Source: Armatimonadota bacterium (GTDB lineage: Bacteria; Armatimonadota; Zipacnadia; UBA1398; JAKPQA01). From it: a stretch of DNA of 44,813 nucleotides. Location: contig JAKPQA010000212.1 in assembly GCA_029547025.1 (NCBI GenBank), forward strand, positions 1 to 44,813. Direction: 5' to 3'. The number at the start of each line of letters is the position of its first letter. The first letter of the stretch is position 1. This document shows positions 1 through 44,813 of this stretch, piece by piece. Under the pieces are notes generated by a model. The model ran no database searches. It was given only the letters and a program-made list of their open reading frames with translations, and was not told the DNA's origin. A program made the translations under genes and the position numbers.

Positions 1-2
1 CG

Positions 3-386
3 GCCAGGGCACTGGTGTTCGAACCGCTTCTGGCGGGAGTGCTCGATGAGCTCGAGGCTCAAGACCTGCAGCTCCTCGTCTCGCGTCTGCCTGACGCTCG
101 AGTCACCGATGCGGCCTATGTCCCGCGGATCCTGCGGGAGCGCGGTGCGTCCCCGCGCTGTTCCGCGCTACGTCCTCTGCTGCCACCGACCCTTGGCCAG
201 TGTATGTCCCTGGCGACCGGGGCTGGGTTGAGCGCGCCGGTTCCGACCAGCTCGACCCGCCCGTCCCAACACCCGGCACCGCCACGCATGGCAGGGGCCG
301 CGACGGTCCACCTGAGCGCAACCGCGCGAGATCGTTGGGCACGATGCGTCACCACAGCGACCGAGGGAGTGGAGATTGGGCGATGA
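3..386 (+). CDS. Possible 3' end of an unrecognised gene (partial)
   Basis: The frame is open from the left window edge and stops just inside the chemotaxis gene. The first ~45 residues ([20 protein letters not shown] and onward) look protein-like and use mostly G/C-ending codons. Beyond about base 200 the translation becomes Pro/Ser/Arg-rich and looks non-coding. I do not recognise a family. Either a gene ends here with a poorly conserved tail, or the frame is chance in GC-rich DNA. No other convincing gene is visible in bases 1-382. Confidence 0.2.
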
Positions 387-2311
387 CCATTCGGGTGCGT
401 CTCTTCCTGAGCTTCCTGGCCATGCTGGTCCTCTTCGGTGCAGGCGGGCTGGTGATTCTGAACCGGGTAGCAGTCGCACAAGAGGCGGCGAGAAGTCTTG
501 CCAGAAGCGCCGAGGACCTGGATCACGTTCAGGCGCTGCGCTACTGGACTGCGGAGCAGTACCGAGCGGTGGCCTGGATGATCATCAACCTCGACATGGG
601 GTCCGATGCCCTGGCCGACTACACCGCTGCCACCAAGAAGCGCGAGGAGCACCTGAAGGCCCTGGCAAGCCTGGCGACGAGCAGTGAGGCGAAGAAGTCA
701 CTGTCGGCTTCGGAAGAGCGTTTCGCTGAGTTCTCCGCGCTCGTCACTGGCAAGGTGATGCCCAGCGTGAAAGAGATCCAGCCCCTGGAGCAAGTAGTCA
801 TGCAGGGGAGAGAGACGACTGCTGCGCAGACCGCTCGGCGCAGACAGCTTCGCAGCCAGCTCCGCAGTCTGAACACGGAGATCGGCACCCAAATGGAGGC
901 GATGAGCACCGAACTCGACAAAGCCAAGGACGCCATACGCACAGCCATGCAGCGAGACACCAAGCTTGCCGAAGCGGCATTGGCGGCGATCCGGTCCACG
1001 CTGGCCGTCAGCCTTCTGGTCGTGCTGATCCTCAGCTTCGCCATCGCCTGGGTGACCGCGTCCTCCTTGGCCGGAGCACTGGATCGCGTCGTGGAACGCA
1101 TCCGGGACATCGCCGAGGGCGAGGGCGACCTCACCAAGCGTGTGGAAACCAATCGCCGAGACGAGCTGGGCGTTCTGGCCAAGTGGTTCAACGTGTTCGT
1201 GGACAACGTCCATCACATCGTGCGGGAGGCACAGGAAGCGGCCTCTGGGGTCGCCGCGGCGTCGCAGGAGGTCGCGGCCTCGACGCAGGACTCGGCGCGG
1301 GGTGTCGAGCAGGTCGCACGTGCCGCGGAGGACGTGGCCAACGGCGCGACCGACGAGAGCGCCCACCTGGCCCGCCTGACCGAAGCAATCGGCGAGCAGG
1401 ACCAAGCATTGAGCCGTCTGGTGGCGGCTCAAGGCCATATGCTCGCGGGGGTGCGCGACGTTGGCGAGGCCATCGGCACAATGACCGAATCGCTGTCCGA
1501 GATCGATGCCGTCACCGAGGACGTCGGAGCCGCGGCGGACAACGCGCTCGCAGCCGCGCGCCGGGGCGGGGCCGTAGCGATCGAGGCCGACGCGGGAATG
1601 GCGCGGATCCGAGACAACTCGGAGGAGGCGATGCGCCAGGTTGAGGGGCTTGCGGCGCAATCGGAGCAGATCGGTGAGATGGTCGAGGTCATCAACGACG
1701 TGGCCGAACAGACCAATCTACTGGCTCTCAACGCCGCCATCGAGGCAGCACGCGCTGGCGAGCATGGGAAAGGCTTCGCGGTCGTTGCCGACGAGGTTCG
1801 CAAACTCGCCGAGCGCTCGGGGCAATCCTCGCAGGAGATCTCCGCCATCGTCCGCGATGTGCGGTCTCGCATCGACGACGTGGTGCGACTCCAACAGCAA
1901 GGGAGCCAGGCTGCCGAGCAGGGTGCCGATCTCGTGCGGCAGTCGACGGCAGCCCTTCAGAGCATCGTTGAGGCCGCCCAGAACGCCGCGGACGGAGTCG
2001 CGCGGGTCCGGGCCGTAGCCGATGTGGCTCTCAAGCAGGGCGAGCGAGTCCGCGAGAACCAGGGCCGGGTGACCGAGGCCGCCCAGGCGGCCGCACAGGA
2101 AGTCGAGAGGGCCGCCAGTATTGCCGGTGGCGTGCGCGAAACGATTGAACTGGTCTCGCGCATCGCCGATTCTGCCGCGGCAGCGGCCGAGGAAGTCTCG
2201 GCCTCAACCCAGGAACTGTCCGCCAGCTCGGAAGAGGTCTCGGCGGCCTCTGAGGAAGCCGCGAGCCTGGCCAGCAGCTTACAGGCTCTCGTGGGGCGGT
2301 TCAGGGTGTAG
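383..2311 (+). CDS. Methyl-accepting chemotaxis protein
   Basis: Membrane receptor that senses a ligand outside the cytoplasmic membrane and controls CheA/CheW signalling. The 642-aa protein has a first membrane segment at residues ~7-30 and an extracytoplasmic helical region to ~205 that resembles four-helix-bundle sensors. A second membrane segment follows at ~207-230, then a HAMP domain (~230-280) containing EGDLTKRV. The long cytoplasmic helical hairpin carries the conserved tip around residues 440-485 ([18 protein letters not shown], then [16 protein letters not shown]). The ATG at 383 is chosen because the purine-rich GGGAGTGGAG lies just upstream and a membrane segment follows directly; the frame stays open further upstream but reads as non-coding. 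No other chemotaxis gene is adjacent. A ligand cannot be inferred. Role is confident, specificity unknown. Confidence 0.95.
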
Positions 2312-2570
2312 AGAGACCGGCGGGGGGGCGGCCAGGCCTTGGCGGCGACCTTGCGCCCCTGACCGCGCGCCCGCCGACACGCTCAGTACATGCGGCCTGT
2401 GTCCGAGGTCCCAGCACACCCGCGGTTTGCCCAGCCGGCGCCGACCGGGCGGGGGTGTGCGCGTCTGGGAGTCAAGCCTGGCCTTGGTGGAGGCGGGTTG
2501 ATGGCTGGCCTGGAATGAGAGTCCGCGTCGTCGCCGGGATAGTGGCCAGAGCTGACGGAGGAGCACCGAC

Positions 2571-3590
2571 ATGGCCAGCGCCGCGACCTGTGCCCGCGTG
2601 ATCGTGGCCTTGCTATGGGCCACCGCGTCCGCTCTTGCCCAGGAGGGTCCCATCGTGAAGAGCGAGTTCATCTACGACGAAGCGCCCTTCCCGTCGTGTC
2701 ATGCGTCGACACTGGTGGAGACCGAGCCCGGCCGGCTGCTCTGTGCCTGGTTCGGCGGCACCGATGAGGGCGAGAAGGATGTCGCCATCTGGCTCTCCGA
2801 GTGGGACGGCGCTGCCTGGTCGGCCCCCCGCGAGGTGGCCCGCGACCCGAAGGAGCCCTGCTGGAACCCCGTGCTGTTCCACACACGGGCGGGCGAGACG
2901 CTGCTCTTCTACAAGGCAGGGCCGTCTCCGCAGACGTGGAGCGGCCTGATGGTCCGCTCTGCGGACCGTGGTGTCACCTGGGGCGCTCCCGAATGGCTTC
3001 CGGCCGGCATACTTGGGCCCATCAAGAACAAGCCCATCGAGCTCGACGATGGTAGCATCGTATGCGGCTCATCGGTCGAGAGCTACGGCCTCTGGGGCTG
3101 CTGGGCCGAGATCACACCGGACGCCGGCCACACGTGGGCCAAACATGGCCCTATCAACGTTCCCGGCCAGCTCAACGGTATCATCCAGCCGGCGATGCTC
3201 GATCTGGGTGAAGGGCGCATCCGCATCCTGTGCCGGTCGCGGAGCATGGGGCGGATCGTCACCGCCACATCGGCCGACGCCGGCCGGACATGGACCGACG
3301 CCGAGCTCACCGGGCTGCCCAACCCGAACAGCGGGATCGACGCTGTGATGCTTCGCGATGGTCGGGCTGTGCTCGTCTACAACCACACGGAACAAGATCG
3401 GCACCCGATCAACCTGGCGGTATCGGCGGACGGCGGTGCCACCTGGGGGACGCCGCTCACGCTCGAAGATGGCGACCTCGAGTTCTCCTATCCCGCGGTG
3501 ATTCAGACCTCCGATGGTATGATCCATATCAGTTACACGTGGGACCGCGTGCGCATCCGGCATGTGGTGGTCGATCCGGCGCGACTATAG
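2571..3590 (+). CDS. Secreted Asp-box sialidase-like protein (BNR family)
   Basis: Probable secreted exo-sialidase or related six-bladed-propeller glycosidase of 339 aa. A signal peptide ends near residue 24 (ATASALAQ). Four Asp boxes (S/T-x-D-x-G-x-T-W) are visible: SADRGVTW, TPDAGHTW, SADAGRTW and SADGGATW. Conserved early motifs HASTLVE and CAWFGGTDEG match the BNR_2-type sialidase-like family. Arg-rich CRSRSMGR and the closing SYTWDRVRIRHV would sit near the active site in that fold. GGAGGAG 8 nt before the ATG supports the start. Its stop codon abuts the stop of the convergent propeller gene (CTA|TAG). True sialidase activity is not proven by sequence; many members act on other glycans. 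A sialate O-acetylesterase lies ~20 kb away. Confidence 0.85.
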   Translation: MASAATCARVIVALLWATASALAQEGPIVKSEFIYDEAPFPSCHASTLVETEPGRLLCAWFGGTDEGEKDVAIWLSEWDGAAWSAPREVARDPKEPCWNPVLFHTRAGETLLFYKAGPSPQTWSGLMVRSADRGVTWGAPEWLPAGILGPIKNKPIELDDGSIVCGSSVESYGLWGCWAEITPDAGHTWAKHGPINVPGQLNGIIQPAMLDLGEGRIRILCRSRSMGRIVTATSADAGRTWTDAELTGLPNPNSGIDAVMLRDGRAVLVYNHTEQDRHPINLAVSADGGATWGTPLTLEDGDLEFSYPAVIQTSDGMIHISYTWDRVRIRHVVVDPARL

Positions 3591-6443
3591 ACCGGGTGGC
3601 CGCGTGACCCGAAGCCCACCGTCGACGCCAGCAGGAGCGCCCGCCACCAACGGCAGGCCTTGGCAGACGATCCGCGGTAGGTTTTGGACTCCCGGCCGCA
3701 CCAGTACCGTGGACGGTTCGTCGCCGGCCGTAATGACCAGAAGCCCTGAGCCATCGGGCAGCCACATGAGATCCGACGCGTCCGATTCGATGGCCACTCG
3801 GGCCGGCAGCAGCCCGTCTCGCTCGGCGAGATACGCGCCGGTGGCCGACGCGCCCTTCCGGGCTCGGAACGCCATCCAGGACCCGGCGGGCGACCAGGCC
3901 ATGCCGAGGACATCCAGGCCGTCGCCGATGCTGCGGAGCGCTCCCGCACCCGGATCGAACACCCACAGGCGCCCGGTGCCCGCCCCGCCCGGAGCAAGGC
4001 AAGCCACCCGGGCCCCGTCCGGCGACCAGTGCAGTTGCGCGGCTGGGACGCCAAGGGGAACACGGACGGCACCCGAACCGTCGTGGCCGGCCACCACGAT
4101 GTGAGTGGTGGCATCGGCGCCCCGCTCAACCAAGGCCAGCCGATCGCCGCGCGGTGCCCACTCGGCGGCCAGAGTGTCCCCGGCCAGGTCCGTCACCGGG
4201 CCGCCGTCGACCGGCGCCATCCGCAGCGCCACCCGACCCGAGGGCTGACGGATCCGCGCGAGAAGACATGTGCCATCCGGCGACCACGACGCGTCGATCA
4301 CTTCACCGTCGAGGAGCGGAGTCGGAGCGAGACCACCGGCCCGCTGGAGCACCACACGCAACGGTCCACCGCCCAACCGTGCCAACGAGGCCACACAGGC
4401 CGAGTCGGGCGACCAGGCGTAGGCCGCCGCATCGGGCCCAGCGGCGAGAAGTGTGCCGTTCCAGGCGTCCACCATGCACAGTCCGCGCTGCGTGCCCCCC
4501 CGGGGCACCGCGCCGAAAGCGAGCCACCGGCCATCCGGTGACCAACGAACCGAGTCCGCCGCCACGCCCTCAGCCCGCGGCTCGAGCCTGCCCGTCTCGG
4601 CGTCGTAGATCCACACGGTGGGGTTGGGGCCGGAGGAACACAGGGCGAGCCGCCTCCCATCGGGCGACCACTCGGGCGGGCTTGAGGCGCTCACGAGGAA
4701 CCGCTCCGTCACCAGCCTGGCTGAGACGTCACGTGCGCCCGCCACGTACAGGGCCGAACGCCCCTCGAACACATCGGCGGTGAAGCAGATGCGCGCTCCG
4801 TCCGGCGACCATCGAGCGTGCCTCACGTCGAGCTCGCCACTCGGAGACCACACCTCACCCGACGCCAGATCGTGCACCCTCAGCGCCGCAAAGACGGGAC
4901 GAGGGACGGACACCATCACCAGGTCGCCGTCGGCAGTGCGAGCCCACTGCGCCACACGGTGAGGTCCCGAGAGCAGGACTGGTGCCCGGCCGGGTGTGGC
5001 CGCGTAGAGGGCATACAGTGCCCGACCTCGCGTATCGCGGGTATGCACACACAGGCGTGCCGTGCGACCGTCAGGCTCCCATTCGAGGCCGGCGACCGGG
5101 AGGCCGTTACCCAGGCGTCCCGGCTCACCACGCCGATGGTCATAGAGGTATGCCGTCGGCGCTCGCTCGTTGGGGCCACAGGCGAGGAAGAGCAGTCGCG
5201 TGCTGTCCGCCGACCACAGGGGACGGCGCGCCCGACCCAGGCCGGCGAAGGCACCGGGGCCAGCCGCTTCGGTGTCGTAGACGTACATCTGCTCCTCGGC
5301 GGGTTCGTGGCCACTCGCGAAGGCGACCAGGCTACCGTCCGGCGCCCAGGCCACATCGCGCGGCCACGCTGTCAGCGGCAGGCGGATGGGTTCCTGCAGC
5401 CCATCGAGGCCCACGAGGTAGGTCTCGGCCCCAGCGGGCTCGGCCGGGACTGACACCAGGCACGCGCCGCCTGTTGGGCTCGGGCACAGGCGCCATGCCT
5501 GCCTGCCCGCCGGCCGCTGCAGCACGAGACGGGGTGCCGGACCGCCCTCCGGGCTCACATCGGCCACAGCGAGCGCCCGAACCGTACCACCCGAGGTCTG
5601 GGTCCAAACGAGCCGCGACGGCCCCACCCAGAGGAAGTCGCCGACCTCCCACGGATCCTGGGCCCCGGCGACAACCCGGGGCGGGCCAGACAGGTCGCTC
5701 ACCATTAGCCCGCCAGCCGTGGCGAGGGCGAGCCACTTCCCATCGGGCGATAGCGAGGCTTTGGACGCAGACTGACTACCCGCCGCGGGGAGCACCCGCC
5801 GGCGCTCACGATCCAGGACCACAAACGCAGAGGCTCCGGCCGCAGGGTCCGTGGCGCGGAACACAAGCCGGCCGGCGGTTTCTGGTCCGCAGATGGCTTC
5901 AACCAGAAGCCGCCCACTCAACTTGGCCGGCTCGGGCTGTGCAGAATCGGCGAGCCACAGCGCGCATGTGCCGCCAGGGGCCGCGCTAGCCAGGTCGCGG
6001 TCCACATAGTAGGCGACTGAGCCATCGCGGCTCAGCCTGACCTCATGGGCCTCCCCCGGTCCGCTCATGCGGCGGATCCGGGATTCCGCGACGTCGACCA
6101 GCCAGAGTGCCCGGCCCCGAGTGAGCCAAAGGCGTCCACCGGTCGCGTCCCACCCCACAAACATGGTAGGACCCGGAGCCTCGAGATGAAGACGCGTCAC
6201 CGCGCCGCGATTCACGTGGACAATAGAGAGATCGTCCGCCCGGGCCAACACCGCGACGCGACCGGAAGGCGCCAGGGAGAACGCGTCTGCCTCGAGCGGC
6301 GCGATCACCTCGCGCAAAGTCCCTCCCGACGAGATAAGCACCTGGTACTGCGCCATCCCACCGGGCTCGATCGATGCCACGAGCTGCGCCCACGATGGAA
6401 CCGCTGTCCCAAGGACAACGGCAAGACACCAGCCGCGCCCCAT
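3585..6443 (-). CDS. Secreted TolB-like beta-propeller protein (about 14 WSPDG repeats)
   Basis: A 952-aa exported protein made almost entirely of PD40/TolB-type repeats. The signal peptide is MGRGWCLAVVLGTAVPSWA. Repeats include SLSPDGKWLA, WAPDGSLVAF, WSADSTRLLF, WEPDGRTARL, WSPDGARICF, WSPDGRRLAL, WSPDGRWLAF, WSPDGTCLLA, WSPDGARVAC and WLPDGSGLLV. Roughly 14 copies is enough for two six- or seven-bladed propellers. No peptidase or other catalytic domain follows, unlike propeller-containing prolyl oligopeptidases, so a binding or scaffolding role is more likely. The ATG at 6443 is preferred over a GTG at 6455 because GAGGTGGGG lies 6 nt before it. It ends against the sialidase-like gene. 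The exact partner is unknown. Confidence 0.85.
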   Translation of the reverse strand: MGRGWCLAVVLGTAVPSWAQLVASIEPGGMAQYQVLISSGGTLREVIAPLEADAFSLAPSGRVAVLARADDLSIVHVNRGAVTRLHLEAPGPTMFVGWDATGGRLWLTRGRALWLVDVAESRIRRMSGPGEAHEVRLSRDGSVAYYVDRDLASAAPGGTCALWLADSAQPEPAKLSGRLLVEAICGPETAGRLVFRATDPAAGASAFVVLDRERRRVLPAAGSQSASKASLSPDGKWLALATAGGLMVSDLSGPPRVVAGAQDPWEVGDFLWVGPSRLVWTQTSGGTVRALAVADVSPEGGPAPRLVLQRPAGRQAWRLCPSPTGGACLVSVPAEPAGAETYLVGLDGLQEPIRLPLTAWPRDVAWAPDGSLVAFASGHEPAEEQMYVYDTEAAGPGAFAGLGRARRPLWSADSTRLLFLACGPNERAPTAYLYDHRRGEPGRLGNGLPVAGLEWEPDGRTARLCVHTRDTRGRALYALYAATPGRAPVLLSGPHRVAQWARTADGDLVMVSVPRPVFAALRVHDLASGEVWSPSGELDVRHARWSPDGARICFTADVFEGRSALYVAGARDVSARLVTERFLVSASSPPEWSPDGRRLALCSSGPNPTVWIYDAETGRLEPRAEGVAADSVRWSPDGRWLAFGAVPRGGTQRGLCMVDAWNGTLLAAGPDAAAYAWSPDSACVASLARLGGGPLRVVLQRAGGLAPTPLLDGEVIDASWSPDGTCLLARIRQPSGRVALRMAPVDGGPVTDLAGDTLAAEWAPRGDRLALVERGADATTHIVVAGHDGSGAVRVPLGVPAAQLHWSPDGARVACLAPGGAGTGRLWVFDPGAGALRSIGDGLDVLGMAWSPAGSWMAFRARKGASATGAYLAERDGLLPARVAIESDASDLMWLPDGSGLLVITAGDEPSTVLVRPGVQNLPRIVCQGLPLVAGAPAGVDGGLRVTRPPGL

Positions 6444-6497
6444 CAGCGGCCCCACCTCGGTGGGCGAGCGCCAACTCGCCCGGACTCACACGCCACC

Positions 6498-6905
6498 CTA
6501 CGGCCACCCTAATGTGAGACCGAAGTGCCCGTGGCGTCCGTGGTAGCCGAGGCTCAGACCGCCGTACCAGTGGCTTCGGTACGGCCAGTGCCCCCAGTAA
6601 CCCGGCGAGTAGCGCCACCGGGGGTAGGGGTGAACGTAGCGGATAACCACATCGTCATCGTGGTGCCGGCTGCGGTGCCGGTCCCCGCCCCGGTACCATG
6701 ACTCGCTGCGGTAGTACCCGCGGGGGGCATAGACTCGGCCGGTTGCACGGTCGCGGACCCCGGCACCCTCGCCGCTGCGGTAGAACCCGCCGCCGCGCAC
6801 CACCGGCCTCCGGTCCGTGTCGTCATCGTCGGCCCAGGTCGCGCTCCGCAGGCCACCAACCCCCATGGCAAACAGAGCAGACAGTACCAACATGAGCATT
6901 CTCAC
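6498..6905 (-). CDS. Small exported His/Tyr/Arg-rich protein
   Basis: A 135-aa protein with a signal peptide (MLMLVLSALFAMGVGGLRSATWA, cleavage near residue 25). The mature part has very high Tyr, Trp, His, Arg and Gly content: GYYRSESWYRGGD, RHRSRHHDDD, YSPGYWGHWPYRSHWYGG, then GYHGRHGHFGLTLGW. It begins with an acidic DDDDTD run. No family is recognised. The composition resembles small cell-surface or outer-membrane-associated proteins and could bind metal through its histidines; that is inference. The GTG start lies 8 nt after AGGAGAAGGGGG; an in-frame ATG at 6899 is an alternative. An upstream TATAAT suggests it has its own promoter. The propeller gene follows 54 bases downstream and may be co-transcribed. 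Confidence 0.7.
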   Translation of the reverse strand: MRMLMLVLSALFAMGVGGLRSATWADDDDTDRRPVVRGGGFYRSGEGAGVRDRATGRVYAPRGYYRSESWYRGGDRHRSRHHDDDVVIRYVHPYPRWRYSPGYWGHWPYRSHWYGGLSLGYHGRHGHFGLTLGWP

Positions 6906-6990
6906 CCAAGGGGCCCCCTTCTCCTGTCAGGCACGACTTCGCCTGAGGGATGAACTGCCCCGCCACCACTCCACCGAGGCTCTCTCCCAC

Positions 6991-7018
6991 ATTATACGAC
7001 GCGGTAACGCGCCGAAAG
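6991..7018 (-). promoter_or_regulatory. Probable promoter with perfect TATAAT
   Basis: On the minus strand a perfect TATAAT occupies 6996-6991. A weak -35 (CTTTCG) ends 16 bp upstream. Predicted transcription start is near 6984, giving a ~78-nt leader before the small exported protein. A perfect -10 is rare by chance in DNA this GC-rich. Confidence 0.5.
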
Positions 7019-7053
7019 GGTGCATCGGACTCGGTCAGAACCTCGTGATCCCC

Positions 7054-8088
7054 TCAGGGCCGGGTGCCGCCGGTGATGGCCTCCAGAACCGTGTTGCACT
7101 CGACCGAATCCAGGTTCGAGACTGACTCGGGAGTGAGCCGCCCGAGGGCACCGATGATGCGGTCCGCCCAATCGGTGTCACCCACGCGCTGGGCAGCGAG
7201 GCCATACCACGCGTGCCTCAAGGGACGGGTCAAGTCGAACTCCTTCTCGAGGAAGTCGCGCGCCACGCGAGCGAAGACCGACCGGTCAGGCTCCTGTGCC
7301 CGGCCGATGCGCATGAGCGCCAGCACCTGGGCCATCACGTCGGGGTACCACTGGGTCAGTTGGTAGCCCTTTCGCCCCTGCAGGTCGCGGTAGATGGCGA
7401 AGTAGCCGTGCTCGGGGCTGTAGAAGGTCCGCAACTCGGCCTCCATCCGGTCGCCCAAGCGCCGGCACTGGGTGGCCATGCCCTCATTGCCTAGCGCCTC
7501 GAACACGCTGACGCCGCTCCACAGGCCGACGATCACCTCGGCGTTATCCATCATGTACTCGATGGGGTACGAGGGCTTGGCAACGGTGAGGCCATCGGCC
7601 TGCAGGGTCAGCATGATCGCCGAGTAGGCGCGGAAGCAGCTCAGTTCGCGCTCGCGAAGCCACTCAGCCGGCTCGGGTTTCGCTCGCCACCGCTCGGCGA
7701 TGAGCCACAGATAGAGGGCCGCGTAGGAGTCGGTGGAGTCCATGTCGCCGGCCGACGTGAGGCGGCCATCGGGCTCCAGGCGGTAGTCGGTGACCGTGCC
7801 ATCGGCCTGCATATGCTCGCGATACCAATCGACCCACGCATCAGCGGCCGCGAGATACTCGGGGTCGGGCACCACCTCGTAGGCGCGCAGCAGTCCGTAT
7901 GCCGCGAAGTGGGCGAAGTAGGGCGAAAGGCCCGCGGGCGTGCCCTCGGCAATCGGCGCCATCAGGAACACGCCAGTGGGTTCATGCCGGCAGGCAAGGA
8001 TGCGCTCGGCCAACGCACGGACTAGAGCGGCGTCGGGAGCAGCCCAAGCGCCGGCTCCGAGGGCGAGAATGAGGCAGGTGAGCAGCAT
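7054..8088 (-). CDS. Secreted alpha/alpha-toroid (six-hairpin-glycosidase-like) protein
   Basis: A 344-aa protein with a signal peptide (MLLTCLILALGAGAWA). The rest is helical with repeated aromatic and acidic patches: SPYFAHFAAYGLLRAYEV, DAWVDWYREH, DMDSTDSYAALYLWL, IEYMMDNAEVIVGLWSGV and ECNTVLEAI. This pattern is typical of (alpha/alpha)6 barrels in glycosidases and polysaccharide lyases, and DMDSTDSYAA could supply acidic catalytic residues. No specific GH family is recognised. GAGGT lies 7 nt before the ATG. It starts 10 nt after the htpX stop, so it is probably the last gene of a lemA-htpX transcript. The function is unproven. Confidence 0.7.
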   Translation of the reverse strand: MLLTCLILALGAGAWAAPDAALVRALAERILACRHEPTGVFLMAPIAEGTPAGLSPYFAHFAAYGLLRAYEVVPDPEYLAAADAWVDWYREHMQADGTVTDYRLEPDGRLTSAGDMDSTDSYAALYLWLIAERWRAKPEPAEWLRERELSCFRAYSAIMLTLQADGLTVAKPSYPIEYMMDNAEVIVGLWSGVSVFEALGNEGMATQCRRLGDRMEAELRTFYSPEHGYFAIYRDLQGRKGYQLTQWYPDVMAQVLALMRIGRAQEPDRSVFARVARDFLEKEFDLTRPLRHAWYGLAAQRVGDTDWADRIIGALGRLTPESVSNLDSVECNTVLEAITGGTRP

Positions 8089-8098
8089 GGGGCGGACC

Positions 8099-9004
8099 TC
8101 ACATCGCCATCAGCGCGTTGACACGCTCGGCGATGGGGGGATGCGTCGAGTAGAGGCCGTTCACGAACCCGCCCAGATCCTTGAGTGGGTTCACGATGTA
8201 CATGTGGGCTGTCGCCTTGTTGGCAGCCTCGAGCGGTTCGGTGTCGTACTCGAGCTTGCGGAGGGCATCGGCCAGGCCCTTGGGATAGCGAGTGATCTTC
8301 GCCGCCTCGGCGTCGGCCAGCAACTCCCGCTTCCGCGAGATCGCCATCCGGATGAGCCCGGCGATGACCGGAGCCAGGACCGCGAGCAAGAGGGCCGCCA
8401 CCAGGATGATGGCACCCGCCTGGCCTCCCGAGTCGCCGCGGCCACGCCGCCGGCCACCGCCCCAGAAGAAGTAGCGCATCGCCAGATCCGACAGCAGCGC
8501 GATGACACCGACCATCACCACGACCATGGACATGAACATGACGTCGCGATTGCGGATGTGCGCGAGTTCGTGAGCGATGACGCCCTCGAGTTCGAGCTTG
8601 TCGAGCTTATCCAGCAGGCCAGTCGTTACGCAGATCACGCCATGCTCGGGATCGCGGCCGGTGGCGAAGGCATTCGGTGCGGAGTCCTCGATAATGAACG
8701 CGCGAGGCGGAGGAATGCCGGCCGCGAGCGACAGCGACTCGACCGCGTAATACAGCCGAGGCTGCTCCTCCCGAGTCACCTCCCGGGCACTACTGATGGC
8801 CAGCACAATGCGGTCACTGCCGTAGTAGCTGACCAGCGCCATGACGATGGCGAGGATGCCGGCGATACCGAGGCCCCCGATGCCTCCCGCTTCGCCCTTC
8901 CCGATGGCGTGGCCGAAGACGTAGCCAACGACCAGTAGGAAGAGCGTCAGGAAGAAGACGAGGAGGAACGATCGCCACTTGTTCCGGCGGATCGCCTCAT
9001 ACAC
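8099..9004 (-). CDS. htpX: HtpX-like zinc metalloprotease (M48)
   Basis: Integral-membrane M48 endopeptidase that clips misfolded membrane proteins. The 301-aa length matches HtpX. Two N-terminal membrane segments lie at ~11-34 and ~41-62. The zinc motif is HELAH at residues 145-149 (Glu146 catalytic), with third ligand Glu227 in SRKRELLADAEA. Further hydrophobic segments lie at ~158-180 and ~197-222. The conserved FATGRDPEHGVICVTTGLL precedes the active site. A Gly/Arg-rich loop (GGGRRRGRGDSGGQ) separates the last two segments. lemA is immediately upstream on the same strand, the common lemA-htpX pairing. The start is the ATG at 9004. Confidence 0.93.
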   Translation of the reverse strand: MYEAIRRNKWRSFLLVFFLTLFLLVVGYVFGHAIGKGEAGGIGGLGIAGILAIVMALVSYYGSDRIVLAISSAREVTREEQPRLYYAVESLSLAAGIPPPRAFIIEDSAPNAFATGRDPEHGVICVTTGLLDKLDKLELEGVIAHELAHIRNRDVMFMSMVVVMVGVIALLSDLAMRYFFWGGGRRRGRGDSGGQAGAIILVAALLLAVLAPVIAGLIRMAISRKRELLADAEAAKITRYPKGLADALRKLEYDTEPLEAANKATAHMYIVNPLKDLGGFVNGLYSTHPPIAERVNALMAM

Positions 9005-9062
9005 TCGACGGCACCTCCGTGGATCGGCGCTTGCACTGCGCAGTTGGGCCGGATAGGGTCCT

Positions 9063-9079
9063 ACCAGGCTACGCCTGGT
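9063..9079. other. Hairpin between lemA and htpX
   Basis: ACCAGGC-TAC-GCCTGGT is a perfect 7-bp stem with a 3-nt loop in the 118-nt gap between lemA and htpX. There is no T tract on either side, so it is not a classic intrinsic terminator. It could attenuate or process the shared transcript. Confidence 0.35.
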
Positions 9080-9122
9080 CCCCCCTATTCGGCCCCTCCG
9101 AACACCCGCCGCGGCGCTCCCC

Positions 9123-9695
9123 CTAGCTGAAGCTCACGTGCACCGGACCGCGGGCCTCGGGCTCGTCGATCTTGAAGAACTCACGCTCGGTGAAGTGGAA
9201 CATGTTGGCCAGGATGGAGTGGGGAAACATCTGGATCTTGTTGTTGTAGTCCATCGTGCAGTCATTGTAGAACTGGCGCGACCGCGCGATCATGGACTCG
9301 GTCCCCGATAGTTCCTCCTGCAGGGCAAGGAAGTTCTGGTTGGCCTTGAGATCCGGATAGGCCTCACTCAGCGCGAACAGGCTGCGCAAGGTCTGGGTCA
9401 GGGCATTCTCGGCGACGGCTTGCTCTCCCACGGTTGAGGCATTCATGGCCGTGTTCCGCGCCGCGATGACCGCCTCGAGCGTCTGGCTCTCGTGTTTCGC
9501 ATAACCCTTGACCGTCTCGACCAGGTTCGGGATCAGGTCATAGCGCCGGCGAAGCTGCACGTCGATCTGTGACCATGCGTTCTCCGCCCGGCCCCGCAGT
9601 GTGATAAGGCCGTTGTACATCAGGATGATGCCGCCCACGATCGCCAGGCCGAGACAGCAGATCAAGCCCAGCACGATGGCCAGAGCGTCCCCCAT
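9123..9695 (-). CDS. lemA: LemA family protein
   Basis: A 190-aa LemA protein with one N-terminal membrane anchor (residues ~5-25, [20 protein letters not shown]) followed by the signature [20 protein letters not shown] and [20 protein letters not shown]. The rest is a helical bundle ([37 protein letters not shown]). The ATG at 9695 is chosen because GAGGGAGGG lies 6 nt upstream; the frame extends 17 codons further without a good site. LemA proteins commonly sit with HtpX and are implicated in envelope or membrane-protein homeostasis, although the biochemical role is unsettled. It is the first gene of the lemA-htpX cluster and lies 63 nt after the alcohol dehydrogenase. Confidence 0.93.
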
Positions 9696-9758
9696 CGTAT
9701 ACCCTCCCTCGTCGCGATCACCGTGCCCGAAGCGGGGCGGACCCACTCCGGGAGCTGG

Positions 9759-10850
9759 CTACCCATCCGGGACAATCAGCACCTTCACTGTCCCGCGGTG
9801 TTCCTTCTGCCGCATCAGCTCGAATGCCTCGGGGGCGCGTGCCAGCGGCACTCGGTGCGTGATCATCGGCCGCACCCTCACCTGCCCGCTCTCGACCAAG
9901 CGCACCGCCTCAGCGAGATCACCCTCGGCGAAGTTCGCGGCCGTGGTGAGCGTCCGCTCTCCCGCCAGCCCTCGCAGCCCCACCTGGAGCCCGGGCGCCG
10001 GGCCAGCCATCAGAAGGCATGTCCCGCCCGGTGCCAGCGCGGCCAGCGCGCCCTGCTGCGCAGCCAGGTGGCCGGTGGTGTCGAACGCGGCATCGGCTCC
10101 CCGGCCGCTCGTCCGTTCCATCAGCTCGGTCAGGGGCTCCGCACACCGGCCGTCGGCCACCACGTCCGCCCCGAGCTCCTCGGCCAGACGCAACGCCACT
10201 GAGTAGACGTCCACGCACGCCACGAGTCGCGCACCTCTTGCGCGAGCGACCTGGGCGAGGCACAGCCCGATCGGTCCCGCGCCCCAGATGAGCACCGCGT
10301 CGCCCTCGCGCACCCCGGCGCGACGGACGGCGTGGACCGCGACGCCCAGGCCATCGAGGAAGGCGGCCTCGTCGAAGGAGACGGCATCGGGCAGCGGGAG
10401 CGCCTTGTCCGCCCAGATGGTGAAGGTCTCGGCCATGCCGCCCGGGTTGAACTCGGCACCCTCCCACCCGGCCCCGTGCCCGAGATGCTCGGTGTTGGCA
10501 CACAGGTTCGCCCGGCCCCGGAGGCAATCAGGACAGCTTCCGCAGGTGCGGAACGCCTCGGCGACGACCCGCTCGCCGATGCGGTCGGGCGAGACGCCGT
10601 CACCCACCTCCACGATGGTCCCGCTGACTTCGTGGCCAAGGATCATGCCGGGCCGGTTCGGCTTGTCAATGCCAAGCGTATGGATGGCCCAGGGGTTCTC
10701 GCCCTCGAAGTAGCGCAGGTCACTGCCGCAGACGCCACAGGCGGCCATCCGGACGAGCACCTCGCCCGGGCCACAGCGCGGCCGCGGGACGGGGCGCACC
10801 ACCAACTGGCGCGGGCCTTCGAGCACGGCTGCGAGCATGGTCTCGGCCAT
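9759..10850 (-). CDS. Zinc-dependent medium-chain alcohol/polyol dehydrogenase
   Basis: A 363-aa NAD(P)-dependent oxidoreductase of the MDR superfamily. Catalytic-zinc ligands are Cys41 in CGVCGSD and the GHE motif at 72-74. Structural-zinc cysteines are Cys103, 106, 109 and 117 (TCGSCPDC..NLC). The Rossmann glycine motif is WGAGPIGLCLAQVA. The family includes sorbitol, threonine and other polyol dehydrogenases; the substrate cannot be fixed. The ATG at 10850 follows GAGGTGA by 5 nt, which is better than a GTG at 10859. The TIM-barrel sugar isomerase-like gene ends 37 nt upstream on the same strand, suggesting a joint role in sugar or polyol catabolism. Confidence 0.92.
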   Translation of the reverse strand: MAETMLAAVLEGPRQLVVRPVPRPRCGPGEVLVRMAACGVCGSDLRYFEGENPWAIHTLGIDKPNRPGMILGHEVSGTIVEVGDGVSPDRIGERVVAEAFRTCGSCPDCLRGRANLCANTEHLGHGAGWEGAEFNPGGMAETFTIWADKALPLPDAVSFDEAAFLDGLGVAVHAVRRAGVREGDAVLIWGAGPIGLCLAQVARARGARLVACVDVYSVALRLAEELGADVVADGRCAEPLTELMERTSGRGADAAFDTTGHLAAQQGALAALAPGGTCLLMAGPAPGLQVGLRGLAGERTLTTAANFAEGDLAEAVRLVESGQVRVRPMITHRVPLARAPEAFELMRQKEHRGTVKVLIVPDG

Positions 10851-10887
10851 CGGGGTCACCTCGGGCGCGGGTGGTCGTGTCCCGAGC

Positions 10888-11628
10888 CTAGCTCGGCTCG
10901 TACCCCGTGAGTTCGAAGAAGCGGTCGATCATGCCTTGTACGGTCATGTCTTCGGCGGGCCGGCACTCGAGCATGATGGGGTTCGAATAGCCCACCGCGT
11001 CGAGATCCGCTCGGAACTGGGACCAGTCGACGGTTCCGAGACCCGGCATGAGGTGTTCGTCCCTCTGTCCCCGGTTGTCGTGGGCGTGGATCCAGACCAG
11101 GTGCTTCCCGGCCGCGCACGGCCGCTGGGGAGGAGAGTACAGGTTCGCGTGGCCCGTATCGAAACACACACCCACGGCGGGACTGCCGACCTCGGCCACG
11201 AGATCGACCACGCGGTCGAGATCGGATCCGACATGGTCGGGCGGCAGATTCTCGACGGCCAGAACAACCCCAGCGCTGTCCGCTCGGGAGACCAGCGCCT
11301 TGAGTGACCGTGTGGCCTGGCGGTAGCGGCCGGCCTCGTCTGCGCCCTCGCCCAGGATGTGGCCGGGATGGATCACCGCGAAGCGGGCCTCAAACTGCTG
11401 ACAGAGATCGATGACCCGCTTGGCGTGCCGGAGACCGTTCTCGACGGCCTCGGTCGAGGCAGAGGACAGATCGACCGCGTCGCCAAAGGGCACGTGAATG
11501 GCATAGATGCGGATGGCCGTCTCGTCCAGCGCGGCGGCCACGCAGCGGACCTGCTCCACCGACCAGATGTCGAAGTAGGGCGGATCTGGGAAGACCTCGA
11601 GCGACGCGCTGATACAGATGCTACCCAT
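10888..11628 (-). CDS. Sugar phosphate isomerase/epimerase-like TIM-barrel protein
   Basis: A 246-aa xylose-isomerase-like TIM barrel (AP_endonuc_2 family). Metal-site motifs typical of the family are visible: AVIHPGH, AVENLP (Glu ligand), CFDTGHANL (Asp/His), WIHAHDNRG, then HLMPGLGTVDW and a final Glu in IMLECRP. Such enzymes isomerise or epimerise free or phosphorylated sugars. The ATG at 11628 is chosen because the first beta strand (ICISASLEVF) follows directly. The frame stays open to 11769, but that stretch reads as non-coding. A ribosome site is weak (CTGAGAG). It is followed by the alcohol dehydrogenase, probably in one transcript. Confidence 0.85.
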   Translation of the reverse strand: MGSICISASLEVFPDPPYFDIWSVEQVRCVAAALDETAIRIYAIHVPFGDAVDLSSASTEAVENGLRHAKRVIDLCQQFEARFAVIHPGHILGEGADEAGRYRQATRSLKALVSRADSAGVVLAVENLPPDHVGSDLDRVVDLVAEVGSPAVGVCFDTGHANLYSPPQRPCAAGKHLVWIHAHDNRGQRDEHLMPGLGTVDWSQFRADLDAVGYSNPIMLECRPAEDMTVQGMIDRFFELTGYEPS

Positions 11629-11757
11629 ATCCCGAAGACTCTCAGGTAGCGTGTTAGCGCCGAAAACGGTTGGAGGGACCACGATATCCACCGGGCGGAC
11701 AGGACCTCGTCTCCAGGTGCAGTGGGCCGAGTCGGGAGACGCTCCTGGCCCCATTCC

Positions 11758-11786
11758 ATGATACCGCAATGCGTGCGGGGCGTCAG
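11758..11786 (-). promoter_or_regulatory. Candidate promoter for the isomerase-dehydrogenase genes
   Basis: Minus strand CTGACG (11786-11781), a 17-bp spacer, then TATCAT (11763-11758). Predicted start near 11751 leaves a ~120-nt leader before the ATG at 11628. Confidence 0.4.
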
Positions 11787-11801
11787 CGTGGGCGGCGGCA
11801 G

Positions 11802-12212
11802 TCAGAAACCCCGCTCCTCGCCGACGTAGCGGTAGCCCCAGACGTCATCCCACCGGAGCCGGACGCGGAGGTCGAGGTTGTCCTCTGTGGTGCCGAGGGC
11901 GACGATGACCTCGCGCCAGTCGGGGCTGTGCCACTCAATGGCCCTGCCGGGGTAGTCGGGCTTGAGGGCGCGCGCGGCATCGAGGGCGAAGGACTCGCGC
12001 GGACGCAGTGTGGGCCCACGGCGGGTGGCCGTCGGAGGAGGAGCCTGGTCCTCGAGGGGCGCCTCGCGCACGGGATCGGCAGGCTCTGGGGGTCTGGCAA
12101 CTGGCACCGTCGGCCGGGCCGCCGGGGCCGCGGTGTTGGGATTCACTCGATCGCAGCCCAGCACGATGAGGCCGCTGGTGATCAGCAGCACAACGGGTGC
12201 GAAGCGCCGCAC
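11802..12212 (-). CDS. Hypothetical lipoprotein
   Basis: A 136-aa protein with a lipoprotein signal: the hydrophobic LLITSGLIVLG is followed by Cys20 (lipobox VLGC). A Pro/Ala-rich linker (~25-65) leads to a small C-terminal domain (FALDAARALKPDYPGRAIEW, then VALGTTEDNLDLRVRLRWDD and WGYRYVGEE). No family is recognised. The GTG at 12212 has GGAGGG 6 nt upstream, which settles the start. A divergent UroD-like gene lies on the other side. Confidence 0.72.
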   Translation of the reverse strand: MRRFAPVVLLITSGLIVLGCDRVNPNTAAPAARPTVPVARPPEPADPVREAPLEDQAPPPTATRRGPTLRPRESFALDAARALKPDYPGRAIEWHSPDWREVIVALGTTEDNLDLRVRLRWDDVWGYRYVGEERGF

Positions 12213-12255
12213 GGTAAGCCCTCCACTTCGGCTACTCCTCCTCTTCCGTGGCCGC

Positions 12256-12264
12256 ATTGTACCA
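12256..12264 (-). promoter_or_regulatory. Extended -10 element for the lipoprotein gene
   Basis: Minus strand TGG-TACAAT (12264-12256) is an extended -10 (TGn plus five of six consensus bases). No good -35 is seen. Predicted start is near 12249, about 37 nt before the GTG. Confidence 0.4.
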
Positions 12265-12344
12265 GGTCCGCCCGCGCAGGTTCGGAGGGTGGCACCGACG
12301 AACCGGCCACCCAGTGCTCACTTCCCGCGCTGGGGGCGTCACGC

Positions 12345-13346
12345 ATGACGAACAAGGAACGGGTCTACACCGCGTTCGCCCACGAACAGCCTGACCGGAC
12401 GCCCTACATGATCGGGTTCACGCAGAAGGCCCATTCGGCCATGGTCGACCGCTACGGTCCCGACTATGCAGACGCCATCGATAACTGCTTCCACGGCGTC
12501 CACGCCGATCCCGGGCCCAAGGACCACTGGCTCGACGAGAACACCTGGCAGGATGAGTTTGGCGTGCGGTGGGACCGGCGTATCGATCGGGACATCGGCA
12601 ACGTCTGCAACCAGGTGCTACCGGAGCGCGATCTCTCTGCCCTCGAGCTGCCAGACCCGCTGGCGCCGGCCAAGTGGGAGGGTTTCGCCGCCCAGGTGGC
12701 CGCCGGCGCGGGCAAGTTCGTGCAGTTCGGGATCGGCTTCTCGCTGTTCGAGCGCGCCTGGACCCTGCGGGGCATGGAAAACCTGTTCCTCGACATGGTC
12801 GAAGCGCCGGAGTTCGTCCACGAGCTGCTCGATGCCATCTGCGACTACAACGTAGCGCTGGCCGGGCGGGCGCTCGAGTATGAGATCGACTCGGTGCACT
12901 TCGGTGACGACTGGGGTTCGCAGCGCGGGCTGCTCATGGGCCCCGGTCTCTGGACCGAGTTCATCCTGCCGCGGCTCGAACGCCAGTATGCGGTGGCCAA
13001 GGCGGCGGGCCGGTTCGTCACGATTCACTCCTGTGGGAAGGTGCAGGAGGTGTTCCCGCAGCTCATCGACATCGGGCTGGACTGCTTCAACCCCTTCCAG
13101 CCAGAAGTCATGGACGTCTACGAGATGAAGCGCCAGTTCGGCGACCGGCTGAGCTTCTGGGGCGGCGTGAGCACGCAGAAGCTGCTGCCCTACGGCACAC
13201 CCGACGAGGTGCGGGCCGAGGCCCGGAGGATGATGGCCGAAGTGGGGCGCGACGGCGGGTTCATCATCGCCCCCGCGCACGCCATCCCCGGCGACGCCAA
13301 GCCGGAGAACATCATGGCGCTGATCGAGACGGTGAATGACCAGTAG
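12345..13346 (+). CDS. Uroporphyrinogen decarboxylase-family (MtaA/CmuA-like) protein
   Basis: A 333-aa TIM barrel of the UroD superfamily. It opens with TNKERVYTAFAHEQPDRTPY, the usual start of the methyltransferase-like branch, and carries DWGSQRGLLMGP and HSCGKV (His228, Cys230), matching the zinc/thiol-binding site of MtaA/MtbA-type corrinoid methyltransferases. GFIIAPAHAIPGDAKPENI closes the family pattern. True HemE proteins lack the HxC pair and have different arginines, so haem synthesis is unlikely. Demethylation or another C1 reaction is possible. The frame extends far upstream but only the ATG at 12345 fits the family. Ribosome site is weak (CTGGGGGCG). No corrinoid protein is adjacent. 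Confidence 0.87.
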   Translation: MTNKERVYTAFAHEQPDRTPYMIGFTQKAHSAMVDRYGPDYADAIDNCFHGVHADPGPKDHWLDENTWQDEFGVRWDRRIDRDIGNVCNQVLPERDLSALELPDPLAPAKWEGFAAQVAAGAGKFVQFGIGFSLFERAWTLRGMENLFLDMVEAPEFVHELLDAICDYNVALAGRALEYEIDSVHFGDDWGSQRGLLMGPGLWTEFILPRLERQYAVAKAAGRFVTIHSCGKVQEVFPQLIDIGLDCFNPFQPEVMDVYEMKRQFGDRLSFWGGVSTQKLLPYGTPDEVRAEARRMMAEVGRDGGFIIAPAHAIPGDAKPENIMALIETVNDQ

Positions 13347-13352
13347 GGCGAG

Positions 13353-15950
13353 CTACGGCTCCCACTGGCGCACCTGGTCTGTGAGCCACAGATTGGCGCG
13401 GCGGGCCGACGACGTGAGTTCAAGGTAGGGCCGGTCGAATGCGTCCACGAGGCCCCAGTTGGCGCGCTCGCCGTCGGTGGAGTCGGCCCAGCAGAACCAG
13501 TGGGCGCCCACGATGTAGTCCTCGTCCCAGAGCTGGTGCATGACGCGCTCGTAGCACTCGCCGCGCTGCGCCTGGGTGTCGAGCCGGCCCCGGTTGTTGC
13601 ACAGACGTGAGTCGCGCGCCTGAGTGCCCCACTCGCTGATGAGGACGGGGCGGCCGGTGATCTGGTGCATCCGCCGCAGCCATTGCAGTTGGCCGCGGTC
13701 GAACTCCGTCTGGCCCCAGTGGTCGCGCGGGTAGCTGTTACAGGCGATGATGTCAAAGGGCTTCAGCAGGTCGGCGAAGTCAAGGTTGAACTGCCCCGCG
13801 AACCGGTTGCTGCAGACCAGGTGCCTCGGGTCGTGCTTCTTCCACAGCCGAACGTACGTCTCCGCATACGTGCCGATGATGTGGCGGACGAAGTCGCGCA
13901 GATCGGGCGCCACCGGATCGCCGGCGCCGCGAATCTGCGGCTTGTCCGCGGGCAGGTCCTCGAACGAGCCGTAGGCGTAGGTGTGCTCCCGCGACGACCA
14001 CCTGCGGTTGAGCGCCTCGATGTCGCCCCCGTATCGCTCGGAAAGCCAGCGGGAGAGCTCCTTCCGGCACCCCGGCGACCAGAAGCTGCCCATGATGCCC
14101 AGCGAGGGAGACATCGGGTCGTGCATCTGGATCTCGTTGTCGGTCCAGTACCCGATGAGCAGGGGGTCATCCTTGTAGCGCTCCGTGGTCTCGCGGACTC
14201 GCCCCTCGGCGCCTCTCTGCCAATCGGGATCGAAGACATCAGGGAACAGGATCGGCCGGCCATCGGCGTCCTGAAGTCTGGGGCCGGCCCAGGTCAGGTT
14301 CCACCCCGCGAAGTAGGGGCGCCCGCGTCGCGCCCAGGGCTCATCGGCGGGCGATCCGCTGCTGCTGTTGAACCCCCACTGGCACAGGCGATCGACGGTC
14401 ACCTCCTGCCACGAACGCTCATCGACATACCGGTTCGCTACGAGGCGCGAGTAATGGAACGACCAGTACGGCTCGTGCATGACAGCATTGCAGGCCAGGC
14501 TCCAGAACGGTCGGCCATGGGCGTCGATGAGCCACCACCGGTCGCCCACCCGCTCCGCGCGGAAGACGCCCGTTGCCTCGGCGCACTGGGCCGGTTCGTC
14601 GGCGGCCGGCGCCGGCGCCCCGGGTAGCCAAGCGACCTTGGTGACCTGCGCGCCGTCAGGGCCGAACGACACCGTGGCCGCGACCGGGCCCGACGTGCCT
14701 TCGGGAACAGCCAGTTGCACGCGGAGCGGATCGGCGCCGGGCACCAACTCGCCGTCGGTCATCTGACCCAGCCCGGCGACCGAGTCGGCGTCGAGCGCGC
14801 TGACTCCGACGGAGAACCGCAGCGGGGCCAGCAGAGGGGTCAGGGGGCGGAGCATCGTCCAGAGGCCGTCCCCTCCGGCGTAGATCGTGACCTCCGGCGT
14901 GGCCCGGTCGACGGGCTGCCGCAACGGGTACACGTCAGGCACGCCCCACGGCCCGCCGGGCGCGCGGTACGCCGCGTCGGCCGCGGGCCAAGCGGAGTTG
15001 TCGAAGTCGGCCCCAGTCCAGCCGTTCGGCGCGCCCGCCGAACTGCGCCAGGACGTACCGCTGACAACGACGTGCTCGTCGGGTCGGGCGTCGCCCCAGC
15101 CGATGACGGCCAGACCGCCCGAGGGATTCGGCGCTTCGCCGTGGTTGGCCACGGCCAGGCAGACCATGTTGCGCCCGACTCGCAGGTGAGGCACCAGGTC
15201 GTACTCGCCCGGGCCGGTGAGCGATGCGGTGCCCAGCTCGACACCGTTGACGAAAGCCGTTCCCTGGTCGTCGCCGCCCGCCTGCAGCCAGGCATAGCGC
15301 GGCATGTGGTCGAGCTCGAACGTGTGGCTGAACTGCGCTCTGGCGCCGGCGGGCGCCTGAGTCACGTCCTGCCCCGGGAGCCACATCACCGACGGCCGGG
15401 GCGGTTGTCGGCCTGGTGGGGCGAGGATCTCGACATCGTCGAGCGCGACCTCGACGGGGCCGTCGGCGGATACCTCGAACTGACGGATCGTCCACGAGTC
15501 GAAGACGCGGTCGGACCACCCGAAGAGCTCGGAGAAGGGGACCTCGATGAGCTGCCAACGACCGGGTCGTACGCCGAAGGCTGCCTGGAACATGGGGCTG
15601 GACTGGGGGCCGTGCTCGTACGTCCGGAGACTGAGCGTGATGCGGTCCGGTGCCCTGCCCTCGGGGGCGTAGAGCCACAGCCTGAGCACCGCGGACATCG
15701 GCACGCTCAGACCATCGACGGAGTGCACCAAGGCGTGGCGGCCAGTGACACTGCCCCACAGGGCCGAGCGGCCAAGGTGTGCGCCGCCCTGGCGGCACTC
15801 CTGGACCATCTCACCATCGGACCACTTCGTCCAGCCCTGGGTGCCGGTCTCGAAGTCCCACCGGTGCAGGCAGGCGGGAAGGCCGGGGACCTGGGCCGGG
15901 GCTGCGGCCGTGGGCGCGGCAACGAGGAACAGCACAGCGGCCAGGCGCAT
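13353..15950 (-). CDS. Secreted clan GH-A glycoside hydrolase with two N-terminal beta domains
   Basis: An 865-aa secreted enzyme. The signal peptide is MRLAAVLFLVAAPTAAAPAQ. Residues ~28-178 form a beta-sandwich binding-like domain (DFETGTQGW to VEVALDDVEIL). Residues ~190-340 resemble the GH2-type sugar-binding jelly roll (DQGTAFVNGVELG, HLRVGRNMVCLAVANHGE). The catalytic TIM barrel starts at ~468 (DRWWLIDAHGRPFW). Probable acid/base is Glu606 in YWTDNE and probable nucleophile Glu773 in VLISEWGT, the layout of GH42/agarase-like clan GH-A enzymes. GGAGGG 8 nt before the ATG fixes the start and lies inside the end of the upstream gene, so the two are likely translationally coupled. It is the last gene of a four-gene operon. 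Substrate is unknown. Confidence 0.85.
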   Translation of the reverse strand: MRLAAVLFLVAAPTAAAPAQVPGLPACLHRWDFETGTQGWTKWSDGEMVQECRQGGAHLGRSALWGSVTGRHALVHSVDGLSVPMSAVLRLWLYAPEGRAPDRITLSLRTYEHGPQSSPMFQAAFGVRPGRWQLIEVPFSELFGWSDRVFDSWTIRQFEVSADGPVEVALDDVEILAPPGRQPPRPSVMWLPGQDVTQAPAGARAQFSHTFELDHMPRYAWLQAGGDDQGTAFVNGVELGTASLTGPGEYDLVPHLRVGRNMVCLAVANHGEAPNPSGGLAVIGWGDARPDEHVVVSGTSWRSSAGAPNGWTGADFDNSAWPAADAAYRAPGGPWGVPDVYPLRQPVDRATPEVTIYAGGDGLWTMLRPLTPLLAPLRFSVGVSALDADSVAGLGQMTDGELVPGADPLRVQLAVPEGTSGPVAATVSFGPDGAQVTKVAWLPGAPAPAADEPAQCAEATGVFRAERVGDRWWLIDAHGRPFWSLACNAVMHEPYWSFHYSRLVANRYVDERSWQEVTVDRLCQWGFNSSSGSPADEPWARRGRPYFAGWNLTWAGPRLQDADGRPILFPDVFDPDWQRGAEGRVRETTERYKDDPLLIGYWTDNEIQMHDPMSPSLGIMGSFWSPGCRKELSRWLSERYGGDIEALNRRWSSREHTYAYGSFEDLPADKPQIRGAGDPVAPDLRDFVRHIIGTYAETYVRLWKKHDPRHLVCSNRFAGQFNLDFADLLKPFDIIACNSYPRDHWGQTEFDRGQLQWLRRMHQITGRPVLISEWGTQARDSRLCNNRGRLDTQAQRGECYERVMHQLWDEDYIVGAHWFCWADSTDGERANWGLVDAFDRPYLELTSSARRANLWLTDQVRQWEP

Positions 15951-15954
15951 GGCG

Positions 15955-17169
15955 TCAGCCCTCCACGTTAGGCTCAAGGATCCTCTTCGCGTCCGGCCCC
16001 ATCCGGTCAACGATGGCCGGCTGGTCGGACTCGAACACGTTGTGGACCACTACAGCGCGCTGGACGCCCTCGCCCAGCTCGATGCCGCGGCTCAGGGGCC
16101 GGAACTGGCAGCCGGTGACGATCAGACTCCCACAGGCTGCCGCCTCGACGTAGGGGAAGTCGGCGGCGAAGGCGCGCGTGAACAGGGAGTTCGCGACGGA
16201 GACATTGGCCGCGCGCGTCACACGGATCGCGGGGGCACCGTTGGTCTGGATCCAGCAGCCTGTCAGCCGAACGCTTGCCTGCTCACCGTCGACGTCGAGC
16301 GACGCGTGGTGGTCGACCAGATCAGAGTTCGCCACGTTGAGCCGGTGGTTGCCGCGCACCACGTACCCCAGCGAGCACGCGTCGGTCGAGCAGTTCGTCA
16401 GCGAGCCGTAGAACGTCCCACCGCCCGGCCCCGGGTCCTCGTCGGGGTCGAACTCGAACCCCACTTGGCACTGGAAGGCGAACAGGTCGGAACACTGGCA
16501 GTCATCGTTCCGGCCGAAGCGGAAGCCCGCCCCGGTCGACAGGCCCACATTGCACCAGACCTCGATGTTCCGAAGCTGGCTCACATCGAGGCTCTTGGTT
16601 AGGTAAACCCCGTCGCGCTTCGGCGAGACAATGAAGATGTCGGACAGCCGCGCGCGGCCCGGAAAGGCGCCCGGGGCCGTCATGATGCCATCGTAGGGGT
16701 ACTGGATCCGCACCCGGCTGATCGTCGGGCCCTGGCCCTCGAGCGAGACGGCGGGCGGGCCTCCCTCTTCCGGAAACTGCGTTCCCTCGGGGTAGAGGAT
16801 CGCCAGATCGAGCAGCGAGGCGTGGGCGTCGAGCACAACCCCGGGCGAGTCGGTGTGATCGATGCGCAACACGGGCATGGGCATGCTGTCAGCGGGCCAT
16901 CCGCCACACGCGACGCCGGTGAGGCACTGCTCCTCTAGCCGTATGGCCCGGGTCAGCCGGTACTGACCCACAGACACCATCACGGGCTTGTGCTGCTCCC
17001 GCCCGAGCGCCAGTGCTCGGTCGAAGGCATCGGTATCATCAGCCTGCCCATCGCCGATCGCGCCCAGTGACCGCACATCGATGGTCGCGCCATCCTCGGT
17101 CCCGGCGGGCAGCATGGCCACGGTGAGCAGCACGACCGCCGACAAGCCCCAGGTCGCCCGATGACGCAT
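15955..17169 (-). CDS. Secreted right-handed parallel beta-helix (pectate-lyase-3-like) protein
   Basis: A 404-aa exported beta-helix protein. The signal peptide is MRHRATWGLSAVVLLTVAMLPAGT. The family start motif is clear: IDVRSLGAIGDGQADDTDAFDRAL, as in the Pectate_lyase_3/GH28-like superfamily and phage-type depolymerases. Short beta rungs follow (SLLDLAILYP, ISRVRIQYPYDGI, ARLSDIFIVSPKRDGVYL, NVSVANSLFTRA, SLIVTGCQFRPL). No catalytic residues can be assigned with certainty. GAGGAGG 7 nt before the ATG at 17169 sets the start; the open frame upstream is not coding. The gaps to its neighbours are 23 and 4 nt, so it is co-transcribed. Likely acts on or binds a polysaccharide outside the cell. 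Confidence 0.85.
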   Translation of the reverse strand: MRHRATWGLSAVVLLTVAMLPAGTEDGATIDVRSLGAIGDGQADDTDAFDRALALGREQHKPVMVSVGQYRLTRAIRLEEQCLTGVACGGWPADSMPMPVLRIDHTDSPGVVLDAHASLLDLAILYPEGTQFPEEGGPPAVSLEGQGPTISRVRIQYPYDGIMTAPGAFPGRARLSDIFIVSPKRDGVYLTKSLDVSQLRNIEVWCNVGLSTGAGFRFGRNDDCQCSDLFAFQCQVGFEFDPDEDPGPGGGTFYGSLTNCSTDACSLGYVVRGNHRLNVANSDLVDHHASLDVDGEQASVRLTGCWIQTNGAPAIRVTRAANVSVANSLFTRAFAADFPYVEAAACGSLIVTGCQFRPLSRGIELGEGVQRAVVVHNVFESDQPAIVDRMGPDAKRILEPNVEG

Positions 17170-17192
17170 GGAGATGCCTCCTCTGGCGCTGC

Positions 17193-20150
17193 CTACCTCA
17201 GTTCGACCGTCTCTCCCTCGAGGGCGCGAATCTCGATCGCCGGCCCGACGATACGCATGCCTCCATGCCGGCCGCTGACCCGCGCTCCCACCCCCAGGCC
17301 CCCGGCGAACAGCGCAGGCCGTAGCTTCACGTCCACGTCCGCGTCGCACATCAAGCGGAGCGAGTCAGTGCCCCACGCCAGCATGACATTGGCCGGCCCA
17401 CCCGAGCGCGACGCGAACTCGAGCCCCGGCAACTCGGCGCGCCGGTCACCCACGAACAGGGCCCGTTGCGCTCGGAAGACATAGCCCGCACCGGTGGCCG
17501 TCCTCGACCGAGTGATGGTGAGCTCGCCGCCCGTGCCTTCATGGTCGATGTACTCTCGGAGGAAGCGCAAGGCGTACGCGATGGGCTTGGGCTTCATCTC
17601 CGGCGTCCCGTCGTACGCGAACGACCCAAACCGCTGCTCATAGGCGTTATCGGGCGACATCCACCCCGCGTTGTCCCGCATGACAGCCTCCGGCCACTCG
17701 TCGAGCAGCCACTTGAGCGCGCCGGCGTGCCCGTGAGCCATGGCGGCCAGGTACACGGTCATCTCGCCCACCGACGAGGCGTGCCAGTCGAGGCAGCTCT
17801 CGCCGAGCCGGACACCATTCGAGTACCCGAACTCGCCCAGCATCACGGGCCGGTCCGGCCACACGGTGGCCAGTCGGTCCAAGGCCGTGGCGTTCTTGAC
17901 AATGTCCTGGTAGGAGGTCGGCGGCTGGTAGATGTGGTGACAGACGAAGTCCAGTGTGCCGTTCGCCGGAAGGCAGGCGAGGGCGGTATTGTAGCCGACC
18001 GTGATGAGGTGGTTCGAGTCGACAGACCGGATGGCATCGACCTGCGCGCCGATCCACCGGGCGAAGGTGCGATCAACCGCGGTCACCAGATCAGCAAGAT
18101 CCCCCTGGGCCCGGATGAGGCCATCCGCACCGGTGAGGGTCGAGTAGTCGGCGCCGCCGGCGGTGCGCCCGCTGATCACGCGGCCCCAGAGCAGCCCGGC
18201 GACGTAGAGCTCGCGCCGCACGTCGTCCGACAGCCCGCCAGGCATCGGCGGCCAGGAGGGCGGTTGCCGAACGCACTGCTCGACCCAGCTCGGGTCGAGC
18301 ATGCCTGCGAACCGGGCCGACGGGCGGAGCTCGACGATGGGGCTCAGCCGTCCGCCGGAGGTGATGGCGCCGACGGTCTCGACGTAGGGCTCGTTCATCA
18401 GGTCATAGCCGATGACCATCGGCTCATCGCGCCACGCCTCGGCGGTGGACCGCACGCTCTCCGTGATCTGCTCCATCGTGCCGCCGGCGCCGCAGTGGAT
18501 GATCAGGTAGATGCCGTAGCGCCGGGCCAGCTCGCGGATAGCCTCGACCTCGTCCGGACCTCCGAGCGCACCGCTCCAGAGCCGGAAGGCGTTGTGGCCG
18601 GCGGCCTTGGCCCGGCGGAAGTCGGCCTCGACCCGGGCCGCGTCGAAGGCCCAGCCCCAGTGGAACTGGCGGTCGAAGTGGTTCGCGTAGTTGCAGCCCG
18701 TCAGGAACAGCGGCTTCCCGTCAGGAGTGACGAAGCGACGGCGGTCGGCGCTGAGGCGGACGAACGCGTGTGGTGCAGGGGTGGTCAGTCTGATCTGCGT
18801 GGCGCGGCTGGCCTCGTCGCGCTGGCGCGCCTCGGAAGCGAGGTCGCGCGAGAGCAGTGCCGTCGCTGACTCCACGATAGCCGCCTGGAAAGCGGGGGTC
18901 TCATAGAACTCCGGCGTCGTGACGCCGCTGAGCAGCCAGGATCCGCCGCGGTAGTCGCCCTCGTAGTGAGTGAGCATGCCCAGCGCCCAGCCACGCCCTC
19001 GGCCGTACTCGTCGACGCACTCGAGAAGGGGACTGAACTCGGACTTCCGGGCCAGGGCGAAGCCGACGGCCGACAGGCCGCTGGCGGCACAACGACCGGC
19101 AGGGCTGCAGCGCACGATGGCCTGCCCTGCCCATGGGCGCACGCCGGTCACGTCACGCAGCACGTAGGGCTCGTAGTCGCTGAAGGCGTCCAGCGGTAGC
19201 TCGACCCCGGGCGGATCGGGCAGATCGCTCGTCGCCGTGCCGATCTCGGCAACCCACACCCGGTGGTCGCCATCGGGGTGATTCGTCAGTCCGGTGGCGA
19301 GGCCCAATGACAGCCGCGTACCCTCGTCCAGGCGCAGCGAATCGCCGTCGCCACCGCGCCCAGCGGGCGAGCCGTCAGCGAGGAAGCGGAAGTCGGCGGC
19401 CCGGACCACCTGACGGGTCCATTGCTCGGGCGTATCCACTGTGGCAACCCACCGCGAGCCATCGCGTTCGTCGATCTCGAGCGCGGCCTGCCGCGTGGTC
19501 GGTCCGCCCTTCGCCCACAAGCACACGACGTTGTGGCCCGGCGGCGGCGCCGCCGCCAGGTCGGCCCCGAAGGCGTCCCACTGCCACGGGCCCATGCCGT
19601 TGAGCTCCAGCAGGAGCGCATCGCCGTGCGGGCCCTCAACATCGAGCGCGCGCGAAGCGGGTTCTGGCTTGTTCGTATTCCGCTGCCACTGCGCGGCGTC
19701 GCCCGGTTCGAAGTCGAAGAGCATGTGCTGGACTGGCGTCTCGGCGCGCCTCCGCGCGAGATCGGACTGCGAGAGCCACTGACGGCCGACCCAAACGGCT
19801 GGATCCGAGAATGCCCTCCCGCCAAGCAAGGCGACGTGGCCGCCCGAGCGGAGGTACCGAAGCAACGCCTCTGCTGCGGCTGCCGGGAAGTGCGGGCTAT
19901 CGGGAACGACCAGGAGCCGGACCCTGGCCGCGGACAGCACGGCCGGGTCGCAGGCCTCCGCGTAGCTGATGGGCTCGGCCCGCATGCCGCCATGCCGGAA
20001 CGCCCTCAGCAACCCGTCGGCCCGGGCCGCAGAGGGGAGGCCGGCCTCGCGAAGGACCGCGATCAGGGGGGCATCGGGCCCAGTGCGCGCCGCGCCCGCG
20101 ACCGATGCGGTCACGATAGCCGCCACAACCGCCCACCCCGCTGTTCGCAT
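17193..20150 (-). CDS. Secreted GH5-like glycosidase with N-terminal GATase-like domain
   Basis: A 985-aa exported protein. After a signal peptide (~1-20) residues ~28-125 form a ThuA/GATase1-like alpha/beta domain (RVRLLVVPDSPHF, YLRSGGHVALLGGRAF). Residues ~140-310 are a beta-sandwich binding-like domain (FDFEPGDAAQW to HRVWVAEIGTA). The catalytic TIM barrel begins at ~465 (RFVTPDGKPLFLTGCNYA). Acid/base Glu587 lies in YDLMNEP and the nucleophile Glu773 in PVMLGEFGYSNG, the arrangement of GH5/mannanase-like clan GH-A enzymes. A short beta domain closes the protein (VKLRPALFAGGLGVGARV). GAGGGG 6 nt before the ATG supports the start. It lies 26 nt after the metallopeptidase gene in the same operon. 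Confidence 0.85.
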   Translation of the reverse strand: MRTAGWAVVAAIVTASVAGAARTGPDAPLIAVLREAGLPSAARADGLLRAFRHGGMRAEPISYAEACDPAVLSAARVRLLVVPDSPHFPAAAAEALLRYLRSGGHVALLGGRAFSDPAVWVGRQWLSQSDLARRRAETPVQHMLFDFEPGDAAQWQRNTNKPEPASRALDVEGPHGDALLLELNGMGPWQWDAFGADLAAAPPPGHNVVCLWAKGGPTTRQAALEIDERDGSRWVATVDTPEQWTRQVVRAADFRFLADGSPAGRGGDGDSLRLDEGTRLSLGLATGLTNHPDGDHRVWVAEIGTATSDLPDPPGVELPLDAFSDYEPYVLRDVTGVRPWAGQAIVRCSPAGRCAASGLSAVGFALARKSEFSPLLECVDEYGRGRGWALGMLTHYEGDYRGGSWLLSGVTTPEFYETPAFQAAIVESATALLSRDLASEARQRDEASRATQIRLTTPAPHAFVRLSADRRRFVTPDGKPLFLTGCNYANHFDRQFHWGWAFDAARVEADFRRAKAAGHNAFRLWSGALGGPDEVEAIRELARRYGIYLIIHCGAGGTMEQITESVRSTAEAWRDEPMVIGYDLMNEPYVETVGAITSGGRLSPIVELRPSARFAGMLDPSWVEQCVRQPPSWPPMPGGLSDDVRRELYVAGLLWGRVISGRTAGGADYSTLTGADGLIRAQGDLADLVTAVDRTFARWIGAQVDAIRSVDSNHLITVGYNTALACLPANGTLDFVCHHIYQPPTSYQDIVKNATALDRLATVWPDRPVMLGEFGYSNGVRLGESCLDWHASSVGEMTVYLAAMAHGHAGALKWLLDEWPEAVMRDNAGWMSPDNAYEQRFGSFAYDGTPEMKPKPIAYALRFLREYIDHEGTGGELTITRSRTATGAGYVFRAQRALFVGDRRAELPGLEFASRSGGPANVMLAWGTDSLRLMCDADVDVKLRPALFAGGLGVGARVSGRHGGMRIVGPAIEIRALEGETVELR

Positions 20151-20176
20151 ACCGAGCCCCTCTGCTCGCGACGGGC

Positions 20177-22381
20177 CTACCGGCTCAGTACGGGGCTGAA
20201 CCAAATGCCCCAGTCGCCGCTACGGCCATCGCCGCCATCCTCGACGACGAGCTCGAGCATCCGCACGCCGGTCACGTCCACCTGCACGGCCCGCTCAACG
20301 GCATCGGTCACGCGTTCGGAGCGGAACAGCTCGGCACCATCGCCCATGACGACGAACACAACCGAACCCGTGTTACCGCTCTGGAGACCGTAGAACGCGT
20401 CGAGCTGGCCCCACCCGCCGCCCAGATCGAACACATAGCGCGACGGCGCGTGAGCATACAACCCTCGCTCGTGTACCCGTTCGGACGACCGCAGCGGGAA
20501 GCCACCCTCAAGCAAATCCCGCGCCGGCGCCTGCCATCCCACCTGGGCCGCCTCCCACTTGGCTTCGGTCAGACCCACGGACGTGACAACGGCCGGGATG
20601 TCAGCAGGAGTCTGCGTGGGCTCGGGAGGACGCGGGGACCAGGCGCGCTTCAGCACGGCCAGCTCTTCGGGCGTGAACGACTGGCGCAGGTCGGCACCCG
20701 AGAACTCGGCCAGCCGGGTGCAGAACAGCTCGAACTTGCCCCAGTCGGTCTCGGTAGCCTTGAGGCGGTCCTCGGGGATACGGTCGGCTGGGTCGGCACT
20801 CCATGCCACCGAGAGATGATCGCCGCCCGACCCCTCAACGTGGAGCACCTCCACGTAGTAGCGCCCGCCCGCCTCCAGATGAACCGGCTCAGACTGCTGC
20901 GAGGCCCGCTGCACCTGCCGTGGGGCTGTGTAGCCCTCGACCCACGCGATGCGGCGCCTGTTGGCTGGATCAGCATCCGTACTCAACCAGAGCTCGCTCG
21001 CATCATCGGATGAGAGCCACAGGGTGTACTCGCCCGAGGCATCGGGGCAGAGGAAGCCGCTGACGCGATCCCCGTAATGATCCTCCTCGTCGATGGGGAT
21101 CTCGAACCGAGTGAGTTCCGTCACCGCATCAGGCGGGCCCGCGAACCGAGGGCTTCGTGTGAGGGACGTCAGCTCTCCATCACCTGATCCTCGCCAGAGC
21201 TCTCGCCGCAACCCGCCCGTGGGCCCGTCGGCCGATGTGGCGAGATGGGCCCCATCAATGGGCGTGTGCTCCATGCCCTTCAGATAGGAGCGGTACGTCT
21301 GGCGGAAGGGCTCCCAGCCGATGGTGTCGCGAAGCTCGATGGCCTTCAGTATCACCGCGCAGACGCTGGGGACGCCGTCCTTCCCACGCACGATCCAGCG
21401 ATTGCGGACGGCAGGCCCGCGGCGCCAGCCATCTTCAGCAATGGCCAGGTCGCGCGTCTCACAGGCATAGTAGAAGAACAGCTCACCGAAGTGCATCTCG
21501 AACACCCACGGCTCGTAGTCGTAGTCGTGGGCGAGCTCGTGCAGGAACACCTCGGGGCAGAAGCCAGGCCGCGCCCAGTACTGCTCGAGCCAGTCACGCC
21601 TGACGACCCAAAGGATCGGGTTGCCACTCCACCCCAGAGCACCAATGTCCCACAGGCGTGGACCCCAGGCCGAAAGCTGGAACTCGCCCAGATCGCGGCC
21701 GGTGAGCTCAGCATAGGCCTCGTAAGCCAGATCCGTGTTGGCGATCACCTGCTCGACACCGGCCCGAGTCGCTGCCGCGATCTCGTCGCGGTAGAGGTTC
21801 AGAACGAAGTGCCGCCCCTCGAACCGTTCGGTGTCCGGGTTGGGCTCCACGGTAAGGTCATCGAACAGGGCTTCGCCCACAGCCCCTCCCCGGCCCAGTC
21901 GGCACAATATGGTGATCTTCCCGTCGGGCCCGGTCGCGAAGTCGAGGGCGAAGGGCGTCCAGTCGAAGTCGCCCAGGCCCTTGTTCGCGCCATGGCAGCG
22001 GGTGGAATCGCACATCCACATGCTCGTGGCAATGCCGGCGCCGACGGCGTCGCCTCCCGTGGCCCCGGGACGGATGCCCGTACCCTTGACCTTGCCGCGC
22101 AGAATGTAGGCCGAGTGGGGCGCCAGCTGTAGTTCCCGCGAACACGCGGCATCGTCATCGCCCGGCTGGTCGGTACGGATGCGGATGCAGGCCGACCCGC
22201 CGACTCCGGCATCCGCCACCCACGAGACCTCGGCCCCGTCCCGACCGTTCCACGCCCAACCCTCCGGCAAGCCGTCCGAATGGGCCTCGAAATCGCCATT
22301 CGGGAGCAGCACAGCCGGGGCCTCGGCCGGCGCGATCCCCGCGGCACACGTCAGCATCAGCGCGCGAAGCAGTATGGGCAT
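20177..22381 (-). CDS. Secreted M60-like metallopeptidase with PA14-like and NPCBM domains
   Basis: A 734-aa exported protein, first gene of the four-gene operon. After the signal peptide (~1-20) comes a beta-sandwich domain (LPNGDFEAHSDGLPEGW, to ~180). The peptidase core has HELAH at 281-285 followed by Glu295 or Glu300 (WVFEMHFGELFFYY), fitting the HExxH-x(8-24)-E gluzincin pattern of M60/enhancin-like enzymes that cleave glycoproteins. Residues ~430-540 look like a PA14 domain (SGEYTLWLSSDDASELWLSTD, YYVEVLHVEG). Residues ~615-734 match an NPCBM galactose-binding domain (LYAHAPSRYVFDLGGGWGQL, then VVFVVMGDG). AGGAGGG precedes the ATG at 22381. Peptidase activity is inferred from motif only. 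Confidence 0.83.
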   Translation of the reverse strand: MPILLRALMLTCAAGIAPAEAPAVLLPNGDFEAHSDGLPEGWAWNGRDGAEVSWVADAGVGGSACIRIRTDQPGDDDAACSRELQLAPHSAYILRGKVKGTGIRPGATGGDAVGAGIATSMWMCDSTRCHGANKGLGDFDWTPFALDFATGPDGKITILCRLGRGGAVGEALFDDLTVEPNPDTERFEGRHFVLNLYRDEIAAATRAGVEQVIANTDLAYEAYAELTGRDLGEFQLSAWGPRLWDIGALGWSGNPILWVVRRDWLEQYWARPGFCPEVFLHELAHDYDYEPWVFEMHFGELFFYYACETRDLAIAEDGWRRGPAVRNRWIVRGKDGVPSVCAVILKAIELRDTIGWEPFRQTYRSYLKGMEHTPIDGAHLATSADGPTGGLRRELWRGSGDGELTSLTRSPRFAGPPDAVTELTRFEIPIDEEDHYGDRVSGFLCPDASGEYTLWLSSDDASELWLSTDADPANRRRIAWVEGYTAPRQVQRASQQSEPVHLEAGGRYYVEVLHVEGSGGDHLSVAWSADPADRIPEDRLKATETDWGKFELFCTRLAEFSGADLRQSFTPEELAVLKRAWSPRPPEPTQTPADIPAVVTSVGLTEAKWEAAQVGWQAPARDLLEGGFPLRSSERVHERGLYAHAPSRYVFDLGGGWGQLDAFYGLQSGNTGSVVFVVMGDGAELFRSERVTDAVERAVQVDVTGVRMLELVVEDGGDGRSGDWGIWFSPVLSR

Positions 22382-22551
22382 CGGCCTGGTGCCCTCCTGG
22401 TAGCGTTCGCAAACAGTGTGACAGGTTCGCGAAGCGAGAGCCAAGGGCGTTCCGAACAACACGGAGCCCGGATCGGGGCTCGGTAGGCACCCAACCCGGA
22501 CTCCCTGGATCTCCATCGCACGGGGCACGGACCCACGCTCGGCACGTCCGG

Positions 22552-23658
22552 CTAGGCCGCCGCAGTCAACTCCTCGTCCCCCTGCCCTTGCCCGGGGTCA
22601 GTCCAATCTTCCTCGAACCCGTTCAGCCAGTCCGGGTACCCGTCCCCGTCCTCATCATCACCATAGTCGCCGTCGTCCCAGCCATCGCCGTCGGCATCGG
22701 AGTCATAGTCGTCCGAGACACCATCACCGTCATCGTCGGCGTCCAGGTAGTCGTCGGTCCCGTCATCATCCGTGTCGAGGCCCAGCCAGTCGTCCTGGCC
22801 GTCGCCGTCATCGTCCAGGTCCTCACCGTCGCAGAACCCATCGCCGTCATCGTCCAGGTCCTGCCAGTCGTAGATGCCATCCTCATCCTCATCGAGCCAG
22901 CCGGGCAAGCTGATGCCATAGTCACAGGGGTCATCCGGGTCCCCAATGCCATCGCCGTCGTCATCGGCATCGACCGGGTTGTCCTGGCCGTCGTTGTCCC
23001 AGTCGTCATCGAAGATGAAGGGGATGTCGTCGTCGGTCCCGGTGAGATACTCCTCCTCATCGGCGTCTAACACGCCATCGCCATCGTCGTCGCTATCAGA
23101 CCAGTCATCGGTTCCGTCGCCATCGGTGTCGATCTCATCCAGCGGGCTGTCACTGCACTCATCGACATCGCCGGTCTCCTCGTCGAGGTCCACGTCGCCG
23201 ATGTCCACAGACATGTCCTCGTCAGGGATGCCCAACAACACGGCGCCGCCGAAGCCGATGATGGCATCGACGGCGTCCAGGAACCCGTCGCCGTCCAGGT
23301 CGGTCAGCACGGCCAGGATGACCTGCTGGACATGATCCGGAAGCGCGATCTCGAAATCGCCGTTGGCGTCCGGCTCACATACGCCAGCGATGTCGCCGCT
23401 GTCGTTACCGATCGCGCAAACCAGTTGGCGCACCCCGGCCTGCCGCAGACTCGTGGCCACCGCACCGCCAGTCAGATGGCCCTGCACCCCGCGAGGGCCG
23501 GCCACGAGTGCATCGCTCACGTTGTGATTGCCACCATTGTTGTTGATGCCCGGCTGCCCATCGCCACATCCGGCCATGATCAACACAGTCACTGAGAGAG
23601 CACAGTAGTACCCGGAACGCAGAGCCGACCCATAACACAGCGCCCGTCTCACCAGCAC
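22552..23658 (-). CDS. Calcium-binding thrombospondin type-3 repeat lipoprotein
   Basis: A 368-aa exported protein. The signal ends in a lipobox, VLIMAGC, with Cys31. About 100 residues with a beta-rich fold follow (HLTGGAVATSLRQAG, GDFEIALPDHVQQVILAVLT). From ~120 to the end it is an Asp/Gly repeat array of the DxDxDGxxDxxD type (DTDGDGTDDWSDSDDDGDG and similar), as in thrombospondin-3/calcium-binding repeats. It should be rigid only when calcium is bound. The GTG at 23658 has AAGGAGGT 4 nt upstream; a second GTG at 23652 is possible. A surface spacer or adhesion role is likely. Probably not co-transcribed with the operon that begins at 22381, from which it is separated by 170 nt. Confidence 0.85.
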   Translation of the reverse strand: MLVRRALCYGSALRSGYYCALSVTVLIMAGCGDGQPGINNNGGNHNVSDALVAGPRGVQGHLTGGAVATSLRQAGVRQLVCAIGNDSGDIAGVCEPDANGDFEIALPDHVQQVILAVLTDLDGDGFLDAVDAIIGFGGAVLLGIPDEDMSVDIGDVDLDEETGDVDECSDSPLDEIDTDGDGTDDWSDSDDDGDGVLDADEEEYLTGTDDDIPFIFDDDWDNDGQDNPVDADDDGDGIGDPDDPCDYGISLPGWLDEDEDGIYDWQDLDDDGDGFCDGEDLDDDGDGQDDWLGLDTDDDGTDDYLDADDDGDGVSDDYDSDADGDGWDDGDYGDDEDGDGYPDWLNGFEEDWTDPGQGQGDEELTAAA

Positions 23659-23746
23659 ATCGACCTCCTTCGCGACTCCTCACCCTCAGTAACGGCCTCA
23701 GCAAGTAGCTGCTCAGCGGGTTCGACGGCCGGCCACAGAGCCCTTC

Positions 23747-25927
23747 CTAGTACTTCGGGCGCACCAGCACCCGCAGGCGCTTCAGCGAGTATCCGCGGGC
23801 ATTGCCGGTGAACGTCCAATCGCGCGTCTGGCCCTCGCTGTTGCCAATGCCGATGTCGGCCCCCGCACCGGCCTTCCAGTTGTTGATGGCGAACACGGTC
23901 TGCTGGGCCTCGCTATTGCCCACCTGCATGCAGCCGTAGCCATCCACCGTGCCGCCATCCATCTGATCGCCGAAGTCCCAGAGGTCATTGGAGGCGTTGG
24001 GGACGTTCGCGGCGTTCGGCGGACCATAGTTGTTCGACCAGAACTCGATACAGCCGCCGCTCAGCCCGACTCCTGTCGCCAAGCCGCTCACGTTCGAGAT
24101 GATGGTCATGTTTGCCACGGGGCACTGGAACCGGGCACCCGATGCTATCGTGGGGATACCGATCTTCGTGATGTCATCGGTGAATGCGTCCATCGACACG
24201 TAGACGTATTTCACACCCTCGCCCGGCTTCTGGAGGTCGAGGAAGTAGGCCACGCGGTCGAAGGCGCCAGCGAGCGTGCCGGCGTTGTTCACATCGTAGG
24301 TCACATCAGCGCCCAGCTTGCCGAGATCGATATCGTAGGCGAGCTGGTAGTCCTTGGCCTCATCAACCTTCACGGTCAGGTAGTCGATGACCGGCACCTC
24401 TCCCGCCCGGAAGGCGCCCGCGGGCAGGCCTTCCTTGTTCGACAGGTTCGGCTCGGCGCTCTTGTGCCAGGCGAAACGTACAGCGCACGGCTTCTCGACG
24501 CCGGGGGCGGTGAGAAGCACCGAGTCGCCATCGATGACCGCATCGGCCTTGGTGTAGTCGCTCTCCGGCCCGATAATCTCGAACCAAGTTAGCGGCTGGC
24601 CGTCGCGAGAGACCAGACCGCCGCCCACGTTGTCGAAACGCACGCGGAGAGTGTCACCCTCGGTTGCGAGCTCGCGGAACGTGGGCCCGGAGCACACCAC
24701 ATTGGTCCGGCCGTAGGTCTTGTTGAGAGCCAGCAGCGCCAGGCGCTTGCCCACGTCCTGCTTGTTCTTCGGGTGGATGTCGTTGTAGTCCGCGATGTCG
24801 TTGATGACGGCCATGCCGGTGTTTGGGATGCTCTGGGCGGCGGCCTGGGCCTCCCAGAAGACCGGCAGGATACCCGGGTCCTCGTCGCCGTAGTTCCACG
24901 GTGCGATCTGCACGTAGTAGAAGGGGAAGTCCCCCTGCTGCCATACCTCGCGCCAGCCCCCGATGAGGGCCTTCATCTTCTCCGCGTAGAGCATGCCCTC
25001 GCCATGGTTCGACTCGCCCTGATACCAGATGGCACCCCGTATGCCATACGGCACAAGCGGCGCGATCATGCCGTTGTACAGCGCGGTGGGCTGGCCCACC
25101 GTGTTCATGGGCTTGATCGTGTCCGGGTAGGCGGGCGCCGGGTCGAGCGGCGTCTCGGTTGCCAATGCTTGGTCCGCCCGGGCGCGCCAGGCGTCGAGCT
25201 GGGTCAGGTAGTCGCCCAGGGCCTTCTTGTAGGGCTCGGACCGCGGGTCGGTGAGCGTCACGGCCTCGAGCGTGCCCTGCAGCGCGGGGATGGGAACGTA
25301 GCCCACAGGGGCCACCCACGGGTCGATGGCCGTGCCGCCCCACGAGGAGTTGATCAGGCCGATGGGCACATTGAGCTCGCGGTGCAGGTGCCTCGCGAAG
25401 AAGTAGCCGACAGCAGTGAACCCGCCCACCGTCTCCGGGCTGCAGACCTGCCAGGCGCCCTCGAAGTCTCTCGCGGGAGTCCCCGCCGGGACCTTGGGCA
25501 CCTGGATGTGACGAATGCCGGGGTAGTTGGCCTCCACCCTCGCTAACTCGGCGTCGGTACACCCGTTCACGGTCCACTCCATGTTCGACTGGCCCGAGCA
25601 AAGCCAGACATCGCCGATCAGGATGTCGTCCAGTGTGAGCGTGTTCGCGCCGGTGACGGTGAGGGTCAGCGGCCCGCCGGCGGGCTGGGCCGGCAGGTCG
25701 ACGCGCCAGGCGCCAGTGGCGTCGGCCGTGGCCGTAGCGACGGGCAGGTCGCCGAGCTTCACCGCGACCTCCTCGCCGGCGTCGGCCCATCCCCAGACCG
25801 GGATGGCCTGGTCGCGCTGCAGCACCATGTGGCTGCCGAACACATGCGGTAGAGTGACATCGGCCCGGGCGCAGGGCGCCAGGGCTGCCGCCATGCAGGC
25901 GACAAGGAACGTGTGGGTTCGGGGCAT
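23747..25927 (-). CDS. Secreted sialate O-acetylesterase-like SGNH hydrolase
   Basis: A 726-aa exported esterase. The signal peptide is MPRTHTFLVACMAAALAPCARA. An N-terminal beta domain (residues ~22-102) carries the family start FGSHMVLQRDQAIPVWGWA. The SGNH core shows the nucleophile Ser114 in CSGQSNMEW, the oxyanion block LINSSWGGTAIDPW and WYQGESN, and the Asp383/His385 pair in DIHPKNKQDVG. Residues ~560-726 are an extra C-terminal beta-rich domain (YDIDLGKLGADVTY to RGYSLKRLRVLV) not needed for catalysis. The family removes O-acetyl groups from sialic acids or acetylated plant glycans. The ATG at 25927 follows GAGAGAGG by 8 nt and is preferred to an ATG at 25945. Confidence 0.92.
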   Translation of the reverse strand: MPRTHTFLVACMAAALAPCARADVTLPHVFGSHMVLQRDQAIPVWGWADAGEEVAVKLGDLPVATATADATGAWRVDLPAQPAGGPLTLTVTGANTLTLDDILIGDVWLCSGQSNMEWTVNGCTDAELARVEANYPGIRHIQVPKVPAGTPARDFEGAWQVCSPETVGGFTAVGYFFARHLHRELNVPIGLINSSWGGTAIDPWVAPVGYVPIPALQGTLEAVTLTDPRSEPYKKALGDYLTQLDAWRARADQALATETPLDPAPAYPDTIKPMNTVGQPTALYNGMIAPLVPYGIRGAIWYQGESNHGEGMLYAEKMKALIGGWREVWQQGDFPFYYVQIAPWNYGDEDPGILPVFWEAQAAAQSIPNTGMAVINDIADYNDIHPKNKQDVGKRLALLALNKTYGRTNVVCSGPTFRELATEGDTLRVRFDNVGGGLVSRDGQPLTWFEIIGPESDYTKADAVIDGDSVLLTAPGVEKPCAVRFAWHKSAEPNLSNKEGLPAGAFRAGEVPVIDYLTVKVDEAKDYQLAYDIDLGKLGADVTYDVNNAGTLAGAFDRVAYFLDLQKPGEGVKYVYVSMDAFTDDITKIGIPTIASGARFQCPVANMTIISNVSGLATGVGLSGGCIEFWSNNYGPPNAANVPNASNDLWDFGDQMDGGTVDGYGCMQVGNSEAQQTVFAINNWKAGAGADIGIGNSEGQTRDWTFTGNARGYSLKRLRVLVRPKY

Positions 25928-26038
25928 AATGTTGGCCTCTCTCATGAAACGAATGCGGGGAGCGGCAGGCGCGGCCCTTGGGCACAGTCTACCTCAAGCG
26001 TCGCTGCGGCGAGGAGAGACGGTTGCCTCCGAGGGCAT

Positions 26039-26776
26039 CTACGCCCTCGCCGTGTAGGCGATCCGGGCGGCGAGCTGGGTCTGGGCCTCAACCGCGCCTG
26101 AAATGACCGCGCTCTGCTGAGCGATCATGCGGGCGAGCTGCTCGGCTTGGAGGGCCAGGTCGGCTGACCGGAGGCGCTCTTCGCCCTCGACCTTGTCTGT
26201 CTGCGCGTCCGCGATTCGGCGCCGCTCATCTTCTGTGCGCGGTGTGGCTGGCAACGACGAGAGCGCCGCCTCGGCGGACCGCACCTGACCGGCGGCCTCC
26301 TGCCGTTCGCGCTTGAGCTCGTGCTCCGCCGACGCGGAGGGCACGGTGCCGCCGTCACGGCTCTCGCCCTCGGCCTCCGCGGCGGAGGCCTCGCCGCTCG
26401 CGGCCTGCGTTGCCGGTGCGGTGGCGCCACCATGCGCGGCGGCGGTGTCAGTCCCCTGGTGACTCTCCCTCGGCTCGAGCCTGGCCTTCGCCTCACCCGC
26501 CACCGCCACAAGCCGCCCATCGCGCATCTCGAACCGGATGTCGATGTCCTCGGAGACGACCTCGTAGCCCTCGGCCAGTGCCCGCATCCGATAGCTGTTG
26601 AGATGACCGCGTTCGTGAGCAGAGACGTGAGCGACCGACAGACCCTCAGTGCAGTGCTCGGTCATCCCGTGGCCGTCGAAGGCCATCATCCCGTGCGCGG
26701 CCGGCTCAGCCATGGCCTGCCGCCACGCCGCGATCGTCGTCAACTGAGGGTAGGAGCCGATCCCACCAACGCGCAA
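26039..26776 (-). CDS. HExxH-containing protein related to the SprA-like putative metalloprotease family
   Basis: A 245-aa protein. Residues 54-58 are HERGH, followed by RALAEGYEVVSEDIDIRFEM and GRLVAVAGEAKARL. This order (HExxH, then a short beta segment with DGR/K..A..GE) resembles the SprA-related/CJM1_0395-type putative metalloprotease family. The middle (~95-145) is Ala/Glu/Ser-rich and disordered. The last ~100 residues form a charged coiled coil (EHELKRERQEAAGQVRSAEA, EGEERLRSADLALQAEQLAR). There is no signal peptide. The TTG start at 26776 follows GAGGT by 7 nt. It lies 95 nt after the DUF58 gene. Assignment is by motif resemblance only. Confidence 0.65.
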   Translation of the reverse strand: MRVGGIGSYPQLTTIAAWRQAMAEPAAHGMMAFDGHGMTEHCTEGLSVAHVSAHERGHLNSYRMRALAEGYEVVSEDIDIRFEMRDGRLVAVAGEAKARLEPRESHQGTDTAAAHGGATAPATQAASGEASAAEAEGESRDGGTVPSASAEHELKRERQEAAGQVRSAEAALSSLPATPRTEDERRRIADAQTDKVEGEERLRSADLALQAEQLARMIAQQSAVISGAVEAQTQLAARIAYTARA

Positions 26777-26871
26777 CGGTCACACCTCGCGCACACCTCT
26801 ACTACATCGGTTGTCGGCAGAGGGGGCGCGGAACTTGAGGGCGATCATCCCCACCCCCGCAGAACCCGCGC

Positions 26872-27759
26872 TCACCGCTGTGCGATGAGTCGCTGCTGCC
26901 TCAGTGAGCGGAGCACCAAATCGCTGACGGGTGTGGCAGTGGAGGCCAACACGTAGCTCGCGCCGTGGCTCATGCACCATGCACGAAGCTCGCCGCAGTA
27001 GGCGTCGACCGTCCGTTGGTAACGTCGCAGTAACCCGCCGCCGACCGTGACCTCCCTGGCGTCGCCCGTCTCGGAATCGACCAGCCGGAGGTCACCCACC
27101 AGGTCCGGCACCAGCTCGGTGCGATCGAGCACCTGGATGACACCCACATCGAACCCGCGCCCGAGAAGGGCTGAGAGCCCCGGGCCATAGCTGGAGGGGT
27201 CCAGGAAGTCCGAAAGAACAACGAGCAGCCCCGGACGCTTCATCCGCAGCGCGGCGGCCTTCATGCAGGCCGAGAGGCGCGTCGCGCCACCCGGTTCCAG
27301 GCGCTCCAGGTGCTCGAGAAGCCGGAACACGGACGCTCTGCCCCGGACCGGGCCGAATGTGGCATCCAGCTGCCACGAGAACGCGGCCACCATGACCCGA
27401 TCGAGGTTGCACAGGGCCACGTAGGCCAGCGCCGAAGCCACCTGCCTGGCGTAGCGGAACTTGGCGGGGCTGCCGAAACTCATCGACTCGCTCTGGTCGA
27501 TGAGCAGGTAGACGTTGAGATCCTCTTCCTCAACGAAGAGCTTGATGAACAGCCGGTCCAGCCGGCCGTAGAGGCACCAATCGATCCGCCGGAAGTCGTC
27601 GCCGGGCACGTAATCCCGGTAGTCGGCGAACTCAATGGACGTGCCTTGCTTCCTGCTCCGCTTCTCACCCTTCAGCGTCCCGCGGAACACCTTGCGGGTG
27701 AGCAGACAGAGGCGCTCGAGTTGAGACAGAAAGCCAGGGTCGAGAAGAGGCTCGGCCAT
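26872..27759 (-). CDS. DUF58 domain protein
   Basis: A 295-aa DUF58 protein with a vWA-like fold. The signature is complete: GTSIEFADYRDYVPGDDFRRIDWCLYGR, then LFIKLFVEEEDLNVYLLIDQSESM, where the DQSES stretch is a MIDAS-like metal site. It lacks membrane segments, so it is the soluble, adapter-like type. It starts 12 nt after the upstream MoxR ATPase stop, the standard MoxR-DUF58 pairing seen in operons that mature or assemble other proteins. No vWA-BatA/BatB or transglutaminase-like gene follows; the HExxH protein lies next instead. Confidence 0.92.
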   Translation of the reverse strand: MAEPLLDPGFLSQLERLCLLTRKVFRGTLKGEKRSRKQGTSIEFADYRDYVPGDDFRRIDWCLYGRLDRLFIKLFVEEEDLNVYLLIDQSESMSFGSPAKFRYARQVASALAYVALCNLDRVMVAAFSWQLDATFGPVRGRASVFRLLEHLERLEPGGATRLSACMKAAALRMKRPGLLVVLSDFLDPSSYGPGLSALLGRGFDVGVIQVLDRTELVPDLVGDLRLVDSETGDAREVTVGGGLLRRYQRTVDAYCGELRAWCMSHGASYVLASTATPVSDLVLRSLRQQRLIAQR

Positions 27760-27771
27760 GCTCCGTCCCCG

Positions 27772-28839
<1,068 letters not shown>

Positions 28840-28862
28840 CCATCCCGCCCCCTTGCGCGGCG

Positions 28863-28891
28863 ATTATCGCAGTGGGTCGGTTGGGCGTCAA
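28863..28891 (-). promoter_or_regulatory. Strong sigma70-type promoter of the moxR-DUF58 operon
   Basis: Minus strand TTGACG (28891-28886), 17-bp spacer, then TGC-GATAAT, an extended -10 (hexamer 28868-28863). Predicted start near 28856 gives a ~17-nt leader that just holds the AAGGGGG ribosome site before the TTG. Confidence 0.75.
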
Positions 28892-28898
28892 CGAGACG

Positions 28899-28972
28899 AC
28901 TCCATGGCAGCGGGACAGCCATACAGATCCATCCCTATCAGCGTATGGAGGAACAGGGCCGCCCCATGGAGT
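28899..28972. repeat. Nested inverted repeats in the moxR/lipoprotein divergent region
   Basis: An outer pair ACTCCATGG (28899-28907) / CCATGGAGT (28964-28972) encloses an inner pair CCATAC (28919-28924) / GTATGG (28943-28948). The RNA could fold as a long stem-loop; as DNA it could be an operator upstream of both divergent promoters. Confidence 0.45.
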
Positions 28973-29011
28973 AACACGGAAAACATAGCCGATGCGGGCG
29001 CTTTCGTCCCT

Positions 29012-29119
29012 TGTCGGCAACGCGACCGCGTGATCGAGTCTGGAGGAAGGCGTTCTTGCGGCGCGAAGGCCACTTGTGATATAGTGTCGGCAACGCGACC
29101 GCGTGATCGAGTCTGGAGG
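29012..29119 (+). repeat. Perfect 35-bp direct repeat, two copies
   Basis: Copies at 29012-29046 and 29085-29119, period 73 bp, both beginning TGTCGGCAACGCGACCGCGT and ending in TCTGGAGG. The second copy provides the GGAGG ribosome site of the lipoprotein gene and holds the predicted transcription start. The first copy ends with the same GGAGG but no gene follows it. Confidence 0.9.
29056..29085 (+). promoter_or_regulatory. Promoter of the small lipoprotein/pseudopilin genes
   Basis: TTGCGG (29056-29061), 18-bp spacer, then TGA-TATAGT (hexamer 29080-29085), an extended -10. Predicted start near 29092 lies inside the second copy of the 35-bp direct repeat. Confidence 0.6.
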
Positions 29120-29128
29120 GACTGTGTG

Positions 29129-29371
29129 ATGAGGTGCTTGTGGCTGCTCATGCTGAGCGGCGCGCTCTGTCTGGCGCTCATCGGATGCAAGAAGGGCGGT
29201 GATGCCCAGAGCGGGCCGACAGACGCGATGCTCGAGACGAAGGCGAAAATGCAGCAGCAGTACGCGGGGAAGCGTGGCCCGATGGCTGGAGTCGAGGGCG
29301 GTGCAGGGGGTATGAAGGCCAAGATGGGCCAGACGGCCGGCCCAACGGCATCGACGACCGGAGACGAGTAG
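29129..29371 (+). CDS. Small hypothetical lipoprotein
   Basis: An 80-aa protein. LLMLSGALCLALIG precedes Cys20 (lipobox LIGC). The mature part is short, Lys/Gly/Met-rich and low-complexity (KKGGDAQSGPTD, MLETKAKMQQQYAGK, GGAGGMKAKMGQTAG). No domain is seen. The ATG at 29129 lies 8 nt after GGAGGG; a GTG three bases earlier is possible. It sits 83 nt before the pseudopilin gene behind a shared promoter. Such short Gly-rich lipoproteins often precede pseudopilins in this group of bacteria, but no function is known. Confidence 0.75.
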   Translation: MRCLWLLMLSGALCLALIGCKKGGDAQSGPTDAMLETKAKMQQQYAGKRGPMAGVEGGAGGMKAKMGQTAGPTASTTGDE

Positions 29372-29454
29372 CCGGCTGGTCAGGCGAGCGACTCGGACCT
29401 AGCGCAGTCGGTCGACGACTGTGCGATGCCACGAGAGACGAGGTGTGAGTGAGT

Positions 29455-30198
29455 ATGCGTTCGCGGCATGGATTCACGCTGATTGAGCTTCTGGTCGTAA
29501 TCGCGATCATCGCCATTCTGGCGGCCATTCTGTTCCCTGTCTTTGCCAAGGCGCGCGAGAAGGCGCGTCAGTCCTCATGCGCGTCGAACCTGAAACAGCT
29601 TGTGCTCGCCTTCATGCAGTATAAGACCGACTACGATGAGAAGTTCTGCCTGACGTGCTGGACGCCGACGGTAAACCAGGCGGGGTGCTCCCCGTGGCCC
29701 CAGGCGTGGCCCAACTGCATCTACCCGTACTGCAAGAACCAGCAGATCTTCGTGTGCCCCAGCAACAGCGGTGCCTGCATGATGCCGGGGGCCTATGCGC
29801 CGAACTCACCCGGGTCCGTGTGGGACAACGGGGCGGGCACCAACTACGGCATCGCCGAGGAGTTCTTCTCCTACAGCGGAGGAATGCCGGACGCGAAGCT
29901 CAGTGCGCCGGCCGAGACGCTGTTCATCGCCGATTCCCGCTGCAACTGGATCGGCGGCTACTGGAGCGCGGCAAACCGCTCGGCACTCACGCGTGTGGCC
30001 ATGGCCAAGCGCGGATCCGGGTCATCCGCGGCGTGCTGCAACGGGAACGTCTGGGACGCGGCATCCGAGAACGCGACCCTGCACAACGGCGGGTCGAACC
30101 TCGGTTTCGCTGACGGTCACGTGAAGTGGATGAAGGGTGCGGCCATCAAGACGGTATCGGGCGGCGGCTCAATCCGGTACTACCCGAACGAGTGGTAG
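29455..30198 (+). CDS. Type II pseudopilin-like protein (DUF1559-like, H-X9-DG type)
   Basis: A 247-aa protein with a class III prepilin leader: RSRHG followed by [20 protein letters not shown]. Cleavage is expected after Gly6 and Glu at mature position 5 is present. The next block [16 protein letters not shown] is typical of Armatimonadota prepilin-like proteins. The C-terminal domain has the H-X9-DG motif (His, NGGSNLGFA, Asp-Gly). Eleven cysteines are spread over the mature domain (FCLTC, NCIYPYC, AACCNG), suggesting disulfides outside the cell. Start is the ATG at 29455 (GAGGT ten nt upstream) or a GTG at 29449. Export machinery for it may include the PilB ATPase at 43.6 kb. Confidence 0.88.
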
Positions 30199-30243
30199 TC
30201 TGGACTCGATCAGGCACTGAGACACAGACACGAGCAGGGAAGG

Positions 30244-30281
30244 GCGAGGCGCAGTGGCCGCGCGAAGCTGCTGCGCCTCGC
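30244..30281. other. 11-bp inverted repeat downstream of the pseudopilin gene
   Basis: GCGAGGCGCAG (30244-30254) and CTGCGCCTCGC (30271-30281) form a perfect 11-bp stem with a 16-nt loop, 46 nt after the pseudopilin stop. No T run follows. It may protect the 3' end or assist termination. Confidence 0.5.
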
Positions 30282-30375
30282 GCGCGGTTGAGAGCCACTG
30301 CCGCGTAGGGGAGCATCGGCGGCGACCCAAGCCCGGCCGGCGCGCGAAAGGCCCATACCCCGCACCGCTCTGTCG

Positions 30376-30438
30376 GGTGGAGTGGCCGCGCAGGGGTGCG
30401 CCCGAAGGGCGCGTCGGTCGAGCGTCCCACTCAACACC
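30376..30438 (+). ncRNA. Candidate structured RNA element
   Basis: An outer stem pairs GGTGGAGTGG (30376-30385) with CCACTC-AA-CACC (30427-30438), ten pairs with a 2-nt bulge. Inside lies the perfect hairpin GCGCCC-GAA-GGGCGC (30398-30412). The arrangement is compact and closed. No known riboswitch is recognised. Confidence 0.3.
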
Positions 30439-30782
30439 TCTTACCCCACCGGGACGGTCGGCCTGCGGCCTGCGGCGGAACAGGGCAATCTGGGGACCCA
30501 CCCAGCTCGCACTCGAGAGCGAAACGGCCCTGCCCTGTGCTTCTTTGGGCGTCCGCCTCGCCGGGCCATGGTGTATATTGTCTCCTTCTGCGGAGGCCTG
30601 CCTTCGATGACATACGCTCCGGGTCTGGCCCATATGCCTCCCCGCCGCCGGGCAGTGCTGTTCAGGCACTGCGCAACGAAGATTGCCTGGCCGCCATGGT
30701 CATGGCGCCGGGCGGCCTACCAGGTCTTCGCCCCCTGAGCGGCGCTCAACTCTCGAGACGCACTGAAGGAGTGCACTGCGCG

Positions 30783-31703
30783 ATGAAGCAGGACCTCTTG
30801 ACCATTCTGGACCTCGGCAAGGACCTCGTTGAGGAGATCCTCGACCTGGCGGTCGACATGAAGACACATCGTGGGGCGCCCGCACATCGGTCGATCCTCG
30901 GCGGGAAGTCGGTGGCGACCATCTACGAGAAGCCATCGACGCGAACCAAGCTGTCGTTCGCTGTTGGGATCTATGAGCTGGGCGGGAACGCCATCGAGCT
31001 CACCGCGTCGGGGAGCCAGCTCAGCCGGGGGGAGACCTATGCCGACACCGGACACGTGCTCGAGCGGTACGTCCATGGCGTCGTGTTCCGCGCACTGAAG
31101 CACGAGGCGGTGTGCGAGCTGGCCGCCGCGTGCGGCGTGCCCGTCATCAACGCGTTGAGCGACCAGCATCATCCGTGCCAGATTCTGGGCGACCTCATGA
31201 CCGTTCAGGAGCGATTCGGTCGCCTGCACGGCGTCGAAATCGCCTTCGTTGGCAACGGCAGCAACATCGTGCACTCCCTGATGTGCGGGGTCGCCGTGCT
31301 GGGACTGAAGCTCCGGGTGGCAACGCCTCCCTCGGCCACGCCGCTGGACTCGGTGAAGGAGTTGGTTGCCCCGGTCGCACAGGCTTCCGGTGCGGTCATC
31401 GAGTACGGGGTCGACCCCATCGCCATGGTCACCGGGGCCGATGTGGTCTACACGGACGTCTGGTTCGACATGGGAAAGGACCATGAGCGGGACGCCCGAC
31501 TCCACGAGTACCGGCCGTACCAGCTTGACGACGCTCTGCTGGCCCACGCGAAGCCGACGGCGGTGGTGATGCACTGTCTGCCCGCCATGCGCGGGGAGGA
31601 GATCACCAACGAGGTGATGGACGGTCCCCAGTCCATCGTGTTCGACCAGGCCGAGAACCGCCTGCACGTCCAAAAGGCGATCATGGCTAAGCTGCTCGTC
31701 TAG
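30783..31703 (+). CDS. argF: Ornithine carbamoyltransferase (or close paralogue)
   Basis: A 306-aa transcarbamylase that would join carbamoyl phosphate and ornithine to make citrulline. Carbamoyl-phosphate loop is EKPSTRTKLSF (residues 49-59); Arg54 is kept but the usual second Arg is Lys56. HHPCQILGDLMT is present, and HCLP at 264-267 is standard. The ornithine loop reads DVWFDMGKD (225-233), where OTC normally has SMG, so Ser is replaced by Asp229. Length matches OTC. The ATG at 30783 follows GAAGGAG. A cyclase-family gene starts 32 nt downstream. No other arginine gene is nearby, so a catabolic or altered-substrate role is possible. Confidence 0.85.
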   Translation: MKQDLLTILDLGKDLVEEILDLAVDMKTHRGAPAHRSILGGKSVATIYEKPSTRTKLSFAVGIYELGGNAIELTASGSQLSRGETYADTGHVLERYVHGVVFRALKHEAVCELAAACGVPVINALSDQHHPCQILGDLMTVQERFGRLHGVEIAFVGNGSNIVHSLMCGVAVLGLKLRVATPPSATPLDSVKELVAPVAQASGAVIEYGVDPIAMVTGADVVYTDVWFDMGKDHERDARLHEYRPYQLDDALLAHAKPTAVVMHCLPAMRGEEITNEVMDGPQSIVFDQAENRLHVQKAIMAKLLV

Positions 31704-31735
31704 CTCGAGCTGGACTGATCCGCGGAGGGCGGGTG

Positions 31736-32368
31736 GTGGCCTTGGCGGAGCTGATCGACATCTCGGTCGCGATCCATCCGCGCATGCACGTATGGCCCGG
31801 GGACCCCCCAGTGCGGGTGGACCGAGTGGCCTCGCTGGCCGATGGGGACTCGTGCAACCTCTCGCGCCTGGAGCTGTGCGCGCACACGGGCACGCACATC
31901 GACGCGCCGCTCCACTTCGTCCGCGGCGGCGCGCCGGTGGATCAGCTTCCGCTCGACGCCTTCGTCGGGCCCGCGCGCGTGGTCCGCGTCGCCGATGGTG
32001 CCGCGATCGGTGAGGACGACATCCAAGCCTCCGCCGTACGGGAAGGCGAACGCATCCTGTTCCGCACCGCGAACTCGGAGCGTTGGGCCGGCCCGGGGTT
32101 CCTCACCGACTTCGTAGCGTTCACCGATGAGGCCGCTCGACTGCTGGCGTCCCTACGCCCCCGGCTCGTCGGCATTGACTATCTCTCCGTTCAGCCATTC
32201 CACGCGGACACCGCCGGGGTGCACGAGGCTCTGCTTGGCGCGGAGATCGTGGTGCTGGAGGGGCTGAACCTGGCGGGCGTGCAGCCCGGCGAGTACGAGC
32301 TGATCTGCACGCCACTGCTCATCGCGGGGTGCGAGGGCGCACCGGCCCGGGCACTGCTCCGCCGTTAG
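31736..32368 (+). CDS. Cyclase family (kynurenine formamidase-like) amidohydrolase
   Basis: A 210-aa metal-dependent hydrolase of the Cyclase/KynB family. The metal signature HTGTHIDAPLHF is intact, and LVGIDYLSVQPF with HEALLGAEIVVLEGLNL completes the family pattern. Members open amide or lactone bonds in formylkynurenine, isatin and other substrates. Two GTG codons compete; 31736 lies 6 nt after GGAGGG and is preferred to 31733. It stands between the carbamoyltransferase (32 nt gap) and KDPG aldolase (66 nt gap), suggesting a common transcript. The substrate is unknown. Confidence 0.85.
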   Translation: MALAELIDISVAIHPRMHVWPGDPPVRVDRVASLADGDSCNLSRLELCAHTGTHIDAPLHFVRGGAPVDQLPLDAFVGPARVVRVADGAAIGEDDIQASAVREGERILFRTANSERWAGPGFLTDFVAFTDEAARLLASLRPRLVGIDYLSVQPFHADTAGVHEALLGAEIVVLEGLNLAGVQPGEYELICTPLLIAGCEGAPARALLRR

Positions 32369-32404
32369 GGCCCCACGGCTGGAGGGCGGCGCCTGACGCT
32401 CGGC

Positions 32405-32432
32405 GAACCGCCTCGACGCGAGGAGGCGGTTC
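32405..32432 (+). promoter_or_regulatory. 28-bp palindrome covering the KDPG aldolase ribosome site
   Basis: GAACCGCCTC (32405-32414) and GAGGCGGTTC (32423-32432) are perfect 10-bp inverted arms around an 8-nt loop, ending 2 nt before the ATG. The AGGAGG ribosome site (32421-32426) lies partly in the second arm. It could be an RNA hairpin blocking translation or a DNA operator. Confidence 0.6.
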
Positions 32433-32434
32433 CC

Positions 32435-33088
32435 ATGCGAGACCGGCAAAGCACGCTGCGTCGCATCCTGGACTCGGGCATTGTGGCCGTGATGCGCGCC
32501 CGCAGCAGCGAGCACCTCATCGGTGTGGCCGACGCGATCCGGGCAGGCGGAGTTGACTGCATCGAGGTCACGATGACGACGCCGAACGCCTTGGGCATCA
32601 TCGAGCAGACCGCCCGGACATTTGGTGACGACGCCGTCATCGGCGTCGGTACGGTGCTCGATGCAGAGTCCGCCCGAGCCGCCATCTTGGCCGGCGCCCA
32701 GTTCATCGTCGCACCCACCCTGAATCCCGACGTGATCCGCATGGCCCATCGGTACGACAAGGCGGTGATCCCGGGTGCATTCACGCCGACCGAGATTCTG
32801 ACAGCATGGGAGAACGGCGCAGACTTGGTGAAGGTGTTCCCGGCTGGCCGGCTGGGCCCGGAGTTCTTCAGGGACATGCAGGGCCCACTGCCCCAGGTCA
32901 AGCTGGTACCGACGGGCGGCGTGGACCTGACCACGGCCGAGGACTTCATCCGTTGCGGTGCTGCGGCCTTGTGCGTCGGCACGGCCATGACGCCGAAGGA
33001 TGCCGTGGCCAGTGGCCGACTCGATGTCGTCACCGACCTGGCGGCGCAGTTCGTGGCCGCCGTGAAGCGCGGTCGGGGCCTGGCATAG
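32435..33088 (+). CDS. eda: 2-keto-3-deoxy-6-phosphogluconate aldolase
   Basis: A 217-aa class I aldolase that splits KDPG into pyruvate and glyceraldehyde 3-phosphate. Schiff-base Lys133 lies in LVKVFPA, the same number as in E. coli Eda. Glu44 is in IEVTMTTP; the Arg that normally lies four residues after it is Thr48 here. VGTVLDAE, APTLNPDVI and LVPTGGV (phosphate site) are present. AGGAGG lies 8 nt before the ATG within a palindrome. KDG kinase follows after 56 nt, the classic lower hexuronate/Entner-Doudoroff pair. KDPGal or another 2-keto-3-deoxy sugar acid remains possible given the Arg-to-Thr change. Confidence 0.92.
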   Translation: MRDRQSTLRRILDSGIVAVMRARSSEHLIGVADAIRAGGVDCIEVTMTTPNALGIIEQTARTFGDDAVIGVGTVLDAESARAAILAGAQFIVAPTLNPDVIRMAHRYDKAVIPGAFTPTEILTAWENGADLVKVFPAGRLGPEFFRDMQGPLPQVKLVPTGGVDLTTAEDFIRCGAAALCVGTAMTPKDAVASGRLDVVTDLAAQFVAAVKRGRGLA

Positions 33089-33144
33089 ACAGCCGTGGCG
33101 CCCCGGGAGAGCGTGTGGCCCCTTCGCGGTAGGAGGACGATCAG

Positions 33145-34176
33145 ATGCCTCGGGTAGTGACCTTTGGTGAGATCATGATGCGTCTGGCGACCAAGCGCTT
33201 CGAACGCTTCGTCCAGGCAAGCGAACTGGAGGTCAGCTTCTGTGGCGGCGAGGCCAATGTGGCGGTGAGCCTGGCTGCCTTCGGTGTGGACGCACGCTTC
33301 GTCACCGCGTTGCCTGCCAACCCCCTGGGCGATGCATGTCTCAACTACGTCCGGCGTTTTGGGGTCGATACCTCGTGCATCGTCCGCCAGGGGAAGCGGC
33401 TGGGCGTGTACTACCTCGAGACGGGCGCGGTGCAGCGTGCCTCACAGGTGATTTACGACCGGGCGGGCTCGTCCATGGCCGAGGTGAAGCGCGGCGACAT
33501 CGACTGGGAGGCGGCTCTTGATGGCGCCCACTGGTTCCACTGGACAGGGATCACGCCGGCCATCAGCGCCTCGGCGGCCGACGTGTGCCTCGAGGGCATC
33601 GAAGCAGCCAAAGCCAAGGGGCTCACCGTATCGGCCGATCTGAACTTCCGCAGGAAGCTCTGGGGCTGGGGCAAGTCGGCCGGCGAAGTCATGCCGGATC
33701 TGGTGAGGCACTGCGATGTGGTGGTCGGAAACGAAGAGGACGCGGAGATGGTGTTCGGAATCCGCGCGCCGGGCTCCGACGTCAGCGCCGGCCATGTCGA
33801 GGCGGCGTCGTACCGCCACGTGGCTGAGCAGCTGACCGCGCGGTTCCCTGCACTGACCCATGTGGCGATCACGCTGCGGGGCAGCCTCAGTGCCAGCCAC
33901 AACACATGGTCGGGCGTGCTCTTCACCGGGGGCGCCATGTTCGCCGGCCCTCAGTACGACATCATGCCGATCGTGGACCGTGTGGGGGGCGGGGACTCCT
34001 TCTGTGGCGGGCTGATCTACGCGATGCTGTCAGGGAAACCGCCCCAGGAGGCCATCGACTTCGCCGTGGCGGCGAGTTGCCTCAAACACACGATCCATGG
34101 CGACTTCAACCTGGTCACCATCGCCGAGGTCGAGAGCCTGCTGAATAACGGGGGCGGCGGCCGGGTACAACGCTGA
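33145..34176 (+). CDS. kdgK: 2-keto-3-deoxygluconate kinase (PfkB family)
   Basis: A 343-aa sugar kinase that phosphorylates KDG with ATP to give KDPG, the substrate of the preceding aldolase. It opens with VVTFGEIMMRLATKRFERFVQA, typical of KDG kinases, then FCGGEANVAVSLA. The substrate region has GVYYLETGAVQRASQVIYDRAGSS. The PfkB signature ends in DRVGGGDSFCGGL, with catalytic Asp284. AGGAGGA lies 7 nt before the ATG. The pairing with eda gives strong context. It ends in a convergent gap with the CBM9/DUF4091-like gene. Confidence 0.93.
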   Translation: MPRVVTFGEIMMRLATKRFERFVQASELEVSFCGGEANVAVSLAAFGVDARFVTALPANPLGDACLNYVRRFGVDTSCIVRQGKRLGVYYLETGAVQRASQVIYDRAGSSMAEVKRGDIDWEAALDGAHWFHWTGITPAISASAADVCLEGIEAAKAKGLTVSADLNFRRKLWGWGKSAGEVMPDLVRHCDVVVGNEEDAEMVFGIRAPGSDVSAGHVEAASYRHVAEQLTARFPALTHVAITLRGSLSASHNTWSGVLFTGGAMFAGPQYDIMPIVDRVGGGDSFCGGLIYAMLSGKPPQEAIDFAVAASCLKHTIHGDFNLVTIAEVESLLNNGGGGRVQR

Positions 34177-34224
34177 CGCGACTGGGCGCTCCCGTGCGTG
34201 ACCATTGGGCGCGCGTGTCCCCTG

Positions 34225-34246
34225 CCCTGAGCCGGTCGAAGGACTC
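34225..34246. repeat. REP-like CCCTGAGC..GTCGAAGGA element
   Basis: CCCTGAGC-CG-GTCGAAGGA resembles the dispersed palindromic element CCCTGAGCxxGTCGAAGGG found between genes in many bacterial genomes; antisense translation gives the telltale SFDRLRAG. It lies in the convergent gap after kdgK, a usual place. Only one copy is in the window. Confidence 0.5.
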
Positions 34247-34322
34247 GGCCGGCCGCATGGCCGACGAATCGCACCCGAACGCGGCCTCGCGCGGCCTTCG
34301 GACGGGCCCCTGACCGGCCCGG

Positions 34323-37300
34323 CTAGCCTCGCATTGCCATGCCTGGAGTGACGCCGAGTACGGGCGGGGCCAACGGCGGCGGTGGCGCGATCGGCGCCGG
34401 CGGGGCACTGGGCCGTGCCGCCGAGGCCGCCAGGGCCTCCTGCAGCCGAAGGGTTCGCACCGCCACCTCCCACCGGTGCTGCTGGTACCACTCCGGCGCC
34501 AGCATCGACAGCGACAGCACGTGGTCAGCCTGCAGAGTCTTGAGGATCAGTTCGTTCTCGGCCTCGGCCAGCCGGAGCTGTTCGGCAACCCTCGGGTCGG
34601 TGCTGTAGGCCCGGGCCTCGGCCATGAGGGCCTGCAGGGTGACGAGGTACCGTAGGTCATCGCGCCCCTCGCGCATGGCCTCCCACTCAACGGTGTCGAC
34701 CGGCCCGTTGGTCGAGGGGTAGGTCACCATGTGGGGCCGGAGCACCGACTGCCCGCCAAAGTCGTCATAGGGGTCCGTGTTGCCCGCCAGGTACTGAAAC
34801 GCATTGGGGCAGATGCCATCGAGCCGGGACTTGTAGAGGTAGAAGCCGGCGAAGAACCGGTTCACAGTGGGATCCTCGGCCAGACACTGCCAATAGTAGG
34901 ACTCCGGCCGCGGGTCTGGCTGCTCGGTGCCCTTGAGCACGGCCACGACATAGTCGCGGAACCCACTGCCCTGCACATCGTAGTTCAGGGCGTCCACAGC
35001 GTCCCCGCATAGCCGGGCGTACTCGCGGTCGATGGTGAGCATGGCCTTGCCGCCGGCGGCCTTGACCACGGACGCGAACGCTTTGGCCTGGTCGAGCAAC
35101 CCCGGGGAGCTTGGCTCGTCCAAGTAGGGGTTGAAGTAGAGCAGCTCGGGCACTCCGGAGCCAGCGTACTTGCGGGTGATCCCCTGAACGAAGGCCTCGA
35201 CATCCTCTCCGGCCACGCCGTGCATGGAGTACGGCATAGCGCTGGTCATGCCGAGAGCCTTCCGGAGAGCCAGGGCTCGCTCGAGTCCCTCGGCGGGCTC
35301 ATACATGGTGGCCTGATCGAAACCATGCTGTTGGATGTTTTGTAGGTCCAACCGCATAAGGTCCTCAGTCGTGGTCTCGGGCCCGGTGCCGGCCAGCGCG
35401 CCCCGGTAGTAGATGCAGTATCGCTGCGTGGGAACGTTGAGCTGCAGGCCCAGAACCTTGACTTGCAGTTGCAGCGTCTGTGCGGGCGCGTTGCTCGGCG
35501 CCACGGTGATGGTCCCGGTGTAGAGACCGGCGGGGGTCGCGGCGGGGATTCGGACCGTCAGCCAGAACTGGCGCGAGGCATCCTTCTCGATGTTGGTGAC
35601 GGGGTCGCCCGTCAGGCGCACGTCGGGGCGAGGTCCGACGAGGTCGACCCGGTCATCCTTGACCAGGAGCTCGGGCACGAGGTACTTCCGGCCCGGCTCC
35701 TTGGTGGGCCCTCGGCCGGACTGAAGCCAGCACTTGACGACGCGAACGTCGATGTTCTCTCTGGGGATCGTCGCGCCGCCGAGTGCCAGATCGGTCACGG
35801 TGACCTTCACATCGGTCAGGTCGCGGCCGGCGGTCACGGCGAAGCTGACCGGTTCGTACTCACCGGGCGCTCCGAACAGGTAGACCCGGGGCTTCACGGC
35901 AGCCGGGTCGGGTGCCGTGTAGTAGTTCATGGTCGACATCCATGGCCGGTTCCAGACGATGAAATCCGGGAGCTGGCCGGCGGCCAGCTGTGCGGCCGTG
36001 GCGCCGCGGACGAAGGCCACCTCGCGCGCCGCCTTGGCGGCCTCGCCACGCAGGGCCTCGATCTCGGCCATGATCTGCTGCCAGCGGGCCGCGTGCCCGT
36101 AGCCGCTGGAGAGCGATTCGATGGCTGCCCCCGCCCTGCCGTGGAGGGCCAGTATGGCCTCCGAGAGGGCACTGACCCGGGGGCCAGCACCCATCTCCTG
36201 GCACACGCCGAGGTACCCCTCGAGCAGCTTCTGCACCTCACGCAGGCGCGGCCGGAGCCAGGTGTCCTTGAGTGGGATCTTGGGGCTGAGGAACACGGTG
36301 GCGCCGGCGTCATCGAGGACGCCCAGCTGAATCACGGCCCCCCGGGAATCATCGACCTCGTAGGGGATCACGATTCGCGCCGGATTGAGGGCGGGCACGT
36401 CGACGGTGACACCGGAGTAGCCGAAGCGCCGCTCATCGAATCCGCGGATCACGCGGGCCACGGGCGTCGCCCGACGGGGCTGAGTCGAGCGAAGCCTCAC
36501 CTTGAGTTCGGCGCCGCCCTTGAGCTCACCGAACAAGTCGCCAATGTCCACCAGGTCGACGATGATGGTGGATCCGGCAAAAACCAGAGTGGCGAAGTTA
36601 CCGGGACTCCGGTAGCCCACGCCAGTCCCCGCGCCGGCATAGCAGGAGAACTCACCGTCCCGCGCGCGATAGCGGGCCACGTTGAAGCCCCACACGTCCC
36701 CGTCCGTCGGGGTGGCACCCAGCGCGGAGAAGGGAATGGCGAGCTCGACGAGCCACCGGAGGCTACCTCTCTGGGCGCCGACCCGAAGCCCCTCGCATGT
36801 CCAGGTGACCGAGCCGTCGGCCCCGCCCAGATCGGCGACGGTACCGGCGGGGTTGACCAGGATTCGGGAGTAGGCGGGACTGGTACGGCTCGGGGCAATC
36901 AGCAGCTCGACGAAGTCGTCACGGAGGATCTCCTCGGAGTCTCGCACCTTGGCCCGGTCCGAAAGCGTCTCGAGTTGGGGCTCTTCGCAGGAGATGGCCA
37001 CATAGAGCGCGCTATCGTCATAAGTCAAGAAGACCTCAGTCTGGTTCTCGGGCCGCGCGGCGCCGTCGAGGCGCACGAAGTGCGAGATACGCATGGCGCG
37101 CGACCACAGGGGCTCGGTGCGGAGTCCGTCGATGTCGGGCGCGACGCCAGTGCGGGCGACACTGATGAGCGGGGTGGTGAGGCTCGCCTGCTGGGCCGGC
37201 GTTCCCGCGGCCGGAACCACGGGGGCCCGAGGGGTGCCCAGAGGCGCCGTGTCCGGCGCAGGTGCCCCACCCGCTGGAGGAGCCACCGCCTCTTGGCACC

Positions 37301-37382
37301 AGCCAAGCCCGGCCGAGAAGGCAACCAGGCTCGGGACAAGCCACGCGAGCCGGGCTACCGTCGTTACACTGCTACGCACCAT
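34323..37382 (-). CDS. Secreted CBM9-like plus DUF4091-like glycan-active protein
   Basis: A 1019-aa exported protein. After a signal peptide (~1-29, ending AFSAGLGWCQ) there is a Pro/Ala-rich linker. Residues ~75-270 resemble a CBM9 carbohydrate-binding domain (PDIDGLRTEPLWSRA, TEVFLTYDDSALYVAISCEE, WGFNVARYRARDG). A helical middle leads to a large region (~490-960) of DUF4091 type: beta domain FGAPGEYEPVSFAVTAGRDL, TIM-barrel-like LQNIQQHGFDQATMYEP, LLYFNPYLDEPSSPG, then the closing DTVEWEAMREGRDDLRYL. The Asp-Glu-Pro in YLDEP may be catalytic. The last 30 residues are Pro-rich. Start at ATG 37382 follows GGGGTGAGA. It may act on glycans whose sugars feed the neighbouring KDG genes. Confidence 0.82.
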   Translation of the reverse strand: MVRSSVTTVARLAWLVPSLVAFSAGLGWCQEAVAPPAGGAPAPDTAPLGTPRAPVVPAAGTPAQQASLTTPLISVARTGVAPDIDGLRTEPLWSRAMRISHFVRLDGAARPENQTEVFLTYDDSALYVAISCEEPQLETLSDRAKVRDSEEILRDDFVELLIAPSRTSPAYSRILVNPAGTVADLGGADGSVTWTCEGLRVGAQRGSLRWLVELAIPFSALGATPTDGDVWGFNVARYRARDGEFSCYAGAGTGVGYRSPGNFATLVFAGSTIIVDLVDIGDLFGELKGGAELKVRLRSTQPRRATPVARVIRGFDERRFGYSGVTVDVPALNPARIVIPYEVDDSRGAVIQLGVLDDAGATVFLSPKIPLKDTWLRPRLREVQKLLEGYLGVCQEMGAGPRVSALSEAILALHGRAGAAIESLSSGYGHAARWQQIMAEIEALRGEAAKAAREVAFVRGATAAQLAAGQLPDFIVWNRPWMSTMNYYTAPDPAAVKPRVYLFGAPGEYEPVSFAVTAGRDLTDVKVTVTDLALGGATIPRENIDVRVVKCWLQSGRGPTKEPGRKYLVPELLVKDDRVDLVGPRPDVRLTGDPVTNIEKDASRQFWLTVRIPAATPAGLYTGTITVAPSNAPAQTLQLQVKVLGLQLNVPTQRYCIYYRGALAGTGPETTTEDLMRLDLQNIQQHGFDQATMYEPAEGLERALALRKALGMTSAMPYSMHGVAGEDVEAFVQGITRKYAGSGVPELLYFNPYLDEPSSPGLLDQAKAFASVVKAAGGKAMLTIDREYARLCGDAVDALNYDVQGSGFRDYVVAVLKGTEQPDPRPESYYWQCLAEDPTVNRFFAGFYLYKSRLDGICPNAFQYLAGNTDPYDDFGGQSVLRPHMVTYPSTNGPVDTVEWEAMREGRDDLRYLVTLQALMAEARAYSTDPRVAEQLRLAEAENELILKTLQADHVLSLSMLAPEWYQQHRWEVAVRTLRLQEALAASAARPSAPPAPIAPPPPLAPPVLGVTPGMAMRG

Positions 37383-37690
37383 TGCTCTCACCCCGGAGTA
37401 CGAGTCAGGCGCCCCCCATATCCAGTTGACCAGGCGACCCCAAGCGCACCGCGACGTTCGTGCCCCCGTGGGCGGGGCGACCAGCAGCCCGCGCGTTCCC
37501 ACGCTGGACAAGTCGAGTGCTTGCACAGTTCCCGTTCCCACGCCATCTCCCTTCCTGCACCACACGATTCCGCAACGAGTGGCGGTTGGCGAGGGAACGC
37601 AGACCACCGTATTATAGGAACCCGCGCGATCCACACGGTTGGGGGCGCGCCCGAAGGTTCGACTCGGCACGGCGGGAGGGACCGTCTCCG
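37383..37690. other. 308-bp divergent intergenic region
   Basis: Lies between the minus-strand CBM9-like gene and VanW. Besides the VanW promoter given separately I see no gene; the frame open upstream of VanW reads as Arg/Pro noise. No convincing minus-strand promoter was found. Confidence 0.5.
37586..37615 (+). promoter_or_regulatory. Promoter of the VanW gene
   Basis: TTGGCG (37586-37591), 18-bp spacer, TATTAT (37610-37615). Predicted start is near 37622, about 70 nt before the GTG. Confidence 0.5.
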
Positions 37691-38884
37691 GTGGAGTGGC
37701 TGGCTCGGGCCGTACCATGGGCGAGTCCGGGTACCATACCTCTGCTTCTAGCGCCTCTGTTCCTGATGGGTTTCGGGCTGAACCGGGCCGACACGGCAGC
37801 CCTGTTGCCTGACGGGACTTCCGTTGCCGGCGTGGCCGTTGGAGGCAGAACGCTCGAGGACGCTCGCGCCGCCATCGCCGCACGCGCAGAGCAGCTTGTG
37901 CGAGGCCCCGTAACGCTGGTGTGCGGCAGTACCGCTCGGGTGACGGCGCTCGCGTCCTTGGGGGCCTCCTTCGACGTCGACGGTGCACTGAAGGAGGCGT
38001 CGCGGGATCCGGGCGACTCGGGGCCCCGTGACGTGCCGCTGAGTGTGCGCATGGATCGGACCAAGCTCCGTCAGCGGCTGGTTGCCGTGGGCGAGGCCGT
38101 GCGGCGCGCGCCGCGGGACGCCACCATTCGTATCGCCGGAATCCGGGCGGTGATCGTCCCTGAAGTCGTGGGCGTTGCCCTGGATGTGGACCGAGCAGTG
38201 ACGGCCGTCGAGAAAGCCCTGACCGAAGGGGCCGTCCGCCGGGTGATCGAGCTGCCCCTGGTATTCACACCGCCCGGGCGGACGCGCCAGGCGCTGGCCG
38301 GGTACCGGGTGCTGGGGCACTGTGCAACCCGGTTCAACGCTTCGCAGGCCAACCGCACACAGAACGTCCGTCTGGCGGTGAGCTCGGTGGACGACACCTG
38401 GATCCCGGCAGGTGGCGTTTTCTCGCTCAACGCGAGCACCGGGCAGCGCAGCCCGCAGAGTGGGTATCTGAAGGCCAATGTCTACTCGGGCAGCCGGGTT
38501 GTCCTGGGATACGGTGGCGGCGTCTGCCAGGTCTCAACGACGGTCTACAACGCGGCCCTGATGGCAGGCATGCCCATCGTCGAACGCCATCCCCACTCGA
38601 GGAGCGTGCCCTATGTGCCCTGGGGGCGGGACGCCACGGTCTCGTGGGGGACGGCCGACATGAAGTTCCGCAACGCCACCGACGCCGCGCTGCTGGTGCG
38701 GAGTTGGGTCGAGGGTGACTCGCTGCATGTGTGCCTTGTTGGCAGGCCCAAGGCGCCGCCGGTGCCAGCGGAGCCCGAGACGGCACTGGCCGGACCCACA
38801 GGTGGCGGGTCAACGACCGGAGCGGCGCGGCCGGTGAACGCGGCGGCCGATCGAGCCGTTGACGCGTATGGGTCCGTCGAGTAA
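37691..38884 (+). CDS. VanW family protein
   Basis: A 397-aa membrane-anchored protein. One N-terminal hydrophobic segment (residues ~14-32, GTIPLLLAPLFLMGFGL) is followed by a peptidoglycan-binding-like domain (SVAGVAVGGRTLEDARAAIA). The VanW core follows: HCATRFNASQANRTQNVRLA, PAGGVFSLN, GGGVCQVSTTVYNAALMAG, IVERHPHSRSVPYVPWGRDA. The end is a Pro/Gly-rich tail. VanW proteins are found in many envelopes and in vancomycin clusters, but their activity is unsettled; no resistance genes are nearby. The GTG at 37691 has GGGAGGGA 9 nt upstream. Confidence 0.9.
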   Translation: MEWLARAVPWASPGTIPLLLAPLFLMGFGLNRADTAALLPDGTSVAGVAVGGRTLEDARAAIAARAEQLVRGPVTLVCGSTARVTALASLGASFDVDGALKEASRDPGDSGPRDVPLSVRMDRTKLRQRLVAVGEAVRRAPRDATIRIAGIRAVIVPEVVGVALDVDRAVTAVEKALTEGAVRRVIELPLVFTPPGRTRQALAGYRVLGHCATRFNASQANRTQNVRLAVSSVDDTWIPAGGVFSLNASTGQRSPQSGYLKANVYSGSRVVLGYGGGVCQVSTTVYNAALMAGMPIVERHPHSRSVPYVPWGRDATVSWGTADMKFRNATDAALLVRSWVEGDSLHVCLVGRPKAPPVPAEPETALAGPTGGGSTTGAARPVNAAADRAVDAYGSVE

Positions 38885-38887
38885 AAT
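38859..38887 (+). promoter_or_regulatory. Near-consensus sigma70 promoter upstream of rho
   Basis: TTGACG (38859-38864), 17-bp spacer, TAAAAT (38882-38887); each hexamer matches five of six consensus bases. The -10 starts at the VanW stop codon. Predicted transcription start near 38894 gives a leader of about 490 nt before rho. Confidence 0.7.
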
Positions 38888-39381
38888 GCAGGCGCTTCAC
38901 AGCGTCTCCCCACTCGATAACCTCACAACCCACTGGCCCGCCGCCCATCCCGTTCCTCGTGGCCGGGCGCAAAGGCTATGTTCGAAGCCTCGCGGCGGGG
39001 CAGGGTCCGGGACCGGCGACCGGACCGGGTGACGCGAGTGCGGGAGTGGACCAGCGCCTCAGATCCCGGGCACCGCCGGAGCGAGAGCCGCGACTCGGGG
39101 ACTGGAGCAAGACCCACTGGTGCCGAGAGGTCATTTCAGGGTACATGCCGTTGGGTGTCCCACAGGGAGTTCTGGTTACGCCGTTTGGGGTTTGGGTCCG
39201 GAGGGGCCCAGTCCGGTGAGACGCCCCCCGTGCTTGGTTGCGAGTCCTTCTGGTAGTTGTCCTCCTCAGGAGGCTGTGGGCGCTACGGCCCGTTGGGCCG
39301 CCCCGATCCCTTATCTACGTCCTCGCTCGCGCGCTATGTCCGTAATGGCAGGATCGCGTGCCGAGCACCGGAGGCCTGTCC
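38885..39381 (+). other. Long untranslated leader of rho
   Basis: No gene is seen in these 497 bases; short frames are Arg/Gly/Pro-rich and lack ribosome sites. Two perfect hairpins lie near the 3' end: CCTCC-TCA-GGAGG (39261-39273) and CGGCCC-GTT-GGGCCG (39286-39300). rho genes of other bacteria are autoregulated through a leader by Rho-dependent attenuation, and this leader could serve the same end. No known riboswitch consensus was recognised. Confidence 0.55.
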
Positions 39382-41391
39382 ATGTCCGCTTCTGATCTCC
39401 ACTCGAAGACTCTTCCCCAGCTCCGAGCGCTGGCCAAGGCGCGGGGGCTCGAGGGCATCACGGGACTGAAGAAGGCGGACCTGGTGGCTCGCCTGCTCGA
39501 GGCCGGTGTGGATGCGCCCGCGCCCGGGCCCGTGGCACCTGCGGAGCCTGCCCGGTCCGAGATGCCGGTGTCAGCCCCCGAGGCAGCGCGGCCGGAGGCG
39601 GCGGCCCCCGCAGAGTCAACGGCGCCGCGACGCCGCGGTCGCAGCGGGCGCCAAGGGGCCCCCACCGGGGTTCGCCACGATGCGGAAGAGCGGGATGTCG
39701 AGGCGAGCAGGGACCTCGAGCCGGAGCCCGAGCCGGAGCAGCAGCATGAACCGCAGGGCTCCATCGCTTCGACGGCGCCCATGCCGACGGCCGCGCCGCC
39801 GGCTCCGACGGGCTTCGTGGTTCCGTCGGCCCCTGTGACGTTCGGGACACCCGATCCGGCCGAGTCGGTTCCGGTTCCGCCCATGGGGGCGGAGGTCGAA
39901 CTCCCCGGTGTTACGATGCGCGATAAGCCCGATCGGCCGGACGCGGCCGAGGAGGAACCCCCGCGGCACACGGAGACCGTGGATCGCGACCGGCACGAGC
40001 CGCGGTACGAGTACACGCGAGGTCGCCTGAGCGGACGTTCGCGCCGAGGCGACCGTGGTGGGAACGGCGACTCGCGGCACGAGGCGCCTCGAGTGGACGG
40101 TCGCCCGGACCAGCGCAGTGGCCAGCGCCACGACGGTCGAGGCGATGGCCGGCCTCAGCAGGATGCGCGGCCGGACCGGCGCGGCCGGGGGGACAGCCGC
40201 GACATGCGGGAGCCCCGGGATGGCCGGGGGGAGGCAGAGGGCGACGCTCGGCATCTGGTCACGGGCATCCTCGAGATACTGCCCGAGGGCCGAGGATTTC
40301 TCCGCCGCGCGGGTTACCTGCCTGCCAACGATGATGTGTACGTGTCCGAGTCCCAGATCCGCCGATTCGGACTCCGTACGGGTGACACGGTCGTCGGAGA
40401 AGCGCGGCCGCCCCGTGACGGCACGAGTGAGCGCTATTACTCGTTGCTCCGGATCGAGTCGGTGAACTCGGCGGAGCCTGAGTCGTGCCGGAACCGCCCC
40501 GATTTCGAGGATCTGACGCCGATCTTCCCAACGGAGCGTTTCGTGCTGGAAACCGATCGGAACCGGCTGTCGAACCGGCTGATCGACATCATCTCCCCCA
40601 TTGGAAAGGGACAGCGCGGCCTGATCGTCGCACCACCCAAGGCGGGGAAGACGACCATCCTGAAGGACATCGCGCACGCCCTGATCACCAACAATCCCGA
40701 GGTGGTGCTGCTGGTCCTGTTGGTCGACGAGCGCCCGGAGGAGGTGACCGACATCTCACGCGCGGTGGGGTCGGGAGGTGAGGTGATCGCCTCGACCTTC
40801 GACCAGCTACCCGAGAACCATATGCGGGCGGCCGACTTCTGCCTCGAGCGGGCCAAGCGGCTGGTTGAGCATGGGCGAGACGTGACGATCCTGCTGGACA
40901 GCTTGACGCGCCTGGCCCGGGCCTCGAACCTCACGGTGGTCCCGAGTGGGCGCACGCTGTCGGGCGGACTGGATCCGGCCGCGCTGTATAAGCCGAAGCG
41001 CTTCCTGGGTGCCGCGCGGAAGGCTGAGGAGGCGGGGAGCCTGACCATCATGGCGACAGTGCTCATCGAGACGGGCAGCCGGATGGACGAGATGATCTAC
41101 GAGGAGTTCAAGGCAACGGGCAACTCGGAGATCACCTTGGACCGCAGCCTGGCGGAGCGCCGCATCTTCCCAGCCATCGACATCCGGCGTACATCGACGC
41201 GTCATCACGAGGCGCTCTACTCGCCGGAGGAACTCAAGCAGACAACACTCCTTACCCGCGCCCTGGCGTCACTGGAGGGCGAGGAAGCCACCCGGACGCT
41301 GATTCGCGGCCTCAAGCAGACCCAGTCAAACAAGCAGTTCCTGAGCGTGGCCGAGGAGTTGTTCCGGCGCGAGGCGGCGAACCTATCATAG
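39382..41391 (+). CDS. rho: Transcription termination factor Rho with long disordered insert
   Basis: A 669-aa hexameric RNA helicase that ends untranslated transcripts. Residues ~7-42 are the Rho N-terminal helical (SAP-like) domain (TLPQLRALAKARGL). Residues ~45-290 are low-complexity: first Pro/Ala/Glu-rich, then Arg/Asp/Gly-rich (SGRSRRGDRGGNGDSR, DARPDRRGRGDSRD). The RNA-binding cold-shock-like domain starts at ~295 (GILEILPEGRGFLRR). Walker A is APPKAGKTT (417-425), Walker B region VVLLVLLVDERPEEV, then SLTRLARASN and SGGLDPAALYKPKRF. E. coli Rho has 419 aa, so ~250 extra residues are the insert. GGAGG lies 7 nt before the ATG. Confidence 0.95.
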   Translation: MSASDLHSKTLPQLRALAKARGLEGITGLKKADLVARLLEAGVDAPAPGPVAPAEPARSEMPVSAPEAARPEAAAPAESTAPRRRGRSGRQGAPTGVRHDAEERDVEASRDLEPEPEPEQQHEPQGSIASTAPMPTAAPPAPTGFVVPSAPVTFGTPDPAESVPVPPMGAEVELPGVTMRDKPDRPDAAEEEPPRHTETVDRDRHEPRYEYTRGRLSGRSRRGDRGGNGDSRHEAPRVDGRPDQRSGQRHDGRGDGRPQQDARPDRRGRGDSRDMREPRDGRGEAEGDARHLVTGILEILPEGRGFLRRAGYLPANDDVYVSESQIRRFGLRTGDTVVGEARPPRDGTSERYYSLLRIESVNSAEPESCRNRPDFEDLTPIFPTERFVLETDRNRLSNRLIDIISPIGKGQRGLIVAPPKAGKTTILKDIAHALITNNPEVVLLVLLVDERPEEVTDISRAVGSGGEVIASTFDQLPENHMRAADFCLERAKRLVEHGRDVTILLDSLTRLARASNLTVVPSGRTLSGGLDPAALYKPKRFLGAARKAEEAGSLTIMATVLIETGSRMDEMIYEEFKATGNSEITLDRSLAERRIFPAIDIRRTSTRHHEALYSPEELKQTTLLTRALASLEGEEATRTLIRGLKQTQSNKQFLSVAEELFRREAANLS

Positions 41392-41428
41392 GGTGAGTTC
41401 CTACCATACCCCATGAGGGGTGCCGTAC

Positions 41429-42016
41429 GTGGGCGAACTGATCTGCGCACGTTGCCGGACGCGTGTCGAGCCGGATGAGCATACCTGCCCACTGTGCCAT
41501 GCCAACCTGCGCAGCCTGTTTGCAGTTCGCCACCGCCGCACGCGCCCTCGTGTCGATGACAGTGGGCGCGCGATCGGGCCACCGGTATTCGGTGATGAGG
41601 ACGAGGAGCCCCTCGACTGGACGGTTCCTCGGACGCTGGTGTGGCGCGGGGCGTACTCTGGCGTGTGGGCGGGCCTGGCTCTGGGAGGGCCGTCAGCCCT
41701 GATCACCTGGGCGCTGAAGTCCTCGGAGTCAACCCCCCACCCGCAGCAGTTGGTCTACGCGTTTGTCTGCGGGTTCCTGCCCGTGTTCGCGGGCGCCGTC
41801 GTCCTGGGCGCCAAGATGGGGCACGAGGGCGACTTCAGCGATGATGCCGCGCAGTGGGTGGTCTACGGTCTCTCGGGCTCATATGTGCTCTTCGTGCTGG
41901 CCATGTACCGCATCTATCACCTGGTCCCGGCGGCCGGGTGTATGCCCTATGTACTGCGACTGCTGGTGGGCTACTTGTACCGCCAGAAGTGGGGCGAGAC
42001 GTGGGAGACCGGGTAG
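41429..42016 (+). CDS. Zinc-ribbon membrane protein of unknown function
   Basis: A 195-aa protein. The N-terminus is a zinc ribbon, CARC..CPLC (CxxC-x10-CxxC). A charged linker (~30-65, RRTRPRVDDSG and GDEDEEPLDW) leads to three hydrophobic segments: ~72-92 (YSGVWAGLALGGPSALITWAL), ~103-125 (LVYAFVCGFLPVFAGAVVLG) and ~145-162 (VVYGLSGSYVLFVLAMY). The end is basic (LVGYLYRQKWGE). The GTG at 41429 is chosen since GAGGGG lies 8 nt upstream, better than a GTG at 41420. It follows rho by 37 nt and may be co-transcribed. No family name is recognised. Confidence 0.78.
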   Translation: MGELICARCRTRVEPDEHTCPLCHANLRSLFAVRHRRTRPRVDDSGRAIGPPVFGDEDEEPLDWTVPRTLVWRGAYSGVWAGLALGGPSALITWALKSSESTPHPQQLVYAFVCGFLPVFAGAVVLGAKMGHEGDFSDDAAQWVVYGLSGSYVLFVLAMYRIYHLVPAAGCMPYVLRLLVGYLYRQKWGETWETG

Positions 42017-42032
42017 CTACACCGCCCACCTC

Positions 42033-42041
42033 TGCTAGAAT
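42033..42041 (+). promoter_or_regulatory. Extended -10 element upstream of the PfkB-ferredoxin gene
   Basis: TGC-TAGAAT (42033-42041) matches an extended -10 in five of six hexamer positions. No good -35 is seen. Predicted start is near 42048, three bases before an in-frame GTG at 42051 and 36 before the ATG at 42084. Confidence 0.4.
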
Positions 42042-42083
42042 GGACGGTGCGTGACCTCCCTATACCGATCGGACGGTTCCCCG

Positions 42084-43355
42084 ATGGCCCAGACGCCTCG
42101 CCCCATTGCATCGCCCGCCGGACGGCGCTACGACGTGATCACCCTGGGCGGCGCCACCCAGGATGTCTTCGTGCGAACCGATCTATCCAAGATCATCACG
42201 ACCCAGGACGTCATGAACAGCACCAGCCTGCTGGCCTTCGATTACCCATCGAAGGTCAACGTGGATGATGTGTGGTTCTCCTCAGGCGGAGGTGCCACGA
42301 ACACGGCGGTGAGCTTCGCCCGATTCGGGCTGCGCACGGCGTGCGTGGCCATGGTGGGCGATGACACGCCGGCCGAAGCGATTCGGGCCGAACTCGCAGC
42401 CGAAGGCGTCGACACCCATCTCGTGGCGACGGCGGCCGGCGCGAAGACCGGCTACTCCGTCGTACTCAACAGCTTCCAGGGCGATCGGACGGTGCTTGCG
42501 TACCGGGGAGCGAACAGCCGGATCGGCCGGGAGAACATCCCGTGGGACGACCTCAGCGGTGCCGCGTGGCTGTACGTGTCATCGCTGACCGGGTCTTCGG
42601 GCGATGTGCTGGATGAAGCCGCCCGCTTTGCGGAGAACCATGGAGTGAATCTGGCGCTCAACCCGGGCAACACACAGATCCGCATGGGGATGCGAGGACT
42701 GGCCAAGATCCTGTCGCTCGTTGAGATACTGTTTCTCAACAAGCAGGAGGCCGTACAGCTCACCAACGTGCAGTGGACGCGACGAGTGGCCTTGGCTTCC
42801 TTGTGCAACCTCTGTGGCGCGTGTGTGGATATCTGCCCCGTTAGCCTCTTCCGGATCGCCGACGGCCGGCTGTACATCGGTGACGAACGCAAGTGTATCC
42901 GGTGCCGAGAGTGCCTGGACCACTGTCCGACTCGCGCCATCCAGATGGAGCCTTGGGCCAGCAATCTGGACCCGATCCTGGTGGCCATCAAGGAACTAGG
43001 TCCGAAGATCGTGGTGATTACCGACGGCGGAAATGGGGCCCAGGCGTACGATGGAGAGACCCGGTACATCGTGCCGCCGTGCAAAGCACAGGTCGTCGAC
43101 ACTCTGGGAGCGGGCGACGCCTTCGGTGCGGCCTTCACGGCAGCGATCATCCGCGGACACGACATCCCGACGGCGCTGCTGTGGGCCAGCGCCAACGCGG
43201 CCTCGGTGGTGGGCCAGACGGGTGCGAAACCCGGGATTCTGCATCTGGCGGATGTCGAGCGGTTCATCCAGGAGCACCATCCGGGGCCCGAGTCGATCCG
43301 GACCGGCACGATCCGGAAGGATGCCCTGTCCGAGATGGTGGATACGGAACGGTAA
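42084..43355 (+). CDS. PfkB/ribokinase-family kinase with inserted 2[4Fe-4S] ferredoxin domain
   Basis: A 423-aa single-frame protein. Residues 16-235 are the N-terminal part of a PfkB kinase: YDVITLGGATQDVF, the glycine pair region SSGGGATNTAVSFARFG (66-82), and FLNKQEAVQLT with the N-x-x-E magnesium motif. Residues ~238-290 are a complete bacterial ferredoxin: CNLCGACVDICP (Cys241, 244, 247, 251) and CIRCRECLDHCP (Cys271, 274, 277, 281), each CxxCxxCxxxCP. Kinase sequence then resumes with IVVITDGGNGAQAY and VDTLGAGDAFGAAF, where Asp345 is the catalytic base. All kinase motifs are present, so activity is expected. Substrate (sugar or nucleoside) is not clear. A GTG at 42051 would add 11 residues and would be almost leaderless; the ATG at 42084 has only a weak GGACGG. 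Redox or iron sensing is inference. Confidence 0.9.
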   Translation: MAQTPRPIASPAGRRYDVITLGGATQDVFVRTDLSKIITTQDVMNSTSLLAFDYPSKVNVDDVWFSSGGGATNTAVSFARFGLRTACVAMVGDDTPAEAIRAELAAEGVDTHLVATAAGAKTGYSVVLNSFQGDRTVLAYRGANSRIGRENIPWDDLSGAAWLYVSSLTGSSGDVLDEAARFAENHGVNLALNPGNTQIRMGMRGLAKILSLVEILFLNKQEAVQLTNVQWTRRVALASLCNLCGACVDICPVSLFRIADGRLYIGDERKCIRCRECLDHCPTRAIQMEPWASNLDPILVAIKELGPKIVVITDGGNGAQAYDGETRYIVPPCKAQVVDTLGAGDAFGAAFTAAIIRGHDIPTALLWASANAASVVGQTGAKPGILHLADVERFIQEHHPGPESIRTGTIRKDALSEMVDTER

Positions 43356-43374
43356 CCGCGCAACCCCAGTGTCG

Positions 43375-43393
43375 CAGACCCCCTGGTGGTCTG
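43375..43393 (+). terminator. Hairpin after the PfkB-ferredoxin gene
   Basis: CAGACC-CCCTGGT-GGTCTG is a perfect 6-bp stem 20 nt after the stop. No T tract follows, so intrinsic termination is weak at best; Rho-dependent ending is equally likely. Confidence 0.3.
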
Positions 43394-43425
43394 AACAAGA
43401 CCCGCAGGCGGACGTCCACCCCTTT

Positions 43426-43442
43426 GGTTGCGAACCGCAACC
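43426..43442 (+). other. Hairpin in the pilB leader
   Basis: GGTTGCG-AAC-CGCAACC is a perfect 7-bp stem with a 3-nt loop. A further stem, CGGCCC (43474-43479) / GGGCCG (43487-43492), follows. Both lie in the 237-nt gap before the PilB/GspE gene. Confidence 0.4.
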
Positions 43443-43592
43443 GACCAGGCGGGAGTGCGTCCATATCTGCAGACGGCCCAACGGTGGGGCCGGAGTGGGC
43501 ATCAGACTAGGAAGCCACGCGGCCAGTTCCTGGGCGTGGCCCTTCGTTTCGGTTGGTCCGTGCCGGGGGCCCGCCGTGGGGAGAGGATCCAG

Positions 43593-44813
43593 GTGAGCCT
43601 CAAGGGGCAGACGCCCGACATCGATGGTCTGGTCATCCGCGAACTCGTCCGCCGGCGCATCATCACGCAGAAGCACATCGATGAGGCCGTCCCCGATGAG
43701 CGGCCGGAGGGCGCGGATCCCAGTGACGCGCCTCGGCGTCTTCTGGAAGCCCTGGTCGCCCGCGGGCTGTGTACTGAGTCGGAGGTGCGCGAGATCCGAG
43801 CCGCCTGCTTGTCGGCGGAGCGTGTGGCGCTCGTGGAGTCCGAACTCGACCCTGAGGTTATCGATCTCATCAAGCCAGAGCTCGCCTATCGGCATCAGGT
43901 CCTCCCTCTCAGCCGTGAGAACGGGCGAGTGCGGCTCGCCATGGCGGACGTGCTCGATGTGGAGGCCATTGACGATGTGCGTCTGATCACCGGACTGGAC
44001 GTCGAGCCGGTACTGGCCGATCCGCGCGAGATCCGCCGGCTGGTAGAGAACTACTACATGCAGTCCATCATGGAGGGCGGCGACGAGGAAGGCGTCGAGG
44101 TCGTCCACGACGCCGACGAGGACATCGGCGACCTCGAGCGGATGGCGCGCGAGGCCCTGGTCATCAAGGCCGTCAACCACATGATCCGCCAGGCAGTGCT
44201 CGAAGGCGCCAGTGACATCCACATCGAGCCGTTCGAGCGGGACATGAAGGTCCGGTTTCGCATCGACGGCGTGCTCCAGGACTTCGCACCGCCTGCGAAG
44301 CGCTACCAGGCGGCCATCGTCTCGCGCGTGAAAATCATGGCTCAGATGGATATCGCGGAGCGGCGTCTGCCCCAGGACGGCCGCATCTCGATCCGCATCA
44401 TGGGCCGCGACATCGACCTCCGCGTCTCGACGGTGCCCACGCTGTTTGGCGAGAGCGTAGTGATGCGCATCCTCGACAAGAGCAGCGTGATGTTCGGGCT
44501 GACTGAGCTGGGCATGCAGCCCGCGGACCTGCAGGTGTTCACGCGGTTCATCGGGCGGCCTCACGGGATCATCCTGGTCACCGGACCGACAGGCAGCGGG
44601 AAGACGACCACGCTCTACGCCGCGCTTCGGGCGGCGTTCTCGGCCGAGAAGAAGATCATCACCATTGAGGACCCGGTGGAGTATCAACTCGATGGCGTGA
44701 ACCAGATTGAGGTCCGGCCGCGGATCGGCCTCACGTTCGCCTCCGGCCTGCGGCACATCGTTCGCCAGGACCCCGACATCATCTTGGTGGGCGAGATCCG
44801 CGACCACGAGACG
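43593..44813 (+). CDS. pilB: PilB/GspE type IV pilus or type II secretion ATPase (5' part)
   Basis: The first 407 residues of a hexameric assembly ATPase; the gene runs off the right edge. The N-terminal domain (VIRELVRRRIITQKHIDEA, YRHQVLPLSRENGRVRLAMAD) is of the MshEN/T2SSE_N type that can bind c-di-GMP in related proteins. The catalytic half shows GASDIHIEPFE, RLPQDGRI, Walker A GPTGSGKT (331-338), the Asp box ITIEDPVEYQ and the His/Walker B region RHIVRQDPDIILVGEIRD. The zinc-binding cysteines of the C-terminal part lie beyond the edge. The GTG at 43593 has GGAGAGG 6 nt upstream. It could drive assembly of pseudopilins such as that at 29.5 kb. Confidence 0.93.
   Translation, partial: MSLKGQTPDIDGLVIRELVRRRIITQKHIDEAVPDERPEGADPSDAPRRLLEALVARGLCTESEVREIRAACLSAERVALVESELDPEVIDLIKPELAYRHQVLPLSRENGRVRLAMADVLDVEAIDDVRLITGLDVEPVLADPREIRRLVENYYMQSIMEGGDEEGVEVVHDADEDIGDLERMAREALVIKAVNHMIRQAVLEGASDIHIEPFERDMKVRFRIDGVLQDFAPPAKRYQAAIVSRVKIMAQMDIAERRLPQDGRISIRIMGRDIDLRVSTVPTLFGESVVMRILDKSSVMFGLTELGMQPADLQVFTRFIGRPHGIILVTGPTGSGKTTTLYAALRAAFSAEKKIITIEDPVEYQLDGVNQIEVRPRIGLTFASGLRHIVRQDPDIILVGEIRDHET

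Follow-up and report, generated by a model that had tools for sequence, protein, structure and literature searches.

We found that the 44,813-nucleotide stretch of DNA analysed here (the window) carries a gene for a PfkB-family kinase whose catalytic fold is interrupted, between the N-x-x-E and GAGD motifs, by a ferredoxin module of about 67 residues (228-294). The same architecture occurs at the same site in six further genomes, with 44-48% identity over 384-411 residues, and the insert-bearing kinases look like a genuine enzyme family, though a rare one. The reading that we favour is that the kinase depends on redox, oxygen or iron state, for which the support so far comes from the distribution of the insert. 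Few small-molecule kinases have been studied as much as the PfkB family; a conserved insert under strong ligand selection would tie central or nucleoside metabolism, within a single polypeptide, to redox state, oxygen or iron.

The gene is a single stop-free frame of 423 aa, and an in-frame GTG at 42051, upstream of 42084, is possible as its start. The Pfam family PF00294 (PfkB) matched with E=4.3e-50 in two stretches, and its score of 171.2 bits against a curated cut-off of 25.8 places the protein in the PfkB/ribokinase family. Between the two stretches lay a Fer4 match (PF00037, 5.7e-11) together with the dicluster families Fer4_10, Fer4_9 and Fer4_7, all above their cut-offs. An initial annotation had described an uninterrupted PfkB frame with all of its motifs and an internal eight-cysteine module with two CxxCxxCxxxCP motifs, and both the description and the coordinates were right. 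The features are as follows.

42084..43355, plus strand: PfkB-family kinase gene with an internal 2[4Fe-4S] ferredoxin module (frame, Pfam, homologues)
42237..42803, plus strand: first part of the PfkB catalytic fold, with the substrate side and N-x-x-E (PF00294 match in the DNA; ribokinase fold, Z 38.5)
42738..42749, plus strand: N-x-x-E motif N219-K-Q-E222, Mg/ATP site (invariant in 7/7 insert-bearing proteins)
42765..42965, plus strand: ferredoxin insert, residues 228-294 (Fer4 matches; missing from aligned orthologues)
42804..42836, plus strand: first cluster motif, C241xxC244xxC247xxxC251, then P (all four Cys invariant, 7/7)
42894..42926, plus strand: second cluster motif, C271xxC274xxC277xxxC281, then P (three of the four Cys invariant; C274 replaced by Thr in genome G761)
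42948..42965, plus strand: exit tail E289-P290-W291-x-x-N294 (invariant in 7/7)
42984..43229, plus strand: second part of the PfkB catalytic fold (PF00294 match in the DNA)
43107..43118, plus strand: GAGD motif, residues 342-345, with the catalytic Asp345 (invariant)

A DNA pattern for Cys4-Pro followed by GAGDA at the right spacing matched once in the window and in 0 of 100 shuffles. The protein did not reach any equivalog cut-off in NCBIfam, the best being TIGR02152 at 127.5 bits against 299.65. The window also holds a second, ordinary PfkB-family gene at 33145-34101.

An AlphaFold2 model of the full-length protein, built from a 14-row alignment, had a mean pLDDT of 78.9. Within it the insert formed two strand-helix-strand units with pLDDT of about 72-86, and when modelled alone it was poor (pLDDT 55.9). 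The kinase part of the model matched E. coli ribokinase (1rk2) with a Z of 38.5 over 305 aligned residues, indicating that in the model the insert leaves the fold unbroken.

We also asked how the protein compares with known systems. In its fold, N-x-x-E motif, DTxGAGD motif and ATP site it resembles the ribokinase/PfkB family (PF00294; E. coli RbsK and YdjH; the Sinorhizobium adenosine kinase 3ubo), whose known members differ from it in having no Fe-S module; every solved member compared agrees with the initial annotation's point that such kinases lack Fe-S clusters. The two CxxCxxCxxxCP motifs and their spacing are those of bacterial 2[4Fe-4S] ferredoxin domains (Fer4_7/9/10; HgcB, MvhB repeats), which stand alone or in redox enzymes, whereas here the domain is inserted in a kinase loop. 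No PDB chain joined both domains, the best matches being kinase-only or ferredoxin-only; among curated families none was found that describes the combination, and among open-licence papers we found none on a PfkB protein with Fer4. The domain architecture is thus apparently undescribed, as the initial annotation had supposed.

The closest functional parallel comes from Rpo3 (D), a subunit of archaeal RNA polymerase: in anaerobes its ferredoxin-like domain carries two [4Fe-4S] clusters, and other lineages have lost the clusters or the domain (PMC5300874). Rpo3 likewise holds a ferredoxin-like domain inside a non-redox protein; its host protein is unrelated, however, and its domain affects polymerase assembly. 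To our knowledge the plant FRUCTOKINASE-LIKE proteins FLN1 and FLN2 have no Fe-S domain. They are PfkB-type and are redox-linked to thioredoxin z via vicinal cysteines (PMC3409070), and would so share with the window kinase a redox link, made by a different device, but they are part of plastid transcription complexes.

We scanned a species-genome collection with the spacing-constrained DNA pattern and obtained at least 119 stretches. Among the matches listed, 19 open reading frames kept the combined motif and only one, L065, was a kinase; it is a homologue of the window protein over residues 14-399 (44% identity, E 7e-106). The remaining combined-motif frames were RnfC-like and other ferredoxin-domain proteins, which we rejected as chance matches. 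Three more insert-bearers (in G292, G293 and G305) were found among the relatives of L065, and 392 genomes sampled evenly across this Planctomycetota-type phylum yielded only the same four. The other two members, from G721 and G761, belong to the phylum of Gastranaerophilales (47-48% over 384-411 residues), and 194 relatives of G721 yielded no insert-bearers beyond these two. A scan of genome contigs with the window protein gave no match, plasmid and phage collections gave none covering more than 80% of the query, and no insert-bearing member was found in viral contigs. Insert-bearing kinases thus number at least seven in three phyla, and the enzyme is rare and patchily spread.

Within the window's phylum, an end-to-end match was found in only 1 of 291 genomes, the window's own, which taken by itself would favour an assembly chimera or a contaminating contig. 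Against this, the junctions are common to six independent genomes, and the rho gene of the window contig was closest to its counterparts in the two genomes of the same order (68%, against 55-64% elsewhere), so that the contig fits its own genome. These two results refute a chimera or contamination, to which we now give next to no chance; an assembly chimera was one of the outcomes that the initial annotation had named as refuting its reading.

As for whether homologues keep the cysteines, 55 of the 56 cluster cysteines are retained across the seven proteins, in all of which the catalytic N219, E222 and D345 are also invariant. Judged by sequence identity, the insert diverges faster than the kinase core, cluster cysteines excepted (core 43-50% identical to the window protein, versus 22-38% for the insert minus its invariant Cys). 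The only lost ligand is Cys274, replaced by Thr in G761, where the second motif (in L306:1161-2528) reads CxxTxxCxxxCP, a pattern that may accommodate a [3Fe-4S] cluster or no cluster at all. The exit tail, at the return from the insert to the kinase, is common to all insert-bearers and argues for a single origin of the insert.

In 34 other genomes of the window's class, the kinase was 37-49% identical and the match broke at the insert (in one truncated case, earlier). Where insert-free orthologues were aligned in detail, the helix 'LTG...' led directly to the next helix, 'DERxMLRxLHxAG', so that the insert is a discrete module of about 67 residues in one loop. The orthologue in G004 (L010 / L165:9117-10226, minus strand) is without the ferredoxin and has a shortened exit segment (EAGFDREEWAESM), 'DREEWAESM', in which REEW is kept and which is perhaps a remnant of insert loss. 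In the Gastranaerophilales phylum the insert-free kinase is common, 84 of 194 sampled genomes matching the kinase part only (L172, L299-L304). In a tree built on kinase-core columns, the deeper nodes of which were weak, G721 and G761 grouped with the insert-free G740, G718 and G712 with support of 95 and 98. Monophyly of the insert-bearers without these three was rejected (p-AU 0.034), while monophyly with them included was accepted (0.494). Since G740, G718 and G712 are nested with insert-bearers and monophyly without them is rejected, the insert was probably lost in their lineage, which is likelier than repeated gain. Together with the seven-cysteine member, the insert-free orthologues form a natural, ready-made comparison set.

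To relate the insert to oxygen, we tallied one oxygen reductase, the heme-copper oxidase COX1 (PF00115), in a count that rests on incomplete MAGs and few independent events. COX1 was absent from all six genomes with the eight-cysteine form (G000, G291, G292, G293, G305 and G721). The seven-cysteine genome G761 had four matches, and its insert-free sisters G740, G718 and G712 had three to four each. Insert-bearers thus look to live mostly in anaerobic-looking bacteria, and the pattern, from few independent events, suggests oxygen-labile clusters kept in anaerobes and lost in aerobic lineages. The insert-free genomes G004, G007, G014 and G609 were likewise without COX1, so that neither its absence nor anoxia makes the insert necessary. 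The initial annotation's proposal of oxygen or iron dependence gains indirect support from the occurrence of the eight-cysteine versions in genomes without COX1.

The protein may be a small-molecule kinase of ribokinase (PfkB) fold with its catalytic machinery intact, probably acting on a nucleoside or pentose; a predicted ferredoxin-type domain, inserted in the loop that follows the N-x-x-E helix, would bind up to two [4Fe-4S] clusters. The clusters would be oxygen-labile and, when loaded, would support the region of the fold holding the ATP/Mg site; given anoxia and ample iron the kinase would be stable or active, and it would drop off upon cluster loss. We put at about even the chance that an active kinase depends in this way on loaded clusters for its stability or activity, as a condition-dependent lock like that in Rpo3. 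Redox gating of the kinase is plausible, and it is possible, at a little short of an even chance, that a metabolic kinase is gated directly by its built-in 2[4Fe-4S] ferredoxin, with redox, oxygen or iron state setting sugar/nucleoside phosphorylation and no separate sensor protein needed.

We considered it unlikely that the clusters act as a reversible switch, in which their reduction or oxidation while intact, and not their loss, alters the nucleotide site and couples phosphorylation to electron status. The full eight-cysteine layout of a low-potential ferredoxin, which differs from that of minimal structural clusters, and the position of the insert between two ATP-site motifs would suit such a switch, but one member persists with seven cysteines, and the neighbourhoods of the insert-bearers contained no linked redox partner gene, a partner oxidoreductase included. 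A purely structural or docking domain, with stable clusters serving folding, oligomerisation or recruitment and no sensing, would agree with the faster divergence of the insert and with a sister lineage that tolerates its loss; we think this quite unlikely, as in the sampled set the eight-cysteine form was found only in COX1-free genomes, which points to lability. That the ferredoxin carries electrons in a transfer which the kinase fold drives or gates with ATP seems improbable: the 2[4Fe-4S] layout is typical of electron carriers and the domain resembles HgcB, RnfB and MvhB (NCBIfam and PDB), yet the catalytic residues of the kinase are intact, insert-free orthologues manage without the insert, and a redox operon was not found. 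Dependence of the kinase on loaded, oxygen-labile clusters is our preferred reading.

The gene neighbourhood hints that the kinase is tied to nucleoside salvage. In G291, G292 and G293, a gene of about 150 aa resembling nucleoside 2-deoxyribosyltransferase (PF05014/PF15891, near or below cut-off) has its start in an overlap with the stop of the kinase gene, and this coupling in three members is the source of the hint.

L162:7401-7871; L065:2331-2780; L163 about 1630-2076 (minus strand): nucleoside 2-deoxyribosyltransferase-like gene, beginning inside the kinase stop codon

This gene was absent from G000, G305 and G004 in a search with an approximate copy of the L162 protein that recovered all three true copies (E<=1.5e-58), which rules out a general co-occurrence with the kinase. 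The next gene in G291 and G292 is rlmN-like. The transcription terminator gene rho (39358-41391 in the window; L305:1556-2839 in G721) shares a contig with the kinase in both genomes, 0.7 kb ahead of it in the window and some 6 kb away in G721, with a different gene order; this proximity is probably a coincidence.
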